Both the position numbers and the translations under genes were made by a program. The notes beneath the pieces were generated by a model that was given only the letters and a program-made list of their open reading frames with translations, had not been told where the DNA came from and did not search any database. Of a stretch of DNA of 38,094 nt, positions 1 through 38,094 are shown one piece after another. The stretch's first letter is position 1. Every line of letters starts with the position of its first letter. The stretch is from a virus, in IMG/VR virus record IMGVR_UViG_3300032516_000075, positions 1 through 38,094 of that record; one strand, 5' to 3'.

Positions 1-370
1 CACCGTCATCGCCGAGGAGCACAAACGCCTGGAAGGGATTGTTGCCCCAGCCATAGATGATGTCTGTTGGCTGTTTCGACTGGTCGGTCCCATTCATTCC
101 CATGAGGAGCGTGCGAAGCAGGTACGAGAGACCGCGCTTGGTGAACTTGTTCTTGCTTGTGCGGTCCTCGATGGCGCACTCGGGATGGCGCATCCGTAGC
201 TTGCCGTTGGGACCGATCTCCCACAGGTCTTCGAATTGAACCTCGCCGTCAGGACCACTGCCTCTCAGCCCGCGGACGTCGTGCTGCACGCAACGGATGC
301 GTCCCTCTACTCCCAGGCTATCGGCCATCAGATTGGCGGGAAGAACCTGTAGATCTTGCATGCTCGACAT
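1..370 (-). CDS. Partial tail-region protein, C-terminus outside window
   Basis: An open minus-strand frame runs from an ATG at 370 to the window edge with no stop, so only the first 123 residues are visible. The start has a GGTGAG Shine-Dalgarno (SD) five bases upstream (GGTGAGCAACATG). The visible protein begins MSSMQDLQVLPANL and is mixed polar/hydrophobic, with no signal peptide, membrane helix or catalytic motif that I recognise. It follows the fibre and tail-surface genes in the same orientation with a 57-base gap, so it is probably another distal tail or fibre-associated structural protein (inference from position). I do not recognise the family. Confidence 0.75.
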   Translation of the reverse strand, partial: MSSMQDLQVLPANLMADSLGVEGRIRCVQHDVRGLRGSGPDGEVQFEDLWEIGPNGKLRMRHPECAIEDRTSKNKFTKRGLSYLLRTLLMGMNGTDQSKQPTDIIYGWGNNPFQAFVLLGDDG

Positions 371-427
371 GTTGCTCACCTCGTCTGCGCGTGGCAGGCA
401 CGCCTTGTGGTGAAGAGACGTCGTACG

Positions 428-1708
428 TTACACGCCGGACGTCACCAGTTCCAGTCGAAATCCAACCTTGTGTAGTCCCGAGAGCTTGGACACGTTCACC
501 GCGATGTCGTTGGTCAACAGCTTTCGATCACGCTCTCCGAACGTGGAGAACACCTCGGAGTCGTCCACGCGGATCGAAGCCTTCCAGAGTGCCCCAAGGA
601 TGGCCGCGTCGAAGCCCACAGGCTCGTCGACGACAGCGTATCGCAGGATGGCAAGAGTCGGGCTCTGGACGCTGAGGATGAAGTTCACGATGTTGTTGCC
701 TGGACTGGTGGCACCTGTGATCCGAATCGGTAGCTCGGCGTCAGCCGCTGAAAAGTCAGCGTCAGGCGCGATGATGGCAGACAGATCGTCTCCGCCGTAG
801 GCAACACGGGTGTCGTAGACACCGTCGAGCATGGCGCTGCTCAAGAAGGAGCCCGTCTCGTTGAGCTTTGGTGGAGGAGACAGCGTGACATCGTTCGGTC
901 CGACGACCGTGTCGATGATGTAGTAGGCGTTGTTGACCGAACCGGACCCGCTGATCTTCAGGAGGCGCTTGACGTCAAAGGCTGTGAATCCACCTCCGAC
1001 GATGTGCGCCGCACCGGAGACATTCAATGAGTTTGCGACGTTGTTGCTCAGCAGACGCGATCGAGTGCCCAGCGGGAAGCGAAAGGCGGGGTAGGTTGAA
1101 CCGCCCGACACGTGCAGACTGGCATTTCTACCGGTGGAGGTCGCCGCGATCTGAACATACTGATCGTCGGTGTAGCCCAGTGCCTGCGCCGCTGCGTCGA
1201 TCAGGCTCCCATTGATGATCGCAACTACCTCGGCTGCAGTGAAGGTACCTCCGCCGCCGAAGGAGATCGTCTGCTCAGAGCCGGCATCGACACGTACCTT
1301 GAGCGTGGCACCCGGATCGATGACATAGGGCTCGTGCGCCTCACTGGCCAACGAGGGATGGAACGCGACAGGATCACTGCTGGTGGGATGGCCGAGAATC
1401 TCGGTGCGTTTCAGAGTCGCCGTGCGCACCCAGGCCGGTGGTACTCCCTCGCTGTGTCCAGACACTTCGCGGAATCTGGGCATGTCGGGGGGCTGAACCA
1501 ACCCCGCGGCGATACGCAAGAAGTCCATTCCAGTCATGTCTAGAAACTGGAATGTGTCGAGTCGATCGTGCGTGGCCAGCAAGTGCGACTCGGCAAACTC
1601 GGACCCCAGGACGAAGACGTAGTCTCCATCTTGCGGATAGAACCCGGAGGGACGGAGACGTCCCTCCTCGATCCCAAAGCGATGCGTGAATGGTGACCGC
1701 TCAGCCAT
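428..1708 (-). CDS. Tail-surface protein sharing a beta module with the tail sheath
   Basis: 426 residues, no assigned family. Residues about 127-215 contain a beta-rich module with the pattern TLKVRVDAG, then TISF, then TAAEVVAIIN, then a final beta segment with SGG and an aromatic FRF. The same order (TLTVKIDGG, TIAF, TAEEVAAVIN, VTGG, FGF) occurs in the sheath protein encoded at 17800-20052, so the two share a homologous domain. Such modules are probably surface decorations (inference). The N-terminal 120 residues and C-terminal 200 residues are also beta-prone and have no membrane segment. It lies two bases downstream of the next gene's stop, in the fibre cluster, with a weak SD. Likely a distal tail or fibre-associated structural protein. 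Confidence 0.7.
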   Translation of the reverse strand: MAERSPFTHRFGIEEGRLRPSGFYPQDGDYVFVLGSEFAESHLLATHDRLDTFQFLDMTGMDFLRIAAGLVQPPDMPRFREVSGHSEGVPPAWVRTATLKRTEILGHPTSSDPVAFHPSLASEAHEPYVIDPGATLKVRVDAGSEQTISFGGGGTFTAAEVVAIINGSLIDAAAQALGYTDDQYVQIAATSTGRNASLHVSGGSTYPAFRFPLGTRSRLLSNNVANSLNVSGAAHIVGGGFTAFDVKRLLKISGSGSVNNAYYIIDTVVGPNDVTLSPPPKLNETGSFLSSAMLDGVYDTRVAYGGDDLSAIIAPDADFSAADAELPIRITGATSPGNNIVNFILSVQSPTLAILRYAVVDEPVGFDAAILGALWKASIRVDDSEVFSTFGERDRKLLTNDIAVNVSKLSGLHKVGFRLELVTSGV

Positions 1709-1710
1709 GT

Positions 1711-2412
1711 CTACATCTGCCGGTGGAGCTCGAACTGGTCCACGAAGCCTCGAGCTCCGCTCTGCGACGACTGGAAGCAGAACCCGCCGTAGCCGCCGCC
1801 CAGCGGATCGCTACCGGAGGCGATTCCCAGAGCGTCGTCGATGAAGTCGGCCATGCCTGGGATGGCTTCCCACGAGGGCGTGTTGCAGGCGTGCTGCGTG
1901 AGATCGTTCTGCAAGCACTTCAACACGACGTCGCCGTTCGGGTTCACGATGGAATCGAGTCGCAGCTGCAGCCAGGTGTCCCAGAGGAAGGTCTCGGAGG
2001 ACACGCGCAGGATGCTCGTGGAGGCCGGGTCCAGGCCCGCACCCAGTGACGTCTTGGCAAGAACGATGGCATGCGGATCAGCATCTGACAGACCGAGAAT
2101 GTACGCCTTGTCCTCGGTGGTAGCATTGATCAAGTTGACGAACAGGCCCACGGAGAAGCCAAGTGGGTTCACCGAACGTCCGCGCTTCAGGCACCCGCGA
2201 GCGGAGCCGCCCGTGGCATTGGCGGCATCGTCGCGGAGTGGGGCGAAGTTCGCGGCGTTGTAGAAGAGTCCCACCGCCTTCGAACCCGCCACGCGCGAGT
2301 TGAAGCCAAAGACGAAGCTGCCGCCACCGTTGGGAGGAGTGAAGCCAGCCGTGACACCTCGAGCGATATCGCCAGCTGCTGCGCCGAAAAGTCCAAAGTC
2401 GATCTCAGCCAT
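1711..2412 (-). CDS. Tail structural protein, possible ConA-like lectin fold
   Basis: 233 residues, started at the ATG preceded by GGAGCGACATC. The C-terminal half has the look of a concanavalin A-type jelly roll: a WLQLRLDS strand, a DVVLKCL strand, an FIDDALGI segment, a GGYGGFCF strand and a closing GFVDQFELHRQ strand. That last pattern (a Gly-Phe strand followed by a final D-x-F-E-L strand) is common in lectin-like beta sandwiches of phage structural proteins. This assignment comes from pattern only and is tentative. It sits among fibre and adhesin genes, so a role in surface recognition or glycan binding is plausible. No membrane segment or signal peptide is seen. Confidence 0.6.
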   Translation of the reverse strand: MAEIDFGLFGAAAGDIARGVTAGFTPPNGGGSFVFGFNSRVAGSKAVGLFYNAANFAPLRDDAANATGGSARGCLKRGRSVNPLGFSVGLFVNLINATTEDKAYILGLSDADPHAIVLAKTSLGAGLDPASTSILRVSSETFLWDTWLQLRLDSIVNPNGDVVLKCLQNDLTQHACNTPSWEAIPGMADFIDDALGIASGSDPLGGGYGGFCFQSSQSGARGFVDQFELHRQM

Positions 2413-2424
2413 GATGTCGCTCCA

Positions 2425-4263
2425 TCAGATGTCGAGGGTGAGAGTCCAGCCGGTCTCGAACTGCTCCGCCACGAATTGCGTACCGCGCCACTCTGCCTTG
2501 CCCAACGGCAGGGTGAAGTTCTTGGACAGATCGAGGATCTCTTTGATCCCGTTGAACTGCTGCTTGAACGGGTAACGAGGATCGGTTTCGATGCTGGTGA
2601 GACCGATCTCGGTGACCACCTTGCCGACACCGGCGGTGGTCTCGTCTATGAACCAGTAGCAGGCTTGTGTGATTCCATCGCGGTCGCGGAACTGCATCCA
2701 AAACTGCCCGTCCGAGAGCGACGCCACCACGTGCAAGGCGACGGTCCGGGAGAAGTCCACCAGAGCAGGCGCCTCGTACTCGTCGTCGTAGGCCAGGTCA
2801 TACGAGCCGAATGTGTACGAGCCGAGCATGCACGGATCAATCTGCGCTGTAGTGAAGCGCCACTCGCTGCCACTCCAGTAGCGTGCAGCTCCGATCTCGC
2901 AATCGCGCCATCCGGACTCGAAGGTCTCCTTGATACCCAGCTGCAGATGAACGATGTCGTTGAACCTCCAGGGGCTACGCGGTTGACGAACTTGGACGTC
3001 GGCATCGACTGCCGACTCGTCGATCACGGTCCCCAGGACTTCGACATCCGTGCTGGAAATGACTGCAGAGATCGTGTGGTCTCCCACGTTCTTCGATTGG
3101 CCGGTGATACGTAGGGTCTCCCAGAGGTGCGCGGGGACAAAGCTGCCATCGCGCACCGAGATTCGACTCTTCGCGAGGGTGGTCGCGGCGAATCCCATGA
3201 TCTTGGTACCGACGTAGCTGGCCAGGACCAGATCGCCAACCTGCGACGCGTCGTAGTAGCGACTGCGGAACTGGTCATTCGTGGGCCACACGTGACTACC
3301 GGGCAGCCTCCAGCCATTCTCGAAGATCTCTCCGGCGGGAACACCGACCTGCGAGCGGATGAGACCCCAGTCGTACAGGAACTGGATGTGACCACTCGGC
3401 CAAGACACCGATCCGGTACCCCACATGCCCACGCCCCAGGTCAACGAGCCCCAGATGCCACTGCCACCGGGGGTGTCCATGTCTACGAGGTCACTCTGAT
3501 CGCTGATCTTGCCAGACGTCGTCATACCGGGGACTGACCAACCGCGCTCGAAGCCCTCGTAGCTCAAGTCACCAACAAGACCAGCCTGTCGAGCTGGGAG
3601 ATCGGCGTGCGCCACGTCATTCAGATAGAGCGTGGAGAACTCGTTGCTCTGACCATAGCGAGTCAACGTGATGTGCGTGTTGAACTTCAACTTGATCTCG
3701 TTGACCAAGTCCACCGTACTGGTCAGGTCGCTGGCGGTTGGTCCGGTGACACGATTGAGCACGTCCTCCTTGCGATGCACTGCCGGCCAAGAGCTCAGGT
3801 GGCCAGCCGATACACCGGTCAGCTCCACATAGTGCAGAAGCAGTCGCAGCCACTCCGCATTGTTCTGCGCCTCGGTGGGCGTCGTGGGACGCGAGAACAA
3901 TGAGGCATAGTAGCTGGTTGTCGAGTCGACGACGCGATGCACGTGTCCAGCTGTGTCCGCGTGTCCTCGCAGGTCGGCGTTGAGTTCCTCGAGCAAGTTG
4001 TAGACGCTCATCCAGCCGCCGCCAACCGAGGCATCAGCCGTGGTGACAGCGTGTGCAGTGTCCTGACTTCCATGCACAAAGAATGGTAGGTACCAGCCCG
4101 CCTCGAAGAGCTCGGATGGCAACCACGAGATCATCGTAGGGCCAGAGTACGCCGCGCCGAAGACAGCGATGCCTTCCAGTGAGTAGCGTACGGCAAGGTT
4201 CCACAAGTCAGCCGTGCCCTGCACCAGCCCTGCGGTCTCGAATGATCGATTGTTAGCCATCAT
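2425..4263 (-). CDS. Tail fibre protein with repeated F-E-x-G-W motifs
   Basis: 612 residues. The five-residue motif F-E-x-G-W appears five times, at residues 53 (FEAGW), 238 (FERGW), 314 (FENGW), 448 (FESGW) and 602 (FETGW), usually after an acidic residue and at the start of a beta strand. The spacing of about 75-185 residues suggests repeated structural domains. No enzyme motif was found. The upstream gene stops at 4268 and its stop TAG is part of the SD (AGGTGA). Two consecutive ATG codons are possible starts (4263 or 4260), and the second has the better SD spacing. It sits beside the glycine-rich adhesin gene, as expected of a fibre or tip-associated protein. Function is inferred from position and repeats. 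Confidence 0.75.
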   Translation of the reverse strand: MMANNRSFETAGLVQGTADLWNLAVRYSLEGIAVFGAAYSGPTMISWLPSELFEAGWYLPFFVHGSQDTAHAVTTADASVGGGWMSVYNLLEELNADLRGHADTAGHVHRVVDSTTSYYASLFSRPTTPTEAQNNAEWLRLLLHYVELTGVSAGHLSSWPAVHRKEDVLNRVTGPTASDLTSTVDLVNEIKLKFNTHITLTRYGQSNEFSTLYLNDVAHADLPARQAGLVGDLSYEGFERGWSVPGMTTSGKISDQSDLVDMDTPGGSGIWGSLTWGVGMWGTGSVSWPSGHIQFLYDWGLIRSQVGVPAGEIFENGWRLPGSHVWPTNDQFRSRYYDASQVGDLVLASYVGTKIMGFAATTLAKSRISVRDGSFVPAHLWETLRITGQSKNVGDHTISAVISSTDVEVLGTVIDESAVDADVQVRQPRSPWRFNDIVHLQLGIKETFESGWRDCEIGAARYWSGSEWRFTTAQIDPCMLGSYTFGSYDLAYDDEYEAPALVDFSRTVALHVVASLSDGQFWMQFRDRDGITQACYWFIDETTAGVGKVVTEIGLTSIETDPRYPFKQQFNGIKEILDLSKNFTLPLGKAEWRGTQFVAEQFETGWTLTLDI

Positions 4264-4267
4264 TCAC

Positions 4268-5461
4268 CTAGAGCTTGGTCCGCATACGCTTGCGAATCCA
4301 ACCGGAGGCCTCTACCAGCACTTTGCCCTGGTAGATCACATCAGGTGTCGCTTCAACTGTGGCACCGGTTCGAAAAGTGCCATCCGAGCCACTGCTGCCG
4401 GACGGATAGTTGTAGCCATTCGGTGTTCCCGAGCCACCGCTTCCCCCGTTGCCTCCACTACCTCCACCTTCGTAGTGGGTGAACGATCCCAGGTACGTGG
4501 AAGTCGGACGCGCGGTGAGAATCTTGATGCGTCCGCCGCCACCGCCGCCACCGCCCACACCGCCGTCTCCACCACCGGCGTACATTGGCAGATCATCTCC
4601 ATAGGAACCGCCATTGCCGCCTTGACCGCCTTGCCCGCCATTGGCACCACGCACATCTAGATACGCAGTGCCACAAGTCACCTTGGGTGCTTGTAGATAG
4701 ATGGTGCCACCCGCTCCGCCACCTCCACCCTGGCCACCGCCACCGCCACCGCCAGCTCCATCGCTGAAGAGCGATGAACCGCCCTGGCCGCCGGTGGAAC
4801 CGGTGTAGGCTGTACCACCCACGCAATTGATAGTGGCGCTGACATAGATCGAACGCCGCGCTTCCACACGCACGAAGGTGCCACCGCGGCCACCGAAGCA
4901 TGTGGCAGCTCCGGCTGTGCTTCCACTACCTGGACTGCCACCACCTCCACCACCTCCACCGCCACCACTGCCACCACTGCCACCGTGGCAGGTTGAATCG
5001 ACACTGTTCCCGTAGGCCGAACCGCCCCCACCCGCACTGTGATAGGAGCCACCTCCAGCTTGTCCGGATCCAGCACCTGCCCCAGGGTAACCACCAGCTC
5101 CGGAGACTCCACCGCCGCCACCATGTCCACCACCAGCGCCACCGATGCCACCGCCACCTGGACCGGTTCCTCCTCCAGGTTGCGTGCCCTCACCACCCAC
5201 GGATGGGTACATGCCATTGGTTCCCGCTGCTCCACCCAAACCTGCCGCAGACGGTCCATAGGAACCAGTACCTATGGTTCCTCCCTCGATAATGGCTTCA
5301 ATGCAGTTGATTGTCAGACTGGTCAAGATGTAGAGCGAGTAGGATGCCACTACTTTGAAGACGCCAATGTTGGTGTGCACTCCACCGATGTAGTAGAAGG
5401 GCTCGGCGATGATCCAATCCGCGCCGCCATGATCGCCGCCACCTGTGGGAGTCCAGCTCAT
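4268..5461 (-). CDS. Glycine-rich tail fibre tip / adhesin
   Basis: 397 residues, extremely rich in glycine, with runs such as GGGGIGGAGGGHGGGGG. These are interrupted by short beta-type segments (for example FYYIGGVHTNIGVFKVVASY near the N-terminus, SIYVSATINCVGG, GTIYLQAPKVTCG and GRIKILTARP). Glycine-rich receptor-binding adhesins such as gp38 of T-even-like phages fold as a sandwich of polyglycine type II helices at the fibre tip (established knowledge). The present protein is longer and alternates glycine-rich blocks with beta rungs, so it is only an analogue. It lies 4 bases upstream of the F-E-x-G-W fibre gene and just downstream of the glycosyltransferase. Likely role: host receptor recognition (inference). 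The low-complexity sequence also creates long open frames on the opposite strand, which are artefacts. Confidence 0.75.
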   Translation of the reverse strand: MSWTPTGGGDHGGADWIIAEPFYYIGGVHTNIGVFKVVASYSLYILTSLTINCIEAIIEGGTIGTGSYGPSAAGLGGAAGTNGMYPSVGGEGTQPGGGTGPGGGGIGGAGGGHGGGGGVSGAGGYPGAGAGSGQAGGGSYHSAGGGGSAYGNSVDSTCHGGSGGSGGGGGGGGGGSPGSGSTAGAATCFGGRGGTFVRVEARRSIYVSATINCVGGTAYTGSTGGQGGSSLFSDGAGGGGGGGQGGGGGAGGTIYLQAPKVTCGTAYLDVRGANGGQGGQGGNGGSYGDDLPMYAGGGDGGVGGGGGGGGRIKILTARPTSTYLGSFTHYEGGGSGGNGGSGGSGTPNGYNYPSGSSGSDGTFRTGATVEATPDVIYQGKVLVEASGWIRKRMRTKL

Positions 5462-5468
5462 GCTCGTC

Positions 5469-6380
5469 TCACAGTTCTAGCCTGACTCGTGCCGACACGA
5501 GCTTGGCGTGGTACGGACAAAACAAGAGCTGCTCGGCCGCGGCGGACGGGGCCTTGCCAGGATCGTAGGGTTGGCGATCGTCCTGGAATCCGAAGAAGTG
5601 GTAGCAGACGAGCGGCTCGGCTTCGTCCACGACGATGCGCCCGTCGTCTGCTGCCGCGAGAGTGTGCGCGTTCAGGTTCCAAGAGCTCAGGTTGGCTCCG
5701 GGAAAGCGAACACCGCTGACCCCTGGATGTGCAACACGATCTCTCAGGATGACACTGAGGTAGCCCTCAGCTGCACTCTGATCGGCCTGGGGACCATGCT
5801 CGCACAGACACCACTCGGTCACCTTGCCCTGCCACCAGCGCAGGAAGGCACGTCCCTGCATCGTGTTGCGCACGATGAACAGGCCGTCGTTGAACAGCAC
5901 GCGAGCCGTTGGGACCGCCTCGGCCGCGACGACGGCGAAGGAGTGCGAGCCGATGACACGCAGCAAGGCAGACACGGGCTGGTAGAAATACATGTCCGAG
6001 TCCACACAGGCTACCAGACGCACGTGGTACCGCGAGAACACGAAGTCTGGCAGGAACGGCTTCAACGAGTTCACGTAGGCCGGCCACGGACGAGACGTCT
6101 TGGTCGCCGCGATGGCCGGAAAGCGCGCTTCCAGCTCGGGCAGAGGGATGACGACGATCGAATCGGAGATTCCTACGAGCTTGTTTTGAGTCTCGACGTC
6201 CAGAGCCAGAATGTAGACCCTAAGGTCGACGTTCTGCGTGAGCGCGGATTCGATGCAGACGACCCCCTCGACGATGTGCTGCTTGTCGAAGAGCAGAACC
6301 AGGCTCATCGGAGGCTCCGGCTCCAGGACGACTGGAGGAGTCAACGCCTCGGGAGGAATGCCTGGTGGAAAACTGGTCAT
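5469..6380 (-). CDS. GT-A type glycosyltransferase
   Basis: 303 residues. A typical GT-A nucleotide-sugar transferase layout is visible: an N-terminal Rossmann-like strand (SLVLLFDKQH, residues 26-35), a DxD metal/sugar-nucleotide motif in CVDSDMYFYQP (D127, D129), an FNDGLFIVRN segment, an RWW segment, a GANLSSWNL segment and a C-terminal YHFFGF. This pattern matches GT8-like or related transferases that move a sugar from a nucleotide donor. The substrate cannot be read. No membrane helix, so probably cytoplasmic. The first 24 residues are proline-rich, and M25 is an alternative start, but the ATG at 6380 has an AGGAGCG SD. Its position between two fibre genes suggests it glycosylates a fibre/adhesin or alters host surface glycans (inference). 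Confidence 0.85.
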   Translation of the reverse strand: MTSFPPGIPPEALTPPVVLEPEPPMSLVLLFDKQHIVEGVVCIESALTQNVDLRVYILALDVETQNKLVGISDSIVVIPLPELEARFPAIAATKTSRPWPAYVNSLKPFLPDFVFSRYHVRLVACVDSDMYFYQPVSALLRVIGSHSFAVVAAEAVPTARVLFNDGLFIVRNTMQGRAFLRWWQGKVTEWCLCEHGPQADQSAAEGYLSVILRDRVAHPGVSGVRFPGANLSSWNLNAHTLAAADDGRIVVDEAEPLVCYHFFGFQDDRQPYDPGKAPSAAAEQLLFCPYHAKLVSARVRLEL

Positions 6381-6392
6381 CTCGCATCGCTC

Positions 6393-7553
6393 CTAGAACA
6401 GCAGATACAGATCTGTGTACGATACCCACACCGTTCCGGTGCCCGAAGCCAACTTGATCTGGACCTCCACCGTGATCAACGTGTTGGAGCTCAGGCCCGT
6501 GATGACGGCCTCCGCGCCGGTCACCAAGCTGCCCTCGGACTCCACAGCCGTGGTGCCCAGATCCAGCGTCACGGTCCCACCGCTGAAGAGCATGCGACAC
6601 GCGGCGAGTCCCGTTGAACCGGTCGAGCGCCAGAAGGTGCCAACGAAGCGCACCTTGAGTGGAACCTTGGCAGAGTCGAACACGATCCTGAACTGCTTCT
6701 TGGTGACCCAACTTGTGCCAATCCCTGAGAACGTGGAGTCGTCGGAGTACGCGAGGAAGCGATCGACACCGCTGCCACCCGTGCCGAATTCGAGTGCGGT
6801 CTCACCTGAGTTGACCTTGACGACCTTGCCTGCCTGCCCCACGTAGGAGGACGGGCAGTCGTCCAGCAAGGTGAAGAGCGAGCTGGGTGTGTAGAATTCC
6901 AGCGCGTCCCCGGCACCGTTGACCCGAACTGCCTTGTAGGCCTGCAGGTAGTACGAGCTCGGTGTGTCCGTGAGATCAAGGAACGTCGCCGCACCGCCCC
7001 CACCCGCGGCGTACTCGAGGTTGCTCTCACCGGAGTGCACGCGAACGTACTTGCCCGCTTGCCCGGTCATGCTGCCAGCACCATCAACCAGGTTCACGAA
7101 GGCGAATTCACGGTTCTCCAGGTAGGCCGGTCCTGTCTCAGGTATCACCCCGACGGGTACGTGGTTGTCAAGGATCACTCCTGGACCATCCGTCAGATCG
7201 ACAAAGGCGCCCGCCCCACCACCCGTGCCAAACTCGAGTCCAGACTCATCCGACTTGACCTTGACGACCTTCCCACTCTGCAGGTAGTACGAGTCGGGAG
7301 CATCGGTCAGGGATAGAAACGTGCCGAGACCGCTTCCCTCAAGAGTGGCGACTCGGTGTCGCAGCGAGGGAGGAGACGTCGGCTGGTTCCCGGGGTTGCT
7401 CCCGACTTCACGAGCCAGGGACTGAAGCTTGTCACGCAGCGTGTGGATCTGCGAGACTCGGGTCACATCGGTCGTGTCCAGCAAGTTCGGCTGGACCGTG
7501 GCGATGTCATCCTGGGTGGTCGGATACGTTGTGCTCCAGTCCTTGATAGACAT
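6393..7553 (-). CDS. Tail fibre protein with LTD-type beta repeats
   Basis: 386 residues. After an N-terminal helix-forming region (residues 1-55, with TRVSQIHTLRDKLQSLAREV, a common phage fibre attachment pattern) come four or five repeats of about 32 residues. Their consensus is F-L-x-L-T-D-x-P-x-S-Y, then Q-x-G-K-x-V-x-V, then a small loop and L-E-F. Clear copies start near residues 79, 191 and 227. A looser one starts near 152 and a short one near 117. These repeats occur in many phage fibre shafts. The C-terminal 130 residues form a beta-rich tip (VRFVGTFWRS, VTLDLGTTAV, ITVEVQIKL). It follows the baseplate J gene by 9 bases with a TAGGAGACGACG leader, the usual place for a fibre. Confidence 0.85.
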   Translation of the reverse strand: MSIKDWSTTYPTTQDDIATVQPNLLDTTDVTRVSQIHTLRDKLQSLAREVGSNPGNQPTSPPSLRHRVATLEGSGLGTFLSLTDAPDSYYLQSGKVVKVKSDESGLEFGTGGGAGAFVDLTDGPGVILDNHVPVGVIPETGPAYLENREFAFVNLVDGAGSMTGQAGKYVRVHSGESNLEYAAGGGGAATFLDLTDTPSSYYLQAYKAVRVNGAGDALEFYTPSSLFTLLDDCPSSYVGQAGKVVKVNSGETALEFGTGGSGVDRFLAYSDDSTFSGIGTSWVTKKQFRIVFDSAKVPLKVRFVGTFWRSTGSTGLAACRMLFSGGTVTLDLGTTAVESEGSLVTGAEAVITGLSSNTLITVEVQIKLASGTGTVWVSYTDLYLLF

Positions 7554-7562
7554 CGTCGTCTC

Positions 7563-9134
7563 CTAGAGCGCTTCGCCCGTATCCGCGTTGGTGATGTCCA
7601 CGCTGGACAACTTCGGGAACTCGATGGGCAGAAGCTCCACCGACTTGCGCAACCAGCCACTGCCGGTGTTGACGAGCAGGCCCTGCGTGCCCTCGTCGAT
7701 CTTGCGGATTCCATCCACGTCGCGAATGGCGTTGAAGATGTCGCTCCAGGCGACCTCTCCGCTGATAGTGCCCTCGGCGTCCTTCAGGTTGGCGCCGAAG
7801 TCGATGTCGGGATTGTCAACGCCCTCGGGCAACTGAGCCGCGAAGAAGTCGTCGAGAGCAGCCCGGATCGCAGCGCCCACCGTGGTGCCACTGGCCCCCT
7901 GCTTGAGGTAGACGCGCGTGGAGATCTGCACGTTCTTGAACGGAGTCGCCGGTGCCCCCGAGGCATACGTCTCGAAGCTGAAGGTGATGGTCGGTGGCTT
8001 GTTGTCCAAGATCTCGGCCTTGACCGAGTCGAGCAGTGCCTGCGACGCCGTGGCCGGAGCAATGCGGCCCGAGGCGAGCTTCGCGCCCTGGGCCACGATG
8101 TAGAGACGTCCGGTGTTCTCGTCGATGCCGGCATACTCGTTCGCCGTGGCCATGAGCGCGCGGGCGACACCGCGCACGGACTTGGCCACCGTCTCGAAGT
8201 CCTCCTTGGTCACAGTGCGCGTCAGCACGCGCAAGGACGCCGGAGCCAGCACTCGAGCTTCGTCCAGCGACATGCGGTCGCTGCCACCCGATGCAGCCTG
8301 CAGGTTCGTAGCACTGACCGGCGCCGGCTGCGAGTCGGAATAGAAGATCGCGTCCTCGACGATCGTGATGTGATCGACCTCGACGTTTCCCTTCAGACCG
8401 CCACCGATCTTGTAGTTGACCACCACCTCTCCATGAGGAATGGAACCCGTGACTCCGTTGCCGAACTGGATCAAGGCTCGATCCAACTGGTCGACGCTCA
8501 CCACGAAGACGCGATCGGTGGACTTGTACCCCAGCAACGTGTCGACGCGCAGGTAGATGCCATCGTCGGCTGTGACTTGCCCGGACGCGTCGAGAGAGCC
8601 ATCCAGGAAGGGCGTGTGCTTCAGCGTGAAGTCCTGATTGGGCTCACTCGACGAGATGAAGGTCTCGCTGCGCGTCTCGGCTTGCTCGACGTCCACGGCC
8701 ACGGACTGCTGTCCGATGGCAATCTCTTTGTACTCTGTCGTGCGGAACGAGAGTGGATCTTCGGGGTCGGTGGAGCGAAGGCGCGTGCCGACGGGGATGA
8801 TCACCTTCTTGGCCGCCACGAAGGGTAGGCTGAACGTCACGGGCGTAGAGGACGCCGATGCCCCACGCAGCGAGAAGCCAATGAGTCGCCCGAGTCGAAT
8901 GGCCGAGATGCGCTGCTGCAGCGTGGGCCAGAAGGCCTCGGCCGCCTGCGAGTCCTGATAGTAGTTCAGGACATCGCCCACATGCGCGAAGAGCTCGAGC
9001 AGGATGTTGCCGAAGTTGGCCGTGCTGAAATCCGTCCAGTCCGGGAACACCGAGCGAATGAGTCCCTGCAGGCGCAGGTGCAGAGCGTCGAAGTCTCGTG
9101 CGGAGTAGTCCAGACTGCGTGGTAGGAGGGTCAT
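7563..9134 (-). CDS. Baseplate J-like / gp6-like wedge protein
   Basis: 523 residues, counted from the ATG at 9134 that overlaps the stop of the gp25-like gene (TGATG). An upstream extension exists but runs back into the previous gene. The N-terminus has the conserved wedge pattern SLDYSARDFDALHLRLQGL, then FPDWTDFSTANFGNILLELF, in which the Asp/Trp-rich start and helix are typical of the Baseplate_J/gp6 family. The remainder is beta-rich with Ala/Val segments. The wedge protein joins the central hub to the peripheral baseplate and triggers sheath contraction (family knowledge). The order gp25-J-fibre is the standard arrangement in P2-, Mu- and T4-type baseplates. Confidence 0.9.
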   Translation of the reverse strand: MTLLPRSLDYSARDFDALHLRLQGLIRSVFPDWTDFSTANFGNILLELFAHVGDVLNYYQDSQAAEAFWPTLQQRISAIRLGRLIGFSLRGASASSTPVTFSLPFVAAKKVIIPVGTRLRSTDPEDPLSFRTTEYKEIAIGQQSVAVDVEQAETRSETFISSSEPNQDFTLKHTPFLDGSLDASGQVTADDGIYLRVDTLLGYKSTDRVFVVSVDQLDRALIQFGNGVTGSIPHGEVVVNYKIGGGLKGNVEVDHITIVEDAIFYSDSQPAPVSATNLQAASGGSDRMSLDEARVLAPASLRVLTRTVTKEDFETVAKSVRGVARALMATANEYAGIDENTGRLYIVAQGAKLASGRIAPATASQALLDSVKAEILDNKPPTITFSFETYASGAPATPFKNVQISTRVYLKQGASGTTVGAAIRAALDDFFAAQLPEGVDNPDIDFGANLKDAEGTISGEVAWSDIFNAIRDVDGIRKIDEGTQGLLVNTGSGWLRKSVELLPIEFPKLSSVDITNADTGEAL

Positions 9135-9553
9135 CAGACCGTTGCCTCCTGCGTGACAGGTGGCAGCAGTACACCGGGCATGCCACGCTCCGATCGCAAG
9201 GACCAGGTCACACGCACGTTGATGACGTTGCTGTCGAGATCTTTGCGTGCCGCGCACTGCCGGATCGAAGCGCGCTCTTCGAACCTGGCAATGGTCTTGG
9301 CCACTTCTTCACTCAACCGCATCTCTTTGGCGACCGTCACGTTGCTATGTCGATAGCGCTCCACGTCGAGGCCAAAGTCCGGTCGCCAGGGGAGCTCACC
9401 GCGCCGCGTGCCGCAGATTTGCGAGACGGACGCCTTGACCAAGCTCTCGCCCGCGGCGGACACGAAGTCGCTCCCCGCAAGTCGACGAAGTGGATGCACC
9501 AGCCCGTTACCAGTGATGCTTCGCTTGAACGAGTCGAGTGCGCGAGTCGCCAT
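9134..9553 (-). CDS. gp25-like baseplate wedge protein (gpW/gp25 family)
   Basis: 139 residues, within the usual size of gp25/gpW lysozyme-like-fold baseplate proteins (which have no lysozyme activity). The family signature is visible: after a Gly-rich start, SLVKASVSQICGTRRGELPWRP gives the conserved helix, then a GE-x-P segment and the FGLDVERY strand. A C-terminal beta strand follows (NVINVRVTWSL). In the virion it joins the wedge and initiates sheath assembly on the baseplate. Start codon ATG with TAGGAGCGACAC upstream. The stop overlaps the ATG of the J gene by one base, so the two are probably translationally coupled. Confidence 0.9.
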   Translation of the reverse strand: MATRALDSFKRSITGNGLVHPLRRLAGSDFVSAAGESLVKASVSQICGTRRGELPWRPDFGLDVERYRHSNVTVAKEMRLSEEVAKTIARFEERASIRQCAARKDLDSNVINVRVTWSLRSERGMPGVLLPPVTQEATV

Positions 9554-9562
9554 GTGTCGCTC

Positions 9563-10384
9563 CTACGGATTGCCCAACTTCGGGATCGAAGCCAACTCGA
9601 ACGTGGTCGTGATGCCCAGCGCGTTCGACAAGAAGGCCTCGAGTACACCGATGATGTTGCGAACCTGGACGAGAGCTTGTACCAGGGGACCGAGCGGGGG
9701 AAACTCACCAACACTCGGGATGTTCGATTCCTGTCCCAGTGCGGCTTTGATCTCTTCGAGCTTCTTGTCCATTCCCGGTACGACGACCGCGATCAACTCG
9801 AGAATGAGCAAGAGAATCCCGAGGAACTTGCCCAGCACAGTGAGCACAGCCATGAGACCGGCAACCTGCTTCATCATGTCGTTCTTGGCGCAGTTCCCAA
9901 TTTCTAGCAGCACGGGGTCCTGATCGGTGGCTGCCTGCGTGAGCGTGTTCTTGATGGCAGCGATTTCCACGTCGATGAGCGTGACCACGGACAGCATGTC
10001 GTCGAGGAGCACGCGAACGGCCACGAGGATGTCACGCACCATGCGCAGGTACACAATGGGCGGAAAGAGTTCGATCAACGCGGCGAATGCCTTGAAGAGC
10101 TTCTCGAAGCACTTGATGAGCGGTCCTGGCGAGAGCGTCATGAAGCACTTGGGGATCGCCGTGAGACAGTTGAGAATGGCCTGGATGATGTCCAGGACCT
10201 TCAGGATGGAGTAGACGGGAGCCAGTGCCGGATTGATGCTGTTCAACAGCTTGAGCACGTACTCTGAGGGCCGGGCGAACTTGGTGAGTGAGTCCCGAAT
10301 CATGGTGAGCTGCCCGACGCCCGGCATGGTGAAGGTGAGCGCGCTGGGCAGATCTGGTATCTTGATGCAAACGGAAGTCGCCAT
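9563..10384 (-). CDS. Hydrophobic helical protein in the baseplate cluster, unknown
   Basis: 273 residues, unrecognised. It starts with a short beta pattern (IKIPDLPSALTFTMPGVGQ) and continues as a strongly helical, leucine/valine/isoleucine-rich chain. The longest hydrophobic stretch is at residues about 176-203 (GLMAVLTVLGKFLGILLLIL and on), and others lie near 100-125 and 128-145. There is no signal peptide, and six cysteines are scattered. Hydrophobic helices inside a baseplate operon could serve as a structural core plug or as a part that enters the host membrane during injection (speculation). It is flanked by the spike/hub genes and by gp25. The start ATG has GGTATAGGG upstream. Coding is well supported by context; function is not. 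Confidence 0.7.
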   Translation of the reverse strand: MATSVCIKIPDLPSALTFTMPGVGQLTMIRDSLTKFARPSEYVLKLLNSINPALAPVYSILKVLDIIQAILNCLTAIPKCFMTLSPGPLIKCFEKLFKAFAALIELFPPIVYLRMVRDILVAVRVLLDDMLSVVTLIDVEIAAIKNTLTQAATDQDPVLLEIGNCAKNDMMKQVAGLMAVLTVLGKFLGILLLILELIAVVVPGMDKKLEEIKAALGQESNIPSVGEFPPLGPLVQALVQVRNIIGVLEAFLSNALGITTTFELASIPKLGNP

Positions 10385-10396
10385 GATTCCCTATAC

Positions 10397-11068
10397 CTAC
10401 TCGTCTTCGGTGGCCAACTGGCCAAAGCCACTCTGAAGTACCCGCGAGTATGTCATGAGACCTGACAAAACTTCAAGGAACTTCAGCTTGATCGTGTACT
10501 CGAGGGGCTCGCCAAGAGATGAGAATCGCTCGTACTCGAAGTGCAAGCCATCCACGACCCCCGTGAAGGAGAGGCTGGCACCGGGCCAGTTGACGTCGAC
10601 GAGTGGTGGAGCCAGGCGACGGCCACAGGGTACCGTGAGGGCCGCGAAGAAGTCACGGTAGTGCAACGGCCCCTTCTCGGGGATCGCCCAGCCGGTCTGG
10701 CAGAAGACCTGCCACGAGATCCACAGGTCCATCGTGATGGTGCGCGACGAAGTTCGGATGTACTGGATGATCTCGTGCGACAGACCGAGCACACCGCGCT
10801 TGGAGTACTGAGGCTCCCAGCCCTCGGAGAACGTCGTCGGGTTGATGAGCGCGTGCTGCTCTACCGCCGTGTGATCTTCCACCTCGGAGCCCACCGGGAA
10901 GGCGGTGAACAGCACCAGCCGGTCATTGTTGAGCTGCCGGGCTGCCAGAAAGTTGTTCGGGTCAGAGTTCTGTGGGGGCTGCACCGGCAGCGTGCCCATC
11001 ATGCTTCGCACACTCGATGGCAACAGGCCCGCATCGCCGGTGAGCAGCACTTCCTTGCCCGTCGCCAT
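10397..11068 (-). CDS. Baseplate/tail tube adaptor protein (CIS-type)
   Basis: 223 residues. The C-terminal half fits the pattern seen in contractile-tail adaptor proteins: PPLVDVNWPGASLSFTGVVD, then an F-E-Y-E-R-F segment with a small Gly-Glu-Pro turn and an L-K-F-L-E-V strand. In phages and contractile injection systems these proteins join the tube to the baseplate hub, with a LysM partner (family knowledge; assignment is by pattern). The N-terminus is polar with no signal peptide. Start ATG with CTGGAGTTGAAAA upstream. A gap of 98 bases separates it from the spike gene, the largest intergenic space in the tail cluster, and may hold a regulatory site. Confidence 0.65.
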   Translation of the reverse strand: MATGKEVLLTGDAGLLPSSVRSMMGTLPVQPPQNSDPNNFLAARQLNNDRLVLFTAFPVGSEVEDHTAVEQHALINPTTFSEGWEPQYSKRGVLGLSHEIIQYIRTSSRTITMDLWISWQVFCQTGWAIPEKGPLHYRDFFAALTVPCGRRLAPPLVDVNWPGASLSFTGVVDGLHFEYERFSSLGEPLEYTIKLKFLEVLSGLMTYSRVLQSGFGQLATEDE

Positions 11069-11166
11069 TTTTCAACTCCAGTCTTGACATCCCACCGTAC
11101 GTCCTATATGCTGACTGGCGCGGTGGGTGGGTTGAGATTGCATATGCTATGCAGTGCGGTTCCGCA
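11069..11166. other. 98-base intergenic gap in the tail cluster
   Basis: This is the largest intergenic space between tail genes. On the minus strand it holds a weak promoter-like pair (TTGATG then CATATG at about 18 bases, neither close to consensus) and a GGAGTT SD before the 11068 start. On the plus strand there is TTGACA (11084-11089) with TATATG (11105-11110), spaced only 15 bases and pointing antisense. I see no strong hairpin, terminator or small ORF. The gap may be a weak internal promoter or simple spacing. Confidence 0.3.
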
Positions 11167-11736
11167 TCAAATGGGGTCGCTGGTCCGAGCCACCTTGCGA
11201 CCGGCGACCTGAACCACGCCCCCTGGCGCGTCGATGCTGATCGCTCCTGCCTCCAGGATGAGCCAGTTGCGCGCCTTGAGCTTGATGGACCGGTCGTTCG
11301 CGTCCATCTCGATCTCTTCCTGTAGGTCCTTGGTTCGGATGACGAGCTTCTTCTTCTCGTCGTTGATGAAGATCTCGAAGAGGTCGCTCTCGAAAGCCTG
11401 CACGCGGTGCACTGTGGCCTCCGACTCAGCCGAGGCGGCACGCGGCACTTCCGAGGTGCCCTTGGCCGAGCCCCAGGGTCCGCACATGTAGAAGGGCATG
11501 TCGACATCGCCCTGGATGAACCCCACGAGGACGTTGGACTCCACAGGAGGCACGGCGAAGAGGCCACGCTGAGGTCCACAGCCGGCGCCGCCAATGGGCA
11601 GAGCCCAGGCGGTCTCGGTCTTGATGGCCGGCACGTGTGCGCGGATGCGACCGCACTTTTCGGGATCGTCGTTGCGTAGGACAGTGGCCTGGTAGAAAAA
11701 CGGGAACCGAGCCTGTCCTTCCTCTTTGAACGCCAT
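11167..11736 (-). CDS. Baseplate spike protein, gpV/gp5 OB-fold type
   Basis: 189 residues. The N-terminal OB-fold typical of phage spike proteins (gpV/gp5/VgrG family) is seen at residues about 10-90: RFPFFYQATVLRNDDPEKCG, GRIRAHVP, TAWALPI, GPQRGLFAVPPVESNVLVG. The C-terminal part (residues about 110-189) is a run of short charged/hydrophobic strands (LVIRTKDL, EIEMDAND, SIKLKARNWLIL, AISIDAPGG) suggesting a beta-helical spike needle. No lysozyme domain is present. It works with the hub to puncture the host envelope. The ATG is preceded by AAGGTACTGGTAG, and its neighbours are the hub gene 1 base upstream and the adaptor. Confidence 0.85.
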   Translation of the reverse strand: MAFKEEGQARFPFFYQATVLRNDDPEKCGRIRAHVPAIKTETAWALPIGGAGCGPQRGLFAVPPVESNVLVGFIQGDVDMPFYMCGPWGSAKGTSEVPRAASAESEATVHRVQAFESDLFEIFINDEKKKLVIRTKDLQEEIEMDANDRSIKLKARNWLILEAGAISIDAPGGVVQVAGRKVARTSDPI

Positions 11737-13077
11737 CTACCAGTACCTTCGGCCAGAGAAGTTGGCCTTCTTGGACATCTGAGCTGTGCGCTTTTGCGCG
11801 CTCGACATGGTGAGCGAGGGCCCACCCTTGCCGGGTCCACCCTTCTTGACGCTCCACTTCCGTGGGCGGCCACGCTTGCCCTTGCCCGCCTCAGCGCCCG
11901 TGTCGGCGATGTAGTACAGCGTCCGCTCGCCCCCGGGGTGCTCCTTGGTCGGTGGTCCCAGAAGGACGCCGACCTTGACCTTGCCGGACTTGCCCTTGCC
12001 TACGTGTTTCAAGCCGATGTCGGTCGTGTAGCCGATGTTGTCGATGACGTGCCGCACGCCCTGGCAGCTCCAGTGGCCGTCGAGAAACGGGCCGAAGTTG
12101 CGAAAGTCGATTGCGGTGCCACGGAACACCTTGGGGTTGCCCACCAGCGTCGCACGGACGAGCCAGCGGTTCGTGCTCAGGTTGATGAGCCGCTTGGCTG
12201 CCGCCTGTCGCAGCTTGGCGGGCAGCGCAGTCATGATGTCCTGCTTGCTGAGCTCGTCGGTGAAGCCGAGCCCGCGGTCACCGGGCTTCGTCCCCAGAAC
12301 GATGGCCAGGCGCTTGCGCCAGTCGATGGCCTTGGCCTTCACGCCGCGGACGTTCATGTTGTAGTCGCCGTCGATGGAGAAGTCGAGCAGGTCCGGTCCG
12401 TAGAAGCACTCGACGACCTCGGCCCCGAAGCCCTTCCAGTTGTCCTGGTGCCAGTGAAACTCGTTGCGTTGATGACGGAATACGAAGCCGCGCTCGCGAG
12501 CGCGCTCGATGAGGAACTCCTCGAGGGTCTCGTTTTCGTTGATCGTGACCTCGTCGAATACCGTGTCGGCTGAATCGTCCAGGCCGGTTCCGTCCTGCAC
12601 GAAGATCTGCGACTCGCGGTAGCCCATCCGACGTGCCAGCTGGCGTACGATGTCGGCCATCTTCATGTTGCGAAACGTGCCGACGTCGGCCTCGGGACGC
12701 CAGTGGACCTTGGGCGACTGCGGCGTGCCCTTCATCGTGATCATGCCCCAGGAGCCGGGAGCGGGGCTCTCTGTCGACGGAGCGCGAACTGGAGCCGCCT
12801 TGATCTTGGTGATGGTAACGACGAACGGGCGAGAGCGCAGCCCCTCGTACCCGAAAGTGATCTTCATCTTCAGGCCGACGAACAGCAAGGCCATGTTCAC
12901 GATCTTGCCGTCGGTGTTGTCGAAGACGAACTCTACCTCGGGCTTCTTTCGCGGTTCGTCCACGTACTCGAACTTGAGCAGACGCTGCTCCAGGTCCTTA
13001 CCCGTGATGTTAGGAGGAGCTTGCAGCAGATCGAACGTCACGCTGGGAGTCAGGCAGTCGAAACCAGCCAAGCTCAT
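11737..13077 (-). CDS. Baseplate hub protein, gpD/gp27 type
   Basis: 446 residues. It resembles late control protein D/VgrG-type hub proteins: an N-terminal beta strand region with an FEYVDEP and EFVFDNTDG pattern, a KMKITFGYEG strand, a PKVHWRPEA segment, a helix (MADIVRQLARRMGY) and an NENETLEEFLIERARERG helix followed by FVFRHQRNEFHWH. The hub is a trimer that holds the spike and the tape measure (family knowledge). The C-terminus is long and basic (GKRGRPRKWSVKKGGPGKGG), unusual for this family, perhaps contacting DNA or another baseplate part. It directly precedes the spike gene and is preceded by the LysM gene, the usual hub order. Start ATG with GAGGAGTAGCCG upstream. Confidence 0.85.
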   Translation of the reverse strand: MSLAGFDCLTPSVTFDLLQAPPNITGKDLEQRLLKFEYVDEPRKKPEVEFVFDNTDGKIVNMALLFVGLKMKITFGYEGLRSRPFVVTITKIKAAPVRAPSTESPAPGSWGMITMKGTPQSPKVHWRPEADVGTFRNMKMADIVRQLARRMGYRESQIFVQDGTGLDDSADTVFDEVTINENETLEEFLIERARERGFVFRHQRNEFHWHQDNWKGFGAEVVECFYGPDLLDFSIDGDYNMNVRGVKAKAIDWRKRLAIVLGTKPGDRGLGFTDELSKQDIMTALPAKLRQAAAKRLINLSTNRWLVRATLVGNPKVFRGTAIDFRNFGPFLDGHWSCQGVRHVIDNIGYTTDIGLKHVGKGKSGKVKVGVLLGPPTKEHPGGERTLYYIADTGAEAGKGKRGRPRKWSVKKGGPGKGGPSLTMSSAQKRTAQMSKKANFSGRRYW

Positions 13078-13080
13078 CGG

Positions 13081-13434
13081 CTACTCCTCGGTGACCGCAA
13101 AGTCCGATCCAGGTCCAGCGATGGCCGTCTGCACGGCAGGCAGCGGAGGAATCAAGATGATCTCACCAGGCTGCAGCTGAATCGTGGGATCGTTGATGGG
13201 CTCGGATTGGAAGTCGGCGATGGTCCACCACAGCCGGGCTCCATCGCCTTGCCCCACGCTGCCGTAGTAGCGCAGCGCCAGGTTCCAGAGCGTGTCGCCT
13301 TCCTTGACGACATGCGCGCGTACGCCCTCCAGGTCCTCCCAGAGCAGGCGATTGCGCAGCGCGAAGGACAGTCGCTGGTTAGCGTCCTGAACGATCTCTG
13401 CCAGGTTGTAGGGGCTGGTTGGCGCGATGTACAC
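13081..13434 (-). CDS. LysM-domain baseplate protein (gp53/gpX-like)
   Basis: 117 residues from a GTG start at 13434, which has TAGGAGACGCAC upstream. A LysM domain lies at residues about 41-95: VVKEGDTLWNLALRYYG, then a WWTIADFQ helix, then a GEIILIPP closing strand. LysM modules bind peptidoglycan in other settings. In contractile tails a LysM protein (gp53/gpX type) forms part of the baseplate hub-tube junction. It lies between the tape measure and the gpD hub genes, as expected. Short C-terminal tail, no signal peptide, so no sign of secretion. Confidence 0.85.
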   Translation of the reverse strand: MYIAPTSPYNLAEIVQDANQRLSFALRNRLLWEDLEGVRAHVVKEGDTLWNLALRYYGSVGQGDGARLWWTIADFQSEPINDPTIQLQPGEIILIPPLPAVQTAIAGPGSDFAVTEE

Positions 13435-13443
13435 GTGCGTCTC

Positions 13444-16260
13444 CTAGAACGGCTGAGGCTCGGGTTCGCCGGTGCCGCCACCAGGCCGCGGAGCTCGGTA
13501 CTTCTCCAGAGCCGAGGAGAAGGCTTCTTGCATGTCGGCCTTGCTGGCTGTCTTGTCGTACAGGTTCTTGATTCCCGTCCCCTGGCCCTCGAGGAGCTTG
13601 GGTAGCATGACGAGTGCCTCGTCGGGCTTCAACGAGCCCCCTGAGCCTCCGGGTGGTCCGGCCTTGGCCAGCGGCGTGGCCGTCTCGGCCATCTTGCCCT
13701 TCTTCCAGTCCTTCTCGGAGAAGTACTCGCCCGACTCCAAAGCCTTGCTGAACGACAGGCCTCCGACCATGGACATGATCTTGTCGAAGCCGCTGAGGGC
13801 AGCACGCTTGGACTCAGCCTTGGCCATGTAGGCCTCAGACGGGCCGGCAAAGTGCTCTCCCAAGCTCTTGGCGCCAAAGAGCCCCGGCGCATCCGGCGCA
13901 GCACCCATCCAGGAACCGGGTGCCAGGCCGCCAGCACCACCCACGACGCGAACGGGCGAGGGTGCCTTGAACGAGGCCAGGTGGCGTTGTGCAGCGTCCT
14001 CGGCTACCTTCCGGCGCTTCTCGACGTACTCGCCCGGCTTCACGTAGCCGGTCTCGGTCAGAACGTCGAGTGTCTCCTTGCCCTCGCCGGTCTGGAGCTT
14101 GAGAAAGGCCCCTTGGAGCGACTTGTAGGTCTTGCCGATGTCCTTCTCGGTCGTGGGGATCTCGCCCATGCGAGCGAGTGCCTTGAACAACACACCCAGG
14201 GGACGCAGCGCGTTCTGCGCGGCCACGGCCTCCTCGGGCGTGACCATCTCGCCCTTTGCCGCCAGCTGAAACGGTGCCTTCACGGCGGCCAACTTGGAGC
14301 CGTACTTAGCCTGGGCTTCCGGAGTCAGCTTAGCGAACATCGACTCCATGGTACCCAGTGCGGCACGCGACAGAACAGCAGGCTCCTCGAGCGGCTTCTT
14401 GCCGAGCACGGCCGCGGCGTTGGTCAACTCCTTGGTCGCGTAGAACCACTTGTCGATCAGCACGCTCTCGCGCGCTTCTCGCTCGGCCATCTCAGCCCGA
14501 CTTGCCGCCGCCTGCTCTTTGTAGAATTGAGCCAGAGCCTCTTGGTACTTGGGACCCTTGAGCAGGTAATCGTTGAGCAGATCAATGCGCTTTTGCGCCT
14601 CGTCGCGCCGTCGGCTCCACTCCTGATAGGCTGAGTAGATCTTGGACAGCGCGTAGCCACCGAGCTGGATGGCAGCGCCAGCCAGGAACAGCTTGCCAGC
14701 TGTGCGTGCCAAGCCTCCGATGGCCGAGCGCCAACCGCCTCCCGCCGCGGCCACCGCGCCACCGCCACCGGCGGCGGCCGTCTCAGCGCCGGCGGTCCCG
14801 GCTGCTGCGATGCCCTTGGCCGCGTTAGCCCCCGACACCGCCGCCTTGTCGGCGGCCACGCTCCATCCCGTGAGGGCCTGGATGCTGCCCGTGAGGCTAC
14901 CTGTGGTGCTGGCAGAGGCTTTGGCCAGCCACTCCATGGCTGTCGTGAGGAGCACGGTTCCTGCTCGTGCTACAACCTTGGCCGACCACAGGGCGATGAG
15001 TATTCCGGCTCCCGTGGCGAGGGCTGCAAACAAGTACTTCGCACCGGGGATTGCGTCGACCATGCTGCGAACGGTGCCAACGATGCCGGAGATCAAGCCA
15101 GCGATGGGTGCCAGGGCTGGAACCACGGCCGACAGGAGCGTCGCGCGCAAGTTGTACCAGGATTCTTCCAGGACCTGCAGCTGCGCCTCGAGAGGTACAA
15201 GGCTCTTGTCGGTCATCTCTGACAGCCCACCTCCCATCTCCGAGGCGGGGCGGTTGAACTGCGCGAGCGCGTCACGCCCGGTACGTAGGGTTCCTCCTTG
15301 ATCTTTGATCCCGTTGTTGATCGCTGTGATGGCCGCGATGACCGGTCCGATGGCCTTCTTGCCGAAGGCCTTGTCGAGTACGGCCTGGAAGCCCACCCAG
15401 TTGTCCGTGTTCTTGGATGCTGCGTCGGCCAAGCCCAGGAACACGTCCTGGACCGGCAGCATCCTGCCGCCCTGTTCGGTGATCACACCTAGACTAGACT
15501 GCAGCAGGCCTCTGATCTTGGGATCAGCGAGACGCATCATCGCTGTTCGCAACGCGACGCTGGCTCCTGTGGCATCGCGATACGAGGTCAAGGCCATGGC
15601 GTAGATAGGCATGATGTCGCCGAAGCTGGAACCCGACACCTGCGCAGCGATGCCGAGATTCTTGAGTCCCTTGTCCATGTCGCTGATCTGTACACCCGAG
15701 ACACGAGAGGCCACGATCCACTTGTCCATGACCTCGGGGAGCTGACTCGCATCGACGTTGAAGCCGCGGATGATCGTAGAGACGGCCTTGGTCGTACGTC
15801 CGATGTCCTTCTCGAGATAGGTGTTGGCCAACTGCAACGTGGGCGTCATCGCGCGCGCGGTGGCGTCGACGTCTCGAATGGCCAGGTTCAGCGTCTTGGC
15901 TCCCTCGATGGCTTCGGGGGGCGTGAAGGGCGTGACCTCGGCGGCCTTCATGGCTGCCTGGCTGAGCTTGTTGATCTGCTGCTCGGTCAGACCCGTGGTG
16001 ATGGCGAGCCGGTTGCTCGCTGCCTGCATCTCGATGGACGGCTTGATCATCTCGCCGATGAACCCGGCGGCCTTCTTCGCCACGATCATGGCGTTGTAGG
16101 CGCCGGCCAGCTCCTTGAACGAGCCCTTGGCCTTCTGGCTGGCTTGCTCAGCCGCTTCGCCTACCTTCTCCAGGTCGCGTACGGCGGCGTCGGTGGGACC
16201 ACTGAGCTGGTTCTCGCCGCGAATGACGTAGCTGATCGTGTTGACGATGTTCCGCGGCAC
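13444..16260 (-). CDS. Tail tape measure protein
   Basis: 938 residues from a GTG start at 16260 with an AGGAGG SD five bases upstream. The N-terminal 90 residues are helical (DLEKVGEAAEQASQKAKGSF). Residues about 90-310 match the phage minor tail/tape measure family, with TEQQINKLSQAAMKAAEVTP, STIIRGFNVD and YAMALTSYRDATGASVALRTA. Two hydrophobic stretches follow, at about 378-397 and 409-425, then an Ala/Gly-rich linker and coiled-coil-like segments. No peptidase or lysozyme domain is evident. Tape measure length sets tail length; at about 1.5 angstrom per residue this gives a tail of roughly 140 nm (rule-of-thumb inference). It follows the chaperone pair, standard for long-tailed phages. 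Confidence 0.93.
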   Translation of the reverse strand: MPRNIVNTISYVIRGENQLSGPTDAAVRDLEKVGEAAEQASQKAKGSFKELAGAYNAMIVAKKAAGFIGEMIKPSIEMQAASNRLAITTGLTEQQINKLSQAAMKAAEVTPFTPPEAIEGAKTLNLAIRDVDATARAMTPTLQLANTYLEKDIGRTTKAVSTIIRGFNVDASQLPEVMDKWIVASRVSGVQISDMDKGLKNLGIAAQVSGSSFGDIMPIYAMALTSYRDATGASVALRTAMMRLADPKIRGLLQSSLGVITEQGGRMLPVQDVFLGLADAASKNTDNWVGFQAVLDKAFGKKAIGPVIAAITAINNGIKDQGGTLRTGRDALAQFNRPASEMGGGLSEMTDKSLVPLEAQLQVLEESWYNLRATLLSAVVPALAPIAGLISGIVGTVRSMVDAIPGAKYLFAALATGAGILIALWSAKVVARAGTVLLTTAMEWLAKASASTTGSLTGSIQALTGWSVAADKAAVSGANAAKGIAAAGTAGAETAAAGGGGAVAAAGGGWRSAIGGLARTAGKLFLAGAAIQLGGYALSKIYSAYQEWSRRRDEAQKRIDLLNDYLLKGPKYQEALAQFYKEQAAASRAEMAEREARESVLIDKWFYATKELTNAAAVLGKKPLEEPAVLSRAALGTMESMFAKLTPEAQAKYGSKLAAVKAPFQLAAKGEMVTPEEAVAAQNALRPLGVLFKALARMGEIPTTEKDIGKTYKSLQGAFLKLQTGEGKETLDVLTETGYVKPGEYVEKRRKVAEDAAQRHLASFKAPSPVRVVGGAGGLAPGSWMGAAPDAPGLFGAKSLGEHFAGPSEAYMAKAESKRAALSGFDKIMSMVGGLSFSKALESGEYFSEKDWKKGKMAETATPLAKAGPPGGSGGSLKPDEALVMLPKLLEGQGTGIKNLYDKTASKADMQEAFSSALEKYRAPRPGGGTGEPEPQPF

Positions 16261-16263
16261 GAA

Positions 16264-16530
16264 CTACCTCCTGGCTGAGCGGATCGCCGATACCTCCTTG
16301 GTGCGGATCTCATCGAGCCGGCGCATGAGTCGATCACGCCACCGGATGGGGAGCTCCAGCACCTCGGACCACGAGGCGTTCAAGCTCGTCACGTGGGGCT
16401 GCAAGCAACAGAGGTACAACATCATCTCGAGCCACTCTTCTTCCCCGTACGGGCAAATCGCTTTCGGCTCGAAAAGAAGCCCGCCTCGAAAGGGAGAACG
16501 ACCGCTTGCAGATTGTGGCACTTCGGGCAC
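16264..16530 (-). CDS. Tail assembly chaperone -1 frameshift extension (GT-like)
   Basis: An 88-codon open frame that overlaps the end of the zinc-ribbon chaperone gene by 109 bases and is in the -1 frame relative to it. It has no ATG near its start and no SD; its upstream limit is only the reach of the open frame. The biologically relevant part is the stretch after the overlap, about 65 residues, including EEEWLEMMLYLCC, SWSEVLELPIRWRDRLMRRL and DEIRTKEV. In long-tailed phages the gene before the tape measure is commonly expressed both alone and as a -1 ribosomal frameshift fusion (the lambda G/GT arrangement), so I read this as the extension of the upstream gene rather than an independent gene. 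It ends 4 bases before the tape measure start. Confidence 0.65.
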   Translation of the reverse strand: MPEVPQSASGRSPFRGGLLFEPKAICPYGEEEWLEMMLYLCCLQPHVTSLNASWSEVLELPIRWRDRLMRRLDEIRTKEVSAIRSARR

Positions 16531-17183
16531 TCGACGTCGAAGGTCGTCTCGACTCCACCCTCAAGCTCGTCGGTAGCATCCCAGAGACCGTCGGCCACGG
16601 CGGACTCCATGTCCTCGACGAGCGACACGATGTCGAACCAGGCCGTCTTTCCATCAAGCTCGACGATGCGTCGAGACAGGTGGTTCGTGAGCATCTTCGA
16701 CTCCTCGTCCGGACCCAAGGAGTTGAAGAACTGCTCGTCGTCACCGGTGAGAGGACGGCACTTGGCGATGCGACCATCTCGGAGGGTGATGGGCACGGGG
16801 GTGCTCGTCTTCGCGCACTGCCGCCCCAGATCGGAGACCGGCAGGACGTTGAGCTCAGCGAGGTTCACGCCCCAGGCGTAGTGGTGACGACAGCTCGAGC
16901 AGGTGACACGAAACTCGTACTCGGGGCCGTAGGAGGCGATCCTGAGCTGGATGATGGCGAAGGTGCGGTCGGAGGAGAGCGCCGGTCCCCAGAAGACTTT
17001 GCCGGCCGAGCCCGACACATCGTAGGGACCGGGGTCGTTGGTTTGCATCCAGCACATCTCGAGCAGGCGCGTGATGAGCTGCCCGCTCTTGATGAGCTTC
17101 TGGTCGGCGAAGAGCTGTTCGTCTTTGACCTTCATGCCGCGGAGGACACCGCGGAGGCCCGATGGGCAAGTGAGCTCGTGCAT
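16422..17183 (-). CDS. Zinc-ribbon tail assembly chaperone (G-like / gp51-like)
   Basis: 253 residues. Two CxxC pairs (C95-C98 in CSSCRHHYAW, and C219-C222 in CPKCHNLQ) could bind a zinc ion. Between them lie helical segments (FFNSLGPDEESKMLTNHLSRR). It sits between the tail tube and tape measure genes, the conserved place of tail assembly chaperones that bind the tape measure and tube monomers before assembly. Its last codons overlap a -1 frame ORF encoding a further 65 residues, consistent with a G/GT frameshift pair. The start ATG has GGTATAGAAAGGTACAG upstream. Chaperone role rests on synteny and the overlap, not on an identified family. Confidence 0.75.
   Translation of the reverse strand: MHELTCPSGLRGVLRGMKVKDEQLFADQKLIKSGQLITRLLEMCWMQTNDPGPYDVSGSAGKVFWGPALSSDRTFAIIQLRIASYGPEYEFRVTCSSCRHHYAWGVNLAELNVLPVSDLGRQCAKTSTPVPITLRDGRIAKCRPLTGDDEQFFNSLGPDEESKMLTNHLSRRIVELDGKTAWFDIVSLVEDMESAVADGLWDATDELEGGVETTFDVECPKCHNLQAVVLPFEAGFFSSRKRFARTGKKSGSR
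16440..16467 (-). promoter_or_regulatory. Candidate -1 ribosomal frameshift site
   Basis: Two slippery-like sequences lie in the overlap of the chaperone frame and its -1 extension. The first is C CGA AAG at 16467-16461 (0-frame codons R240 K241); the A-site AAG can re-pair with AAA after a -1 slip, but the P-site match is poor. The second is G GGG AAG at 16446-16440 (G247 K248), with a perfect P-site and an imperfect A-site. I cannot tell which, if either, is used. A slip at the first would give a fusion of about 306 residues. Confidence 0.4.
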
Positions 17184-17248
17184 GACTGTACCTTTCTATA
17201 CCTGTGTGTCTAGGGCGGACCACATTGCCCGCGCTCGTTGGAGCCGGA

Positions 17249-17746
17249 CTAGACCGGCTCTCGGGTGAAGAAGTCGAAGCTGATCGTCAGGGACTCGATC
17301 ACGACCTCGTCGGCCGTGTTGTCCCAGTCGCCAGCCACGAACTTCTGCACCCAGCCGTTGTGCAGCCGGTACTTGGCCACCGGCTTGTTCTCATCCGCGT
17401 CGCGGTCGAGCTGCACCACCTCGATCTGCTTGAGGTAGCCCGGGACCTTGTCTCCGCGTCCGCGGGTCGGGAACTTGGTGATCGTGGCGTTCGCGACCTG
17501 CAGGCACCAGAGGTAGAAGGAGCGGGACTTGGACGCACCGCGCTCGAGCGTGATGTCGGCCACGGTGACACGCCCCGGAACCTTCCACGGGATGATGGAA
17601 CCGCCCTCCCAGTACTCGATCTTGGCGATCTCGTACGAGAGCTCGGAGCACTTCTGGAAACCCGCGGACCACGCCGGGTCCACACGCACCAAGAAGAGGT
17701 GCTTGGGGAAGAGCTCTCGCTGACTTCCGATGACGTTGATTTCCAT
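17249..17746 (-). CDS. Tail tube protein (T4 gp19-like)
   Basis: 165 residues, close to the size of T4 gp19 and related tube proteins. The pattern fits this family: HLFLVRVDPAWSAGFQKCSE, then KIEYWEGGSIIPWKVPGR, then ITLERGASKSRSFYLWCLQV, then a YRLHNGWVQKFVAGDWDN strand and a closing VIESLTISFDFF. The hexameric tube forms the inner channel of the contractile tail. It directly follows the sheath gene, and the SD is GGGGAGGTATACC. Downstream of its stop is a 65-base gap and then the chaperone gene. Confidence 0.93.
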   Translation of the reverse strand: MEINVIGSQRELFPKHLFLVRVDPAWSAGFQKCSELSYEIAKIEYWEGGSIIPWKVPGRVTVADITLERGASKSRSFYLWCLQVANATITKFPTRGRGDKVPGYLKQIEVVQLDRDADENKPVAKYRLHNGWVQKFVAGDWDNTADEVVIESLTISFDFFTREPV

Positions 17747-17799
17747 TTCGGTATACCTCCCCGTCGGTAGCGATGGTCGATGGGATCAGCGACCTTCAC

Positions 17800-20052
17800 T
17801 TAGACGGTAGCAAGTTCCTCTTCGAGGGCCCTCGTGTCCTTGGTGACCATGATGATGACGAACTCCGCCGGGGTGTTCGTCGCCAGACCGATGCGCAGCT
17901 TGAGCTGCCCGGCCCGGACGAGCGACGGCGGGTTCAACCCGGGGCCGCAGTCGACGAAGAAGGCCGTCTGCGGATCGTTGGAGGCGAAGGCACCCTTGAG
18001 CATCCAGCCGTAGAGCTCGGCGAAGACCTGCTTCTCCACGTCGGCCCGGAGCGTCGGCGTGTTGTTGCGATGCCGAACCCACTGCAGCCCGGAGTACATC
18101 AGGCGCTCGATGTGACTCACGCCGCGTCGCTCGCCGATGCTGGGGAAGTTGCCCTCACCCTTGAGTGTCCGAGCGCCGTCGACGAAGATGCCGTAGCCCT
18201 TGAGTGAGGTGATCGGGTTGACGCGCTTCGGGAAGATGAGGTCACGCTTGGGCTCGAGCAGGACCTCGACCGTCTCCAGCCCGACGACGCCGGTCGGCTT
18301 GCCCGCGGTGACGCCCGCCGGCTGGTAGAACGGACCCTCGGTCGCCTGCGAGTCGTTGCGAGCCATGATGCCCGCGACGTAGCCCGAGGGGCAAACCGTG
18401 ATGTTCGGGTCCTCGCCGTAGACCACCTTGGACGGGTTCAGGATGAGCAGACGTGGCCAGTAGAGCGCCGCGTACTCGAGCCCGAGCTCGCCCTCGAGGG
18501 TCTCCTTGTAGGTCTTGATCTGCGCAGCCGTGTAGCCGGCTGGCGGGTCGAGGATGGCAAAGACCAACCCCTGCTTGTCGCTACGGCTGTACTCGACCAG
18601 CGCCGCGTGGAAGGCCGTACCGGTCCAGTCCGGACACGCGAGGATGCTGATCTCGTCACTCGTGTCGAAGACGTAGAGCCCGTTGCCCGCCGACTTGTCG
18701 CCGATGAAGTCCCAGACGTCGAGACCGGTGAGGCCGTCGTCGCCCAACGTGGTCATCGTGGCACCGCTCGTGTTGCCGGGCCGACGCTGCGCAGCCGAGC
18801 CTCCAGCCAGCAGATCTTCGAACGCGAACAGGATGGAACCGGCATCCGCGTCGTTGAGCACCAGCTCCGCATAGCGGGTCTTGGTCGAGTCCATCGTCAG
18901 GTTGGCGAAAGACTCCACGACGGTGGTGCCCTTGAGCACCTGGAGGTTGAACTCTCCGGACTCGCCGTTCGACGCGTTGACCACCCTGATCTTGTGGTTG
19001 TTGGCGTAGGCCCCGGCCGTCTTGCCCTCGGCCTTGAGCGTGTCGACCGCGGCGCCCGACGACCCGGTGTGCAGGGTGAAGTCGGAGAAGCCGAGGAGCG
19101 AATCGGCGGTCGAGGCCGCACGAATCTGCACGCTGGCCGCGCCGCCGGTGGCGACCGTGGTGATCTTCAGCTTGAGACCCGAGGTCTGGCTGACCACGAC
19201 TCCGCCGTTGCTCGTCCAGGCGGCCTCGATGATCAGCTTGAGCTCGGCCGCGGACACGGCGCCGACGTCGACCACGTTGCCCGTGCCCACCACCTCGCTG
19301 GTCGAGAAGCCGAAGGCGGCGTTGGCTGTGCCGCCCGTCACCTCGACCTTGGAGCCCGTGCCCCGACGGTCGGAGGTGATGGTGACCTTGGTGCCCGAGC
19401 TCGAGGCGATGGCGAAGGCTCCGGGGAGCTTGGCGTTGATGACCGCCGCGACCTCCTCTGCCGTCGCGTTCGCGATGTCCACGAACTCGGCGGTGAGGAA
19501 GGCGATGGTCTTGACGAGCCCGCCGTCGATCTTGACCGTCAGCGTCCAGCCTGTGGTGAGCGCATAGGTCTCGGCGGTGGCGCACTCGACCGAAGCGGCT
19601 GTGGCGAGTACCGTGGCGGTCTGGTCCGCGGCGCCACCCACCGAACCGATGAGGGTGTCACTGGGGTTGAGCGGCCACGGACTGGAGATGGTGCCCTCGA
19701 TGGACGCTGGCGCCGGTGCCGTGGTGCCCGTCTGCAGGGTCACGGCCCCCTTGGTGGCCAGGGCCGTGGTGGCATCACGGTAGTCGCTGAAGTGGCACGT
19801 ACGCGCCACCCAGCACTCGCGACCGCCGTTCAGGAAGAACGCGCGAACGGCCAGAGCGAGCTCGCGACCGGAGACGAAGGACCCGAAGACCCTCTCGAAC
19901 TCCTCGTAGGAGCTCACCAGTGTGCGCTGGGCGATGGGTCCGCGCTCGGCGATACCTTGGATGCCGAGCACGGCGGTCGGAAGAGTCGGGAATGACTTGA
20001 TGTTCGGCTCTTCCTCACCGATGATGACTTTGGATGAAAGCAGCTCTGTCAT
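17800..20052 (-). CDS. Contractile tail sheath protein
   Basis: 750 residues. Sheath signatures are present: an N-terminal SFPTLPTAVLGIQGIAERGP, then VSSYEEFERVFGSF and LNGGRECWVAR. The C-terminal core has YVAGIMARNDSQATEGPFYQPAG, the VNPITSLKGYGIFVDGARTL turn, SHIERLMYSGLQWVRHRNNT, an LYGWMLKGAF segment and FVIIMVTK. These conserved C-terminal segments interlock neighbouring subunits. The protein is longer than many sheaths because of a variable region at residues about 115-350 that contains a beta module also found in the tail-surface protein at 428-1708. The insertion is probably surface-exposed. The sheath surrounds the tube and contracts during injection. Start ATG with CGGAGGCAGAAGCC upstream. 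Confidence 0.95.
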   Translation of the reverse strand: MTELLSSKVIIGEEEPNIKSFPTLPTAVLGIQGIAERGPIAQRTLVSSYEEFERVFGSFVSGRELALAVRAFFLNGGRECWVARTCHFSDYRDATTALATKGAVTLQTGTTAPAPASIEGTISSPWPLNPSDTLIGSVGGAADQTATVLATAASVECATAETYALTTGWTLTVKIDGGLVKTIAFLTAEFVDIANATAEEVAAVINAKLPGAFAIASSSGTKVTITSDRRGTGSKVEVTGGTANAAFGFSTSEVVGTGNVVDVGAVSAAELKLIIEAAWTSNGGVVVSQTSGLKLKITTVATGGAASVQIRAASTADSLLGFSDFTLHTGSSGAAVDTLKAEGKTAGAYANNHKIRVVNASNGESGEFNLQVLKGTTVVESFANLTMDSTKTRYAELVLNDADAGSILFAFEDLLAGGSAAQRRPGNTSGATMTTLGDDGLTGLDVWDFIGDKSAGNGLYVFDTSDEISILACPDWTGTAFHAALVEYSRSDKQGLVFAILDPPAGYTAAQIKTYKETLEGELGLEYAALYWPRLLILNPSKVVYGEDPNITVCPSGYVAGIMARNDSQATEGPFYQPAGVTAGKPTGVVGLETVEVLLEPKRDLIFPKRVNPITSLKGYGIFVDGARTLKGEGNFPSIGERRGVSHIERLMYSGLQWVRHRNNTPTLRADVEKQVFAELYGWMLKGAFASNDPQTAFFVDCGPGLNPPSLVRAGQLKLRIGLATNTPAEFVIIMVTKDTRALEEELATV

Positions 20053-20089
20053 GGCTTCTGCCTCCGAGGCTCGGGCGACGAGGTCTACC

Positions 20090-21058
20090 CTACCACATTG
20101 AAATTGTTTCCACCAGAGTTCCCTTTGTTTTCTGTACCTCTTGGCTCATCGACTCCACAGGCCATGTCCTCAGACTGGGAGGCAGATAGACAACCGGCAC
20201 GCGCCGTACTTCGATGGCTGCCAAGAACACGTTGAGGTTCGAGTTGCGGTCTCCGGCACCCGCGGATGGATCGTCGAGCATGACCAGAGGCATGCGGATG
20301 TCGACACCGACAGGGACGTCGGCCGGCAGTACCAGGTAGCCGTTGCGCCTCGTCAGCTTGCGCGCTGCACCCATCAGGGCCATGTACTCGAGCTCGAAGT
20401 CGGATGCTCCGAGCACGTCGTACGTGACCGTGTGCATGGTAGGTGCTGGCCAGTAGAGAGCACTACCATCCTGCTGCGAGGCCCAGTAGCCCTCGTTCTC
20501 ATAGCCGTATGCGTCCTCGATCACTCGCATATTCGTGAGAAACAAGGACGGTACTTGAGCAGTCGGCACCACGATGCCGTCCGGGGAGTAGTCCGTGTGG
20601 GTCTGGATGCCGGACTGGGCGATCACCTGCCGCTTGATGAGCCGCAGAAGCGCCCGTGTGACACGTGCGAATGGTGACTCCATGCCCATGGTCGGCATGC
20701 GCAAGGGCTCGCGCTCGTAGGTGTACGCCTCCGTCGCGAGCACGTCCTCGCCGGGGATCACGACGCCATCGTCGTCGAGGTTCTGCACGCGGATGTTGAC
20801 CGGTGGGAAGTGCGACAGGTCGGCATCGAGCAAGCATGGTGGCGGCTCGACGCCGAGGACCGTGCTCGACCACACCTGAACCACCGGCGCTTCGAAGCCG
20901 CCGAAGAGAACGCGGACGGTAGGAATCACCGTGGCGCCCACGTAGCCATGGGCGGGCGGCGTGATCGTTCGGAACCCGGTGCCGACGATCTCGATGAAGT
21001 TGCCTCCACCGGATGCCCCGTGGTTCGGAGTGATCGACGTGATGGTCGGAATCGCCAT
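20090..21058 (-). CDS. Neck / tail terminator-type protein with N-terminal IPT/TIG domain
   Basis: 322 residues. The first 90 or so residues look like an IPT/TIG immunoglobulin-like domain: TITSITPNHGASGGGNFIEI with a VGTGFR strand, then VRVLFGGFEAPVVQVWSSTV. The C-terminal 200 residues contain MESPFARVTRALLRLIKRQV, a YMALMGAARKLTRRNGYLVL helix and a conserved DVPVGVDIRMPLVML segment, consistent with a tail terminator or neck protein. The position between the gp10-like completion protein and the sheath supports this. An Ig-like domain on a connector protein is unusual; such domains often decorate capsid or tail surfaces. Its ATG overlaps the stop of the upstream gene by one base (TGATG). Confidence 0.7.
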   Translation of the reverse strand: MAIPTITSITPNHGASGGGNFIEIVGTGFRTITPPAHGYVGATVIPTVRVLFGGFEAPVVQVWSSTVLGVEPPPCLLDADLSHFPPVNIRVQNLDDDGVVIPGEDVLATEAYTYEREPLRMPTMGMESPFARVTRALLRLIKRQVIAQSGIQTHTDYSPDGIVVPTAQVPSLFLTNMRVIEDAYGYENEGYWASQQDGSALYWPAPTMHTVTYDVLGASDFELEYMALMGAARKLTRRNGYLVLPADVPVGVDIRMPLVMLDDPSAGAGDRNSNLNVFLAAIEVRRVPVVYLPPSLRTWPVESMSQEVQKTKGTLVETISMW

Positions 21059-21738
21059 CAGCTCACCGTGGCTCCCTTGCCCAGACGGTAGAAGAGCATC
21101 TTCTCGAATGCCTTCACGAAGGTGTTGAACGCGTTTTCGATGTTCGCATCGAACGTCTGCTGCCAGATCGGTCTCGCCGGAACAGCGATGGCGATGGTCG
21201 TGCCCGTCGGCTCATCACCCATCTGTGCCATGGAGCGACCCTTGCCCTTGCTGCCCGTGGCTCGACCGTACAAGATCATCAGGTAGGCACGCATCCGCTG
21301 TGTCACCGGGAACGTGCGCGCCCAGCCCGTCTCCTGCATGACGGCGATCTGGTCCATGGTGCGCGCGCCTGCCGCGTTGTTGTGCGGAGCAGCCACACCA
21401 CCCATCACGCCCACGATGTACTCGTAGGTCGTCACCTTCTCCCAGTCAATGGACTGTGCCAGGAGCCGACTTCGGTAGAGCGGCTTGCGCCCCCCGTAGG
21501 CCGGAACCTCGGGCCACGCCCCCGCGAGCTTGCCGATCTGCCGCTTGCGTCGCGATCCGCGGGTGAGCTTCGGCGACTTATCGCCGGCGATGCCACCGCG
21601 AATGGCCCCACGCAGCATTCTACTCACGTTGCGAAGGCCATAGTCTAGTGCTCGACCGCTGGATTGCCGCACGAACTTCGTGAACTCCTTGGCCTCTTCC
21701 AGGTCGTGAGCGCACGTGACACTGAAGTTCGACAGCAT
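21058..21738 (-). CDS. Tail completion / neck protein (gp10-like)
   Basis: 226 residues. It is a basic, helical protein with a lysine/arginine-rich N-terminus and a C-terminal VPARPIWQQTFD pattern, typical of HK97-gp10 or minor tail completion proteins. These finish the tail top or bind the head-tail interface. No enzyme motif is seen. A GKGRSM segment and an RKRQIGKLAGAW stretch suggest contact with DNA or acidic partners (inference). The SD is GGGGAGGCAGCTAGG before the ATG at 21738. It lies between the two head-tail proteins and the TIG-domain protein in normal connector order. Confidence 0.75.
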   Translation of the reverse strand: MLSNFSVTCAHDLEEAKEFTKFVRQSSGRALDYGLRNVSRMLRGAIRGGIAGDKSPKLTRGSRRKRQIGKLAGAWPEVPAYGGRKPLYRSRLLAQSIDWEKVTTYEYIVGVMGGVAAPHNNAAGARTMDQIAVMQETGWARTFPVTQRMRAYLMILYGRATGSKGKGRSMAQMGDEPTGTTIAIAVPARPIWQQTFDANIENAFNTFVKAFEKMLFYRLGKGATVS

Positions 21739-21741
21739 GAC

Positions 21742-22278
21742 CTAGCTGCCTCCCCGACGCCGTCGGGACAACGCGCAGATGTGCAGGTCGTAGCCATCGG
21801 GTCCGAAGCCGGGCGAGCCGGGCTGCATCTCGGTGATGTACATGCCAGGTGGGTCGAACGGGACCGTGACGACACCGGGACTGTTCCAGCGTTCGATGCA
21901 CGAGACCCTGTCGTCGATCCTGATCAGACAGGCGCGGTTCTGCTTGTCGATGAGTCCCATGTCCTCCAGGTCGCCGCGCCACAGGACCAACCTGAAGAAC
22001 GAACGCGGATCGTTGCCCTGGACCTCCTGGTTCAGCTCTTCGAACCTGGGCGTCTCGAACTGGCAGGGCACGCGGATCGCCGGGAGCTCGATGCGTGCGT
22101 CCATCCGCTCTTGCTCATCGGCCGGAGCATTCGTGTCGAACACGAGCGGCTCGCGGAAGTCCTTGTCGTAGCCCGCCGTGGCGCCGGTGTAGGGGCGCAG
22201 GTCCTTCGTCGCCGATGGACTCAGGCGATGAATGACCGCCGCGGACTTCTCGAGGACGAGGCCGAGGCGAAAGTGCAT
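21742..22278 (-). CDS. Head completion / stopper-type connector protein
   Basis: 178 residues, mixed beta and helix, with FREPLVFDTNAPADEQER, AIRVPCQFETPRFEEL, RSFFRLVLWRGDLEDMGLI and a basic C-terminal LSRRRRGGS. The beta-rich, small size and position after the larger connector fit a head-completion or stopper protein of the gp15/gp16/FII type. The exact family is not recognised. Start ATG with GGGAGGCTAAGTC. It is separated from its neighbours by 3 bases on each side, so it is almost certainly co-transcribed. Confidence 0.65.
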   Translation of the reverse strand: MHFRLGLVLEKSAAVIHRLSPSATKDLRPYTGATAGYDKDFREPLVFDTNAPADEQERMDARIELPAIRVPCQFETPRFEELNQEVQGNDPRSFFRLVLWRGDLEDMGLIDKQNRACLIRIDDRVSCIERWNSPGVVTVPFDPPGMYITEMQPGSPGFGPDGYDLHICALSRRRRGGS

Positions 22279-22281
22279 GAC

Positions 22282-23349
22282 TTAGCCTCCCGCCACGCCG
22301 ACATGCCACGGTCTGCAGTAGGGTGCCAGGATCGCATCGAGACGCGAGTCACCGGTCATGGATGCGAGCTCGGAGCCGCTGCTCTTGACCGCCCCGAACT
22401 TGATCTGCTGGTCGCGCGTCTTGGCCATCTCGACGCGATTCGGGGACCACAGTGTCGGGTCTTGTCCGAGTGGATCCTTGAGGAACCGGTAGGTCAGTGC
22501 CAGGACGACGTCGCGCAGAGGTCTCGGGGTCTCGCCAAAGGGTGCCCCGTTCGGATCGGTGTAGCCGAAGGCACCCGTCACCTTGACGTTTTGCGAGCCA
22601 GCCGGGAACTTGGCCATGCCGTACTCTTGCAGGTCCTGACTGGCTACTGGCAAGTACTCGATCCCGGGATTCTCTCGGTCGTCGGGAGAGAGCACGTAGT
22701 CGAGATGCCGATTGTAGACCCGGATGCCCGAGAGCCCCACGGGCGTCTCGGTCATGATGCCGAACATGGGCGAGCCACCGGTGATCGTCACCGCCCCGAC
22801 GCCGATGATGGGCTCGTCGAGCCAGAGCTTGGTGCTCTCCTTGCGCACGGTGATCCGGTGCGCGATGTACCTCGGGAAGAAGAACCGCATGGTGAGCCGG
22901 TTCACCTCCTTGGACGCCCGATCGATCATCGACTGGCGCTCGTGAAGCTCCCAGGTGTTGAGCAACTTCTCGGCCGACGAGATGTAGCCCTCGTAGGCCA
23001 GGCTCGAGCGGAAGTGCTTCGGATCGAGGACCTCGAAGAAGTAGGACGTGCTCTGCCAGGCTCCGTTCTCTACCGCCCGGTAGAACCAGACGATCTCGTA
23101 CGGACCGGCCACCATGCTCTTCTCGAGTGGGTTGAGCGGGGCGACGTAGTAGCCGGTGGTCACCTTGTGCCCGCCATCCGCGGCCAGACGCAGATCGAGT
23201 GTGAACTCTGCCGACTTGGTCACGCTGCCCACGGGGTAGACCTCGAAGCGCAGCTCGGCCAGATCAGCGAGGATCCCCTCCACCTGGTAGAAAAACGGGA
23301 GGAGTGGCGTGCTGCACGAGGAGGCCTCACCTCTCACGATACCCGGCAT
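22282..23349 (-). CDS. Head-tail connector protein, unknown family
   Basis: 355 residues in the connector cluster. It begins MPGIVRGEASSCSTPLLPFF and contains beta-rich segments (EIVWFYRAVENGAW, TMRFFFPRYIAHRITV, LWLDEPIIGVGAVTITGG) and a C-terminal helical region (RDVVLALTYRFLKDPLG) that resembles the adaptor part of head-tail connectors. I could not match it to a single family. The position directly after the small head protein and before the stopper supports a role as adaptor or head completion protein (inference). Its ATG follows the upstream TAG stop without a gap, with GGGAGGG upstream. Confidence 0.6.
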   Translation of the reverse strand: MPGIVRGEASSCSTPLLPFFYQVEGILADLAELRFEVYPVGSVTKSAEFTLDLRLAADGGHKVTTGYYVAPLNPLEKSMVAGPYEIVWFYRAVENGAWQSTSYFFEVLDPKHFRSSLAYEGYISSAEKLLNTWELHERQSMIDRASKEVNRLTMRFFFPRYIAHRITVRKESTKLWLDEPIIGVGAVTITGGSPMFGIMTETPVGLSGIRVYNRHLDYVLSPDDRENPGIEYLPVASQDLQEYGMAKFPAGSQNVKVTGAFGYTDPNGAPFGETPRPLRDVVLALTYRFLKDPLGQDPTLWSPNRVEMAKTRDQQIKFGAVKSSGSELASMTGDSRLDAILAPYCRPWHVGVAGG

Positions 23350-23676
23350 CTAACCCTCCCGGGGTTTCGTTGAGCGTATCGCCTTCTTGATCCGCCTCAC
23401 GCAGTCGGCGTGCTTGGCGCTCTCGGAGTTCGTGTAGTCGACCGACAATTTACCGATCTGGTCGTCCACGTTGTGGAAGAGGAAGAGGAACTGCGGAGGC
23501 TTCCCGGGCCCTCCAGCCCGGAGCTCGATCATGTCCGCGATGACCAGGTCGCGCATGAGGCAGTAGGCGGCGAAGTCGAGATCGTAGACCTCGACCTTGC
23601 TGTCTTCCAGAACGCGATAGGCCAGAGAACCTCCGGGTCGCGGAGCGCTCCGAGGCCGTGCTGAGGAGCCTTCCAT
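23350..23676 (-). CDS. Small head-region protein, unknown
   Basis: 108 residues if started at the ATG at 23676. An earlier ATG at 23709 would overlap the upstream gene by 23 bases and would have its SD too close, so I prefer the later start, with low certainty. The sequence contains LAYRVLEDSKVEVYDLDFAA, YCLMRDLVIADMIELR and a central QFLFLFHNVDDQIGKL. Its length and position suit a small connector-associated or packaging-associated protein. No family is recognised. Its stop is immediately followed by the ATG of the next gene, indicating coupling. Confidence 0.55.
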   Translation of the reverse strand: MEGSSARPRSAPRPGGSLAYRVLEDSKVEVYDLDFAAYCLMRDLVIADMIELRAGGPGKPPQFLFLFHNVDDQIGKLSVDYTNSESAKHADCVRRIKKAIRSTKPREG

Positions 23677-23686
23677 GATGCGAAGG

Positions 23687-24223
23687 CTACTCGCCGCTGC
23701 CCTTGTCATCTCCCTTGGCTGCTCCTCTGCGACCGGCCATCACCTCGGTGGAGGTGACGATGCCTGCCGCGTTCTCCGACTGCAGCTGCTCTCTCGTGGG
23801 AGGCAGAGCCGCCGCGCGTCCCTTGCCCTTGGGAGGCGCTGCCGTCACTTCCGGCATGGCCGCCGCCGTTGCCACCGTCGTCGGGACTTCGACTCGCAGG
23901 TCCACGGTGGGCGGCGGAGCTGCGTCCTTCGGCCCGACCAGGGTCTGCCCCACGGCGCCGAGCGAGGCCAGGAACTGTTGCTGCTCCGAGGCCGCGATGG
24001 TCTCCTTCTCCTCCGGCGTCACGATCTGGAAGAGTGGCTTGGAGTCGGGGTCGTCGTGCGTCTGTAGCTTGTCGCGCAACTGCGCGGCAAGCTCGGGACC
24101 GATCAGGTACCAATTCGGCCTGGGGCCGCCGACGTACACCTGATTCTCGAAGCAGTGCTTCTGCACCAGGTAGCCCCGGCGCGGGTTGTGCGGGTACAGT
24201 CTCGCGTAGAACTCGTTGCTCAT
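23687..24223 (-). CDS. Small head-region protein with disordered Ala/Pro-rich tail
   Basis: 178 residues from the ATG at 24223, chosen because GGTATAGAGAAG precedes it. A longer open frame upstream crosses two intergenic hairpins and is unlikely to be translated. Residues 1-50 are a compact N-terminal region (EFYARLYPHNPRRGYLVQKH). The C-terminal 100 residues are low-complexity, rich in Ala, Pro, Thr and Val, with a charged end (RRGAAKGDDKGSGE), and probably disordered. It sits between the decoration and connector genes. Possible roles are capsid-attached protein or packaging accessory (inference). Confidence 0.6.
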   Translation of the reverse strand: MSNEFYARLYPHNPRRGYLVQKHCFENQVYVGGPRPNWYLIGPELAAQLRDKLQTHDDPDSKPLFQIVTPEEKETIAASEQQQFLASLGAVGQTLVGPKDAAPPPTVDLRVEVPTTVATAAAMPEVTAAPPKGKGRAAALPPTREQLQSENAAGIVTSTEVMAGRRGAAKGDDKGSGE

Positions 24224-24242
24224 CTTCTCTATACCTTTCTGT

Positions 24243-24299
24243 CTCGGTGCGAACGCAAGCACCGAGCCTCCGGAGGAGAACCAATTCTCCTCCGGAGGC
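24243..24299 (-). other. Two tandem RNA hairpins after the capsid and decoration genes
   Basis: Two inverted repeats abut. The larger is a perfect 15-base stem (24266-24280 pairs with 24285-24299) with a 4-base loop. The second, next to it in the downstream direction, is an 8-base stem (24243-24250 with 24259-24266) around an 8-base loop. They lie in the transcript between the decoration gene stop (24344) and the next ATG (24223). No U-run follows, so these are not classic intrinsic terminators. They may stabilise the abundant capsid/decoration mRNA or limit transcription into downstream genes (inference). Confidence 0.6.
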
Positions 24300-24343
24300 A
24301 ACAGGCTTGTTCGCCCAGAGAGAACCTGCCCAGACCCGATGGT

Positions 24344-24661
24344 CTAGTAGCAGGCCACGATCACCTTGAACGTCACACCGGCCAGGTTCGCGTGGTCCGC
24401 CGCCTCGAGGCCGGTGGTCCGCACGACGCAGATCAGCTTGTCGTTCGCCTTGTCGTAGATCGGCAGGTGCGTGGTCAGAGCGACCTCATGCACGAAGGCG
24501 ATCTCCGCGGAGCGACCCAGCTTGGCCTGCACCAGCGCCGACAGCAACGTGCCGCCCGTGCGGTAGTCGCCGTCACCGGCAAAGCTCAGCTCGACCAGGT
24601 CGAGGGGGGCCGAGGCCGACTTCTTCGGCTGGCTCGTGAGGGTGATGGTTCCGAGTGCCAT
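24344..24661 (-). CDS. Small capsid decoration-type protein
   Basis: 105 residues from the ATG at 24661, which has GGAGGAAGCAATC upstream. A longer frame starting at 24682 has no useful SD. The sequence is beta-rich with a GTITLTSQPKKSASAPLDLV start and a conserved-looking LPIYDKANDKLICVVRTTG strand-turn-strand followed by ANLAGVTFKVIVACY. Small decoration or head-stabilising proteins often lie directly downstream of the major capsid gene and have this compact beta layout; assignment is by position and pattern. An intergenic hairpin precedes it and two follow it. Confidence 0.65.
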   Translation of the reverse strand: MALGTITLTSQPKKSASAPLDLVELSFAGDGDYRTGGTLLSALVQAKLGRSAEIAFVHEVALTTHLPIYDKANDKLICVVRTTGLEAADHANLAGVTFKVIVACY

Positions 24662-24687
24662 GATTGCTTCCTCCTGGAGCAAGTCGC

Positions 24688-24718
24688 ATCGGAGTCCGGA
24701 GAGACCCCGGACTCCGGT
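24688..24718 (-). other. Intergenic hairpin between capsid and decoration genes
   Basis: An inverted repeat with a 9-base perfect core (24691-24699 pairs with 24707-24715), extendable to about 12 base pairs with one wobble (24688 to 24718), and a 7-base loop. It lies between the capsid gene stop (24764) and the decoration gene SD. There is no U-run, so it is more likely an mRNA stabiliser or attenuator than a full terminator. Confidence 0.5.
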
Positions 24719-24763
24719 GCGCTGCTACCTAGTTCACAGGTGCCGGCTCAGCTCGCGCTAGGC

Positions 24764-25687
24764 CTAGGCGCCCTTGAGGTTGTACCCCTTCACGAACATC
24801 AGCTCCTCGGCGAGCTTCACGTCGAAGCGGACGGTCGCGACGACGATGACCACGCCTGCGGAGATGTCCTCGGCGATCTTGATCTTGATCTGCCGGTAGA
24901 ACCCGAGGAAGATGGCCCGCGGGTCACCCAGGACGATCTGGGTGTTGCTCGAGCCGTCCACCGGGAACTCGGTGACCTGGTTGATCGGGAAGTCCGACCA
25001 GGTCACGCGGCCCTGCTGCTGCAGCATGGCGTCGCCGAGACCGGTCATGCGATCCGACAGGGCGTCCTTGTAGTCGATCCGCGCCTGGCGGTTGGTGAAG
25101 TACTCGAGGGCCGGGTTCTCGGCGAACTCGTCCGGCATGGTGCGGTACATGTCCCGCAGGATGGTCTTGGACAGCTTGGTGCTGCCGGCGTCCACCGTGA
25201 AGGACGAGATCTGCTTCAGGACGCCGTTCAGCTTCGCGAGGACCGGGTCCGCCGAGTTGACGTCGCCACGGATGGCCACCCACTCCATGTCGCGGCCGAT
25301 GGCCTTGGAGAGCTCCTCGATGAGCGTGTCACGGAAGGTGCCGCGCTCGATCTGGTCCTCGAGCGACTCGTCGGTCATCCGCATCTCGGCCTTGAACAGC
25401 TGGGCGTCGAGGGTGACCATGGACAGCGAGGGCTTCGCCCAGGCCGAGGACGGCAGGGCCGTCCCTTCCTGCCCGGCGCGGAGCACGCGGTTGGCGAAGC
25501 GCATCTTGTCGCGCTCCTCCTTCATGGCCTTCATCGGCGTCACGGTGCAGCGCTGGAGCAGCACCGGCTGCTTGATGGCGAGCTGGATGAACTTGTCCGC
25601 CTGCGCCGGCTGAAGCAAGCCGCCAGCCGTGAAGTCGCTGACCGCGATCTCCGCCTTCCGCAGGAGAGTTCTGTTTTCCGATGGCAT
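24764..25687 (-). CDS. Major capsid protein (HK97-fold, XkdG-like)
   Basis: 307 residues with a strong GGAGG SD. HK97-type layout: an N-terminal arm with DFTAGGLLQPAQADKFIQLA, an E-loop region (RFANRVLRAGQEGTALPSS), a helical spine (LEDQIERGTFRDTLIEELSK, AIGRDMEWVAIRGD), a P-domain and a C-terminal IVLGDPRAIFLGFYRQIKIK, AEELMFVKGYNLKG segment. It lacks a long N-terminal delta domain, matching a separate scaffold gene upstream. It assembles the icosahedral shell around the scaffold. It follows the scaffold gene, as XkdG follows XkdF in PBSX. Main capsid identification is firm; the precise subfamily is not. Confidence 0.92.
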   Translation of the reverse strand: MPSENRTLLRKAEIAVSDFTAGGLLQPAQADKFIQLAIKQPVLLQRCTVTPMKAMKEERDKMRFANRVLRAGQEGTALPSSAWAKPSLSMVTLDAQLFKAEMRMTDESLEDQIERGTFRDTLIEELSKAIGRDMEWVAIRGDVNSADPVLAKLNGVLKQISSFTVDAGSTKLSKTILRDMYRTMPDEFAENPALEYFTNRQARIDYKDALSDRMTGLGDAMLQQQGRVTWSDFPINQVTEFPVDGSSNTQIVLGDPRAIFLGFYRQIKIKIAEDISAGVVIVVATVRFDVKLAEELMFVKGYNLKGA

Positions 25688-25750
25688 TGCGATTCCTCCT
25701 TGGACCTGAGAGCTTGGTTCTGAACTCTTCTGGTTAACCCGCCACGAGTC

Positions 25751-27472
25751 CTACTTGGACTCGCGCTTCGCGAGCTGCTCGCGATAAGCGGGATCGTTGT
25801 AGTTCCGGGGGAAGAGCAGGGGATCGGTGTTCCCCTCGCCCTCACCGCCACCCTCGTCACCCGTCGACGCCGGCGGAGTGACCTCGGACCTCGCCTTGGC
25901 GATCTGCGTCTGCAGCTCGGCCACCTGTGCCACGGCAGTGTCGAGTCGCTTGGCGAGCTCGTCGACGGTCGGGGCGATCGGAGCGTCGATCACGGGCGCG
26001 GCGACCACCGGGGGCGTCGTGATCGGGGGCTCGGTCACCGCGGCCGGTGGGGTGATGACCGGCTCGGTCACCGCGGCCGGTGGGTCGATCTCCCCATCAT
26101 CCTTCTTCGCTGGCTTCTTGCACGCCTTGGCGCGCTCGACGCCGCAGTTCTGGCAGAACTTGCCGAAGCCCATCGGCTTGCCGCACTCCGGGCACGTGGC
26201 CAGTCCGGCCTTCTCCGCCTCGACCCGGGCCGTCTCGACGTCCGCGGCGATCTTCTCGGTCTCGAGTCGCTTGGCGGTCTCGAACGTGGCGAACTCCTCC
26301 TCGACCACGGCCAGCCGCTGGTCGATGTCGAGGGCCAGGCTGAGGTCGCTCAGCTCGGGCGCCACGGCCTCCTCGGCTTTCTTCACGTCGGGGTACTTGT
26401 CGAGGAGACCCTTGAGGAGGGTGCTGAGAGTCTTGATCTCCCGCGCTGCCTTCGCCTGCTCGAAACCGGCCGACTTGGCCTTGGAGGCGAGGGACAACGC
26501 GCGCTCCGACACCTCTCGAAGAGTACTCGAGAAGGTGCCTGCCGCCTTTGCCGTCTGCATCGGGCATCGCTCCTTCGCCGCCTCGACGAGGTCGCGCAGA
26601 GCGCCGATCTCCGTCTTCACGGCATCTGATGGTGTCTCACTGGTGGCCATCTTGGCCAGAGAGGCAGCGCGATCTGCCACCTCTCGCAGCGTCTGCGTCA
26701 TCGCGGTTGCCTGCGCCTCGGCCTCCTCGGTCTCCTCGGAGATGTCGGGCAGGACGGGTGTGGTCTCGCCCTTGCTGATGGAGAACTTCTCGACCAGCGC
26801 TCCCAGGGTCGAAGCCACGGTCTCGACCTCCACCCCGAGCTCGCCGGTCACGGCCTTGGCCGTCGCGACCTTCTGGGAGGTGGCCAGAGCCTGCTCGGCC
26901 ACGGCGAGCAAGGACGACTCGAGCTCGGACTTGGCCGCGGGGTAGTCTGGCTTCTTGGGCTCCGGGTACTTCTCGACGAGCCCCTGGAGCATCGACACGA
27001 GACCGGGCAGCTCCTTGGGCAGGTCGATGTCGCCCGACTCCTCCATGGCCGCCTGGGCCAGGGAGAGGCACTTCTCGCCCACCTCACGCAGCACGGCTGT
27101 CACCGTGCCACCCGAGGCCTTCGAGAGCAACTCGTACAGGCGCTCGGCCTCGGTGATGGCCTCGACCAGCTGCTGCCGAGCCGCGTCCTGGTCGAGTCCC
27201 TTCTTCAGGTTGTCCACGGCGCCGCCGAGGGCCTCGAGAACCTGACCAGCCCGCTCCAGGTCCTGCTTGGACACCAGGGCGGGATTGTGCAGCTCATCGC
27301 CGACGACCTCGAGCTCTTGACCCAGAGCTGGATGCGGCATTGTTTCCTCCTTGATGATCAAGTACCGTCTCTTGTTAGCGGCCCTATCGACCAGAGCTAC
27401 AGCCGAGGGTTCAATGCCGCGAAGGCGCCGCTTCCCTTTTCGAGGGTCGATTTTATCGGTAGGGGTGGGCAT
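25751..27472 (-). CDS. Scaffold protein with four coiled repeats and a zinc ribbon
   Basis: 573 residues from the ATG at 27472. Residues 1-44 carry a conserved-looking RLRGIEPSAVALVDRAANKR, RRYLIIKEE segment typical of XkdF/scaffold regions. Residues 124-361 contain four repeats of about 47 residues (pattern L-R-E-V-x-E-x-A-x-S-L-A, then a variable helix, then L-x-G-L-V-x-K-Y-P). A zinc ribbon lies at C427, C430, C440, C443 (CPECGKPMG, FCQNCG). A proline/valine-rich linker and a C-terminal coiled coil follow. This suits an internal scaffold that co-assembles with capsid. A second start at 27340 (529 residues) has a much stronger SD (AAGGAGGAAACA), and a promoter lies across the first ATG, so a shorter form may also be made. 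Confidence 0.8.
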   Translation of the reverse strand: MPTPTDKIDPRKGKRRLRGIEPSAVALVDRAANKRRYLIIKEETMPHPALGQELEVVGDELHNPALVSKQDLERAGQVLEALGGAVDNLKKGLDQDAARQQLVEAITEAERLYELLSKASGGTVTAVLREVGEKCLSLAQAAMEESGDIDLPKELPGLVSMLQGLVEKYPEPKKPDYPAAKSELESSLLAVAEQALATSQKVATAKAVTGELGVEVETVASTLGALVEKFSISKGETTPVLPDISEETEEAEAQATAMTQTLREVADRAASLAKMATSETPSDAVKTEIGALRDLVEAAKERCPMQTAKAAGTFSSTLREVSERALSLASKAKSAGFEQAKAAREIKTLSTLLKGLLDKYPDVKKAEEAVAPELSDLSLALDIDQRLAVVEEEFATFETAKRLETEKIAADVETARVEAEKAGLATCPECGKPMGFGKFCQNCGVERAKACKKPAKKDDGEIDPPAAVTEPVITPPAAVTEPPITTPPVVAAPVIDAPIAPTVDELAKRLDTAVAQVAELQTQIAKARSEVTPPASTGDEGGGEGEGNTDPLLFPRNYNDPAYREQLAKRESK

Positions 27473-27479
27473 GAGTCAA
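27450..27479 (-). promoter_or_regulatory. Sigma70-type promoter within the scaffold 5' region
   Basis: On the minus strand TTGACT (27479-27474, 5 of 6 to consensus) is followed after exactly 18 bases by TAAAAT (27455-27450, 5 of 6). The architecture is the same as the portal promoter at 36770-36799, including an ACCCCT stretch in the spacer. The predicted transcript begins near 27443, downstream of the first ATG at 27472, and would lead translation to the strong SD and ATG at 27340. A separate promoter for scaffold and capsid would allow high expression of these abundant proteins. Confidence 0.55.
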
Positions 27480-27601
27480 CCCCTATTCAGCGCATTCATA
27501 GGTTAGAAGTCAAGGAAATTCTTTACGGAAGGCGAGGAAGCATCCAACAGGGCTCCATGAAGCACTATCCATGGAGAGCTTCGGAGCCTTGGACTGCCAG
27601 G
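27480..27601. other. Intergenic region before the scaffold gene
   Basis: This is the gap between the giant polyprotein stop and the promoter/scaffold start. A further TTGACT lies at about 27508-27513 on the minus strand, without a good -10 at the right distance. I see no strong terminator hairpin or small ORF. Most of it is probably promoter-proximal spacer and 3' end of the upstream transcript. Confidence 0.4.
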
Positions 27602-30600
27602 CTACCGAATCTCTTCAACAAGAGCTGTGCCCTCAATGCTCCATCCGGTGAGCCGACCAGCCTTGATGTCTTCCCACAGCTTCGGGTCGACGATGTGCGC
27701 TCCGAGCAGCCAGGTGCCCTTCTTGACCGGCTGGCCCTCCAGCTCAAAAGCTACGGGTGCGAGGTAGTTTTCGAGCACCTCGTACTGGGCGTTTGCGAGG
27801 AGGGACTCGTGCATGTAGCCCAAGATGTGCTGCTTGCGCATGAAGTGGTAGGCCGCCTGCCGGACAGTCTCGGGGTCGTAGATGTCACCCTGGGAGTCGA
27901 AGGTCTCGGGCTCGAGGACTACGCCGAAGACGTACTGCTCCTCGTCCGCGCTCTGCTTGAGGATGTCGAAGCGCCGCCCGGCGTTCTTGGCGAGCCCGGC
28001 ACGCGCCTCGGCCTCCGACTTCTTGAGCTCACCGGGGTCGAGCAGCTCGAGGACCTCCTTTATATTGGAGGGCGGCTGGCTGACCCTGTCGATCACCGTG
28101 GGAGTGAACCCACGCAGTCGCTTCTTCTCTGGGTTCGAGGAGTCGAAGAGCAGCTCCGTGACCTCGATCCGCACGACGTCTCCCACTCGCGCGTTGAGCT
28201 TGGTGTTGAAGGTGTTGTGCAACAGTAGCCCACCCTCTGCGTCGACGAAGTTCTCCGATCCCGGAACCGTGAAGTCATACACGAAGCCAGAGTAGGGAAT
28301 TGGTGTCATCTCGGCAGAACGTCGCTGGGCCTGCACTCCAAGTCTCTCGCGAACGCGCAGCGCGGTTCCTTGGTGACTGGGGCGAACCGAAATACCGGCC
28401 CGATCTGACATCCACAGTAGCCCGGCCATGCCCTGCACTGAGAGCGAAGATACTCCACCGAAGTAGCGCCTAGATCCCTCTCGGCCCCCGTCTCCGTCGT
28501 CCAAAGCACCCTGTATGAATGCATCGCGGAAGACTTCCGCCAGATTATAGACGAAGCTGGGTACACGCTTCTCGTGAGCTGAGCAGCCCGACAGTGATTT
28601 GACCAAGTGGTGCAAAGGCTGCGAGTTCTTCACGAGGTGCCAAGTGCGATCTTGTTTTCGCCAAGTGGCCTCACCCAGACCCAGAGCCAGCAGAGCCCGC
28701 TGTGTCCGCTCCTGAATCTCTCGCGAGTTCTTGACCACGATCACGTGGCTGGCGAGAGCGCCCGAGCCATATTGGTATTGACCGCTGCAGCCATCGGCCA
28801 GGTAGCGACCCCACCAATAGCACACTTGGCGCAGCGCATCCCCCTCGAGAATCTCCGGCAGTCGGCAGCCGCGAACCTCGAAGGCTCCTGGAACCAGATC
28901 TCGCAGATTGACTTGCGAGGCGCCCTCACAGGCGTTGGGCCACGGCAGCGCTCCGGCCCAGAAAACACGCCGTCCTGCAAAGGCGTCGGCGCGGCAGACG
29001 CACATGTCCTCGTCGATCAACGAGTGTTCACCGGTGACAACGGTAGAGCCCACTTCTTGATCCACGCGCAGCAGATCGCCGGAGAATGGGTGCCGACTGA
29101 CTTCAGACACCTTGGTCCATTGCAGACAGCCATTCGCCACGGATAGAGTCTCGAAGTTGGCTGCACGCAGCTCACACCCCGACGGTGATACCTCCACGGG
29201 TGTCGAACATGACTCCCAGGACTCTTCGAACGACACGAGCTCGATCAGCCCATTGCGCCGAATCCACGTCCTGCGCCACGGTGCAATGCTCTTACCGGCC
29301 TTGACGTAGGTCTTGCCTTCGATCTCTACGGTCTCGGTGAAGGTCTTGGCCTCTTCCGCAGACACGGGACCTACCGCGTACATGAAGTTGTGCACACCAG
29401 GAGAGTCCTTGACCGGATGCGCGTCCCAGATGATGCCACGAATCTCGCGGATCATCTTGAGCTTGGCCATGGAGTCCGTTTCGCGCAGGGTGACCGTGGA
29501 CTCCACACTCTTGAGCATGGCGCCCTCGGAGCCGGGGATGGCTCGCGCCCACTCGATGGCCGCGAGGAGCTCCGGCTTCGAGTGCACGACTCGTTGCGGT
29601 GTGAGCACGAGACGGCTGAGCTTGTGCCCCTTGAGCAATACCTGCAGCGCGTCATGTCGCTCGCGAGCCGGTTGCGCCATGACGTTGCCCTTGGTTGGGC
29701 TGAAGAGGATGTCGAAGACGTGCACGCGCACGTTGACATCGTCAGCAGCCGAGGTCGAGCGGAAGTCTGCCAGCTCGCGTCGCGGCACGGGATCTCCCTC
29801 GCTGGTAACGGCCATGAACTCGCCGTCGAGAATGTAGGGACCCGGCAGCTTGTCGAGCTCCTCTTTCAGACCAGGCAAGTGATCCAGGAAGTTCGACACG
29901 GGCGTCTTGCGATCCCAGATGTCCTCCGAGATCATGAGTTGTCGACCCTTGTCGTCCTTCTGTACCGAGGCGCGGAAGCCGTTCCACTTCGGCTCTACGA
30001 TGAGCCCCGTCTTGAGCAGCTCCTCGGTGGCGAAGTCCTTGAAGAGCCGATCCATGTCGCTCGACCGGAACTCGTTCGAAGCCCGCGGTGCCACCTTCAT
30101 CGGCTTGTAGAAGGCCAGCGGGCGCAGGCGTTCGCGATCGTGTGTCTTGTCGTCGTCTGGGGAGATGTCCTTGGGATCCCAGACCTGGACGTCGGCCAGC
30201 TGCTTGCCATCCGCCAGGGGCATGGTTTTGATGCGCTCCTTCTTCTCGAGCTCGACCTCTTCCGCGCGAGCGATGGGTTCTCCGACTTGCTTGCTCTGCT
30301 CGTAGATCCAGATGTCGCCCTCGCCCTTCTCCGCCCGCAGGACCAGCTCGCCCTCGAGGGACTTGGGCAGCCCCTTGCCCTTGAATCGAAACTTCTTGAA
30401 GGCTCGGTCGTCCTGCAAGAAATCGATCTCTCCACGGTGCAGAATGCTCATCGTGGAAGGCGTACCCTTCGTGTCGTTGAGCACCACACCGGCAACCTCC
30501 TCGCCCGGGGGCACCTCGCCCTCATAGCTCATGAGCTTGCCAGCCTCGGTCGAGCGGATGACCTTGTGGATGGCCGTGATGGGTCCACCGCCCGTGGGGT

Positions 30601-33600
30601 CGTCCATGAGCTGGAAGTCCTCCAGCTCGTTCGGCGCGCGCTGGACGAGCAAGTGGAAGAGCTGCCGGCTCGGCGCAGCGCGGACCACGACCTGCCCCTT
30701 CCACCTCTGCCACGACAAGGTGAAGGGCGCCTTGCTCAGTCCCTTCTCAGCCTCGACGACTTCATCTTTCTCTTGACTAACCTCAGCCGGTCCTGTAAGC
30801 TGATCGGCGGGCGGTGAGGGTTGATGCTTATATGCTATGCTATCTGAACCCTTGTCCGTGTCGCAGAGGTAGTACTTGGTGACGACCCGCCGGAACTCGT
30901 AGTCCACGATCTTGATGTTGGACTCGTTGAAGAAGCCCTCCGCAACCAGCGCGTCCCGAATCCCAAGGCGCTCCTTCTCATCCTTGGCGTGCCAGTACTG
31001 AAACTGCTTGGGCACGACTGCCTTGAGCCCAGGTGGTAGGAAGGCCCAGCCCTGCGGCGGGATGCTGCCCGTGTCCACGGCTCGCTTCTTGAGCATGGAC
31101 GGGAGCAGGCTCTTGGTGAACATGGCCGTGATGAAGGTGGCACCCTGGGGCATCTGTCGACCGGCCTCGACCTCTGGGTCACCGGGCTTGCCGGCGTCGG
31201 ACACCAGCAGCCTGAAGTTGAGCAGCCCGTAGAACTTCGGGTCGCGCTCGCAGAAGTACTCCTGGAAGTAGGGTTCGGTCTTGCCCCGGGAGACCGTGGG
31301 GTGGGCCAGGGCGATCATGTAACCCTTCTTGAACCGGGTGGCTCCGACGGTGCCGGGGGCGAACTCTTCGGCGTTGATGCGCAGCCACTCCTCGGGCTCT
31401 GGCGCCTTGGGTGCGGCGTAGACGCGCGCCGGGGCGACGAGGGGCTTGTTCCAGCTCGAGCCGTCCCGGCTGAAGTCCTTCACGAAGGCCTTGGCCTCGG
31501 CCAGGCTGTTGAACTCGGGGACGGTCTTGGGGATCTGAATGGAGAGCGTGTAGCCGATGAGGTAGTCGCCCTGCTTCACACGGAAGTCGGCGTGGATGGA
31601 CGCCCCACGGATGTGCGCCTGGACGACTCCGGGGAACGTGTCCTCCTTGGCGGGCAGCTTCAGGTTTGGATCGGCCTTGGCGAGCAGGACCTCGGTCGGG
31701 TCGATGAGGAGGCCCGCGTCGCGCATCTCGATGATGGCCTGCGAGTCCTCGCGCCGGCGGACGACCAGGTCGTAGAGCGGGATGTGCGCCGAGAACGGAC
31801 CAGCTGCGGAGACGTCGCCTTCGGCTGCCCCGTCGCCATGGAACTGCAGGCGCTCGGCAAGCTCGGGGGGAAGCATGCGGGCCAGCCGGAACTTGGCGAC
31901 GTGGAAGGTGACCGGGTCGAGTGGTCCCTTGATGAGCACGTCGAGGTCGTTCTTGGTCGCCCCGTTGTTCACCACGCCTCCGCAGAGGTGGATGAAGGGC
32001 GCCCTGAGCAGGAACTCGTCGTGGAACTTGGGCAGGATGTCCTCGAGGGCGATCTCCTTGCCGAGCTCGGCTCCACTGCCACGGCAGGGGGCGTACTGCT
32101 CCGAAGGCCCGGCCTTGGTCGTCGGCTCGCAGGCTGCCTCGCAGGCCAGGGCCAGGCCACGACGGGACATCTCGTTCGCGATGAAGCGACGAGCGTTGGT
32201 CGCATCCTCGAGAGAGACGCCACCTCCGATGCTCGTCTTGCCCTCGGTGAACTCGGTCCTGATGAGCCGTTCCACCTCGGCGAGCAAGTTCTTGAGCTCG
32301 TCATTCGGGAGCTCCTGGAGCTTGTCGGGCGTGATGCCTCGCCAGGTCATCGAGGGGCCTTCGCCCGCGACCTGCCTGATGGCTTGGTGCGGCACGTCCT
32401 CACTCGTGATGGGACCGCAGGCGCCCTTGGCCAGAGCGTCGGGCAGCGTGATGGCACCGCCATAGCGACGGGAGGGTACAGGGCTCTTGAGTCGCAGGGG
32501 TGGCTCGTAGGCTGCCACGAGCTGCATGGGCATGTAGAAGATCGGCGACTCGGTCGAGAACTCCTCCTTGGAGAACCGGTCGATGCCCTCGCGGATGGCT
32601 TCTGGCACCTTGGACAGGTCGTCGTACTTGACCGGCTTGTCGAGCGTGATGACGCCCCAGACGTACTGGCCATCGGCCTTGGTGGCCTCGAGCTCGTTGA
32701 TGAGGAACTGGCGCTCTCCGATCCTGCCCTGTCGCTCGAGGCGAGAAAGTACACCTGTCGAGTGCTCGGTCTTGAGCCGTCTCACGTTGAAAGCCGGGTC
32801 CGGCATCTTGAGCGTGGACAGGCGCCCGCGGGGCTTCTCGTACTTCTCCAGGTAGAGGTCGACTGCAGCGAGCTCGGGCTCGGCCGGCGACAGGGCGTCG
32901 CCCTCGACGAACTCGGCATCCAGGCTGGCAAAGCTGCGTAGAGGCTCGATGGCGTCGTCAGCAATGCCTGCGATGCGCGTCTTCTTGGGCAAGAAGTCGG
33001 TCACCTCTTCGAGCTGGCAGACCAGGCGCTCGGCCTGATCGAAGAGGTTGCCGGGCGACATGGAGGGGACGGAGGACTCGGTTGGGCGCTGCTTGCACAC
33101 CACTCCGAACTCCTCGATGAGGCTCTTGATGATCCAGGGCATCCTGGGTAGGAGCTCGGTGATGGGCTGCTCGACAGGCATCAGCTTGGGTGCCCGCTGG
33201 GCGAAGAGATCCACCAGGGGCAAGAGGCCTTCGGCGATGACACGCACCCCGTTGATGGACTTGAGCTGGCCCTCGGTGAAGGCTGCCACCTCTTCGTCCT
33301 TGAGAGGACGCTTGAACCGCGGCTCGGTGGCGGCAGAGGCCTCCGGAGGAGTCCAGGGCTTCGGGTTCTCGAAGCTGTGCATCTCGACGACCTGGTAGGC
33401 GTAGAGCTTGCGCGCCAGAGGCCACATGCTCTTGCGCTCGTCCTCGCTGATCCTGTGCTCCTTGGCTCGACGACGGAACTCAGCCGTGGAGATGGGCTTG
33501 TGCTTGGACAGGACGACCACGCCGTAGATGTACTTGGAGTCGGCCAGGTAGAGCTCCTGCCCGGCCGCCTCGAGCAGACGAGCCTTGACGACCAACGTCT

Positions 33601-34522
33601 TGCGCCCCTTGACCACCGCCTGGGCGTGATGCGATGCCAGCACGATGGCGCGCTTGGGCGCCTTCACCGGCTCCGTCTTGGTGACAGCCTCGATGGACCG
33701 AGCCACGCTGCGTGCCTTCTCAGCCAGTTCAGAAAGCGTGTCGGTGATGCTCATCCCTTTCGTCCTTCCTTGACCAAGTTCCACACGTCCCTGCCGCAGA
33801 TGAAAGACCGCCCCGTCGCGCGCGAGATAGATGATCACGCCAGGCGCCGCCTCGTGCAGCATCTCGCGGGCGCGGCGCTCTCCGGCCTGGTAGATCCAGT
33901 CCCCGAAGTGGCTGAAGATGGCCTGCTTCACGCCATGCTTGCCCAGCCAACCCAGTTGCGTGGTCACCGCCGTGTGCCCGACCAGCTCTCCACGAATGGT
34001 TCTGACCATGCCCCCGTGGAAGTAAGAGGCATCTCCGATGTAGAGCTCGAGGCTCTTGAAGAACTGCTTGCCCAGCATGACTGAGATGACGTCCGACACC
34101 CAGCCGATGGTGCCCTCGGGAGTCTCGATCTTGATGGCTACCGATGGCGCCTTGCTCGAGTGCCGCGTGTGAAACGCGGTCAGGGTGATGCCGTCGGCCA
34201 CGGTCATCGGCTTGGCCTCGAGCAGGATGCGCCGGTCTTCGAGACCCTCGTAGCCCTGCTTGAGCAGTCCATCGGTGACCCGCGACATGTAGACCGGCAC
34301 ACCGACGGTCTCGTCCTTGAGACCTTCCACGTGGTCGGGATGCGCGTGCGAGATGACGATGGCCGTCGGCTTCACGTCCTTGTACTGACCGGCGTGGTTC
34401 TTGCCGAAGTCGAAGAGCAGCCGCGTCTTGCCGCTCTCCAGCAACCAGGCCGTGTGGCCATGATGAAATCGGTTGCTGAACTCGTTCTCGCCCTTCGTCC
34501 CCAGGAATGTGATGCGAACCAT
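27602..34522 (-). CDS. Giant polyprotein: MBL, ASCH-like, NTase-like, LigD-PE-like, DNA ligase (with intein), XkdF protease
   Basis: 2306 residues in one uninterrupted frame. Domains in order: MBL hydrolase (1-245; H59, H61, D63, H64 in SHAHPDH); ASCH-like (about 290-392) and a weaker second copy (about 590-690); nucleotidyltransferase-like (about 835-925; GG at 848-849, D859, D861, possible D918); LigD 3'-phosphoesterase-like (about 960-1110; H970, H977, D979); an unassigned beta-rich region (1260-1410); ATP-dependent DNA ligase (about 1500-1744; K1512 in EPKWNGFR, DGE at 1566-1568, EGAMLK at 1666-1671, K1687/K1689); an intein (1745-2103) in the ligase OB-fold; XkdF-type prohead protease (about 2190-2306; candidate H2238, S2295). 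XkdF normally lies alone between portal and scaffold, so the N-terminal enzymes are an addition. It may be a polyvalent protein packaged in the head and cleaved by its own protease (inference). Confidence 0.85.
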   Translation of the reverse strand: MVRITFLGTKGENEFSNRFHHGHTAWLLESGKTRLLFDFGKNHAGQYKDVKPTAIVISHAHPDHVEGLKDETVGVPVYMSRVTDGLLKQGYEGLEDRRILLEAKPMTVADGITLTAFHTRHSSKAPSVAIKIETPEGTIGWVSDVISVMLGKQFFKSLELYIGDASYFHGGMVRTIRGELVGHTAVTTQLGWLGKHGVKQAIFSHFGDWIYQAGERRAREMLHEAAPGVIIYLARDGAVFHLRQGRVELGQGRTKGMSITDTLSELAEKARSVARSIEAVTKTEPVKAPKRAIVLASHHAQAVVKGRKTLVVKARLLEAAGQELYLADSKYIYGVVVLSKHKPISTAEFRRRAKEHRISEDERKSMWPLARKLYAYQVVEMHSFENPKPWTPPEASAATEPRFKRPLKDEEVAAFTEGQLKSINGVRVIAEGLLPLVDLFAQRAPKLMPVEQPITELLPRMPWIIKSLIEEFGVVCKQRPTESSVPSMSPGNLFDQAERLVCQLEEVTDFLPKKTRIAGIADDAIEPLRSFASLDAEFVEGDALSPAEPELAAVDLYLEKYEKPRGRLSTLKMPDPAFNVRRLKTEHSTGVLSRLERQGRIGERQFLINELEATKADGQYVWGVITLDKPVKYDDLSKVPEAIREGIDRFSKEEFSTESPIFYMPMQLVAAYEPPLRLKSPVPSRRYGGAITLPDALAKGACGPITSEDVPHQAIRQVAGEGPSMTWRGITPDKLQELPNDELKNLLAEVERLIRTEFTEGKTSIGGGVSLEDATNARRFIANEMSRRGLALACEAACEPTTKAGPSEQYAPCRGSGAELGKEIALEDILPKFHDEFLLRAPFIHLCGGVVNNGATKNDLDVLIKGPLDPVTFHVAKFRLARMLPPELAERLQFHGDGAAEGDVSAAGPFSAHIPLYDLVVRRREDSQAIIEMRDAGLLIDPTEVLLAKADPNLKLPAKEDTFPGVVQAHIRGASIHADFRVKQGDYLIGYTLSIQIPKTVPEFNSLAEAKAFVKDFSRDGSSWNKPLVAPARVYAAPKAPEPEEWLRINAEEFAPGTVGATRFKKGYMIALAHPTVSRGKTEPYFQEYFCERDPKFYGLLNFRLLVSDAGKPGDPEVEAGRQMPQGATFITAMFTKSLLPSMLKKRAVDTGSIPPQGWAFLPPGLKAVVPKQFQYWHAKDEKERLGIRDALVAEGFFNESNIKIVDYEFRRVVTKYYLCDTDKGSDSIAYKHQPSPPADQLTGPAEVSQEKDEVVEAEKGLSKAPFTLSWQRWKGQVVVRAAPSRQLFHLLVQRAPNELEDFQLMDDPTGGGPITAIHKVIRSTEAGKLMSYEGEVPPGEEVAGVVLNDTKGTPSTMSILHRGEIDFLQDDRAFKKFRFKGKGLPKSLEGELVLRAEKGEGDIWIYEQSKQVGEPIARAEEVELEKKERIKTMPLADGKQLADVQVWDPKDISPDDDKTHDRERLRPLAFYKPMKVAPRASNEFRSSDMDRLFKDFATEELLKTGLIVEPKWNGFRASVQKDDKGRQLMISEDIWDRKTPVSNFLDHLPGLKEELDKLPGPYILDGEFMAVTSEGDPVPRRELADFRSTSAADDVNVRVHVFDILFSPTKGNVMAQPARERHDALQVLLKGHKLSRLVLTPQRVVHSKPELLAAIEWARAIPGSEGAMLKSVESTVTLRETDSMAKLKMIREIRGIIWDAHPVKDSPGVHNFMYAVGPVSAEEAKTFTETVEIEGKTYVKAGKSIAPWRRTWIRRNGLIELVSFEESWESCSTPVEVSPSGCELRAANFETLSVANGCLQWTKVSEVSRHPFSGDLLRVDQEVGSTVVTGEHSLIDEDMCVCRADAFAGRRVFWAGALPWPNACEGASQVNLRDLVPGAFEVRGCRLPEILEGDALRQVCYWWGRYLADGCSGQYQYGSGALASHVIVVKNSREIQERTQRALLALGLGEATWRKQDRTWHLVKNSQPLHHLVKSLSGCSAHEKRVPSFVYNLAEVFRDAFIQGALDDGDGGREGSRRYFGGVSSLSVQGMAGLLWMSDRAGISVRPSHQGTALRVRERLGVQAQRRSAEMTPIPYSGFVYDFTVPGSENFVDAEGGLLLHNTFNTKLNARVGDVVRIEVTELLFDSSNPEKKRLRGFTPTVIDRVSQPPSNIKEVLELLDPGELKKSEAEARAGLAKNAGRRFDILKQSADEEQYVFGVVLEPETFDSQGDIYDPETVRQAAYHFMRKQHILGYMHESLLANAQYEVLENYLAPVAFELEGQPVKKGTWLLGAHIVDPKLWEDIKAGRLTGWSIEGTALVEEIR
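27605..27955 (-). other. XkdF-type prohead protease domain (C-terminus of the polyprotein)
   Basis: Residues about 2190-2306 match the XkdF family of putative phage serine proteases: EEQYVFGVVLEPETFDSQGD at the start, a helix ETVRQAAYHFMRKQ, ILGYMHESL (candidate catalytic H2238), ENYLAPVAFELEGQPVKKGT, then a GAHIVDPKLWEDIK segment and TGWSIEGTAL (candidate catalytic S2295). This family cleaves scaffold and capsid precursors during prohead maturation. Here it is C-terminal to the intein, so the C-extein alone would still hold a complete protease. Confidence 0.75.
28214..29290 (-). mobile_element. Intein with LAGLIDADG homing endonuclease, inserted in the DNA ligase domain
   Basis: 359 residues in frame, residues 1745-2103 of the polyprotein. 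It starts with Ser (SIAPWRRTW, resembling Ser-1 inteins of archaeal B-family polymerases) and ends HN before a Thr (+1 nucleophile): GLLLHN, then TFNTK. Splicing block B is VGSTVVTGEHS (T1830, H1833). Block F/G is GFVYDFTVPGSENFVD then LLLHN. A DOD endonuclease lies between: GRYLADG (D1910) and FIQGALDDG (D2008/D2009). Removing it joins VKAGK to TFNTKLNARVGD, the uninterrupted ligase OB-fold. Both splicing and homing domains look intact, so it is probably active (inference). Codons look less GC-biased than in the flanking gene. Confidence 0.88.
29291..30025 (-). other. ATP-dependent DNA ligase domain, N-extein part
   Basis: Residues about 1500-1744 contain the nucleotidyltransferase motifs of ATP-dependent DNA ligases: motif I EPKWNGFR (adenylated K1512), motif III ILDGEF, a VHVFDIL segment, motif IV EGAMLK and motif V AKLKMIRE. 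After splicing, the chain continues into the OB-fold (TFNTKLNARVGDVVRIEVTE and a KRLRGFTPTVIDRV segment resembling motif VI). The enzyme would seal nicks in DNA using ATP. All motifs visible here appear intact. Confidence 0.8.
33788..34522 (-). other. Metallo-beta-lactamase hydrolase domain (N-terminus of the polyprotein)
   Basis: Residues 1-245. The metal-binding HxHxDH motif (H59, H61, D63, H64) lies in IVISHAHPDHVEGL, followed by FHTRHS, a WVSDV aspartate (D144) and VGHTAV (H183), as in MBL-superfamily hydrolases. This superfamily includes nucleases (SNM1, RNase J/Z types), so a DNA- or RNA-processing role is plausible next to ligase and phosphoesterase domains. The domain ends near residue 245, before a possible internal start (M257). 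Confidence 0.7.
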
Positions 34523-34534
34523 CGGTGTGCCTCG

Positions 34535-34924
34535 TCAGGTGGGCGACCAGAGTGTCTTGTCGCCCTTTTCTGGATCGAAGGTGATCCCGTCGAGCTCGCA
34601 GCGTAGCGCATGAGCCATGAGATCGACCGTGCGCTCGAGTGAGTAGCCGAGGTCCCCGCGGGCGTGGCGAACCCAGGCCTCACAGATGGTGAAGCGCCGC
34701 TTGATCTCGTTGTTCGTCGGCTTGTGCTCCTTGAAGGGCTCGCGCTTGGCGTCCTCGGCGAAGCTCCGCCAGATGACGGCCTCCACGGCCACCATGAAGA
34801 CCTTGAGCTCCTCCTCGCTACGGTACATCGTGGCGAAGGGCTTGCGATCGGCACTGGCAATGCCGTAGGCCAGCTCCGCCGGGGTCAGGACCAGCCGGCC
34901 CTCGGGCTTCTTCTCGTCGCTCAT
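34535..34924 (-). CDS. Small acidic protein between portal and polyprotein, unknown
   Basis: 129 residues from the ATG at 34924, which shares the ATGA overlap with the portal stop and has AGGAGAG upstream. Upstream codons of the same frame lie inside the portal gene, so this start is preferred. The protein is helical, with LTPAELAYGIASADRKPFAT, EELKVFMVAVEAVIWRSFAE and FTICEAWVRHARGDLGYSLE. No family is recognised. Translational coupling to the portal and the neighbouring polyprotein suggests a head-assembly role. It ends 12 bases before the polyprotein start. Confidence 0.6.
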   Translation of the reverse strand: MSDEKKPEGRLVLTPAELAYGIASADRKPFATMYRSEEELKVFMVAVEAVIWRSFAEDAKREPFKEHKPTNNEIKRRFTICEAWVRHARGDLGYSLERTVDLMAHALRCELDGITFDPEKGDKTLWSPT

Positions 34925-36732
34925 GTGCTCTCCTGTACCTGTGTGGTGTCCCCCTCGCCAATGGGTGGAAGGGGTTGTCCGGCCGACCGCGGCATGCGCG
35001 GAACCGAGGCTCCTGCGCCGTTTCCGGCGGGCTGGACGACGGTCTCCTCGGGAGGCTTCGCACGCGGCGCGATCTCCAGTGCCGTGAGATCGCCGGTGCG
35101 AAGCTGGGCCAGGATGAGAGGCAGAGGACGATTCGACCACTCCTCACTGACCTCGATGAAGGCGCGGTTGAAGATGTCGGCCGCGAGCTGTCGCGCCTCG
35201 CTGGGCAGTAGAACGCCAGCCTTGACCATGTTGACGACCATCTCGGTCATCGCCTCCGGATCGCGCACGATGGGCGAGTTCGACCGGAAGAGCCAGAAGG
35301 TGATGTTGAGCTCCGGCATGATGTGCCGATCCATGAACTCGTCGAAGATCTGACGCTCCGGCTCGAAGACCTGTTCCTCGGCGAACTTCAGGGCGGCGAA
35401 GGCTGTGGCCCTGTTGATCTGAGAGTCGTCACCGCGAAGGATGCGTGGCAGCCGGAAGGACTTGGCGATCTTGGCCTCGTTCTGCTTGTCGTACTCCTGG
35501 AAGAGTGCGTCCTGCAGCTGCACGTCGCGCAGCGGTACGAACTGAATCTTGGGGACCTGCCGTGGCCCGGAGTCTCCCGAGGACGACTTCTGACCCTCGG
35601 CCTCGAGGACGAGGATGCGATGCACACCCTTCTTGCCCTTGAGGTGTTCGTCGATGTACTCCTCGATCTTCTGCGCCACACCCTTGCCGAAGCGACCGCC
35701 AGAGCAGAGCAGCGCCAGGGGCGGCACGACGTTGTTGCTGAAGTAGTTGTAGTTCACCTCGTCGAGCTCTCGCGAGCCGAAGACCGAGGGCAGGTTGGCG
35801 ATCCAGCGAGGGATGCCATAGTCAGAGGCCGGAGAGAAGATCGTGAAGTGGATGATCTCCGTAGCCGGCAGCGCACCCTTCTCCTTGGCCTGGAGCTCTT
35901 GCTCCGTCGCGTAGTAGGTGCCCGAGGCACGCGACATGATGCGCGGATCACCGTACTCCTTGAAGTAGATCGGACGCGACTTCTTGCGCAGCATCATGAA
36001 CTTCTTGAAGCGCCGGCGCCGCTTCATCTCAGCCCACGTGATGTCGGTGACCTTGACGCGTTCGGTGACCTCGACGTCGTCTTCCCCCTCGGGGAGCAAG
36101 CGCATGCGCTGCGGCTTGACGTAGTAGAGGTTGGCGATCTCGCGCAACTTGTTTCGCGTGAGCTCCCAGTAGGCGTTGCCGCAGACTTCCAGGTCCTGCC
36201 GCGACCGTCGGCGCAGCTCGACGAAGGAGAACTGCGGGCAGACGTGGGAGAAGAAGGCCTTGAGTCGAGCGTACTCGAGACGCGCGACGCGCCGCAGACG
36301 CTCCTTGCGCTCCTTGACCTCCTCGGGCGTCGGATCGACGACCTTGTCTGGCGTGAGCTTGCCATCCTGTGAGGCGAGCACGCGCTCGTAGAAGATCGAG
36401 TCGCGGATGCGCGTGTCGGCCTCGATGTCGGTCGACAGATCGATTCCAGGAACGAAGTGGTGGCCGAACGAGTCGATGTTGGTCACGTAGGCCTCGACGC
36501 AGGGGCGAAGCCAGGCGGACTGCTCGTAGAGTCCGTAGAGCTTGTCGGCGTCGTAGGCGGGGATCTTGGCGCCGCCCGGGAGCCGCTGCTCGTCGCTGGT
36601 CACGAGCTCAACCGTGCGTGTGATGTCGACCGCTCCCCCGGATGAGAACGAGGCCTTCACGAGTGGCGCCCGGGTACTGGATGCGGATTTCTGAACTGGT
36701 TTCGCTGACTTCCGATTTTTGCTAGTCGCCAC
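34921..36732 (-). CDS. Portal protein (XkdE/PBSX-type)
   Basis: 603 residues from a GTG at 36732, chosen because GGGAGAA lies 8 bases upstream. An ATG at 36774 falls inside the -10 element of the promoter just upstream and would not be on that transcript. Portal-type pattern: AYDADKLYGLYEQSAWLRPC, VEAYVTNIDSFGHHFVPG, DLEVCGNAYWELTRNKLREI, FTIFSPASDYGIPRW, NYNYFSNNVVPPLALLCSGG and a C-terminal LIVDPRNREQE-like end region with AAFAALKFAEEQVFEPERQI. The dodecameric portal is the DNA entry channel and the head-tail vertex. It is the first gene of the minus-strand operon and overlaps the next gene by 4 bases. Confidence 0.9.
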   Translation of the reverse strand: MATSKNRKSAKPVQKSASSTRAPLVKASFSSGGAVDITRTVELVTSDEQRLPGGAKIPAYDADKLYGLYEQSAWLRPCVEAYVTNIDSFGHHFVPGIDLSTDIEADTRIRDSIFYERVLASQDGKLTPDKVVDPTPEEVKERKERLRRVARLEYARLKAFFSHVCPQFSFVELRRRSRQDLEVCGNAYWELTRNKLREIANLYYVKPQRMRLLPEGEDDVEVTERVKVTDITWAEMKRRRRFKKFMMLRKKSRPIYFKEYGDPRIMSRASGTYYATEQELQAKEKGALPATEIIHFTIFSPASDYGIPRWIANLPSVFGSRELDEVNYNYFSNNVVPPLALLCSGGRFGKGVAQKIEEYIDEHLKGKKGVHRILVLEAEGQKSSSGDSGPRQVPKIQFVPLRDVQLQDALFQEYDKQNEAKIAKSFRLPRILRGDDSQINRATAFAALKFAEEQVFEPERQIFDEFMDRHIMPELNITFWLFRSNSPIVRDPEAMTEMVVNMVKAGVLLPSEARQLAADIFNRAFIEVSEEWSNRPLPLILAQLRTGDLTALEIAPRAKPPEETVVQPAGNGAGASVPRMPRSAGQPLPPIGEGDTTQVQEST

Positions 36733-36769
36733 TTTGCATTTCTCCCGCGACCTGATACAAGTCCGGGGT

Positions 36770-36799
36770 ATCATAGGTGCCTTCAGGGGTGCAAGTCAA
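36770..36799 (-). promoter_or_regulatory. Near-consensus promoter for the structural operon
   Basis: On the minus strand TTGACT (36799-36794, 5 of 6 to consensus) is followed after 18 bases by TATGAT (36775-36770, 5 of 6). The predicted start is near 36763, just upstream of the GTG and SD of the portal gene. This is the best promoter in the window and drives the long leftward structural operon. It is recognisable as a bacterial housekeeping-type promoter rather than a phage-specific one. Confidence 0.6.
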
Positions 36800-36864
36800 A
36801 CGACAAGTGTTGTGTTTCGGTGTGGAAGGGATGTAAACTGCACCGGAACCCGGGAGAACCAAAC

Positions 36865-37329
36865 ATGTTCGCAACCATCGACCGACCCGTTGCCATCCGA
36901 GAAGAGCTCAAGGCTGGCAACAACTTCGACGGCAGCGCTCCAGAGGATACCGGTGTGCCCCTCACGCCGACCTTCGACCACGACACGTTCGTGTTCGCAG
37001 CCGGGACCAAGGGGGGTCTCTTCGACCCCTGGGCGGCGCCGCTTTCCTTCCCGTCGCGGGACTCGCTACTCCTGGCGGGCATGGAGCTCAAGCTGGGTGG
37101 CCAGAGCACCTGGAAGCTCGAGCTGGTGGACGCCTTTGGCACGGTGACCCAGGTCTACAGCGGGACCACCGAGACCACGGTGGTCAAGGGTTCCTACGAC
37201 ATCCCGGCGGGGCTCATCATCACCTGGGGTTCCAAGCTCAAGCTGACGACGGTGGGAGCTTCGACCGCCATGGTGGCCACGCTGAAGCTGGGACCGAACG
37301 ACCTGGCTCTCGCCGCGGACGGCAACTGA
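36865..37329 (+). CDS. Beta-rich protein on the plus strand, unknown (possible structural)
   Basis: 154 residues from the ATG at 36865, preceded by CGGGAGAACCAAAC. An upstream frame extension has no SD. It is beta-rich: FVFAAGTKGGLFDPWAAPLS, LLLAGMELKLGGQSTWKLEL, TVTQVYSGTTETTVVKGSYD, GLIITWGSKLKLTTVG. The composition resembles small phage head-decoration or fibre-type proteins, but I recognise no family. It is transcribed divergently from the portal. A weak promoter-like region (TTGTGT, then TAAACT) lies before it. Confidence 0.6.
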   Translation: MFATIDRPVAIREELKAGNNFDGSAPEDTGVPLTPTFDHDTFVFAAGTKGGLFDPWAAPLSFPSRDSLLLAGMELKLGGQSTWKLELVDAFGTVTQVYSGTTETTVVKGSYDIPAGLIITWGSKLKLTTVGASTAMVATLKLGPNDLALAADGN

Positions 37330-37526
37330 CGGTTCATCGCGGGCGAGAGGCGAATGCAGCGTCTTCGGCCGGGCCCTCATCGACGGGTTTCTCCGGTCTG
37401 CTCAGATCGGAGCACAGGCCGTGACCTGCCGCCAACATCACTAAGATTTGGAGATGCTGCAGTTTTTTTCTGGAAACAAGAGACGCGAAGAGTGTATGCT
37501 ACCGGCAATGAAGTCTGGAGGCACGC
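37330..37526 (+). other. 197-base intergenic region with a hairpin
   Basis: Between the two plus-strand genes lies a 9-base-pair hairpin (37391-37399 with 37404-37412, loop of 4 bases, one wobble). It is not followed by a T-run. A run of seven T lies further on at about 37463-37469, without a strong stem in front. A TATGCT sequence (37495-37500) close to the next gene could be a -10, but no -35 is found at the usual distance. I see no ORF or RNA gene. Confidence 0.4.
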
Positions 37527-37931
37527 TTGATCCTCCAGCAAGTTGCCACAGCATCGGGTGATGGAGTTGTAGCTTGCAGTTGCGAACTCGAGGACTCCGT
37601 CGACGACTGCGTGTACGTTGCGGGTGCCATGGGTGGACGTCCCTACGTGCGCCGCTGCGACATCCTCGATCCAGCCAAGATGCCGGCGGTCGGTATCATC
37701 ATTCGCAAGAAGGACAGTACGACCTGCTACGTGAAGGTCGCTGGTACGATACCCGTCGTGGCGCCATTGACCCCCGGAGCGCGCTACTGGGTCGGTCCGA
37801 CGGGAAAGCCGACGAGTGTCATGCCGAGCCCGTCAGCGACGCGCTGGTGCGTGCAGTTCATCGGCATGGCGGTATCCACGCAGCAACTGTGGCACGAGTT
37901 TGTGCTCCCCACGGTTCGCGTGGTCGCCTAA
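37527..37931 (+). CDS. Small beta-rich structural-type protein, unknown
   Basis: 134 residues from a TTG start at 37527, which has a GGAGG SD five bases upstream (GGAGGCACGCTTG). An ATG 19 bases upstream is out of frame. The sequence is beta-rich with VVACSCELEDSVDDCVYVAG, PAKMPAVGIIIRKKDS, TCYVKVAGTIPVVAPLTPGA and RYWVGPTGKPTS. Such small proteins with a GIIxxK and G-x-Y-W-x-x-P pattern occur among phage head or tail structural genes, but a family is not assigned. Its position downstream of another beta-rich gene suggests a small structural module. Confidence 0.6.
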   Translation: MILQQVATASGDGVVACSCELEDSVDDCVYVAGAMGGRPYVRRCDILDPAKMPAVGIIIRKKDSTTCYVKVAGTIPVVAPLTPGARYWVGPTGKPTSVMPSPSATRWCVQFIGMAVSTQQLWHEFVLPTVRVVA

Positions 37932-37956
37932 ACAGGTACAGGTAAAGGAGAGACCG

Positions 37957-38094
37957 ATGACAAAGGCGACGAAGAGAAAATGCGAACACCCTGGCTGCAA
38001 GAAGTACCAGGTGGCAGGCCAGAACACCTGCGCGATCCATGTGGTCACGGCTCCACCAGGAGAGGTCGTCCTCAAGATGACGGACCTCGAGCGG
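37957..38094 (+). CDS. Partial protein with Cys/His cluster, 3' end outside window
   Basis: 46 codons visible, beginning MTKATKRKCEHPGCKKYQVA with AAAGGAG before the ATG. Residues 9-29 show a C-x4-C spacing (CEHPGC) and a following CAIH, suggesting a small zinc-binding element. The N-terminus is basic, consistent with nucleic acid or protein binding, but it is too short to classify. The gene continues past the window edge. Confidence 0.6.
   Translation, partial: MTKATKRKCEHPGCKKYQVAGQNTCAIHVVTAPPGEVVLKMTDLER

What the first reader, a model, noticed from the sequence alone, without database searches (positions are those of the whole stretch)
31193..31621. LigD phosphoesterase-like and nucleotidyltransferase-like domains precede the ligase
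Segment QAHIRGASIHADFR (H970, H977, D979) fits the LigD 3'-phosphoesterase pattern (H-x5-6-H-x-D), and NDLDVLI (D859, D861) fits a nucleotidyltransferase pattern. Known: bacterial LigD joins phosphoesterase, polymerase and ligase domains for non-homologous end joining. Here phosphoesterase, NTase and ligase sit in one phage head-region protein, suggesting a compact end-joining set (inference). Histidine spacing is one residue longer than in typical LigD.
Basis: partly seen in the sequence, partly recalled or inferred. Interest (0 to 1): 0.7.

Follow-up and report, generated by a model that had tools for sequence, protein, structure and literature searches.

The report
Viral head-region LigD-like multienzyme protein
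A giant protein encoded among the capsid-building genes of an uncultured tailed virus joins relatives of the DNA-end-cleaning part of a bacterial repair enzyme to a DNA ligase and other enzymes, and the same set recurs in dozens of uncultured viruses, which suggests (untested) that such viruses carry their own DNA-end repair kit.

Summary
ORF 27602-34522(-), 2306 aa, lies between portal and capsid genes. It holds an MBL-fold hydrolase, an ASCH domain, a Pol-beta/MNT-type nucleotidyltransferase (NTase), two LigD-3'-phosphoesterase(PE)-like domains (PE1 with the reported motif, PE2 degenerate), an ATP-dependent DNA ligase interrupted by an intein, and an XkdF head protease. The window's PE region has no Pfam or NCBIfam hit of its own. 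The profile of it and its relatives, however, hits only LigD-PE structures in the PDB; LigD_N and TIGR02777 each match 17 of 30 relatives; and an AlphaFold model matches LigD-PE structures at Z 10.7-14.6 (PE2 half; next row 3.9). PE1 keeps LigD's metal ligands and Arg52/Gln40 equivalents with a one-residue-longer spacing, but replaces His84 and Tyr88: a divergent subfamily. NTase, ligase, PE1 and PE2 co-occur in 41 of 48 loci (46 IMG/VR contigs, ANMV-1, window), in at least three domain orders; a portal gene was found upstream in 21 of 48. Ku: 0 of 45 records. Best reading: a head-associated, possibly virion-delivered, DNA-end processing and sealing machine. Activity, packaging and delivery are inferred. 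My literature searches showed no description.

The parts
27602..34522 (-). 2306-aa multidomain head-region protein (whole ORF)
33797..34513 (-). metallo-beta-lactamase-fold hydrolase domain, HxHxDH motif SHAHPDHVEG
   Evidence: Pfam PF12706 over cut-off; motif in 11 of 12 loci with the domain; PDB profile hits are MBL-fold proteins
33362..33658 (-). ASCH (PUA-like) domain
   Evidence: profile A10: PDB TTHA0113 E 8e-6; Pfam ASCH in 4 of 18 members at E up to 0.1; one of the 18 rows was the window's next domain
32426..32737 (-). second conserved domain of unknown identity (working name PUA2)
   Evidence: own profile only
31760..32053 (-). Pol-beta/MNT-type nucleotidyltransferase domain, GGVVNNGATKNDLDVLI (D859, D861)
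31193..31663 (-). PE1: LigD-3'-phosphoesterase-like domain with Q968, H970, H977, D979, R981, K1039, W1046
30941..31138 (-). conserved stretch between PE1 and PE2 (working name 'mid')
   Evidence: own profile, 47 loci
30302..30727 (-). PE2: second LigD-PE-fold domain, metal ligands lost in the window
29429..30016 (-). ATP-dependent DNA ligase adenylation domain, motif I EPKWNGFRA
   Evidence: PF01068 E 3.2e-15 over cut-off
29291..29419 (-). ligase C-terminal (OB-like, own label) region, first part
   Evidence: own profile and comparison with intein-free L005
28214..29290 (-). intein (residues 1745-2103) inside the ligase C-terminal region, ends HN|T
   Evidence: TIGR01443 intein C-terminus over cut-off; absent from L005 (boundaries by eye)
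28031..28213 (-). ligase C-terminal (OB-like, own label) region, second part
27608..27961 (-). XkdF head-maturation protease domain
   Evidence: PF14550 E 5.5e-25; phrog_3017
34921..36774 (-). portal protein, directly upstream (context)
   Evidence: PF04860, phrog_12
24764..25687 (-). major capsid protein, downstream (context)
   Evidence: PF05065, phrog_1623

Best explanation
The protein is a head-associated multienzyme for processing and sealing DNA ends. Shown by sequence or predicted structure: it combines an MBL-fold hydrolase, ASCH, a Pol-beta-type NTase, two LigD-PE-like domains (PE1 with the metal triad, PE2 degenerate), an ATP-dependent DNA ligase and an XkdF head-maturation protease, encoded between portal and capsid genes. 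Inferred: it is co-assembled into the prohead, cut from (or by) its own protease domain, enters the cell with the linear genome or acts on DNA in the head, trims or conditions the 3' ends (PE1, MBL), possibly adds a nucleotide (NTase), and seals nicks or joins ends (ligase). That would circularise or repair the viral genome without Ku.
For: PE identity. The PE-region profile gives 5 PDB hits, all LigD-PE (3p43 3.3e-7, 3p4h 5.4e-7, the rest 0.023-0.25). PE1 alone: best 4.8e-4, 5 of 5 hits PE. PE2 profile: best 2.4e-7, 4 of 6 hits PE. PE3 of relatives: best 1e-9, 5 of 13 hits PE; in both, PE ranks first and the non-PE hits have E above 0.2. LigD_N and TIGR02777 each match 17 of 30 members at E up to 0.1, best 2.5e-8 and 1.6e-11. 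Foldseek: the first 7 of 614 matches are all LigD-PE, prob 1.00; VIA Z 10.7-14.6 over 115-123 residues, next row 3.9. Constraint: NTase G[GSRNT]..DxD in 42 of 43 by regex, L027 also fits by eye; ligase motif I in 40 of 42, the other two cut by an intein (L036) or contig end (L039). A set: NTase+ligase+PE1+PE2 in 41 of 48 loci, 17 in one ORF, at least three orders, fused or split; domain distances correlate (26 loci, 10 pairs, rho 0.36-0.60, 0 of 2000 permutations each). Head context: portal upstream in 15 of 48 loci by the window's portal profile and, by libraries, in ANMV-1, L017, L020, L021, L028, L035, L037, with different portal families: 21 of 48 in all. XkdF fused or nearby. Precedents: head-packaged multidomain enzymes (PMC5512222, PMC9503650 passages); end-joining circularisation by phage Corndog, with Ku (PMC4351075 passages).
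Against: No evidence here that the protein is in virions or is delivered. His84 and Tyr88 equivalents are replaced in PE1 (E1042, W1046 in the window), and alanine/point mutants of both are inactive in P. aeruginosa LigD (PMC8656161). The window also has Q where at least 90% of aligned members have H in PYFHEYF. PE2 lacks metal ligands in the window. PF13298's curated cut-off is reached in 0 of 45 records. Ku in 0 of 45 (many records are fragments). L011 and L019 keep PE without a detectable ligase although the module is not cut by a contig end. Portal was not recognised in 27 of 48 loci; upstream neighbours tested in L025, L031 and L044 gave none. The distance correlation has no capsid-gene control. 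NTase substrate unknown.
Confidence: 0.5

Rival explanations
1. Assembly-time role: the enzymes act inside the producing cell on replicating or packaging DNA near the portal (nick or break repair before or during packaging) and are never delivered to the next host.
For: Gene position between portal and capsid and protease fusion fit assembly as well as delivery. 2 of 45 records (G042, G043) carry another ligase gene elsewhere, so there the head-linked one may be specialised.
Against: Does not by itself explain why a late structural operon needs an NTase and an MBL hydrolase.
Confidence: 0.22
2. Counter-defence polyvalent protein: NTase, MBL, ASCH and PE-like domains act on host proteins, RNA or nucleotide signals, and the ligase repairs DNA cut by host nucleases.
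For: Nearest NTase folds are MNT antitoxins. The MBL profile also matches Apyc1 (1.7e-5), among many other MBL enzymes. ASCH domain. Polyvalent proteins carry Pol-beta NTases (PMC5512222 passages).
Against: Ligase and PE, the most constant parts, are DNA-end enzymes in known systems. Nearest-fold evidence for the NTase is moderate and for the MBL unspecific.
Confidence: 0.15
3. The PE-like domains are catalytically dead and serve as DNA-binding or structural beta-barrels that position the ligase.
For: His84/Tyr88 equivalents replaced in PE1; PE2 has lost the metal triad in the window.
Against: Metal triad plus Arg in PE1 of 43 of 48 loci. Invariant W and near-invariant K next to or at the replaced positions. 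PE3 of relatives keeps H, H, D, R, K and W in 12 of 12 aligned. Inteins of three relatives interrupt conserved motifs of PE1.
Confidence: 0.12

Closest known systems
LigD 3'-phosphoesterase domain (P. aeruginosa LigD PE; archaeal stand-alone PE 3p43, 3p4h, 5dmp)
   Same: Fold and profile homology; Gln40, His42, His48, Asp50, Arg52 equivalents; linked to an ATP-dependent DNA ligase
   Different: One residue longer between the first two His; His84 to E/Q/K, Tyr88 to Trp, conserved Lys; tandem copies (2-3); no polymerase domain found, no Ku found; joined to NTase, MBL and head protease; virus head operon
ANMV-1 virus AJP62006 'ATP-dependent DNA ligase' (KP703175)
   Same: NTase, ligase, PE1, mid, PE2 in one protein directly after the portal gene
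   Different: Order NTase-ligase-PE1-PE2; no MBL, ASCH or XkdF detected in it; annotated only as a ligase
Phage polyvalent proteins (PMC5512222)
   Same: Large multidomain proteins thought to be packaged and injected, including Pol-beta NTases
   Different: A term search of the main text found no LigD, XkdF or end joining; its 3 uses of 'ligase' concern RNA ligases in a 2H passage
Mycobacteriophage Corndog Ku-assisted circularisation
   Same: End joining thought to close a phage genome (PMC4351075 passages)
   Different: Phage Ku, with host LigD (host LigD recalled); here the virus carries ligase and PE-like domains, Ku not found

Membership tests
LigD 3'-phosphoesterase superfamily | sequence-profile similarity to LigD PE | tested here: met
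   but the window member alone has no library hit, and PF13298's curated cut-off is reached in 0 of 45 records (23 of 45 match at E up to 10)
LigD 3'-phosphoesterase superfamily | PE beta-barrel fold | tested here: met
   model pLDDT 84.8; Foldseek first 7 rows all PE; VIA Z 14.6, 2.5 A, 120 residues for the PE2 half; the PE1 half was not folded or searched alone
LigD 3'-phosphoesterase superfamily | metal ligands His42, His48, Asp50 | tested here: met
   PE1 H970, H977, D979; 43 of 48 loci; not kept in the window's PE2
LigD 3'-phosphoesterase superfamily | sulfate-binding Arg52, His84, Tyr88 | tested here: not met
   Arg52 kept as R981; His84 and Tyr88 aligned to E1042 and W1046 (alignments; LigD residues from PMC8656161)
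LigD 3'-phosphoesterase superfamily | 3'-phosphatase/ribonucleotide resection activity | not testable with these tools
   needs assay
Bacterial LigD (whole enzyme) | AEP-type polymerase domain | tested here: not met
   no such family among the 6 Pfam hits of the 2306-aa protein
Bacterial/archaeal NHEJ system | Ku partner | tested here: inconclusive
   0 of 45 records, but many are fragments, and the window record itself was not in that call except through its identical twin G001 (19,643 bases)
ATP-dependent DNA ligase | adenylation domain with motif I K-x-[DN]-G | tested here: met
   PF01068 over cut-off; motif in 40 of 42
Pol-beta superfamily NTase (MNT-like) | G[GS]-xn-D-x-D motif | tested here: met
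   window GGVVNNGATKNDLD; G[GSRNT]-xn-D-x-D in 42 of 43 by regex
Pol-beta superfamily NTase (MNT-like) | MNT fold | tested here: inconclusive
   top rows MNT/HI0073, Z 6.6, 3.2 A, 77 residues, under the Z 8 guide; Foldseek best E 0.026
Phage polyvalent proteins | packaged and injected with DNA | not testable with these tools
   only gene position and protease fusion support it

The most novel reading that the evidence does not exclude
A broad group of uncultured tailed viruses, some linked to archaea, packages a self-contained, Ku-free DNA end-joining machine in the capsid. A divergent His84-less LigD-PE subfamily, NTase, ligase and MBL hydrolase are made as a polyprotein or operon, matured by a fused or neighbouring head protease, and delivered to close or repair the incoming genome.
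Probability: 0.35. Interest if true: 0.85.

Novelty: new variant of a known kind. Interest (0 to 1): 0.7.

Why it matters
LigD PE is described as a cellular end-joining part (PMC8656161 passages). Here it forms a diversified viral subfamily with altered catalytic residues, in tandem copies, tied to head genes. If delivered in virions it would be a Ku-independent viral end-joining system and would make testable how such viruses close or repair their genomes on entry. It would also explain a protein whose one named relative is annotated only as 'ATP-dependent DNA ligase'.

Tried and rejected
Motif alone as proof: rejected, 12.9% of shuffles contain it. Direct library hits for the window's PE and NTase regions: none; among the 16 NTase members only 1 matched NTP_transf_2 (0.017) and 1 the Pol-beta palm (0.03). 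Single-sequence PDB search of the region: 0 hits. Single-sequence scans of viral contigs: only the same virus or nothing; the two-sequence profile A1 was needed. Ku: searched, not found. Cultured relatives by tblastn against 50,697 phage records: the window protein hit 317 records, 40 listed, of which only ANMV-1 covered the NTase/PE part (277 rows not seen); ANMV-1 as query hit itself and 3 Rhizobium phages over its ligase; pieces of L046, L014 and L015 hit only ANMV-1; L017 hit 23 records, 10 listed, nine of those only over its ligase part. Cellular genomes: one scan, 2 archaeal MAG contigs. BFVD fold search: one prob-1.00 match, unnamed 827-aa A0A516LT18, E 2.6e-3, not followed up. The distance-correlation test has no portal or capsid control; 20 named loci (redundant, truncated or intein-interrupted) and two without ligase were dropped, leaving 26. 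Habitats of the IMG/VR contigs were not looked up.

Literature: ten counted searches; nothing in their listings pointed to a LigD-PE/NTase/ligase head protein. Papers were seen only as passages, the rest as listings. The ANMV-1 description paper was not seen.

Full report
What was checked. The finding lies in ORF 27602-34522 on the minus strand, 2306 aa. The window is a virus record of 38,094 bases. Around the ORF are a portal gene directly upstream (34921-36774), an unassigned gene (25751-27472; no Pfam or PHROG hit), a capsid gene (24764-25687), and sheath, tape-measure and baseplate-J genes, so this is the structural cluster of a contractile-tailed virus. The reported motifs are present at the stated residues. 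The motif H-x5/6-H-x-D alone is not significant (12.9% of 20,000 shuffles).

Domain map. Library hits on the whole protein include MBL fold, ATP-dependent DNA ligase, XkdF protease and intein C-terminus. No library recognises the PE or NTase regions of the window itself. ANMV-1, a virus record with an uncultured archaeon as host, gave the first relative: its 866-aa 'ATP-dependent DNA ligase' aligns over NTase, ligase and PE regions. A two-sequence profile of the PE region found 46 IMG/VR contigs, one of which (L004) is 100% identical to the window over the query; several others are near-duplicates. A profile of 30 sequences found 41 loci, all on contigs already listed.

PE identity. In the alignment of 30 members the second His, Asp and Arg of H-x6-H-x-D-x-R are invariant, and the first His and the Gln two before it are at least 90% conserved. 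In the 25 that include ANMV-1 the two His, Asp and Arg are invariant or at least 90%, the Gln is not. The PE-region and PE1 profiles searched against PDB sequences returned five hits each, all LigD-PE. PE2 and PE3 profiles also put LigD-PE first, followed by weaker unrelated hits. The three domain profiles match each other (hhalign E 6e-8, 1e-9, 4.5e-19). Individually, 17 of 30 members match Pfam LigD_N and 17 of 30 TIGR02777 at E up to 0.1. In whole records PF13298 matched at E up to 10 in 23 of 45, none above the curated cut-off. The AlphaFold model of window residues 950-1425 (pLDDT 84.8) has LigD-PE structures in the first seven Foldseek rows, and by VIA Z 14.6 (3p43, 120 residues, 2.5 A) down to 10.7, next row 3.9. 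Those aligned ranges cover model residues 311-464, which is PE2. PE1 was not tested alone by structure.

Active site. From the LigD review (PMC8656161, passages), His42, His48 and Asp50 hold Mn; Arg52, His84 and Tyr88 hold the sulfate. The HMMER alignments put LigD's 'EDHPLxY' stretch on the family's 'xRQPxxW'. Thus His84 becomes Q, E or K (E1042 in the window), Tyr88 becomes an invariant Trp (W1046), and a nearby Lys (K1039) is near-invariant. PE3 of relatives keeps His, His, Asp, Arg, Lys and Trp in all 12 aligned. So this is a divergent subfamily. Inteins in three relatives interrupt PE1's conserved motifs: L041 inside the His motif, L048 after GWS, L045 before QKPYFHEYF. Inteins often sit at active sites (recalled), which fits functional importance.

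NTase. G[GSRNT]-xn-D-x-D is found in 42 of 43 loci with the domain by regex; L027 reads GDMD and fits by eye. The profile's two PDB hits are a nucleotidyltransferase and an aminoglycoside adenylyltransferase at weak E-values 0.024 and 0.4. The model (pLDDT 77) is nearest to MNT antitoxins and HI0073 (Z 6.6). I take it as an NTase with unknown substrate.

Architecture and context. With iterated local profiles, NTase is in 43, ligase in 42, PE1 in 48, PE2 in 48, MBL in 12, ASCH (PUA1) in 20 and XkdF in 36 of 48 loci. All of NTase, ligase, PE1 and PE2 are in 41 of 48, in one ORF in 17. The seven incomplete loci are L011 and L019 (module not cut by a contig end) and L026, L038, L039, L043, L049 (module at or near an end of the stretch held). 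Orders seen: NTase-PE1-PE2-ligase-XkdF (window clade), NTase-ligase-PE1-PE2(-PE3) (ANMV-1 and others), ligase-NTase-PE1-PE2 (L015 group). With Pfam models, ligase is in 40 of 45 records, XkdF in 16 (12 over the cut-off), Ku in 0. Portal proteins lie upstream in 15 of 48 loci by the window's portal profile and in seven loci by libraries (ANMV-1, L017, L020, L021, L028, L035, L037), with different portal families; L017 is in both sets, so 21 of 48. Upstream neighbours tested in L025, L031 and L044 gave no portal assignment. Two archaeal MAG contigs (Archaeoglobales, Thermoprotei) carry relatives. The window's own host is unknown.

Mechanism. The set of parts (3'-end processing, nucleotidyl transfer, ligation, MBL hydrolase) and the recurrent tie to head genes and a head protease make a head-associated DNA-end repair or joining function the best single reading. 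Packaging, delivery and each activity are inferred. Rivals are an assembly-time role, counter-defence, and a non-catalytic PE scaffold.

Literature. Passages of the polyvalent-protein, jumbo-phage, ANME-1-virome and NAD papers and the listings of ten counted full-text searches showed no such protein. The searched library holds only open-licence papers, so this is a limited absence.

Noticed in passing
window 28214-29290 (-): Intein of 359 residues (1745-2103) in the ligase C-terminal region, absent from the relative L005. It starts with Ser, and its N-terminal motif looks atypical to me.
   Followed up: partly
L041, L045, L048, L036: Inteins interrupt conserved motifs of PE1 (L041, L045, L048), and one in L036 lies just before the detected ligase domain, where motif I is not found in one piece.
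   Followed up: partly
L028:4473-10313: A 1947-aa protein with two ligase domains and an MBL-like domain, without the HxHxDH motif, between PE1 and PE2.
   Followed up: no
L015:1885-3738: Split ligase fused to a D12-class N6-adenine DNA methyltransferase next to the PE-bearing gene.
   Followed up: no
window 25751-27472 (-): 573-aa protein between the module and the capsid gene, found in 14 loci by its own profile, without a Pfam or PHROG match.
   Followed up: partly
L002:5868-9368: ANMV-1 1166-aa cysteine-rich protein next to the module; only a weak EB-module match.
   Followed up: no
records G042 and G043 (loci L047, L048): A second, separate ATP-dependent ligase gene (547- and 582-aa frames) besides the head-linked one.
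   Followed up: no
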